Position numbers and translations under genes: made by a program. A stretch of DNA of 34,438 nt, taken from contig CAMOSH010000017.1 in NCBI GenBank assembly GCA_946624575.1, positions 1 to 34,438 on the forward strand, written 5' to 3'. Shown here in pieces: positions 1-34,438 of the stretch (positions are counted from its first letter, which is position 1; the number at the start of each line of letters is the position of its first letter). The notes under the pieces are model-generated. The model made no database searches. It was not told where the DNA came from and worked only from the letters and a program-made list of their open reading frames with translations. This stretch comes from an uncultured Verrucomicrobiota bacterium (GTDB lineage: Bacteria; Verrucomicrobiota; Kiritimatiellia; RFP12; UBA3636).

Positions 1-92
1 GCCATTCCGCCATCACCATCTCGTCAAAGGGGATGACAAAGTTTGGTCACACCCCATCCGCCGATTTTCATTGCATTCCACCCCTCAAATGT

Positions 93-122
93 TTATCATT
101 CCGCCCGTAGTTTCAATTTGCA
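93..122 (-). repeat. Solitary inverted copy of dispersed core motif (minus strand reads TGCAAATTGAAACTACGGGCGGAATGATAA)
   Basis: Plus strand ttatcattccgcccgtagtttcaatttgca is the reverse complement of the motif repeated at 30830-31233 and related to the units at 1562-1896. Confidence 0.85.
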
Positions 123-245
123 ATCCCTGGTCCGCACTGCACTCCTCCAGCGCCCATTGCCAATCCTGTATCGGTTCTCGTCGCATTGCCATCCCTGCGC
201 CAAAACACCTTTTCCAGACCCAGCACCCCTATCGCAACAATAGCC

Positions 246-1520
246 ATGAAACGCACTCGCTCCCTACCGTCCAGCAAGTCAGAATCAAGACGATTGTCCG
301 CAATTCCGGCTCCACGCTCCAAGAGACTGCGCCCGGGTTCGGCACCACCCAACGCCGCCATCGCATCCCTCGAAAGGATCACCGCGCTTTTTCGGTTGCC
401 GCTTGTTTCCGGAGCTGGCGCTTTTTTGGCCGTCGAATCGGTGTTGAACATCCTGAACTCCCGAGCGGCAAAAAAGATTTGCGCCGAGAGACAGTCCAGA
501 ATAGCCGTGGCAAGAAAACGCTTCGTGGCCCGCGTTATTGAAATCGCCGCTGCCGACTCATGGGACAACGCCGCTTACGAAGAAGCGGTGTCGGAATTCT
601 CCGCCGCCAGGGCGGAGGAAAAAGGGACCTGGGAGTCCAACCGCGCACTCGCCGCACACCAACGTGCAAAACTACGCCGAGAAAAGGCTTGGTCTCTATG
701 GATAGACGAATTCTTTGGCGAAGTCATGCAACTGCTTGGTGCCTACACGGTTCATCCCGATTGCAAAACCCCAGTGGTGGAAATCATCGAGAAGGGGCTT
801 GAATCGCTTGGAGACACGCTGGACATCCGTCGCCGCATTCGCAACGGATCCATTGGGAAAATGGAACTGGAAAACTTGCTTCATCCACCCCACGCACCTG
901 GGGAACGCCATCGCGCGCGCAAGGGCGCTCCGATCCGGAGGCTATGCTCGCGTTCGCTGTTGGCGCCGCCGGATCCGGCAATGATTATTGCTGGGTGGAA
1001 AGCGACGCGCGGGCACGGAAAAGTTGCGGAAAAGATTAGGCTGGGATCACTTTTGCTGGACGCCGAATCATCTGTTGACAGCAGCCTCATCCGCGACCGG
1101 AATGGTGAAATCGTCGGTCGTAAGCCCGGACTCAAGGGCTGGCTCGAAACCAACTGCCCACAGCTCATGCTCCACTACGGATCTCTGATGCGATTTCGCA
1201 GACTCGCCGCCGCATTCCGCGAAGAACATGGGATTAGCGATCCGGTCCCTGCGACCGCACTTCTGGAGAATCCGAAACCGGAAGCACATCAGGACAATGT
1301 GGAGAGACATCTGTCCGAAGCCGGTCGTAGAAAAATTGACGAAGCGCGCAAAAAGGCCGCCGAACTTCTTGCAGGCGCTAACGGCAGGACCGCGACAGCG
1401 CTTGAACGACTCCTAGCCGAACGCAAGGAGCAACGAGAGGAAATATACGAAGCCGCGCGGGAAGCCGTTAGATTGGCGAGGCTACGACGGCTTGACACAA
1501 AAGGAAGCGTGACAGCATAG
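246..1520 (+). CDS. Hypothetical protein, charged and helical, no family recognised
   Basis: Long ORF (track start 186; internal ATG at 246 also plausible); C-terminal half rich in A/E/K/R; lies between inverted copies of the core motif. Confidence 0.6.
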   Translation: MKRTRSLPSSKSESRRLSAIPAPRSKRLRPGSAPPNAAIASLERITALFRLPLVSGAGAFLAVESVLNILNSRAAKKICAERQSRIAVARKRFVARVIEIAAADSWDNAAYEEAVSEFSAARAEEKGTWESNRALAAHQRAKLRREKAWSLWIDEFFGEVMQLLGAYTVHPDCKTPVVEIIEKGLESLGDTLDIRRRIRNGSIGKMELENLLHPPHAPGERHRARKGAPIRRLCSRSLLAPPDPAMIIAGWKATRGHGKVAEKIRLGSLLLDAESSVDSSLIRDRNGEIVGRKPGLKGWLETNCPQLMLHYGSLMRFRRLAAAFREEHGISDPVPATALLENPKPEAHQDNVERHLSEAGRRKIDEARKKAAELLAGANGRTATALERLLAERKEQREEIYEAAREAVRLARLRRLDTKGSVTA

Positions 1521-1561
1521 ACAACAAGACGGCGAGCGAAAACAGGACAAGACAACAAAGC

Positions 1562-1896
1562 GAGAACTAAATTGACACTACGGTCGGAATAAAACTGGTA
1601 AGCGAAGGCGCGGGATCAACGGCAGGGGGAGAACTAAATTGACACTACGGTCGAAATAAAACTAGTAAGCGAAGGCGCGGGATCAACGGCAGGACGAGAA
1701 CTAAATTGACACTACGGTCGGAATAAAACTGGTAAGCGAAGGCGCGGGATCAACGGCAGGGCGAGAACTAAATTGATACTACGGTCGGAATAAAACTGGT
1801 AAGCGAAGGCGCGGGATCAACGGCAAGGCGAGAACTAAATTGACACTACGGTCGGAATAAAACTGGCTAGTAAAGGCGAGGGATGAACGGCAGGGG
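1562..1896 (+). repeat. Tandem array, 67-bp unit x5 (GAGAACTAAATTGACACTACGGTCGGAATAAAACTGGTAAGCGAAGGCGCGGGATCAACGGCAGGGC)
   Basis: GAGAACTAAATTGA at 1562, 1629, 1696, 1763, 1830 (exact 67-bp spacing); near-identical units with the last one diverging. Confidence 0.97.
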
Positions 1897-2055
1897 CCGG
1901 TTCATGCCGGCAAGTCATGGGCTTGCAACAGGCCTGGGGTGCCGTTTTACGCATAACGGTCGAATCCAAACCACCAAGCCGGCAACCCGGATTCGCAGAA
2001 ATGAACATCTGTCCATAGAAAATTGAACTTGCTCTGATTGTTTATTCTGTCGGTC

Positions 2056-2506
2056 TAGCGTTTCTGTTCTAGGCCGATCCGACATCCAAGGAGGATGGTC
2101 GTTTCGGTTTGATGCGGCGACGATGGCAGAGCGTTTCGCTCTAGGCCGATCCGATATCCAAGGAGGATGGTCATATCGGTTTGATGCGGCGGCGATGGCA
2201 GAGCGTTCCGCTCTAGGTCGATCCGATATCCAAGGAGGATGGTCGTTTCGGTTTGATGCGGCGGCGAGGGCAGAGCGTTGCGCTCTAGGCCGATCCGATA
2301 TCCAAGGAGGATGGTCGTTTCGGTTTGATGCGGCGGCGATGGCAGAGCGTTCCGCTCTAAACCGATCCGATGTCCAAGAAGGATGGTCGTTTCGGTTTGA
2401 TGCGGCGACGAGGGCGGGGCGTTGAGCTCTAGGCCGATCCGACATCCAAGGAAGATGGTCGTTTCGGTTTGATGCGGCGGCGAGGGCGGAGGTGGAAAGC
2501 TCTAGT
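2056..2506 (+). repeat. Tandem array, 72-bp unit x6 plus partial unit (CTCTAGGCCGATCCGATATCCAAGGAGGATGGTCGTTTCGGTTTGATGCGGCGGCGATGGCAGAGCGTTCCG)
   Basis: (A)GGCCGATCC register at 2074, 2146, 2218, 2290, 2362, 2434 (exact 72-bp spacing); partial copy CTCTAG-TCCG overlaps the end of rsmI. Confidence 0.96.
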
Positions 2507-3218
2507 CCGGCTCGTCAGTGCCATCGTCGGCGGAGTGTTTTTCCCGCTGTTTTCCGGCGACGACGACCACTATTTCGCCTTTGGGCGGGGACGCCAGAAA
2601 CTTTTTCGCCAGCGCGTCAAGCGTTCCACGTTCAACGCGTTCGAATTTTTTCGTGATTTCCAGACAAACCGCAGCCTGCCGGTCTGCGCCCAGCACCTGC
2701 GCAGCCGCTTCAAGGGTCTTGCCGATTCGGAACGGGGATTCGTAGAAAATCAGCGTGTGGACACTTTCAGACTCCGCTTCAAAAAAACGCCGTTCGGGTC
2801 CGGGCTTGCGCGGCGGAAATCCAAGAAAAGTCCAGCTGGAAGTCGGCAGTCCGGACAACACAAGAGCGGCAACGGCGGCGCAAGGCCCCGGTTCCACCGT
2901 GACCGGAATGCCTTCTACCACGGCGTCGCGAACGAGCCGAAAACCGGGATCAGAGACGCAGGGCATGCCGGCGTCGGTGCAAAGGGCCACATCGCGACCT
3001 TCGCGCAGAAGCCGGAGTATCTTTTCGCCCGCACTCCGCTCCTGACCTTCGCGATACGAGAGCATCATTTCCGGCCTCGGAATCCCGAAATGAGCCAGAA
3101 GCTGCCATGTGCGCCGGGTGTCCTCGCAGGCGACGACCGACGCGCCCCTGAGCGCCTCAAGCGCCCGCGGTGGCATGTCGGAAAGATTTCCGATCGGAGT
3201 TGCTACCAGATGAAGCAT
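2502..3218 (-). CDS. rsmI: 16S rRNA (cytidine(1402)-2'-O)-methyltransferase
   Basis: MLHLVATPIGNLSDMPPRALEALRGASVVACEDTRRTWQLL...; CTDAGMPCVSDPG and FYESPFRI motifs of RsmI (SAM-dependent tetrapyrrole methylase family); internal ATG at 3218 preferred over ORF start 3362. Confidence 0.95.
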   Translation of the reverse strand: MLHLVATPIGNLSDMPPRALEALRGASVVACEDTRRTWQLLAHFGIPRPEMMLSYREGQERSAGEKILRLLREGRDVALCTDAGMPCVSDPGFRLVRDAVVEGIPVTVEPGPCAAVAALVLSGLPTSSWTFLGFPPRKPGPERRFFEAESESVHTLIFYESPFRIGKTLEAAAQVLGADRQAAVCLEITKKFERVERGTLDALAKKFLASPPKGEIVVVVAGKQREKHSADDGTDEPD

Positions 3219-3232
3219 TGACGGTTTGAGAG

Positions 3233-3424
3233 TTAAATTCTGAAGACAGTCCACGCGGCAAGCGTCACGTCCCGCCAATACCGACCCACGGGGCCGCCGG
3301 GATTCCACAATGCGACGCTGCCGCAGAGCCCCGCGGGAACGCTGCGGTTCTCGGCGTCGCACGGCATCGCGGAAAACATGAATGCCGTCGGGTCAGGACT
3401 TTTCGGGATGTACGCCAGACTCAT
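3233..3424 (-). CDS. Possible small orphan protein (63 aa), or remnant of a larger gene
   Basis: ATG ORF MSLAYIPKSPDPTAFMFSAMPCDAENRSV...WTVFRI with high GC3 and GGAAG upstream; fills the gap between rsmI and the zinc-ribbon gene. Confidence 0.35.
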   Translation of the reverse strand: MSLAYIPKSPDPTAFMFSAMPCDAENRSVPAGLCGSVALWNPGGPVGRYWRDVTLAAWTVFRI

Positions 3425-3486
3425 GGAGCGAAGCTTCCGACCGATGGTGACATGATTTCGCGAACGCGGGCATTCCGCCACGCGAC

Positions 3487-4347
3487 TCAGGCAATGGGAC
3501 GGGTGCCGCGGCATCCGGCGGCGTATTCCGAGCAACCCCAGAACGCCTCTCCAGTGTCGCGTTTCACGCGCTTGCGCATCGGAGCGCCGCATTTCGGGCA
3601 ACGAGGCGGCTTTCCGTCGGCCGGAGCGGCGGCGGCCGGAGCTCCGGGACGCTTGGACTGGGCCACGCCACCGCCTGCATTGGGGAAGCCGGAAACCGCC
3701 GATGAAAGTCCCTCCATGCGGGCGGCCGCGGCATCGGCGGCGTCTTCGCCGGAATCCGACGCCCCGCCCGGGCGAAAACGTCGCGGAGAGACGCCGCGAA
3801 GCGACAGCAGGCGCAGAAGCGTGGCCGCGCGCAGACGCTCGAGCAGAAGCAGCGCCACATTCGCCGAATCCGGCGCCGAAGCTCCGCTGGCAAGCCAGCG
3901 GTCGTATTCGCGAAGGGTGTCCTCTACGGCCTGAAGCCGGGCGCGAATCGGATCCGACGACGCGCGCGGGCGCGGCGGCTGCACATCGGACGCCTCAGAC
4001 GCTTCCTCCCACGTCCAAGGCAGGCAACCGGACGCCGCGAACCACAATTCGACATCAGAGCGCAGGACACCTTCGCGGCCAAGGGCGCGCTCCAGAAGCA
4101 CCGGTTCACCCGGCTCGCCGGCCGCCGCGCGCGCAAGCGCGGACGCCGCCTCCCGCGCCGCCTCGTCAAGCCGGGCCGCGAAACCGCCATTGGGATCGAA
4201 CGACGGCGGCAGCTTTTCGGCAAAGCGCTTGAGCGCCACGCGAGTCACGAGCGCAAACACGGCAAGGACGCCTGGGCGGGTTGAAATTTCGACTGCGGAG
4301 GCGTCTGCGGCGCGGACGGACACCGGTGGTGGCAAGTTGTCGTTCAT
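3487..4347 (-). CDS. Protein with C-terminal topoisomerase-type C4 zinc ribbon
   Basis: C-terminus CPKCGAPMRKRVKRDTGEAFWGCSEYAAGCRGTRPI matches the topoisomerase C4 zinc-finger pattern; N-terminal part unknown. Confidence 0.75.
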   Translation of the reverse strand: MNDNLPPPVSVRAADASAVEISTRPGVLAVFALVTRVALKRFAEKLPPSFDPNGGFAARLDEAAREAASALARAAAGEPGEPVLLERALGREGVLRSDVELWFAASGCLPWTWEEASEASDVQPPRPRASSDPIRARLQAVEDTLREYDRWLASGASAPDSANVALLLLERLRAATLLRLLSLRGVSPRRFRPGGASDSGEDAADAAAARMEGLSSAVSGFPNAGGGVAQSKRPGAPAAAAPADGKPPRCPKCGAPMRKRVKRDTGEAFWGCSEYAAGCRGTRPIA

Positions 4348-4473
4348 GGTCTGTAGAGGATTGCAGATTACGACTCGCGGATTCTACCATCGCATCCCCC
4401 GACATGCAAGAACAATCAGCCGCCGCGCCGCGCAGTTCCCGACCACGGCGCGCCGCGCTCCGGCTCAGGCTTC

Positions 4474-4497
4474 CGGCGCAGGTCGCCGCCTGCGCCG
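4474..4497. terminator. Strong GC hairpin (CGGCGCAGG-TCGCCG-CCTGCGCCG), possible terminator or regulatory structure
   Basis: Perfect 9-bp arms with 6-nt loop between the 3' end of the GH36 gene and the zinc-ribbon gene; no clear T-tract. Confidence 0.35.
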
Positions 4498-4566
4498 AAA
4501 GCCCGCGCAAACCGGAAAGCGCGATTCCCCGAAAACGGAGAGTATGTTAGGCGAACGGCCGGCCCG

Positions 4567-6825
4567 CTAGACTGCGGTGAACTCGACCACGATCGAATCG
4601 TCGCCCGGCCCGAGATAGAAGGGCACGCCATCGGCGGCAATGGCGTCGCCACCGAGAACGACGCCTTGCAGACCGCGCAGATGCGTCGCCTTGCCTTCCT
4701 CCTCAAGATTGACCTCCTCCACCCTGTAGCGGCGCGCGGGGTCGAGACCGGAGAGGCGCAGCGGATCCGGCGCGCCTCCGCGGCAGCGGCGGTTCTGACC
4801 GTAGACGAACGCCACGGCGCGACGGCGATCTTCGGAAACGTACGCGAGCGCGGCGTGGTCGCCATCGTACGGCGACGCGATGCGGTACAGATCGCCACGC
4901 TGAACCACGGGGCGCAGGCGCTTGTACGTCTCGACTCCGCGCTTCGCGAACGCGATCTCCTCCGGGGACATGTTCTTCGGGTGCAGCTCAAAGCCGAGGC
5001 GACCGCTCATCGCGACGTCGAAGCGGAACTTGAGAGACGCCGTGCGGTTCGTCTGGTGGTTGGGAACGGCCGTCACGTGCGCGGCCATGCAACACGCCGG
5101 ATAGAACTGGCCCTCGCCCCACTGGATGAAGACGCGCTGCTGGGCGCAGCTGTCATCGGAGCCCCAGAACTCGTCGGCGTATTCAAGGAAACCGTACTCG
5201 CAGTGAGCCCCGCCCGAGGAGCAGGCCTGGAAGACGATTTCCGGATGCGCGGCGCGGAGGCGCGCGAAAAGACCGTATACGCCGCGCGTGTAGTCGAACC
5301 AGAGATTGCCCTGCTTTTCCGGACCAAGATACGCGGAGCCGACGTTCATGAAATCGGCGTTTGCGTCCCACTTGATGTAGGAGAGAGAGCCGATCTGGCG
5401 GATCGTCCCGTCGATTATGCGGAACACCTCGTCGCACACGGCGGGATTCGCCATGTCGAGAACGACCTGGTCGTCGCCGCGGCCCTTGCGAACTGGACGA
5501 CCGGGCTCCTGCAGGAACCAGTCGGGATGAGCCTCGATCAATTCGCTCCTGGTGTTCGCCATCTCAGGCTCGAACCAGAGACCAAACTTGAGACCGCGCT
5601 TTTTCGCCTCCTTGGCCAGAGCGGCCAGGCCGTTGGGAAGCTTGGCGGGATTGACGAACCAGTCGCCGAGACCGACCTTGTCATTGTCGCGCGCGAACTT
5701 GCCGCGCCCGAACCAACCGTCGTCGACGACGAAAAGCTCGCCGCCAAGCGCCTTGGTGCCGTCCATCATGTCGTGCAGCTTCGCCTCGTCGAAGTCAAAA
5801 TAGGCACCCTCCCAGGCATTGAGGAGGACGTCGCGCTCGCCGGGGTGCGGCAGGCGATGGAGACGCGCCCAACGGTGCAAGGCGCGCGTCGCCGGCCCCT
5901 TGCCGGCGCCGGACCACGTGAACACGAATTTCGGAAGCTCGATCAACGCGCCAGCGTCGAGAATGTACGGGCCGGAAAGGTTCGCGGCGCCCGCATTGAA
6001 CTGAAGCTCGTGAGTGGCCAGGTGCCGGAACGAGATCGCCCAGGCGCCGCTCCAGCAAAGCGCCCCGGCGAAGACCCGGCCGGACTCCTCGGAAGCGGGG
6101 CTGTCGCCAAGGGAAAGGAAAAACGCGGGATTGTTCTCCCAGGCGTCGCGGACACCGCTCGTCGAACCGAGGCGAAGCTCCTGGCAGCACTTGACTTCGC
6201 ATTCGGAGACGTTCGCCTCGTTGGCCCAGGCGCCGCCCAGCGACAGCACGTGGAAGCGCTCCGCCAGGTTAGCGAGGGAGAAGCCGAAGGAATCCATGCG
6301 CGAAAGCGCGACGGGGCCATCCTCGCCGTTGGTTATTTCGACCCAGGACTCGAAGACGTCGCAGTCGGCCCACGCGCGGAAATGCTGAACCGCGCAAAAA
6401 CCCGTATGCGCGGAATCGGCGAGTTCGAGCGCGACATGGCGCGACGCGCCGCCCTCGGGGATCTCCGACGCGCGAACGCACTTCCAGCAGACCGAGCAAT
6501 TGCCGTCGACGTGACGCACCTGGATGGCGCCGCGCTTTTCGGACTGGTTGGATTTCGACGCAGGGCCGCGGCTCGACCCGAAAGCGGGATAGGTCTCGTC
6601 CGTCGGGATGCCAAGATCGGTGCCGACATCCGGGCGCACCGCCGCAAGCGCGGCGAAGTCAGCCGGACGTGCGGCCTTCGCGCCGAGGTGGGCGAAAGTC
6701 CACACATCACCGGATTTGGCCAGGACGAGCGACGAATTCGGGGTCTCGAGGGAGATCAGGGTGCCGCGAATCGCGGCAGGAGCCTTCGCCGCGGTCCGGG
6801 AAGCGGCCTTCTTGCGGGATTTCAT
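4567..6825 (-). CDS. Alpha-galactosidase (GH36)
   Basis: LNAWEGAYFDFDEAKLHDMMDGTKALGGELFVVDDGWFG, FGLWFEPEMANTRSELIEAHPDW, SYIKWDANADF (nucleophile region), CSSGGAHCEYGFLEYADEFWGSDD; start at MKSRKKAAS (6825). Confidence 0.93.
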   Translation of the reverse strand: MKSRKKAASRTAAKAPAAIRGTLISLETPNSSLVLAKSGDVWTFAHLGAKAARPADFAALAAVRPDVGTDLGIPTDETYPAFGSSRGPASKSNQSEKRGAIQVRHVDGNCSVCWKCVRASEIPEGGASRHVALELADSAHTGFCAVQHFRAWADCDVFESWVEITNGEDGPVALSRMDSFGFSLANLAERFHVLSLGGAWANEANVSECEVKCCQELRLGSTSGVRDAWENNPAFFLSLGDSPASEESGRVFAGALCWSGAWAISFRHLATHELQFNAGAANLSGPYILDAGALIELPKFVFTWSGAGKGPATRALHRWARLHRLPHPGERDVLLNAWEGAYFDFDEAKLHDMMDGTKALGGELFVVDDGWFGRGKFARDNDKVGLGDWFVNPAKLPNGLAALAKEAKKRGLKFGLWFEPEMANTRSELIEAHPDWFLQEPGRPVRKGRGDDQVVLDMANPAVCDEVFRIIDGTIRQIGSLSYIKWDANADFMNVGSAYLGPEKQGNLWFDYTRGVYGLFARLRAAHPEIVFQACSSGGAHCEYGFLEYADEFWGSDDSCAQQRVFIQWGEGQFYPACCMAAHVTAVPNHQTNRTASLKFRFDVAMSGRLGFELHPKNMSPEEIAFAKRGVETYKRLRPVVQRGDLYRIASPYDGDHAALAYVSEDRRRAVAFVYGQNRRCRGGAPDPLRLSGLDPARRYRVEEVNLEEEGKATHLRGLQGVVLGGDAIAADGVPFYLGPGDDSIVVEFTAV

Positions 6826-7010
6826 TTTTGTCTTCGGTATTGGATTTGCCTGCGTTCGCCGGGCGCATTTGCACGCGGCGGGCGGGATTATCGCCCCGCG
6901 TTCACGCCATGTCAATCGTTTCGCACAGCGCCAGGCGGATTGTTGCAATTTGCCAGGGGAACGGGCAGAATCGCGCGCATGGACGCGACAAAACACCCCC
7001 ACTCCTTGTC

Positions 7011-7619
7011 ATGAAGAAAATCCTGTACCTGCACGGATTCGGATCGTCGGGATCGAGCGGCACCGTCGGACTGCTACGACGCGAATTCTGGGAAAAAGTC
7101 GATCCGGCGCACCGCGCAACGGTGCTGGCGCCCGACATTCCGGTCGATCCTGCGGTCGCCTTCCCGATGCTGGAGGCGCTTGCCTACGACGAAATGCCGG
7201 ACCTGACGATCGGCACGTCCTTGGGCGGCACGTACGCGCAGCAATTGCGGGGATTCGTCCGTATCTGCGTGAATCCGTCGTTCTGGCTGTCGAAGAAATA
7301 CGACATACTGCACGTGGGCAAACACAAATGGATGAGCCGTAGGAGCGACGGCGAGACTGAATTCCACATCACGAAGGAAATCATAGCGCACTATCAGGAA
7401 ATGGAGGCGCATCAGTTCGACGGCGTGACGGACGACGACCGGACGCTTTGCCACGGACTGTTCGGCGACGAGGACACTGTCCTTTCGGCGCTGACGCGAC
7501 CGGAATTCGAGCGGCATTACCCTGGAATGTCGCGCACGTTTCACGGCGGGCATCGCCTCAACGACCACGTCGTCACGCACACGCTGCTGCCGTTCATCCA
7601 GGAACTTGGGCTGCTTTAG
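7011..7619 (+). CDS. YqiA/UPF0227-like alpha/beta-hydrolase esterase
   Basis: MKKILYLHGFGSSGSSGTV..., GTSLGGTYAQQL nucleophile elbow, C-terminal GGHRLND; ATG at 7011. Confidence 0.8.
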   Translation: MKKILYLHGFGSSGSSGTVGLLRREFWEKVDPAHRATVLAPDIPVDPAVAFPMLEALAYDEMPDLTIGTSLGGTYAQQLRGFVRICVNPSFWLSKKYDILHVGKHKWMSRRSDGETEFHITKEIIAHYQEMEAHQFDGVTDDDRTLCHGLFGDEDTVLSALTRPEFERHYPGMSRTFHGGHRLNDHVVTHTLLPFIQELGLL

Positions 7620-10600
7620 CGACGGCGGAAACGAGGCGAAGCGCAGAGGCGAGCAGTTCGTCCGGAGCGCGACCCGCAAGCTCGGGAATCGCGCCGGCGG
7701 CGCGCAGCGGCGCTTCGCCGCGATACATGAAAATCCGGTTTGTGCCGGATTCGGCGCGGATGCGCGAGATGCCGCGTTCCGCGGCCAGGATGCGCAGACG
7801 CGCGGTCGCGTAGAGGCGGCGGGCCTCCTGCGGTGCTGCGCCATAACGATCGGTCACATCCGAAACGAAGGCGTCGAGCTCCGCCTCCGACGAACATTCC
7901 GCCAGGCGGCGGTGGAAATCGATGCGCGCCGAATCGCCGGAGACGTATGACTCCGGGAGAAAAGCGGGCGCACAGCCGCCGCCGTCGCCCGGATTGGCGG
8001 AAAGGAACGGCAAATCCAGCTCCACGTCCACCAGCAGCGGCGGCGCCTCGCCGCGCAGCTTGGCCACGGCGCGCCGCAACAGCTGGCAGTAGAGCCGGAA
8101 GCCAACGGCGGCAATGTGGCCGCTTTGTTCCGCGCCGAGCAGATTGCCGGCCCCGCGCAATGCGAGGTCGCGCATGGCGAGCGACACACCGCATCCCAGT
8201 TCCGAAGCCGCCTCCAGGGCCTCCAGGCGCTGGCGGGCGTCGCCAGTGACGGCACCGCCGTCCGGAACGAGGAAATACGCCCAGGCCTGGACGTCCGAGC
8301 GCCCGACGCGACCGCGCAGCTGATAGAGGTCGGCCACGCCGAAGCGGTCCGCCCTCTCCACGATTATCGTGTTGGCGCGCGGCACGTCGATGCCGTTTTC
8401 CACAATCGTGGTCGAAAGGAAAAGATCCTGCCTGCCCTCGGCAAATTCGATCATGGCGGCGGCGGTTTCGGCGGGCGGCAACCGGCCATGCCCCATTCCG
8501 ATGCGCAGACCCGGGAACAACTGCCTGAGCTGCCCCGCCACAAGAGGCAGCGTGGCCACGCGGTTGTGCAGGTAGAAGACCTGCCCGCCGCGCGCGAGTT
8601 CGCGCCCAATGGCCTCGCGCAGGATGTCATCGGACTTGGCGGCCACGCGGGTGCGAATGGGGACGCGCCCCGGCGGCGGCGTCCGGAGCAGCGACAGATC
8701 GCGCGCTCCGACGAGCCCGAGATACAGCGAGCGCGGGATGGGGGTGGCGGAAAGAGAAAGTACGTCCACCATCTCGCTGCGCTCCTTGAGACGTTCCTTC
8801 TGCCTGACGCCGAAGCGCTGCTCCTCGTCCACCACCAGGAGGCCGAGATCCTTGAACACGACGCGTTCGGAAAGGATGCCGTGAGTGCCGACGACGATGT
8901 CGATGGCTCCGGATGCGAGCCCCCGCTCGACCTTGGCGCGGCGGGAATCGGACTCGGTGGAGGAATGCAGCGCGATCGTGACCGGCCAAGGGGCGAAACG
9001 GTCGCGGAAAAGCGAGTAATGCTGCTGCGCCAGGACGGTCGTCGGCACCAGGACCGCCACCTGACGGCCCTGCATGGCACTGATGAACGCCGCGCGCATG
9101 GCGATTTCCGTCTTGCCGTAGCCGGCGTCGCCACAGACGAGGCGGTCCATGGGGTGCGGGCTTTCCATGTCCTCGCGCACCTGCCGTATGCATTCGGCCT
9201 GACCCGGAGTCTCGCGGTGCGGGAAAGACGCCTCGAACTGCGCGAGCCATGGCGTTTCGTGGGCAAACGGGCGCCCGGGCAGAGTCTTGCGGCGCGCCTG
9301 GCGGTTGAGCATTTCGGCGGCCAGGCGCTCAATTGACCTGGCGGCCGCGGCCTTCTGCGCCGCCCAACGCTTTGAGCCTATTTCGTGCAGGACAACGGTC
9401 AATTCGTCGCCCGCGCCGGAATAGCGCGAAACGAGATTCGCGCGTGACAGCGGCACGTGTAGAATGGATCCGCCGGCATATTCGATGACCAGGGTTTCGC
9501 GCGACTTTCCGGCGATTTCGAGGCGATCCGTGCCCAGATACCGCCCGATGCCGTACTCCTCGTGCACCACGTAGTCGCCGCGCTGGATCGTTTCGAGAAT
9601 GCGGGAGGCCAGCGCCTCGGCGGCGGCGGAAGAGCCAGCAGCGTCGGAGTCGGCGCCGGAGTCGGCGGGACGGTCGAACGCGGCGGCGGGCATGGTGGCG
9701 TCGAGCGCAGCGGCTATGCCAACTCCAAGGGAACCGCCGCCGCCAGAAGCTGGGCCGTCCGCTTCGCGCGGAGCGCGGCGGGCGGCGGCGCGCTTTGCCA
9801 CGCCGAACACATCCGCCTGCGAAAGCCAAATTTCGCCAGGGGCTGCGGTCTGGCCACCGGTTGAAATCGCGAAGCCGCCGGATATCGGGCGGGCGCGCAA
9901 ATCGGCCACTGCGTAGAGAGCCGCGGCGGACTCGCGCAGATTGGCGACCGCGCCGTCGGTATCTGCCCAGACGTGTACGATCGCTCCGGCCACCGCGCAC
10001 CTTGCGGCGCACGAAACGACAGCGGCGCGGCGCGCCTCGGCGGCATCCGGATCGATCCAGTCGCCGGATGCAGCCATGTCGGCAGTGAGACCCGGTAGCG
10101 AAAACACGTCGACGAACGGCAGCCTGGCGCGCATTGCGCCGACGGGCTCCGGAAGGCCGAGAAAGAGCTGCCTGAAGCCGCGACCGCCAAAGAATGCGCG
10201 CGCCTCGGCGGCGGCGGGATCCGAAGCGGCCTCCGGCGCAGTCCAAAGCACGCACGCGCCGTCCGGGAGCCGCTCGTGCAGCAGTGCGCCCAGGTCGTCC
10301 GGCGGCCGCATGGGCGGGACGACGAGCGAATCGATGCGTCGGCTCGAACGCTGCGTCGACGGATCGAAAGTGCGGATCGAATCAACCTGGTCGCCGAAGA
10401 ATTCGACGCGACTCGGCACGAGCGCGGCGGTCGGCCAGACGTCAACCACGCCGCCGCGCGACGCAAAGACGCCAGTTTCATAGACTTCTGGGGCGCGGCG
10501 ATATCCGGCCGCCGCGAGCCAGCCGCAAAGCCCTTCGGGGCCGTCGGGCGCGGCGCCGCCATCGGGAGGCGCGGGCGCGGCGCCGCTTTCAAGCCTGAGC

Positions 10601-11031
10601 GACCTCGCGAGCATCTGCGCGGGATCGACGCACCGCTGCGGCAGAGCGCCGGCGCAGGTAGCGACAACGAGGGACACCGGCCGGTCACGGCCACGCGCGG
10701 AAAGCGCGGCCATCGCCCGGATGCGCGCCGCTTCGCACGCGGGGGACGCGGCGGCGTCCTCCGATGACATCGGGAAGACGCGAAGCGAGTCGCCTGGACC
10801 AAGCATGGCGGCAGCATCAGCGCCAAAGCTCTCCAGTTCCGCCGCTCCGGACGCGACTACCAGAACGCACGGGACGCGAACGTCGCGGGCAATGGCGACG
10901 GCAAGTGCGGCGGTTCCGGCGCCTGGCGGCGTGGCCGCGCCGGCCATGGGCCAGGCCGGCGCAAGCGCGTCGCGCAGCGCCTGCGCCGCCGCGCCGGAAA
11001 GGGCTTCCGCAGTGCCGCGCCCAGCCGTCAT
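7594..11031 (-). CDS. mfd: Transcription-repair coupling factor
   Basis: 1145-aa ORF; DYVVHEEYGIGRYLG (CarD-like/RID), CGDAGYGKTEIAMRAAF, VVDEEQRFGVRQKERLK, TRP-like C-terminal domain. Confidence 0.97.
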   Translation of the reverse strand: MTAGRGTAEALSGAAAQALRDALAPAWPMAGAATPPGAGTAALAVAIARDVRVPCVLVVASGAAELESFGADAAAMLGPGDSLRVFPMSSEDAAASPACEAARIRAMAALSARGRDRPVSLVVATCAGALPQRCVDPAQMLARSLRLESGAAPAPPDGGAAPDGPEGLCGWLAAAGYRRAPEVYETGVFASRGGVVDVWPTAALVPSRVEFFGDQVDSIRTFDPSTQRSSRRIDSLVVPPMRPPDDLGALLHERLPDGACVLWTAPEAASDPAAAEARAFFGGRGFRQLFLGLPEPVGAMRARLPFVDVFSLPGLTADMAASGDWIDPDAAEARRAAVVSCAARCAVAGAIVHVWADTDGAVANLRESAAALYAVADLRARPISGGFAISTGGQTAAPGEIWLSQADVFGVAKRAAARRAPREADGPASGGGGSLGVGIAAALDATMPAAAFDRPADSGADSDAAGSSAAAEALASRILETIQRGDYVVHEEYGIGRYLGTDRLEIAGKSRETLVIEYAGGSILHVPLSRANLVSRYSGAGDELTVVLHEIGSKRWAAQKAAAARSIERLAAEMLNRQARRKTLPGRPFAHETPWLAQFEASFPHRETPGQAECIRQVREDMESPHPMDRLVCGDAGYGKTEIAMRAAFISAMQGRQVAVLVPTTVLAQQHYSLFRDRFAPWPVTIALHSSTESDSRRAKVERGLASGAIDIVVGTHGILSERVVFKDLGLLVVDEEQRFGVRQKERLKERSEMVDVLSLSATPIPRSLYLGLVGARDLSLLRTPPPGRVPIRTRVAAKSDDILREAIGRELARGGQVFYLHNRVATLPLVAGQLRQLFPGLRIGMGHGRLPPAETAAAMIEFAEGRQDLFLSTTIVENGIDVPRANTIIVERADRFGVADLYQLRGRVGRSDVQAWAYFLVPDGGAVTGDARQRLEALEAASELGCGVSLAMRDLALRGAGNLLGAEQSGHIAAVGFRLYCQLLRRAVAKLRGEAPPLLVDVELDLPFLSANPGDGGGCAPAFLPESYVSGDSARIDFHRRLAECSSEAELDAFVSDVTDRYGAAPQEARRLYATARLRILAAERGISRIRAESGTNRIFMYRGEAPLRAAGAIPELAGRAPDELLASALRLVSAVAKAAQVPG

Positions 11032-12047
11032 CGGCGAGCACCCTCTCCCGCCAGCGCCCGCAGCACGGCTTCAGCGACGCGCTCCGGGGAAACCGACGCC
11101 AGCGCGGCGACGGCTTCCGGGTCGTCTCGCGCGATCGCACGAGAGACGCGCACCCCTTCGGCGCGCACCACTGTCGCGGCGCGTCCCACGGGACCAGTTT
11201 TGTCTGGATCGGTCTTGCCGAACACCGCCACGACCGGAACGCCGGCGGCGGCGGCCAAGTGCATTCCGCCGCTGTCGTTGCAGACCACGCAGTCGCAGAA
11301 GGCGAGCGCGGCGGCGAATTCCGCTAACGAAGTGCGGCCGCAGGCGTCGGGCGCGCCAAGCGCGGAGGCAAGGTCTGCGCACGTGCGCTCCTCGCCGCGG
11401 CCACCAAACACGGCGAAGCGGACGGCGGGCAATTCGCGGCGGATGATTTTCGCGGCGTCGGCGAAACCTGGCCAGCGCTTGGACGGCCCGCGCGCAGCTC
11501 CGGGGACCAGCCCAACCAGCGGGGCGCCAGACGCCGTGGCGGGGGCGATGCCAAGACGTTCCAGAAGATCCGGCGCGGCGGGCGGGGAAAATCCGCAGTC
11601 GCCCCGCAAGTCGCATTCCGGAGAGCCGCACAGAATCTTCGCGTATTCGAGCGCCTGGTGCATTTTCGCCTCCGCCGGGGAAAAGCGCACCGCTTCCCCG
11701 ACGAGGATGCGGCGCGCGACGGAGCGCGCGGTGCCGCGAATGCGGCGGCGCGGGATTCCCGAGAGGCGCACCACGAGCGCCGAACGAATGGAATTGGGCA
11801 GAAGAAACGCCCTGGCGAACCGAAACGAGCGCAGACGGCGCGCCGCCGCGAGCATTTCCCCCTTCGGAAAGGCAACCACCGAATCAACGGAGGACACCGC
11901 GCCCCAGAACGACGCAAGGCCCGGCCGGCAGAAAATGCAGATGGAGGAGTCCGGACGCTCGCGGCGAAGGCGGCGCAGACCTGGCAGGGCCATCACGGCG
12001 TCGCCGAGCCAGTTCGGGGAAACCACAAGAAGGGAATCTTTCGTCAT
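11028..12047 (-). CDS. waaF: Glycosyltransferase family 9, lipopolysaccharide heptosyltransferase II-like
   Basis: SPNWLGDAVMALPGLRRLRRERP, FLLPNSIRSALVVRLSGIPRRRIRG, VCNDSGGMHLAAAAGVPVVAVFGKTDPDKTGP; 4-bp overlap with mfd. Confidence 0.85.
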   Translation of the reverse strand: MTKDSLLVVSPNWLGDAVMALPGLRRLRRERPDSSICIFCRPGLASFWGAVSSVDSVVAFPKGEMLAAARRLRSFRFARAFLLPNSIRSALVVRLSGIPRRRIRGTARSVARRILVGEAVRFSPAEAKMHQALEYAKILCGSPECDLRGDCGFSPPAAPDLLERLGIAPATASGAPLVGLVPGAARGPSKRWPGFADAAKIIRRELPAVRFAVFGGRGEERTCADLASALGAPDACGRTSLAEFAAALAFCDCVVCNDSGGMHLAAAAGVPVVAVFGKTDPDKTGPVGRAATVVRAEGVRVSRAIARDDPEAVAALASVSPERVAEAVLRALAGEGARR

Positions 12048-12706
12048 TGCACGTCGCTCCGTGGCGGACCGTCGGGAAAAGAAACGGCAGGTGGCGGCGG
12101 CAGCTCGGAATTGGCTGGAACCGGTGGATCGTCATCCGCCGCGGGCGGGGCTTCGTCAACCGCGAGCTCCCGAAGTTCGGCCCAGCCGACTGGCGCGGTC
12201 TCCTCGGCCGGCGCCACGCCCAGCGCGACCGGCGGCAGGGCGCGCCTTTCGCGCGCTCGCATCGAAAGCAGTGCCGCCAGCACCGCGGCCACAAGCACAA
12301 TTGCGGCGGCGCGCGACACGCCGCGGTGATGCAACCAGAGCCACCCGGCTACTGGATGCCGCATGGTGAAAACCACGACGCGGGCACGCCTTGGCGAAAA
12401 CCCGCGCGGCGGGACCCCGAGCGCCGGATCATGTGCGCGAAGCCAGTTTTCGATTCCTGCAGCCCCGTGAAGGGGCTGCAGGGCAGGTGGGGAGCCATGC
12501 TGCGGGGTTCCTGCGGCCCCGTGAAGGGGCTGCGGGGCAGGTGGGGAGCCATGCTGCGGGGTTCCTGCGGCCCCGTGAAGGGGCTGCAGGGCAGGTGGGG
12601 AGCCATGCTGCGGGGTTTCTGCGGCCCCGTGAAGGGGCTGCGGGGCAGGTGGGAAGCCATGCTGCGGGCTGGCGGGGAGATTGTTTTTGCCGGGATCCTG
12701 GTTCAT
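12044..12706 (-). CDS. Single-pass membrane protein, putative sigma-factor partner, with N-terminal 18-aa repeats
   Basis: 4-bp overlap with upstream ECF sigma gene; TM segment AAAIVLVAAVLAALLSM; N-terminal (G/T)SPPAxQPLHGAAGTPQH repeats. Confidence 0.6.
   Translation of the reverse strand: MNQDPGKNNLPASPQHGFPPAPQPLHGAAETPQHGSPPALQPLHGAAGTPQHGSPPAPQPLHGAAGTPQHGSPPALQPLHGAAGIENWLRAHDPALGVPPRGFSPRRARVVVFTMRHPVAGWLWLHHRGVSRAAAIVLVAAVLAALLSMRARERRALPPVALGVAPAEETAPVGWAELRELAVDEAPPAADDDPPVPANSELPPPPAVSFPDGPPRSDVQ
12456..12646 (-). repeat. In-frame 54-bp tandem repeat x4 with internal palindrome CCTGCAGCCCC-GTGAA-GGGGCTGCAGG
   Basis: (C)CCCGTGAAGGGG cores at 12463, 12517, 12571, 12625 (54-bp spacing); first copy has perfect 11-bp arms at 12456-12482. 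Confidence 0.97.
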
Positions 12707-13269
12707 CGCAAAGCCCCCTTTCGCGCAAGATGCGCGGCTAGTTTTTTCATCGCTTCGTGCAAAAGATAGCCGACGGTGCCTTCGGGAATGCCCGTGAGGT
12801 CCGACATTTCGCGGTAGGAAAGGCCCTCGTAGACCTTTAGGGCAACAAGCTGGCGCTCGCGCGCGGGCAGAAGGCGCAACGCTTCCGCGGCCTCCGCCGC
12901 GGCGTCCGGAACGCCGCCGTCGCCGCCCTGGCCGGGCGCCGGGGGAACGTGCTCAGAAATGCGCTCGGCGCTGCGTTCGTGCAACGCCGCGCGACGCGCG
13001 GCACCGCGCACCGAATCGACGGACAGATTGTGCACGGTCCGGCGCAGCCAGGCCCGGATGGCGGCGGACGGCTCGAAGGAATCGCCGCGCCATTCGCGGG
13101 AGAGCCTGATGAACGCCTCCTGCACGAGGTCGCGTGCTTCCTCGCGATTTCCCGAAAGGCGCGCGCCTAGGGAGACAAGTTCGCCGCCGTATTCGGCGAC
13201 CAGGCGCTCAAAGGCGTCGCGCCCCCCGCCCGTGTCACCGGAATGCCGTCTGCCGTCGCCGCCGTTCAC
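12703..13269 (-). CDS. ECF-type RNA polymerase sigma factor
   Basis: FERLVAEYGGELVSLGARLSGNREEARDLVQEAFIRL (region 2), LLPARERQLVALKVYEGLSYREMSDLTGIPEGTVGYLLHEAMKKL (region 4); GTG start. Confidence 0.92.
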   Translation of the reverse strand: MNGGDGRRHSGDTGGGRDAFERLVAEYGGELVSLGARLSGNREEARDLVQEAFIRLSREWRGDSFEPSAAIRAWLRRTVHNLSVDSVRGAARRAALHERSAERISEHVPPAPGQGGDGGVPDAAAEAAEALRLLPARERQLVALKVYEGLSYREMSDLTGIPEGTVGYLLHEAMKKLAAHLARKGALR

Positions 13270-13296
13270 GCCCGTCCCGCGGAAACCCGCATTGCG

Positions 13297-14559
13297 TCAG
13301 ACCATGAACTCCGCGAACGCGTCGCGAGAACCAGGCTCGACGGAAAACTCCTCCGGATGCACGGCCGCAAAAAGCTGGCGCACGACGATCCGGCCGACGC
13401 CCCTGGAGTCGGAATACGCCGCGACAAGAGCCCTTATGGACGGAAGGTCGCCCTCGACGGGCCGCACGGCCAGCGCGGTGGGACCGGGCACGTTCACGGA
13501 GCGCAGCGTGGCGTCGCCGCCGCGCAGCGCGGTGCGAAGAAACTCGTTGTCGGCGCGGTCGCGCCCAAGCACGACGAGGGTTCCGCCTGGGAAGCGGAAA
13601 TGACGGCCGTGGTTGCAGGCCTCGACAAGCCGCGCGTCGCCAAGTCCCTCGTGTTCCATGAGATTCTTGAGGCGGCGGCAGTAATTCGGCTCCGTGAGCT
13701 TGCATCCACCCGCGGGCGACGGATAGTCGCGTATGCCGTACTTGACGGCCAACGCCATTTGCGGCTTGCGGTTGCGGCCTTGCAGATCAAGCAGGCGCGA
13801 GCGGTCGACAAGTCCTTCGCGCTCCGGTGCGGTGGGGTCCAGGAGCTTTGCGGAAAGCGGGCGCAGCAGGTGGTCGCCGGCGCCGGAGAGGTTGCGCACC
13901 CGGTTGAGAGGGCCGCGCTGCTGCGACATTGGGCGCTGCCCGAGCACTTCGCCAGTGGCCACGAAGTCGAATCCATTCTCCTGCGCGTACTCCCAGGCGC
14001 GCCCGATCATCCGCGCATGGCAGTCGATGCACGGATTCAGGCACGAACCGAAACCTGACGGCGGATCATGCAGCAGCGCGAGAATGTCGGCCGTGAAGTC
14101 TAGCACATGGTGCTTGAAGCCTAGGCGCCGACACGCGCGGGCTGTGCCTTCCGGATTGGCGTAGAACGGAGAGGCGAAGGACACCGCTTCCGCCTCGACG
14201 CCCTGTTCGCGCAGAACGCACAGGCACAGCAGTGAATCCAGCCCGCCCGAGCAAAGGCAGAGGGCGCGGGCGGGGCCTGCGGCCCCGGATCCTGCAGCCA
14301 CGTGAAGGGGCTGCAGGGCAGGTGGGGAACTGGGCTGCTGGGCAGGTGGGGGAGGCGCAGATCCTGCAGCCCCGTGAAGAGGCTGCTGGGCAGGTGGGGA
14401 ACTGGGCTGCTGGGGAGGCGCAGATCCTGCAGCCCCGTGAAGAGGCTGCTGGGCAAGTGGGGAACTGGGCTGCTGGGGAGGCGCAGATCCTGCAGCCACG
14501 TGAAGGGGCTGCGGGTCAGGCTGGGAGCCGGGCGACTGGAAATCTGGTTCTTGGTGCAT
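13297..14559 (-). CDS. PP-loop ATPase, tRNA thiolation (ThiI/MnmA)-like, with repeat-bearing N-terminus
   Basis: ALCLCSGGLDSLLCLCVLREQGVEAEAV (SGGxDS PP-loop), CLNPCIDCHARMI cysteines; ATG at 14559; repeats precede the catalytic domain. Confidence 0.75.
   Translation of the reverse strand: MHQEPDFQSPGSQPDPQPLHVAAGSAPPQQPSSPLAQQPLHGAAGSAPPQQPSSPPAQQPLHGAAGSAPPPPAQQPSSPPALQPLHVAAGSGAAGPARALCLCSGGLDSLLCLCVLREQGVEAEAVSFASPFYANPEGTARACRRLGFKHHVLDFTADILALLHDPPSGFGSCLNPCIDCHARMIGRAWEYAQENGFDFVATGEVLGQRPMSQQRGPLNRVRNLSGAGDHLLRPLSAKLLDPTAPEREGLVDRSRLLDLQGRNRKPQMALAVKYGIRDYPSPAGGCKLTEPNYCRRLKNLMEHEGLGDARLVEACNHGRHFRFPGGTLVVLGRDRADNEFLRTALRGGDATLRSVNVPGPTALAVRPVEGDLPSIRALVAAYSDSRGVGRIVVRQLFAAVHPEEFSVEPGSRDAFAEFMV
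14290..14520 (-). repeat. In-frame 63-72-bp tandem repeat x4 with palindrome GCAGCCCCGTGAAGRGGCTGC
   Basis: GCAGCC(C/A)CGTGAAG(G/A)GGCTGC at 14294, 14366, 14429, 14492 (spacing 72, 63, 63); same core as the repeat at 12456-12646. Confidence 0.96.
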
Positions 14560-14601
14560 GATTACGGACAAATTGTCTAATTTGTTGGCTGTTGGCAGCG
14601 A

Positions 14602-17600
14602 TTATTTCCGCCCACGCAGATCGGCGCGCAGTTCGTTGTAGAAGGCAAGATCCTCGTTGCGGAAACGAGTGTCGATCCGCTCGGCGGCGTCGAGGATTTC
14701 CGTGGCCGCGTCGCGGTCGCCGACGACGAAGCGGGCGCGCGCCAGGTGCAGATGTATCACGGGGTCGTTGGAATTGATGCGAATCGCCTCCTCGAACGCC
14801 TCCACCGCCTCGTCGTTGCGCCCCATCGCAAGCAGCGCCAGCCCGCGCGTGTCCATCACGTTGTACAGGTCGCCGCGCATGGAAAGCGCCTCGTCGGCGA
14901 GTTTGAGCGCGGAGGAAATGTCGCCGAGCAGGTACTTGGCGTAGGCCAGGTCGCCGCGCGGAAGCGGGCTTTCCCATGCGGCGGCGGACCTTTCCAGAAA
15001 CGCCACGGCCGACGAGACGCTCGCGGCACGCAACGCGAGCGAACCGAGGATGTAGTTGCCAAAACCATGGTCCGGCACGAGGCGCAGGAGTTCGCGCGCG
15101 TGCCTGCCTGCCGCGCCGGAATCGTTTAGGACGTAATCCAGGCGCAGAAGCTGCTCGATGATCGACGGATCGCCCGGCGCCGACTTGTCCGCCAAGTCGA
15201 ATTCGTCGCGAGCGGAGCGCCAGTCCTTGTCCATCATGAAGAGCGACGCCTTGGCGATCGCACCCTGGCGGGTGCGGGCGGCGGCGGTTTCGCAAAGGCG
15301 TCCGGCCAGATCGTTCAGGCGGCGGCGGATTTCGGGGCGGCGCTCGTCGGCCACGGCGGAATGCACGTGCACGAGCGCCGTGAAAAGCGCAAAAGCGGAC
15401 TCCGGGTCGTTCAGGTTCTCGCGGAAGCGCAGTTCGGCCTGCGCCGCGGCCTCTTCTGGCTTGCCGGCGACGAGAAGCAGCTGCGTCCTGAACGGAAACA
15501 GCTTTTCAGGAGCCACGCCAAGTTCGGCCAGCCTGTCCAGGACTTCGCCGACGCCATCCGGACGGCCATCAGAGAGGCGCGCCGACGCAAGGCCGAAGAG
15601 CGACTGGATGTCATCGGGGTTGCGCTGAAGGGCGTCGAGCCACGTTTCCTCGGATTTTCCGAAATCGCCACGCTGCGCGTGGATCGCGGCCAGCATCCTC
15701 AACAGCGGAGTCTTCGCGGATTCGTCGGAGTCGCGCAGCGCCGAATCGATCGTGCCCACGGCCAGAGCTGTCTGGCCGGTCATCGCCCACGACCAGCCAA
15801 GCGCCGCAAACGCCTCAGGACTCGTCACGTAGCCCTGCGAACGCGAAAGCTCCCAGATCTGGAGCGGGCGACGGAGCTGGGCGCGGAATTCGTCAAGCTC
15901 CTTGCGCACGGACTCGCGCTCCTCCTCCATGTGTTTGTCGCGAAGCGCGGTAAAGAGATTGAGCATGGCCGAGATGTTCTCCGGGTCGAACTGGTGCACC
16001 ATGCGCCACAGGGCGAGCGCGTCGGCGTCACGGCCGGCGCCGTCCAGGTACCAGGCCAGGTTGTTGCCAACGAACGAGAGGCGCCTGCGGACGGTCTTGG
16101 AAAGCGCGACCGTGGCTCGGTTGGCGGAGAGGTCGGCCCGGTCGAGGTCGGGGCCGATTCCCGATATGAACTCGGTGTACGCCGCGAGATTGGCCATGAT
16201 CGGATCGGGACCGGGCTCGGAAAGCGGATTCAGACGCGGAGCGGACTCCGGCGCGCCCAGAAACACCAGTCCTCGCGGATAGATGCGCCAGGGACCAAGG
16301 TTCCACAGGTCCGGGAACCATGTCAGCGCCACCCGTTTCCCGGCGTTCGTAGAATTGCCGATGAACTCCTGGAGGAACGAAAAGGCGCCGAGGTCGAGCG
16401 CGTTTTCCAGCGCGGGGTCTTCCAGCGAGCGGCGGAACAGCTTGCGGGTTGCGGATCCGGAAGCCTCCGACAGGTCGAGGATTTCCAGCGGAAGGTCGAG
16501 TTCGCGAGCGCGCAAACGATAAACAGAAGAAAAGAGGGAGTCCGTCACGACGATGTCGCGGCCGTTCATGCTGCCAAGCACGGCGTCCACGTAAGTGCGC
16601 AGGAACTTCGAGGCGGACGCGTCCGCCTCGTCCAGCCCGAAGGCGCCAATGCGAAAAAGCACAAGCGCGCAGAGTGCGAGCACAACGCCACGCAGGAACT
16701 TGCTCAGCACCGGATGATACCCGCCGGACGGCGCGGTGGCGTCGCCGCCGATGTCGACATCATCGTCCGCGTCCGCGGGCGCAGGAGCCGGCGCCGGGGT
16801 CGGGGCGGCAGCAGGCGCGGCGGTCGGTGCCGGGGTCGAAGAAGGCACCGAGGTCGAGTCGGCATCGCCGTCCGAACCGAGAGATTCCTCCCTTTCGGTC
16901 GGCAGCGTGGAATTGAAGAACAGGATCTGCAGCAGAGCGACGACGACGCAGTACGCGAAAGAAATCGCCGAAAGGGCGTAGGCGGTGACCTGTTCCGGCT
17001 GGAATCCGAGCAGGCCCCAAGGCGAATAGCGCGAGCCAAAGAGAACCATCAGCGTCGCCGCGAAAATGGCCAGATTCATCGCAACGACGGCTGGGGAGCG
17101 ATCGGGCGAGGAGAGGGAAAAGCGCCCCACCAGGACGCACGCGAAGAACGGAAGCACCGTCATGCATCCGATGATCAGCCAGTGCGGGCGGGTCATGGCG
17201 GCGATGGAACCGCCAAGTAGCGGCTGCACGAAGCGCACAAGCACCCAGATGCTGCCGTCGTAGTTCATCAGCTCGTAACCGGGGCCGTTTTTGAATGCGG
17301 TCACGCAAAGCCATGCGGACAGGACGAAAGCCGTTAAGAACGCGAGCGGCGGAACGAGCAGGCCGATCCAGGCCGGGCGCCGCGAGACGAGCGCTCCGTA
17401 CAGCCACAGCACCGCCATGGCCGGAAGAAACTGTATCGCGGTGACGCTCTGGGTGCAAAGCGCCCCGTACAGGCCGAGGGCCCAGACCGACAGACCGAGG
17501 CGGTCCTCGGCCGCGCCACGCATCAGCAGCCACGCCGCGACGACCAGCGGCAGCAGATAGAACGCATACGACTCAACGCGCGTGGACGCGATCCAGAACG

Positions 17601-18096
17601 GCGGCGAAAGCGCAAGCGCCACCGCGGCCACAATCCCGCCCAGGCGCGGCAGCGCGGCGGCGTGGTATGCGCCGTCCTCCACTGCCTCGCGGACGTACGC
17701 GCCGTCCATCAGGGCCTGGAATGCGCCCTTGGCGAAAAGAAACACCGCGCCAAGCGTGAACGACGACACGAAAATCGCGGCAATCGTCGCGGCGCGGGCG
17801 CCTCCCAGCGGCACGAAAAGCCGCAGAAATGCGACAAGCGCCTGGTTGGAGGGAGTCGGCAGCGGCACCGCGCCGGTCACGACGCAGGTAAGATCCGCAG
17901 AGGAACCCGGAAACGCCCACAGCGACGAAGTGCAAAGATACACGATCGCGAACACCGCCGAAACCGCAAGAGCCAATATCCAGTCGGCGCGCGTCGAGAG
18001 CGGCGGAGGCGGCGGCAGTTCGTCGCCTGTGTAAATGGTGGCGGCGCTTCCGGGTTCGGGCGCTCCGGATGCCAGGAATCGGCTCAACTTCGACAT
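14602..18096 (-). CDS. Large polytopic membrane protein with C-terminal TPR-like region (DUF2723-like N-terminus)
   Basis: 1164 aa; multiple hydrophobic segments in first ~500 aa, Pro/Ala linker TPAPTAAPAAAPTPAPAPAP, then helical TPR-like repeats (WLDALQRNPDDIQSLFGLASARL; AVEAFEEAIRINSNDPVIHLHLARA). Confidence 0.8.
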   Translation of the reverse strand: MSKLSRFLASGAPEPGSAATIYTGDELPPPPPLSTRADWILALAVSAVFAIVYLCTSSLWAFPGSSADLTCVVTGAVPLPTPSNQALVAFLRLFVPLGGARAATIAAIFVSSFTLGAVFLFAKGAFQALMDGAYVREAVEDGAYHAAALPRLGGIVAAVALALSPPFWIASTRVESYAFYLLPLVVAAWLLMRGAAEDRLGLSVWALGLYGALCTQSVTAIQFLPAMAVLWLYGALVSRRPAWIGLLVPPLAFLTAFVLSAWLCVTAFKNGPGYELMNYDGSIWVLVRFVQPLLGGSIAAMTRPHWLIIGCMTVLPFFACVLVGRFSLSSPDRSPAVVAMNLAIFAATLMVLFGSRYSPWGLLGFQPEQVTAYALSAISFAYCVVVALLQILFFNSTLPTEREESLGSDGDADSTSVPSSTPAPTAAPAAAPTPAPAPAPADADDDVDIGGDATAPSGGYHPVLSKFLRGVVLALCALVLFRIGAFGLDEADASASKFLRTYVDAVLGSMNGRDIVVTDSLFSSVYRLRARELDLPLEILDLSEASGSATRKLFRRSLEDPALENALDLGAFSFLQEFIGNSTNAGKRVALTWFPDLWNLGPWRIYPRGLVFLGAPESAPRLNPLSEPGPDPIMANLAAYTEFISGIGPDLDRADLSANRATVALSKTVRRRLSFVGNNLAWYLDGAGRDADALALWRMVHQFDPENISAMLNLFTALRDKHMEEERESVRKELDEFRAQLRRPLQIWELSRSQGYVTSPEAFAALGWSWAMTGQTALAVGTIDSALRDSDESAKTPLLRMLAAIHAQRGDFGKSEETWLDALQRNPDDIQSLFGLASARLSDGRPDGVGEVLDRLAELGVAPEKLFPFRTQLLLVAGKPEEAAAQAELRFRENLNDPESAFALFTALVHVHSAVADERRPEIRRRLNDLAGRLCETAAARTRQGAIAKASLFMMDKDWRSARDEFDLADKSAPGDPSIIEQLLRLDYVLNDSGAAGRHARELLRLVPDHGFGNYILGSLALRAASVSSAVAFLERSAAAWESPLPRGDLAYAKYLLGDISSALKLADEALSMRGDLYNVMDTRGLALLAMGRNDEAVEAFEEAIRINSNDPVIHLHLARARFVVGDRDAATEILDAAERIDTRFRNEDLAFYNELRADLRGRK

Positions 18097-18155
18097 TGCG
18101 GCTGTGCGGGAACGAGATGGTGGAAATGGAGTCGGGAAATCGGCGAAGCGGCGGT

Positions 18156-19094
18156 TCAGCGATCCGGCGATCCGGCGATCCGGCGGTTCGAGGATTCGAC
18201 GGATCTCGGCGTCGGACCCTCGTCGCCGTCAGCCAGTCGCACGAGATAGCGACCGTAGTCGTTTTTGTCCATCGCCTCGCCGAGAGAGCGGAGTTTTTCG
18301 CGGGATATCCAGCCGTTGCGCCAGGCGATCTCCTCAAGACAGGCGATTTTCATCCCCTGGCGGTTCTGGATGGTTTCAACGAAATTGGACGCCTCCAGCA
18401 GCGACGCGTGCGTTCCCGTGTCCAGCCACGCGATGCCGCGTCCCAGCGGATTCACGCCCAGGCGCCCCTCGCGCAGGTACATCAAGTTTAGGGTCGAGAT
18501 CTCGAGTTCGCCGCGGGCGCTGGGGCGGACGCGGCGGGCCTTCTCCACGACGTCCGGTCCGTAGAAGTAGAGGCCGGGCACCGCCCAGTTGGACTTCGGA
18601 TGCGCCGGCTTTTCCTCGATGTCGATGGCGACACCGTCCTCGTCAAAGGACACCACGCCGTAGCGCTCCGGGTCGCTTACGCGATAGCCGAAGATTCTGG
18701 CACCGCCGTCCCTGACCGCATGCGCCGCCGCGCGCAGTGCGCGCTGAAGTCCGTCGCCAAAGAAGATGTTGTCGCCAAGGACCAGGGCGCAAGGCGAGCC
18801 GCCGATGAAATCGGCGCCTATGAGGAAAGCCTGGGCAAGGCCTTCTGGACGCGGCTGCTCGGCGTAGCTGAGACGCAGGCCGAAGGACGAGCCGTCGCCC
18901 AGCAGGCGTCTGAAGAGAGGCAGGTCGTCCGGAGTCGAGATCAGCAGCACGTCGCGTATGCCGGCCATCTGGAGTACCGACAGCGGATAGTACACCATAG
19001 GCTTGTCGTACACCGGCAGCAACTGCTTGCTGACGGCGCGCGTGATCGGATGCAGGCGTGTGCCGGCCCCTCCGGCGAGGACAATTCCCTTCAT
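18156..19094 (-). CDS. rfbA: Glucose-1-phosphate thymidylyltransferase
   Basis: [55 protein letters not shown]..., [20 protein letters not shown] at 19094. Confidence 0.95.
18161..18184 (-). repeat. 8-bp tandem repeat (GATCCGGC)x3 in the 3' end of rfbA
   Basis: gatccggcgatccggcgatccggc, read directly. Confidence 0.95.
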
Positions 19095-19098
19095 GGCG

Positions 19099-19350
19099 TC
19101 AGTACTGCCTTTCGTATTCGCCCTTTCCAAGGCGCTTGAGCTTCGTGAACCCGGCCGCGCGTGCGCGGTCGTCGAGATTGGACTGGCTGAAGCCGACGGA
19201 CACGGGCGCCGGGACGCGCCGCACCGGAGCGCCGCAGTCCGGGCACTTCTCCAGCGGCTTCTCGCGAAGGGACTGGATCAACTCGAACGACGAGGCGCAT
19301 TTCCGGCAGCCCTTTTCACCGTCGCTCACCTGATAGACGTAGATTGGCAT
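19099..19350 (-). CDS. FmdB-like zinc ribbon protein
   Basis: [46 protein letters not shown]; two CxxC pairs; ATG at 19350. Confidence 0.8.
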
Positions 19351-19363
19351 GGAGGATTCCCTT

Positions 19364-19996
19364 TCAAAGCGGAACAAACGCTACGACGAGGCGCGCGACG
19401 ACGTCGCCCCTGCGGCGGACGACCTTCGAGCGCGAAGCGGACTTGCCGCCAGCCGCGACGCGCCTTTCGACGGTGGCCGGGGCGCGCAGCTCGACCGCGC
19501 GCTCGCCGCCGCGCGCGAGAAGTTCGTCGTCGAAAATCAGACTGCCCTCGCCCAGAATGCCCGGCTCGACCCCGGCCAGGACCGCGCCAATGGCGTCCAG
19601 CGGAGCCGCCGCCACCTTGCCGACGGACTTGGCTGGCGCCGCCGCCTCCACAATGTCGCCAAGCGCGACCGCGGCCGCCTTGGCGGCGGCGGCGAGAGCC
19701 TTGGCCACGGCGTCCGCCGCAAGCGGCACCGAAACGCGGAAAGTGACCGCGCTCGGGAGCTGGAGACTCTCCTTGAAAAGCGCGGCGTCGATCCAGTCCT
19801 CCGGCGCATAGGAACGCGCGGCGCCTTCGACCTCGACCTTGCGCGCGACGATGCGCTGCTGGTACGTGTAGCGCGGCCAGTGCAGCACCGACGTGAGCGT
19901 GTGGGCCGTGGTCTTGCGCAGGGCGGAGGCGGTCCCCTTGTCGAAAAATTCGATTTTCACGAGATGGGCTTCGACTAGTCGAGTTTTTTCGGCCAT
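19364..19996 (-). CDS. Conserved-looking hypothetical protein
   Basis: 210-aa ORF in the same orientation with a small gap to neighbours; no family recognised. Confidence 0.65.
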   Translation of the reverse strand: MAEKTRLVEAHLVKIEFFDKGTASALRKTTAHTLTSVLHWPRYTYQQRIVARKVEVEGAARSYAPEDWIDAALFKESLQLPSAVTFRVSVPLAADAVAKALAAAAKAAAVALGDIVEAAAPAKSVGKVAAAPLDAIGAVLAGVEPGILGEGSLIFDDELLARGGERAVELRAPATVERRVAAGGKSASRSKVVRRRGDVVARLVVAFVPL

Positions 19997-20073
19997 GACA
20001 GGTCCTCCAGTTTGTTTTGGTCAGATTGTCGCGCCCCGCCGCGGCACTGGCGCCGACGCGGGGGGATTTTTCG

Positions 20074-21078
20074 CTACAGGCCCCAGCGCACAACGCCGGC
20101 CGCCCAGGTGAGCCCCGCGCCGAACGCAACGAAAAGCACGTTGTGCCCGGGACGGATGCGCCCGTCGCGCACCGCTTCGTCGAGCGCGACCGGGATCGAC
20201 GCCGCCGTGGTGTTGCCGGTGCGTTCGATGTTGGCGACCACCTTTTCCATCGGCGCGTCCATGCTCTTGGCGACGGCCTGGATTATGCGCATGTTGGCCT
20301 GGTGCGGCACGATCCAGTCGATGTCGGAAGTGGAAAGCCCCGCTTCCTTGACGGCCCTGGCCGCGATGCCGGCCATGTTGCGCACCGCATACTTGAAGAT
20401 CGTGTGCCCGTCCATCCGGACGAATCCGCGGCGCGCGGCGAGGGTTTCGGGGCTTGCGGGCAGCGCGGAGCCGCCTGCCTCGATGTTGAGCAGCGGCCAG
20501 AGCGAGCCGTCGGTCCCGGTGCAGGTGGCGAGTATCCCGTTTTCGGAGCCGCCTTCAGCCGGCTGGACGACGGCTGCGCCGGCGCCGTCCCCGAAAAGTA
20601 TGCACGTGGTGCGGTCCTGCCAGTCCGTGATGGCGCTCATCTTTTCTGCGCCCACCACAAGCACCTTGCGCGCCGCGCCGGAGCGCACGTACTGCCGCGC
20701 CACGTCAAGCGCGTACAGGAAACCGGAGCAGGCGGCCAGCACGTCGAACGCGGTCGCGTTGACGAGACCCAGCTTCTCCTGCACCAGGCACGCGGTCGCC
20801 GGAAGCGGCTTGTCCCCGGAAATCGTCGCCATCACGAGCAGATCGATGTCCTCCGGGGCCGCGCCTGCGGCCGCGAGCGCCCTCCGTCCCGCCTCGGCCG
20901 CCATGTCGCTCGTGTTTTCGCCGGGGGCCGCGATGTGGCGGCCGCGTATGCCGGTGCGTGGATAGATCCATTCGTCCGACGTGTCCACCATTTTGGACAA
21001 ATCGTCGTTGGTGAGGATTTTTTCCGGCAGATACGAGCCGGTGCCGGCTATTGCGGCGCGGATTGGAACGGGATTCAT
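20074..21078 (-). CDS. fabH: 3-oxoacyl-ACP synthase III
   Basis: GTGSYLPEKILTNDDLSKMVDTSDEWIYPRTGIRGRHI, AACSGFLYALDVA, DWIVPHQANMRI, GNTTAASIPVAL. Confidence 0.97.
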   Translation of the reverse strand: MNPVPIRAAIAGTGSYLPEKILTNDDLSKMVDTSDEWIYPRTGIRGRHIAAPGENTSDMAAEAGRRALAAAGAAPEDIDLLVMATISGDKPLPATACLVQEKLGLVNATAFDVLAACSGFLYALDVARQYVRSGAARKVLVVGAEKMSAITDWQDRTTCILFGDGAGAAVVQPAEGGSENGILATCTGTDGSLWPLLNIEAGGSALPASPETLAARRGFVRMDGHTIFKYAVRNMAGIAARAVKEAGLSTSDIDWIVPHQANMRIIQAVAKSMDAPMEKVVANIERTGNTTAASIPVALDEAVRDGRIRPGHNVLFVAFGAGLTWAAGVVRWGL

Positions 21079-21079
21079 C

Positions 21080-22129
21080 TCAAGTCGTTGCGTCGTCGCG
21101 TTGTCGCGCCGTCGCGTCGTTGCGCTGTTGGTCGAGGCGGGCCAGGTTTTCCGTGATTTTTTCCGCGACGCGGCTGCGGACGCATTCCGCGGAAACGCGG
21201 ATTGCATGGTAGATCGCGGTGTGCGAAGAAGCGCCGTGCGTGATGATCACGGTGCCGTTGACACCAAGCAGCGGCGCCCCGCCGTACAGCTCCGGATCCA
21301 TGACTTTCTTCAAGTCGCGGACCGCGCCGCGCAGCAGCAGCGCCCCGAGCACGCGCAGCGGATTGCGCGTGAACGCCCGCCTGAGCATCGTGGAAATCCC
21401 GCGAGCCTCGCTTTCTATCGTCTTGAGCACCACGTTGCCGACGAAGCCGTCCGCGACGCAGACGTCCATTTCGCCCTTGAACAAGTCGTGGCCCTCGACG
21501 TTGCCGACGAAGCGTATCAGCGGGTTCCCGGACAGCAGCTCGTGAGTCTCCTTCGTGACGGAGTTGCCCTTTTCGGCCTCGGTGCCTATGGAAAGCAGGC
21601 CGACGCCCGGCGAGGGCAGTCCCATCACGGCCGAGGAGTAGATGCTGCCCATCACGGCGAACTGCTCCAGCTCCTGCGGGGAGCAATCGACCGTGGCGCC
21701 CATGTCGAGCAGAAGATACGGCTTGCCAACCGTTGGCAGGATCGTGCCGATGGCGGGGCGCTTGAGGTAGCGGACGCGCCCAACGAAGAGCAGCGCCGCC
21801 GCCACCATGGCACCTGTGGAGCCCGCGGAAAGGAACGCATCCGCCTCCTTGGCGCGCAGCATCCGCATTCCGCGCACAATCGACGAGTCGCGCTTGGCGC
21901 GAACCGCCTGGGCCGGCGCTTCGTCCATCGAGATGGACTGGGAGGCGTGAACGACGCGCAACGAGTCGGACTCGGCCGCCTTGTTGGCCGCGAGCTGCGC
22001 GCGGACGGCGTCCTGGTCGCCGATCAGGATTATCTCCAAATCGGGCCACGCGCGCGAGGCCTCGACGGCCCCGCGCACAATCTCACGGGGGGCGAAATCC
22101 CCCCCCATTGCATCGACGGCGATGCGCAT
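21080..22129 (-). CDS. plsX: Phosphate acyltransferase PlsX
   Basis: MRIAVDAMGGDFAPREIVRGAVEA..., FLSAGSTGAMVAAALLFVGR, LGVNGTVIITHGASS; ATG at 22129. Confidence 0.96.
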   Translation of the reverse strand: MRIAVDAMGGDFAPREIVRGAVEASRAWPDLEIILIGDQDAVRAQLAANKAAESDSLRVVHASQSISMDEAPAQAVRAKRDSSIVRGMRMLRAKEADAFLSAGSTGAMVAAALLFVGRVRYLKRPAIGTILPTVGKPYLLLDMGATVDCSPQELEQFAVMGSIYSSAVMGLPSPGVGLLSIGTEAEKGNSVTKETHELLSGNPLIRFVGNVEGHDLFKGEMDVCVADGFVGNVVLKTIESEARGISTMLRRAFTRNPLRVLGALLLRGAVRDLKKVMDPELYGGAPLLGVNGTVIITHGASSHTAIYHAIRVSAECVRSRVAEKITENLARLDQQRNDATARQRDDATT

Positions 22130-22208
22130 GGTCGTCACCGTGACCGGCGGCCACGCGCCACGCGCCGGGAAAGAACCGCTCGGCGCCGGTCGGGGCCGCC
22201 CGCCGTCT

Positions 22209-22394
22209 TCAGGACTCGGAATCGATCGTGAGCACCTTGCGGCCGCGGTACATTCCGCAGGCCGGGCAGGCGTGGTGCGCCTGAACGGGGGCGCCGCAGG
22301 AGGGGCAGACCGACGTAGTCGCCACATCCGCCTTCTTCTGCGCCTTGCGCATGCGGATCTTCATTTTCGATTTCTTGCGTTTCGGGACTGCCAT
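22209..22394 (-). CDS. rpmF: 50S ribosomal protein L32
   Basis: MAVPKRKKSKMKIRMRKAQKKADVATTSVCPSCGAPVQAHHACPACGMYRGRKVL. Confidence 0.96.
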   Translation of the reverse strand: MAVPKRKKSKMKIRMRKAQKKADVATTSVCPSCGAPVQAHHACPACGMYRGRKVLTIDSES

Positions 22395-22443
22395 TTTCTA
22401 TGACTCCTGCTCTTTTTGGGTTGTTTGTTCGGGGTTTGTGATT

Positions 22444-22478
22444 CCGGGGGCGCCTGTTTTCGTGAGTCTTACCCCCGG
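22444..22478 (-). promoter_or_regulatory. 7-bp inverted repeat (CCGGGGG...CCCCCGG) straddling the yceD stop / yceD-rpmF junction
   Basis: ccggggg at 22444-22450 and cccccgg at 22472-22478; yceD stop at 22469-22471. Confidence 0.4.
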
Positions 22479-22921
22479 GAAAGTGCATCAAGCGCGGCCC
22501 AAGGGCCCGCCTGGCCTTCGCCATCGCCTTCGCCTGCCGCCGGCGCGATCGCCGCCGGCCCGGGACAGTTTTCGGAGCAAATCGGATGGTTTGGCAGGGC
22601 CAGAAGGATAGTCTCGCGCAATTCGGAAGTCAAGTCCGCCTCGACCTGGTCGGGGCCGACTCGCATCGACACCGCGAATCCGTCGCCGTATTCGCGGGAA
22701 AGAGGCCCGCCGCACCGGCAGCAGACGCCCTCGAAAAGCGCGCTGGCGCTCCCGGTGCAGACCAGCTCCTCGCCAAGCAGACGCGCCTCCACGTGCCAGC
22801 GCATCGGACCCGCGGGGCGCACAACGTCCCGTTCGGTGTAAGGCCAGACGAGCGTCTCGACGGGGTCTTCCCCGTCGAACGTCGCCCCGTCGGGGCCGAT
22901 TTCGGAAAGAAGCAGCTTCAT
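22469..22921 (-). CDS. YceD/DUF177 family protein
   Basis: Position immediately upstream of rpmF; CRCGGPLSREYGDGF with cysteines typical of DUF177; PICSENCPG C-terminal motif. Confidence 0.85.
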   Translation of the reverse strand: MKLLLSEIGPDGATFDGEDPVETLVWPYTERDVVRPAGPMRWHVEARLLGEELVCTGSASALFEGVCCRCGGPLSREYGDGFAVSMRVGPDQVEADLTSELRETILLALPNHPICSENCPGPAAIAPAAGEGDGEGQAGPWAALDALSRG

Positions 22922-22970
22922 GTGCGCGCCACGCGCTAGTTTTTCACGGCCGCCGCGAACGGCGCGCCCG

Positions 22971-24140
22971 CTAGATCCGCCCGGACGCGGCTTCCTTCAC
23001 CAGGGCCTTGCCGATGACGTCGCGCTGAATCTGGTTCGTGCCCTCGTAGATCTGCGTGATCTTCGCGTCGCGCATCATCTTCTCGACCGGGTATTCCTTC
23101 ATGTAGCCGTATCCGCCAAGCGCCTGCACCGCGTCGGTTGTCACGGACATCGCCATGTCCGACGCGAAGCACTTGGCCATGGCGGAAATCTTGGAGACGT
23201 CCTTGAAACCGGCGTCCATCGCGCGGGCGCAGCGGTAGACGAGGGCCTTGGCCGCCTCGACGCGCATCGCCATGTCAGAAAGCATGAAGAGGTAGCCCTG
23301 GTTGGCGCAAAGGGGCTGGCCGAACTGCCTGCGCTCGCGCGAGTACTTCACGGAGCACTCCAGCGCCGCCTCGGCGATTCCCAGCGCCTGCGCCGCCACG
23401 GACGGACGGCTCTGGTCGAGCGTCTTCATCGCCACGAAAAAGCCGCGGCCACGCCCCCAGATCAGGTTTTCCTTCGGCACGCGGCAGTTCTGGAACACCA
23501 GCTCGCGCGTCGCGCTGGCGCGGATGCCCATCTTGTTCTCCTTCTTGCCGAAGGTGAAGCCGGGCGTCCCCTTCTCGACGATGAAGAACGACGCGCCGCG
23601 CGCACCGCGCCCGGGATCGGTCATCGCGCAGACCGTGTAGATGTCGGCCTCGCCGCCATTGGTGATCCACTGCTTGGTGCCGTTCAGGACATAGCAGTCG
23701 CCGTCCTCGACGGCCGTGGTGCGCACGCCGGCGGCGTCCGATCCCGCATTGGCCTCGGTGAGCGCGAACGCGGCGATCGTTCCCTGCGCGATGCGCGGCA
23801 GATACTTCTTCTTCTGCTCGTCGTTGCCGCAGAGCAGGATCGGCAGGGTGCCAAGCGCGGTGCCGAAGAGCGAAAGCGCGATTCCGGCGCAGTACTTGGA
23901 AAGCTCCTCAACCGCCACAACCATGTCCATCGTGTTCCCGCCCATGCCGCCGAATTCCTCTGGAACGAAAAGCCCGAAAAGCCCGGCGTCGGCGAATTCC
24001 TTCGCGATGTCGGTCGGGAAAATACCCTCTTCGTCGTACTTTTCGCGGACGGGAAGTATCTTCTTTTCGCCTATTTCGCGGCAGGTGTTGCGGATTTCGA
24101 GCTGAAGCTCGGTGAGGTCCAGATCGGCGAGCGAGTCCAT
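22971..24140 (-). CDS. Acyl-CoA dehydrogenase
   Basis: FALTEANAGSDAAGVRTTA, GTKQWITNGGEAD, ERRQFGQPLCANQ, DAVQALGGYGYMKEYPVEKMMRDAKITQIYEGTNQIQRDVI; ATG at 24140. Confidence 0.96.
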   Translation of the reverse strand: MDSLADLDLTELQLEIRNTCREIGEKKILPVREKYDEEGIFPTDIAKEFADAGLFGLFVPEEFGGMGGNTMDMVVAVEELSKYCAGIALSLFGTALGTLPILLCGNDEQKKKYLPRIAQGTIAAFALTEANAGSDAAGVRTTAVEDGDCYVLNGTKQWITNGGEADIYTVCAMTDPGRGARGASFFIVEKGTPGFTFGKKENKMGIRASATRELVFQNCRVPKENLIWGRGRGFFVAMKTLDQSRPSVAAQALGIAEAALECSVKYSRERRQFGQPLCANQGYLFMLSDMAMRVEAAKALVYRCARAMDAGFKDVSKISAMAKCFASDMAMSVTTDAVQALGGYGYMKEYPVEKMMRDAKITQIYEGTNQIQRDVIGKALVKEAASGRI

Positions 24141-24252
24141 TGCTGTGCGTTTCTGTTTGTCTGTTTCGGAAATGCGGTTGCGCCGAATGCTAGCACAACC
24201 CCGCCCTTTTCTCAATCCGCCAGAACGCCAGGACGAGACGCGGGACGCGCCG

Positions 24253-24276
24253 CTAGCGGCGGAACTAGCGGCGGAA
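24253..24276 (-). repeat. Perfect tandem duplication of 12 bp spanning the stop codon of the AraC-type regulator
   Basis: ctagcggcggaa at 24253-24264 and 24265-24276; minus strand TTCCGCCGCTAG TTCCGCCGCTAG. Confidence 0.95.
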
Positions 24277-25416
24277 AGCGCCGGGCGGGCGCCCGAACGC
24301 GGCGCGCACCGCGCGCGAAAAGTGGCTCGCGCCGCAGAATCCGCAGCGTGCGGCAATCTCGTCCAGGGGAAGCGTGGTGTTTTCCACCATGGACAGACCG
24401 TCGCGCAGACGCTGGGCGCGCAGCACGTCGCGCAGCGGCCGCCCGAAATGCCGCCGCGCCTTCTCTTCGAGCGTCCGCGCCGACACTCCCATGGAGCGGG
24501 CCACGTCCTTGATCTTCGGGGCGCCCTGCGCGTCCTGCACGCGGCGCAGGGCCGCGAAAGCGCGCGCCAGCACGGCGTCGTCCGTGGCGAGCGCGTCTGT
24601 GGAGGCGCGCGTGACGATCCTGGCGTCGGCCATCCGGACCAGGCGCCGCACGCCGGGGCTTCCCTCCATGAGCGCTTCGAGGGTTTTCGCGCACAGGCGG
24701 CCGGTCGCGCGGCCGTCGAGCGCGATGGACGAGAGCGCCGGAGTGCCCGTCTCGCAGATGATTTCGTCGTTGTCGGTTGATAGCACGGCTATGTCGCGCG
24801 GCACCGAAAGACCGAAGTCGAGGCACGTGGAGAGGATCTGCTGGCCGCGGAAGTCCTTCACCGTGTAGAGGGCCGTGGGACGCGGGAGCGCGGCGAGCCA
24901 GCGCCCCAGGCGCGGCTGCTCGGCGGCAAAGTCTCCGGCTTCGACCTCGGTCAGGTCTGGATACGTTGCGCACCGGAAGCCGAGCGCGGCCAGATGACCG
25001 GCAAAGCCGTCGCGGCGTCCGTCAGACCAGTCGGCCGGGCGCGGAGCGCCGACAAACGCGAACGACCTGTAGCCGCGCTCCACGAAGTAGTCCGCCGCCG
25101 CGCGGCCGAGGTCGCGCTGGTCGCGAATCACGAATGCGCAGCGCCGGGGAGGGGTCTTCCGCCCCGCAGGCGGATGTATGAAGACCGCCGGAACGCCAAG
25201 TCGGGCTATGCGGAGCACGTCGCCAGCGCTCGGCGACAGCGAAATCGCCCCCGCGCAGCCCCACTTGTCGATTCGCCGCAGACCCTGTGCCGCGACGTCG
25301 CCAGTTATGAGATGGAAAAGCCAGGGGCCACGTTCGCGAGCATACTCGAGCACCCCTTCCAGAATCTGCCGGTGCGAGAAATTCGCCGTCGGAATCGTGA
25401 CGAACACGTGCGGCAT
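24265..25416 (-). CDS. XylR-type AraC family transcriptional regulator (LacI-like sensor plus C-terminal HTH)
   Basis: N-terminal PBP/LacI-like region (FVGAPRPADWSDGRRDGF, VPRDIAVLSTDNDEIICE) and AraC HTH (LRAQRLRDGLSMVENTTLPLDEIAARCGFCGASHFSRAVRAAFGRPPGAFRR); start 25416 or 25485. Confidence 0.92.
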   Translation of the reverse strand: MPHVFVTIPTANFSHRQILEGVLEYARERGPWLFHLITGDVAAQGLRRIDKWGCAGAISLSPSAGDVLRIARLGVPAVFIHPPAGRKTPPRRCAFVIRDQRDLGRAAADYFVERGYRSFAFVGAPRPADWSDGRRDGFAGHLAALGFRCATYPDLTEVEAGDFAAEQPRLGRWLAALPRPTALYTVKDFRGQQILSTCLDFGLSVPRDIAVLSTDNDEIICETGTPALSSIALDGRATGRLCAKTLEALMEGSPGVRRLVRMADARIVTRASTDALATDDAVLARAFAALRRVQDAQGAPKIKDVARSMGVSARTLEEKARRHFGRPLRDVLRAQRLRDGLSMVENTTLPLDEIAARCGFCGASHFSRAVRAAFGRPPGAFRR

Positions 25417-25557
25417 GGCGCCGGGTTGCCGATGCGCGGAATCCGGTGTCCCATGCTCAAATCCCTTGACGTCGCCCTTGTCCATAGAAAACGCGGCGCC
25501 CCCGCGCGGAGTCCGCGCGGAGGCGCACCATGGCCGGAATGCCGACCGCGCGCGGGA

Positions 25558-25731
25558 CTATTCGGCCTTGATGGCGCCGGTGGGGCATGCGCCTTCGCAG
25601 GCTCCGCAATCGACACAGAGGGCCGAATCGACCTTGCACTTGTCGCCATCCTGGGAGATGGCCTGGACGGGGCAGATGTCCTTGCAGGCGCCGCAACCGA
25701 CGCAGGTTTCCGCTTCAATGACGTGTGGCAT
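25558..25731 (-). CDS. 2[4Fe-4S] ferredoxin
   Basis: CVGCGACKDICP ... CVDCGACEGACP; 57 aa; ATG at 25731. Confidence 0.95.
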   Translation of the reverse strand: MPHVIEAETCVGCGACKDICPVQAISQDGDKCKVDSALCVDCGACEGACPTGAIKAE

Positions 25732-25976
25732 GGAATTTGATTCCTTTCGCTTTTGGTGGTGCGGGCGGCGCCTGGGCGGCAGGCCCGGAGACCGGCGGCG
25801 CTCGACACGGACGTGAATGTTAGCGGGCACGCCCTTGTTAGGCAAGACAAATCCGCCGCGGCCAGACGCGCGCCAAACCACCGCGGGACGCGCGTCCCGC
25901 TGCGCGCTTGCGGAACACGGAGCGCGGCCGCAGCTCGCGAAAACCGGACCTGGCGCGGGGCGTCGAAAAATTTGCC

Positions 25977-26006
25977 TTGATTCCGGGACGGGACGGATGG
26001 TAGAAT
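25977..26006 (+). promoter_or_regulatory. Putative sigma70-like promoter for recA (TTGATT - 18 nt - TAGAAT)
   Basis: ttgattccgggacgggacggatggtagaat upstream of recA; consensus-like spacing. Confidence 0.4.
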
Positions 26007-26083
26007 TTTGCCACATCCGTTTCCCGTGGCACCACTGCCGCGGAGACCGCTTTTCAAATACGCAAAACAGAGGAAAAAAGACA

Positions 26084-27124
26084 ATGGCAAAGAAGCCGGA
26101 AGCAACGGGCTCATCCGCTCTCGATTCGGTTCTGGCGCAGATTCGCAAGGAATTCGGCGAAGGCGCAATCATGAAGCTCGGCGAAGTCGAGACCCAGAAG
26201 GGGGTCCAGGTGATCTCCACCGGCTCGTTCGGTCTGGATCTCGCGCTGGGAGTGTGGGGGCTGCCGCGCGGGAGGATCGTGGAGCTGTACGGCCCCGAAA
26301 GCTCGGGCAAGACCACGCTCGCGCTGCACGTGATCGCCAATGCGCAGAAGGCCGGCGGCATGGCCGCGTTCATCGACGTGGAGCACGCGCTCGACCCGCA
26401 GTACGCCGGCCGCATCGGCGTCGACCTGGACAACTTGCTCGTGGCTCAGCCCACGACGGGCGAGGAGGCGCTCAACATCGCCGAGTCGCTTGTCAGGTCC
26501 GGCGCGCTGGACGTGGTGGTCGTGGACTCGGTGGCGGCGCTCACCCCAAAGGCCGAACTGGAGGGCCAGATGGGCGACAGCCACGTCGGCATCCAGGCGC
26601 GTCTGATGAGCCAGGCAATGCGCAAGCTCACGGCGCTGCTCGACACGACAAAGACGCTCTGCATCTTCACAAACCAGATACGCGAGAAGATCGGCGTCAT
26701 GTTCGGCAACCCGGAAACCACACCCGGAGGCAGGGCGCTCAAGTTCTACGCGTCCGTGCGCCTCAACATCTCGCGCATCGGCGCCATAAAGAACGCGGCC
26801 GGCACAATGATTGGCAACCGCACCCGCGTAAAGGTGGTCAAGAACAAGGTCGCGCCGCCCTTTACCGAGGCAGAGTTCGACATCCTGTACGATCGCGGCA
26901 TCTGGTGGGCCGGTTCGCTGCTGGAGGCGGCGATCAAGCAGGGGCTTGTCGTCAAGCGCGGCTCATGGCTCAGCTACGGCACCGACCAGATCGGCCAGGG
27001 GTCGCAGGCCGCCGCGCAGTTCCTCGAAGACCACAAGGACGTTGCCGACAAGCTCGCGGCGCAGATGCGCGGCGAAGTGCCCTCGACTCCCGCGTCCGCG
27101 CCAGAAGGCGGAGACAAGAATTGA
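26084..27124 (+). CDS. recA: Recombinase RecA
   Basis: [76 protein letters not shown] at 26084. Confidence 0.98.
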
Positions 27125-29466
27125 GCAACGACACGCCCCCGCCACCCGTGCCGCCCGCGCCGCCGCAGGACAATCCGGCCGGCGGCGCCACTCCCCCGCC
27201 ATGGCAGCCAGGGCCGCCACCTGCGCCGTTCAAGACGTCGCAAGACGACGACGCGGGAAAATCCGGCGAAGAAACATCAGCCGCAGACGGTTCCGCCGAT
27301 GGCGGCGACAAGACGCGCAACGCCCGCAAAGCACCAGACTCGGACGGGGAAAAGGGCGACTCTTCCGGCGAAGAGCGCCCTGGTCGGCGCGCCGGCGGCC
27401 AGCCGCGCGGCTCTTCATGGGGCGGCATGGCCGCTCTGCTTCTAATCGCCGCCATTGTCTGGGGATTTTTCTGGAACGACGGAACCGGGGCCGACAGCCC
27501 GCGCGACATCGAGTATTCTCCTGACTTCGTGATGCTCGTCAATTCGGGCCTGGTCCGGAAAGTGGAGATAGTCCGAGGCGACGGCCTTTGTCAGATCCGC
27601 GGCACCGTGGCCGGTGAAAATCGAACCGGCAATCAAGGGGACGGCGGAATCCAGTCCGCCGAACCATCCTCCGTCCCGCGCGAAGGCGAAAAAGACGGCG
27701 CCTCGTCGTCGCAAGTCATCGCCTCTCCAGCAAAGGCCGACCTCCGGGCGGCCCGCAACGGGGCGGCGGAATCCAGTCCGCCGCACATCGGCGAGGGCAC
27801 CGTCGCCACATCGCGCGTCGACGGTCAGGACGCCGTCGCCACACTTGCCGACGTCATCGCCTCCAAATACCCCACGGGCACCAAATTCCGGGTGCAGGCG
27901 CGCGCGTCAGACGACCTGGAGCGCTTTTTACTCGCCAACGGCGTCTCCTACGACTGGAAACAGCAGGATCCGCGCATCACGTTCATCCTCGTCCAGATAC
28001 TTCCGTCGCTGGTTTTCTTCGGCCTTGTCTACTGGTTCTTCTTCAGGAGAATGGGCGGCCGCGACGGGCTCGGCTTCGGCAAGAGCCGCGCACAGATGGT
28101 CGTGCCAACCGGACAACAGCGCGTCACGTTCAAGGACGTGGCCGGATGCGACGAGGCGAAGGAGGATGTGGTCGAGGTAGTGGAATACCTCAAGAATCCC
28201 GGAAAATTCGGGCGCCTGGGCGGCAAGATGCCGCGCGGCATCCTGCTTTCCGGACCTCCCGGCACCGGCAAGACGCTGCTGGCCAAGGCCATCGCCGGAG
28301 AGGCGGACGTGCCGTTCTTCTCGATAAGCGGCTCGGATTTCGTCGAGATGTTCGTCGGCGTCGGCGCAAGCCGCGTCCGCGACATGTTCGTGCAGGCGAA
28401 AAAACAGTCGCCGTGCCTTGTTTTCATAGACGAAATCGACGCCGTCGGGCGCCGGCGCGGCGCCGGCATCGGCGGTGGGCACGACGAGCGCGAACAGACG
28501 CTCAACGCGCTGCTCGTGGAGATGGATGGATTCGGCACCAACAGCGGCATAGTGGTCATCGCCGCGACCAACCGGCCCGACGTGCTCGATCCGGCCCTGC
28601 TGCGCCCCGGACGCTTCGACCGACAGCTCGTGGTTGACCTGCCCACGATGGAGGGGAGGCTCGAAATCCTGAAAGTCCATGCCGCGAAGGTGAAACTGGC
28701 ACCCGGAACCGACCTGTCCAAAATCGCGCGCGGGACGCCGGGTTGCTCCGGAGCGGACCTCGCGAACATCGTCAACGAGGCCGCGCTCGTGGCCGCGCGC
28801 GCGGAAAAACCGGGCGTGGACGAGGACGACTTCGAGGCCGCGCGCGACAAGGTCCTCTGGGGCAAGGAGCGCCGCAGCCACGCGATGGACGAGGAAGAAA
28901 AACGCCTCACCGCCTACCACGAAGCCGGGCACGCCGTGTGCGCCGTCCTGGAAAAGCATGCCGACCCGGTTCACAAGGTGACCATCATTCCGCGCGGCAT
29001 GGCGCTTGGGCTGACGGCGTTTCTGCCCAAGAAGGACAGGACGCACTACTCGCGTTCGCAAATCCTCGCCGACCTCGTGGTCTCCATGGGCGGTCGCGCC
29101 GCCGAGGAGGTTTTTCTGGACGACGTCTCCACCGGCGCCCGCCAGGACATCAAGCAGGCCACGGCCCTGGCCCATTCCTTCGTTTGCGACTGGGGATTGA
29201 GCGAGGTCCTCGGGCCGCGCGCCTACGGCAAGAACGAGGAACTCGTGTTCCTCGGCGCGGAAGTCAACCGCACCCAGGACTACGGCGACGAGGCGGCACG
29301 CAAGATCGACGAAGAGGTGGACGGGCTGATCCGCGACGCGCACTCCAAGGCGCTGGCGCATCTGCGCGGCAACCGTTCCGCGGTCGAGGAGCTCGTCCGG
29401 AGACTGTTGGAAAAGGAGACCGTGGACGGCTCCGAAGTGGAGGCGATCGTGCGTGGCGGCCTTTGA
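27121..29466 (+). CDS. ftsH: ATP-dependent zinc metalloprotease FtsH with long Pro-rich N-terminal extension
   Basis: [72 protein letters not shown]; probable TTG start overlapping the recA stop (TTGA). Confidence 0.93.
27643..27660 (+). repeat. Palindromic element GGCGGAATCCAGTCCGCC inside ftsH, copy 1 (read GGIQSA)
   Basis: aaggggacggcggaatccagtccgccgaac resembles the hairpin of the 76-bp intergenic array. Confidence 0.8.
27765..27782 (+). repeat. Palindromic element GGCGGAATCCAGTCCGCC inside ftsH, copy 2 (read in a different frame, AAESSPP)
   Basis: Identical 18-mer to copy 1; flank aacggggc resembles array aaaggggc. Confidence 0.85.
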
Positions 29467-30778
29467 GTACAGGGCCAAGTCCCGTGACGGCCAGACCCGC
29501 TCGGGAACCGTAGACGCGGCCGATCGCCGCGCCGCGCTGGCCGCCGTCGGCCGACTGGGGCTGCTGCCAATAAGCGTTGCCCCGGCCGGCGCCGCCGGAA
29601 AGGCTGGCGGGCGCGGCGCCGCCAGACACGACAGGCGCGCCGGCGCGAAAACCGGAGGAAGCCCCCGCCGTGACGAACGTTCGGGCGCGAAGCCACGCGG
29701 CGGCGGGCTCCGCCTTGCTCGCCCGGGCGTCATGTCGGCGCGCGAACGGCTGCTTTTCACAAGCGAGCTGGCGGATCTGCTGGAGGGCGGCATGACCCTG
29801 GGCGCCGCGCTTTCCGCGATCGCCCGCCGCGGGGACGGCGCGGAGTCCGGTCCCGAGGCGATCGTCGCGAAACTCCGCGATTCCATCGTCGAGGGATCCA
29901 GCTTTTCCGAAGCCCTCGCCCGCTTTCCAAAGGCTTTTTCGCCAGTGTACGTGAACATGATTCGCGCCGGGGAGGCCTCCGGTGCGCTGACCGACGTGCT
30001 GCGAAGGCTCCTTGCGCACGACGAACGCACTTCCGCGATGCGCTCGAAGATCGTCTCTGCGATGGTGTATCCGGCGATCGTGCTGTGCATGGGCGTTGGC
30101 GTCGCAATATTCGCCATGACGTACATACTGCCGAAATTCCAGACCATTTTCGACCAGATGGGGCCTGACGGACTGCCGCCAATGACAAAGGCACTGCTTG
30201 GCATGAACGACTGGGCCAAGGCCAACTGGATTGTCGTGGTGGCGCTTGCGGCGGGCGGGTTCTTTCTTTTCCGGCGCTGGACCGCGACGGAACGCGGGCG
30301 GCTGGCATGGGACGGCTTCAAGCTGCGCGCCCCGCTCGTGCGCGGCATCGTCGCCAGCGCCGTCTATGCCAATTTCGCCAGCACGCTGGAGTCCCTCATG
30401 CGAAACGGGGTGCCAGTGCTGCGCGCACTGGAACTCACGGCGCAGACAGTCGGCAACGCCGTCGTCGGCGCGGAACTGCTCAATGCGCGCGACCGCGTGA
30501 CGGACGGCACGTCCATATCCGGCCCACTGGAGCAGGGCGGCGTGTTTCCGCCAACGGTAATCGACCTGATTTCCATCGGGGAGCGCACGGGCGACATGCC
30601 GGCAGCGCTTTCCCACGTGGCGAAGCGCTACGAAAGCGAACTTGAAAAGAACATACTGGTGTTCACGACGGCGCTCGAACCTATCATGATATGCGCGGTG
30701 GCCGGAATCATCGGCTTCATCGCAGTCTCGATCATGCAGGCGGTGCTCAGCGTCACCAGCGGCATGAACCTGAACTGA
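29453..30778 (+). CDS. Type II secretion / type IV pilus assembly inner-membrane protein GspF/PilC-like
   Basis: [42 protein letters not shown], two T2SSF-type domains, LSVTSGMN C-terminus. Confidence 0.9.
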   Translation: MAAFEYRAKSRDGQTRSGTVDAADRRAALAAVGRLGLLPISVAPAGAAGKAGGRGAARHDRRAGAKTGGSPRRDERSGAKPRGGGLRLARPGVMSARERLLFTSELADLLEGGMTLGAALSAIARRGDGAESGPEAIVAKLRDSIVEGSSFSEALARFPKAFSPVYVNMIRAGEASGALTDVLRRLLAHDERTSAMRSKIVSAMVYPAIVLCMGVGVAIFAMTYILPKFQTIFDQMGPDGLPPMTKALLGMNDWAKANWIVVVALAAGGFFLFRRWTATERGRLAWDGFKLRAPLVRGIVASAVYANFASTLESLMRNGVPVLRALELTAQTVGNAVVGAELLNARDRVTDGTSISGPLEQGGVFPPTVIDLISIGERTGDMPAALSHVAKRYESELEKNILVFTTALEPIMICAVAGIIGFIAVSIMQAVLSVTSGMNLN

Positions 30779-30811
30779 CCGCCACCCGGCGCAATCGGCA
30801 ATCATGCGTCA

Positions 30812-31233
30812 GCAAGTCCCGCAAACCGCAAATTGAAACCACGGGCGGAATAGTTCCGGCAAAGGGGCGGCGGTCTCCAGACCGCCGGCAAGTCCCGCAA
30901 ACCGCAAATTGAAATCACGGGCGGAATAGTTCCGGTAAAGGGGCGGCGGTCTCCAGACCGCCGGCAAGTCCCGCAAACCGCAAATTGAAACTACGGTCGG
31001 AATAGTTCCGGCAAAGGGGCGGCGGCCTCCTGACCGCCGGCACATCCCGAAAAACCGCAAATTGAAACCACGGGCGGAATACTTCCGGCAAAGGGGCGGC
31101 GGTCTCCAGACCGCCGGCAAGTCTCGCAAACCGCAAATTGAAACCACGGGCGGAATACTTCCGGCAAAGGGGCGGCGGCCTCCTGACCGCCGGCAAGTCC
31201 CGCAAACCGCAAATTGAAACCACGGTCGGAATG
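30812..31233 (+). repeat. Tandem array, 76/77-bp unit, ~5.4 copies, each full unit with a GC hairpin (CGGCGGTC-TCCA-GACCGCCG)
   Basis: AAATTGAAA at 30830, 30906, 30982, 31059, 31135, 31211; unit GCAAACCGCAAATTGAAACCACGGGCGGAATAGTTCCGGCAAAGGGGCGGCGGTCTCCAGACCGCCGGCAAGTCCC. Confidence 0.98.
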
Positions 31234-31313
31234 ATAATGTGCCAGTGAGGGGAAGATGGCGGCGAGGCGGCGCTTGCCGCGGGCGGGCGTGGCGTGGTAG
31301 TATCGGCGGCGTC

Positions 31314-32723
31314 ATGCAATTGAAGTTCTACAATTCCCTCACGCGGCGGCTTGAACCGTTCGTTCCGCTGGAACCTGGCCGGGCGGGGCTGTACACCTGC
31401 GGCCCCACCGTCTACAACTTCGCGCACGTCGGAAACTTCCGCGCGTACGCGTTCGAAGACATTCTGCACCGCACCCTCGAATACGCCGGCTACAAGCTCG
31501 TGCACGTGATGAACCTCACCGACGTGGACGACAAGACTATCCGCGGGTCGCGCGCGGCCGGAGTTGATCTCCGCGACTGGACGCGCCAATACAAGGACGC
31601 GTTTTTCGAGGATTTGAAGACTCTCGGCATCGCGCCGGCGACCGTCTACCCCGCCGCCACGGATCACGTGCCGGAGATGATCGCGCTCATTGAAAAGCTC
31701 GTCGAGCGCGGAGTCGCGTACAAGGCTGCCGACGGCTGCGTGTACTTCTCCGTTGCGAAGTTCCCCAGCTACGGCAAGCTCGCGCATCTGGATTTTTCAG
31801 GGATGCGCAGCGGGGTGCGGATTTCCAACGACGAATACGCCAAGGACTCGGTTGGCGACTTCGCGCTGTGGAAGGCGTGGGACGAGGCTGACGGCCCGGT
31901 GAAGTGGGATTCGCCATGGGGCCCTGGCCGCCCTGGCTGGCACATCGAGTGCTCCGCAATGAGCATGAAGTACCTCGGCGAAAGCTTCGACCTGCACACC
32001 GGCGGCATCGACAACCTCTTTCCGCACCACGAGAACGAAATCGCCCAGGCGGAGGCCGCCACTGGCAAGCCGTTCGTCCGCTGCTGGATGCACTGCGCCC
32101 ACCTGCGCGTCAACGGCGAGAAGATGTCCAAGAGCCTCGGCAACTTCTACACGCTGCGCGACTTGCTGGCCAAGGGCTGGAGCGGGCGCGAGATACGCCA
32201 TGTCCTCGTGGCGGGCCACTACAGGCAGCCGCTGAACTTCGCGTTCGACACGCTTTCCGCAGCCCGGGTCGCGCTTTCGCGGATTGACGACTTCTCCCGC
32301 CGCATGGAGGAACTGGCCTCCGCGAAGGGCGCCGCCGCGCCGGCGGGACAATCGCCGGACTGGCCGAACCGCCACGTCGCGGCGTTCGAGGACGCGCTCG
32401 CCGACGACCTCAACACCCCGCTCGCGTTCGCGGCGGCGCATTCGCTCGTGAACGAAGGCAACCGCCTCGCCCAGGAAGGCACGGCCACTCCGGCGGACGC
32501 CGCCGCTGCGCTCGCGGCGCTCGCCAAGATGGACAGGGTGCTCGGCGTCCTGTCCCGCCCGGCGGACCAAATCCCGGAGCAGCTCCAGGCATTGCTGGAT
32601 GCGCGCGCCGCCGCGCGCACGTCGAAGAACTGGGCCGAAAGCGACCGTCTGCGCGACGAAATCGCCTCTCTCGGCTGGAGTGTCAAGGACACCAGGGACG
32701 GGCAGAGGGTCTCGAAATGCTAG
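31314..32723 (+). CDS. cysS: Cysteinyl-tRNA synthetase
   Basis: LYTCGPTVYNFAHVGNFRAYAFEDILHR, MNLTDVDDKTI, PGWHIECSAMSMKYLG, HHENEIAQAEAATGKPF, KMSKSLGNF; ATG at 31314. Confidence 0.98.
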   Translation: MQLKFYNSLTRRLEPFVPLEPGRAGLYTCGPTVYNFAHVGNFRAYAFEDILHRTLEYAGYKLVHVMNLTDVDDKTIRGSRAAGVDLRDWTRQYKDAFFEDLKTLGIAPATVYPAATDHVPEMIALIEKLVERGVAYKAADGCVYFSVAKFPSYGKLAHLDFSGMRSGVRISNDEYAKDSVGDFALWKAWDEADGPVKWDSPWGPGRPGWHIECSAMSMKYLGESFDLHTGGIDNLFPHHENEIAQAEAATGKPFVRCWMHCAHLRVNGEKMSKSLGNFYTLRDLLAKGWSGREIRHVLVAGHYRQPLNFAFDTLSAARVALSRIDDFSRRMEELASAKGAAAPAGQSPDWPNRHVAAFEDALADDLNTPLAFAAAHSLVNEGNRLAQEGTATPADAAAALAALAKMDRVLGVLSRPADQIPEQLQALLDARAAARTSKNWAESDRLRDEIASLGWSVKDTRDGQRVSKC

Positions 32724-33397
32724 ACGCACTCGCCTCGCATCTGGAATCTGTCGCCGCGCTGGCGCCGAACTGGGGCCTGGCGCTCGTGTTCGTGTTCATG
32801 GCGATCGAGAGTTCGTTCATTCCGTTTCCAAGCGAAGTGGTGATGATACCAGCCGGATTCCTCGCCTTTCGCGGGGAAATGACGCTTGGCTCGCCATGGC
32901 CGGACGCCGCGCTTGCGCTTCTGGCCGGGACGCTCGGCTCCCTGCTGGGCGCATTCGTGAACTACTGGCTCGCGATTGCCGTTGGCCGCCCGTTCCTCCA
33001 CAAGTACGGCAAATGGTTCTTCCTTGACGAGAAGACACTCGACCGGGCGGAGGAGATATTCCGCCGCTACGGCGACGCGACCACGTTCGTCTGCCGTCTG
33101 CTGCCCGCGATTCGCCAGCTCATTTCGCTGCCAGCCGGGCTTGCGCGCATGCCGAAGGGGCGGTTTGCGTTCTTCACGGCGCTCGGCGCGGGGTTCTGGA
33201 ACCTCGTGCTGCTTTCGGCCGGCGCCGCGATCGGTCACGGCACCAGCGAACTGACATACGCCGAACTCGTAGTCGAGGGCAAGCGCATGGTCTCCGCGCA
33301 CGGCGTCTGGATCGCGCTTGCCGCCGCCGCGATCATCGCGCTGTGGTGGGGCGTTTCGAGCGCCGTCAAGCGTTCTGGCGACAAAACAACGCCATAG
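32717..33397 (+). CDS. DedA family membrane protein
   Basis: FMAIESSFIPFPSEVVMIPAGFLA, LGSLLGAFVNYWLAIAVGR, RLLPAIRQLISLPAGLARM. Confidence 0.93.
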   Translation: MLDALASHLESVAALAPNWGLALVFVFMAIESSFIPFPSEVVMIPAGFLAFRGEMTLGSPWPDAALALLAGTLGSLLGAFVNYWLAIAVGRPFLHKYGKWFFLDEKTLDRAEEIFRRYGDATTFVCRLLPAIRQLISLPAGLARMPKGRFAFFTALGAGFWNLVLLSAGAAIGHGTSELTYAELVVEGKRMVSAHGVWIALAAAAIIALWWGVSSAVKRSGDKTTP

Positions 33398-33410
33398 TTA
33401 TAATTCAATC

Positions 33411-34352
33411 ATGTCCGCGCCGCCTTCCGCACCGTCGTTCCTGCGCTGGCTGCCACCAGGCGCGGCCGCGACGCTCGGCCGCTGCGAATTTTCGTGCAGG
33501 AACCCGATGGACGGCTTTCTCGTAGGCCGCCACCGCAGCGCGAAGAAGGGTGCCTCGGTGGAATTCGCCGACTACAGACAGTATCTTCCAGGCGACGACA
33601 TCCGCTCGATCGACTGGAAGGTGTACGCGCGAAAGGACCGCTACTACATCCGCCAAACAATGGCCGAGACGAACGTCCGCGCGATGCTCTGCCTCGACTG
33701 CTCCGGCTCAATGGCGTATCGCGGCGAACTGGCCGCGCGCGGCGCATCGGGGAGACCGCTTTCGAAGTTCGACTACGCGCGCCACCTGCTGGCCGGATTC
33801 GCCTCGGTGCTTGGCGGTCAGCAGGACGGATTCGGATTTGCGTCATTCGACGACCGCGTTCGCGAATATCTCCCGGCGAAAGCCGGAAAAGGGCAGCTTT
33901 TCAGGCTACTGAGAGCGCTTGACGAATCCAATTGCGGCGGCGTCACCGACGCTGCGGCGGCGCTCGACGAAATCGCGGAGCGCCTTCCGCCGCGCGGCGT
34001 AATAGTCGTGGCGAGCGACTTTCTCGGGGACCTGGGGCCGATTCTCAAGGCATTGCAGCACGTCCGCTGGCGGCGGCACGAACTTGTTGTTCTCCACGTG
34101 CTCGCCGAAGAGGAACTGCGCTTCCCGTTCACTTCGTTCACCCGGTTCCGCGATCTGGAGGGCGCTGGCGACACCGAACTCGATCCCAAGGCCGTCCGCG
34201 CCGACTACCTCGACAAGGTTTCCGCGTTCGTGAAGGCGCTGCAGGACGGCTGCAGCGGCATGCGCGCGGACTACGTGCCCTTTTCGACCGCGGCGCCCTG
34301 GGACAAATCGCTATCAGGATGGTTCTTCCGTCGCGCCACCGGCGCCAGGTAA
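33411..34352 (+). CDS. DUF58 domain-containing protein
   Basis: GRHRSAKKGASVEFADYRQYLPGDDIRSIDWKVYARKDRYYIRQTMAE, LCLDCSGSM (vWA-like); ATG at 33411. Confidence 0.93.
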   Translation: MSAPPSAPSFLRWLPPGAAATLGRCEFSCRNPMDGFLVGRHRSAKKGASVEFADYRQYLPGDDIRSIDWKVYARKDRYYIRQTMAETNVRAMLCLDCSGSMAYRGELAARGASGRPLSKFDYARHLLAGFASVLGGQQDGFGFASFDDRVREYLPAKAGKGQLFRLLRALDESNCGGVTDAAAALDEIAERLPPRGVIVVASDFLGDLGPILKALQHVRWRRHELVVLHVLAEEELRFPFTSFTRFRDLEGAGDTELDPKAVRADYLDKVSAFVKALQDGCSGMRADYVPFSTAAPWDKSLSGWFFRRATGAR

Positions 34353-34383
34353 ACGGATTGTCGGCGCGGTGCCTCATGGCACC

Positions 34384-34438
34384 TGAAACCACGGGCGGAA
34401 TAGTTCCGGCAAAGGGGCGGCGGTCTCCTGACCGCCGG
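34384..34438 (+). repeat. Further copy of the 76-bp repeat, truncated by the window edge
   Basis: tgaaaccacgggcggaatagttccggcaaaggggcggcggtctcctgaccgccgg, near-identical to units at 30830-31233. Confidence 0.95.

Follow-up and report, generated by a model that had tools for sequence, protein, structure and literature searches.

The hairpin that recurs in tandem within the window, the 34,438-bp stretch of DNA analysed here from an uncultured Verrucomicrobiota bacterium, is in all likelihood a RAYT-linked, REP/REPIN-like mobile palindrome that was dispersed, probably by the RAYT-like transposase encoded on contig C202 of the same genome, and inserted in genes, where it forms tandem units with lengths divisible by three. 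The case for both its identity and its insertion in frame is strong; the copies and their frames, the absence from orthologs, the stem covariation, the linkage to a RAYT gene and the predicted fold of its product are each shown by the analysis. The features of the window on which the account depends are as follows.

12044..12706, minus strand: host gene 1, a 220-aa membrane protein with array 1 in frame near its N-terminus
12454..12668, plus strand: array 1, four 54-bp units with one hairpin each (GTGAA loop on the plus strand) and the tail GGCAGGTGGGGA
12456..12482, plus strand: hairpin copy 1, with perfect 11-bp arms
12513..12533, plus strand: hairpin copy 2
12564..12590, plus strand: hairpin copy 3
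12621..12641, plus strand: hairpin copy 4
12703..13269, minus strand: ECF sigma factor (Sigma70_r2, Sigma70_r4_2)
13297..14559, minus strand: host gene 2, with an ATP-pyrophosphatase-like domain and NFACT-R_2 (PF18297), array 2 lying in frame in its N-terminal part
14288..14525, plus strand: array 2, four hairpins at spacings of 72, 63 and 63 bp, with loop and tail as in array 1

Array 1 was recovered by TRF as 4.0 copies of a 54-bp unit with 96% matches (12454-12668), lying in frame within the minus-strand ORF at 12044-12706, as the original prediction had described it. Copy 1 (CCTGCAGCCCC-GTGAA-GGGGCTGCAGG) does possess the perfect 11-bp arms attributed to it, and folded as single-strand DNA it yields -18.6 kcal/mol (z = -4.9). 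With up to three mismatches allowed, the 21-mer core occurs nine times in the window, against zero expected from 100 shuffles. Translation of the minus strand gives a repeated SPPA(P/L)QPLHGAAGTPQHG, and the predicted peptides of the array region of gene 1 are SPPAPQPLHGAAGTPQHG. Third-position GC alone favoured a different ORF over gene 1 in this region, and this was overridden by homology.

The start codon of gene 1 overlaps the stop codon of the ECF sigma gene, an arrangement common to the closest relative, UBA6982 (an independent MAG). In eight relatives, orthologs of gene 1 adjoin orthologs of the sigma gene, and the array is present in none of them (0/8); the ortholog of UBA6982 begins MSEREVSDWLLAHDP, whereas gene 1 of the window reads MNQDPGKNNLPA, then the array, then GIENWLRAHDP. 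Between codons 1 and 111 of gene 1 (that is, from codon 2 to codon 110) there is no in-frame ATG, GTG or TTG, and the conserved WLRAHDP stands at codon 88, so any product that keeps this motif must include array 1.

A second array, missed in the original prediction, lies on the opposite side of the sigma gene, between the ATG of gene 2 (14559) and its conserved core ARALCLCSGG. In both arrays the translated strand is the one opposite the GTGAA loop, and the phase is the same (PPAxQPLHGAAG), other phases being used at other sites. The orthologs of gene 2 in eight relatives of the genus and family (69-80% identity) all have a short N-terminus, as in MTQDPATGSAEPG...ARALCLCSGG of relative G003, and the hairpin is found in 0/8. 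Judged from these comparisons, the arrays in genes 1 and 2 are species-specific in-frame insertions, and the ortholog comparison proposed with the original prediction thus came out in its favour.

Di Nocera et al. (2013; PMC3733652) cautioned that N-terminal cases of REPs within genes may be misannotated, and an extragenic 5' REP array with the true gene start downstream has accordingly to be weighed here. Gene 2 carries in-frame GTG codons inside array 2, the last of them 10 codons ahead of the conserved core, which leaves open an alternative start for this gene, and the sister RAYT genes of related genomes have their ATG after the upstream REPs. This reading is nevertheless unlikely, given the stretch of gene 1 devoid of start codons, the overlap of its ATG with the sigma stop codon shared with UBA6982, the copies internal to other genes (an oxidoreductase and the linker between FHA and T2SSE domains) and the unit lengths divisible by three.

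The position of the arrays on either side of one sigma gene, together with the stability of the single-strand hairpins, is what would be expected if the element were a functional regulatory module, either an RNA hairpin or a sigma-binding peptide, selected at the sigma operon. An effect of array 1 on sigma binding or regulation had been proposed originally, and this part of the prediction found no support: array 1 is inserted upstream of the part of gene 1 that is conserved among orthologs (WLxAHDP...LHHR), and gene 1 has no match in Pfam or NCBIfam, hence none to an anti-sigma family. As the element also resides in enzymes and a secretion ATPase unlinked to sigma factors, and as the array occurs in none of the orthologous sigma operons found, a regulatory module is highly improbable.

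The REP-like palindrome itself consists of a 5' GATC, a stem of 9-11 bp with a GTGAA loop, and then GCAGGTGGGGA, its consensus being GATC-(C/T)GC(A/G)G(C/T)CCC-GTGAA-GGG(G/A)C(T/C)GC(G/A)-G-nGCAGGTGGGGA; the 5' foot is mostly GATC, and in the sister families (A/G)ATC or variable. Among 18 distinct copies, 95.7% of cells in the stem are paired and four of the nine pairs show changes on both sides, whereas slid controls, with the partner moved by one to three columns, gave 34-58% paired and zero double changes. Head-to-head doublets account for a minority of copies, one of them (L034:5480-5600) folding into three hairpins closed by its two GATC in a REPIN-like manner (z = -5.8); the arrays of the window are tandem derivatives. 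The unit contains a stop codon in only one of its six frames, namely the TGA of the loop. Unit lengths of the tandem arrays, both of the element and of its sister families, are divisible by three in 9/9 cases (54, 63/72, 69, 81, 66, 39 and 33 bp), for which the probability by chance, with a conservative independent count of seven, is ~5e-4, a value that serves only as a guide since some arrays or parts of them are untranslated and the arrays may share common descent.

Other tandem arrays occur in the window. That at 30812-31232, in an apparent intergenic gap (30778-31218), has a 76-bp unit containing the palindrome GGCGGTCTCCAGACCGCC, similar to one (CCGGGCGGCCCTCCAGGCCGCCCGG) that adjoins another RAYT-like gene on contig C74; not being a multiple of three, the 76-bp unit offers a natural contrast to the coding arrays. 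Two further arrays, with units of 67 bp (1560-1895) and 72 bp (2068-2491), are unrelated in sequence to the hairpin element.

Pattern searching of the genome (a fragmented MAG of 3.95 Mb in 288 contigs), with the match regions then read, identified ~21 copies of the element at seven places, ~18 of them within or ending ORFs. Four copies each lie in genes 1 and 2, three at the start of contig C14 and seven on C202, and further copies were located at C14:35312, C26:6339 and C38:18493. At the five places clearly apart from the transposase locus, the element is invariably in a gene and in frame (5/5). Short core matches on contigs C2, C34, C118 and C9 had no palindrome and were dropped as chance. 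The genome-wide search, like the ortholog comparison, had been put forward with the original prediction, and the outcome named there as refuting did not occur: the peptide is absent from orthologs, the genome has copies at other places, and there is covariation in the stem.

The copy at C14:35312 forms part of a Pro/Ala linker between the FHA and type II/IV secretion ATPase (T2SSE) domains of a protein whose ortholog in G003, at 83% identity, is without PPAPQSLHGAA. That at C38:18493 lies inside a Gfo/Idh oxidoreductase (AQSREGTAAQVGG) and is shared, at the same site, with UBA6982; three other relatives have shorter or unrelated loop sequence there instead. At C26:6339, the copy falls exactly at the point where the lipid A acyltransferase gene of UBA6982 ends (RWVLDPV-stop), and the frame continues into a HAD phosphatase, the gene for which is located elsewhere in relatives. 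An LpxL-type acyltransferase and a HAD phosphatase thus occupy one ORF (L030:2882-4528) with the REP at their junction, the two being separate loci in relatives; this ORF may reflect either a genuine fusion where the genome was rearranged or a join made in assembly. Elsewhere, the element supplies the stop codon. At the left end of C14, a kinase-like ORF ends DHAAP-stop, the TGA being that of the hairpin loop, with two more copies past the stop; the transposase ORF on C202 ends likewise (DRAAP-stop), and a beta-helix-like membrane protein of relative G006 ends VHAAP-stop with a TAA from a GTAAA loop. Another G006 copy of the hairpin (L082:2056-2628) codes for the residues immediately ahead of a prepilin-like GQSLVEVL signal.

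In light of these dispersed copies, an in-gene minisatellite, by which a low-complexity Pro/Ala N-terminus was expanded by slippage and became palindromic by accident, is largely refuted and very unlikely. In its favour, array 1 repeats cleanly in tandem and inserts a peptide rich in Pro and Ala, and slippage probably did raise the copy number after the first insertion. A minisatellite would not, however, explain why one hairpin with its tail recurs both next to a RAYT gene and in genes unrelated to one another, nor account for compensatory stem changes between sites and orthologs without any copy.

The association of the REP-like element with a transposase is found on C202, where a RAYT-like gene lies within the repeats, preceded by four direct copies and one inverted and followed by two. 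The ATG of this ORF overlaps the stop codon of lepA and the frame reads through the array, with no in-frame ATG from the array to the core, in which it differs from the sister RAYT genes. Against NCBIfam NF047646 (REP_Tyr_transpos) the protein scored 35 bits (E=1e-8), and it is termed RAYT-like because this is below the curated equivalog cut-off of 80. The HuH motif (H71-x-H73) and the catalytic Tyr (Y133) are invariant among 14 homologs, 10 of which match Y1_Tnp. An AlphaFold model (pLDDT 91) had as its top PDB match 4er8 (E=4e-7 over 142 columns), the E. coli RAYT (TnpA-REP) with bound REP hairpin. A phmmer search of the PDB returned only a spurious cytochrome, the identity of the protein coming from the profile and fold searches, and a search of 72,556 plasmids gave no match to it. 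In genome G000, nine matches to the RAYT-like protein were noted, with differing flanking palindromes.

When the C-terminal 172 residues of the C202 protein were modelled separately (pLDDT 90), significant matches were almost all to DprA (5mll and 4ljr, E ~3e-6). RAYT-like proteins of the order, to judge from L034:6066-6581 and the sequences in alignment A1, appear to have a C-terminal domain of predicted DprA fold. A full-text search of the literature for DprA and RAYT found no account of such a fusion.

Related genomes harbour sister families that behave like the element of the window. The closest RAYTs (46-50% identity; G008, G003 and G023) have flanking hairpins of their own, with a GCAAG loop. 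In G023 (L166:825-3020), four 66-bp units of a sister hairpin are in frame in a 730-residue protein with no Pfam match, and the RAYT of G003 has three in-frame 39-bp units at its C-terminus. Further in-frame sister hairpins are found in a GH28 protein (L167), in a GH5 cellulase (L181) and in a type I phosphodiesterase (L194), in the last case following its N-terminal segment. The exact REP-plus-tail of the element was found among 85,462 GTDB genomes, a set from which the window's own genome may have been excluded, only in UBA6982 and SRR873598_bin.104 besides. These occurrences bear on whether the arrays are an artefact of MAG assembly. Misassembly of repeat-rich joins is possible in so fragmented a MAG, and contigs C14 and C202 both terminate within arrays, but the oxidoreductase copy recurs in UBA6982 at 96% identity and sister elements are alike in other MAGs, making an artefact extremely unlikely.

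PVC bacteria are known to harbour REP families (PMC3733652), and the present element shares with REP/REPIN and RAYT (TnpA-REP) systems a short palindrome that covaries, doublets in inverted orientation, a HuH/Tyr RAYT gene with copies on either side and a transposase fold matching that of E. coli TnpA-REP. It differs in its foot (GATC as opposed to GT[AG]G or CGTC), its copy number (~21 compared to hundreds, usually >100), its mostly genic rather than predominantly extragenic copies, and a RAYT with a DprA-like C-terminal domain. By way of comparison, only 14 of 1,067 REP 16-mers overlap genes in P. fluorescens (PMC3116915). The low copy number, the foot and the sub-threshold NF047646 score weigh against the REP reading; because it lacks two usual REP features, the GT[AG]G foot and extragenic abundance, the element is placed as REP-like and RAYT-linked, outside the GTAG class.

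That REPs may lie in frame within genes is already known, including in Verrucomicrobia and in tnpA-REP itself. Di Nocera et al. (2013; PMC3733652) described such REPs in several phyla, most of them in Opitutus terrae (Verrucomicrobia), and REP-supplied stop codons. Those intragenic GTAG REPs are likewise in frame in unrelated genes, provide stop codons from their termini and are tolerated in termini and linkers, whereas the present element has another foot and stem, a RAYT in the same arrays, empty orthologous sites and tandem units divisible by three. Quentin et al. (2018; PMC6006769) reported REPs lying in frame inside the tnpA-REP genes of subclass 2.4, in which, as here, the RAYT gene itself contains REPs and the frame is kept; theirs lie between the HuH and Tyr motifs, while on C202 the arrays make up the N-terminus of the ORF and, at its other end, the C-terminus with the stop codon. 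New are the GATC foot, the mostly genic copies, the nine arrays with units divisible by three, the orthologous sites without the insertions and the fusion of a RAYT with a DprA-like domain.

The original prediction had viewed the element as a coding-tolerant palindrome analogous to the Rickettsia palindromic elements, palindromes found inserted in protein genes of unrelated kinds with the frame kept (PMC10969869, PMC3733652). The behaviour it anticipated was borne out, as the element is dispersed, in frame and absent from orthologs; the comparison with RPEs holds only as an analogy, RAYT-linked REP/REPIN elements being closer. RPEs of the RPE-1 type are ~150 bp and hosted by Rickettsia, with no RAYT link reported (PMC10969869, PMC3733652), and they are set apart here by description. 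Because the RAYT gene on C202 sits among copies of this element, a REP-like identity is preferred, and the element is not filed as an RPE despite behaving alike. PARCEL coding palindromic repeats (PMC2996958) also convert palindromic DNA to tandem peptide repeats and have a link to mobile elements, but comprise a 25-residue amphipathic domain conserved as protein, whereas in the present element conservation is of the DNA hairpin and the peptide varies with the frame.

The C202 RAYT, a single-strand transposase, would then be the likely cognate disperser of the hairpin, as its linkage to the repeats suggests, with insertion at N-termini, stop codons and linkers of genes. Insertions would survive because the element is free of stop codons in five of six frames, and tandem amplification would persist in units of three-base multiples, giving a repeated, probably disordered, Pro/Ala-rich peptide. 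The arrays are presumably translated in the cell, and neutral tolerance is taken as the default for the peptide. A broader proposal, tentative and rather doubtful at present, is that of a coding-adapted REP lineage, in which a RAYT that is fused to a DprA-like domain for handling single-strand DNA, and whose own translation runs through the repeats, copies hairpins poor in stop codons, with tandem units of three-base multiples, and time and again gives host proteins new peptide repeats, stop codons and fusions throughout an order of bacteria related to Verrucomicrobia.

REPs are extragenic by name and habit, and this system brings together empty orthologous sites, an array through which translation has to run and a likely cognate transposase. 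The question of how a selfish hairpin turns into protein sequence can now be approached directly, and the element provides a test case for how proteins come by repeated segments, and genes by borrowed stop codons and fusions. The predicted RAYT-DprA fusion would, in addition, connect REP mobilisation with the handling of single-strand DNA.
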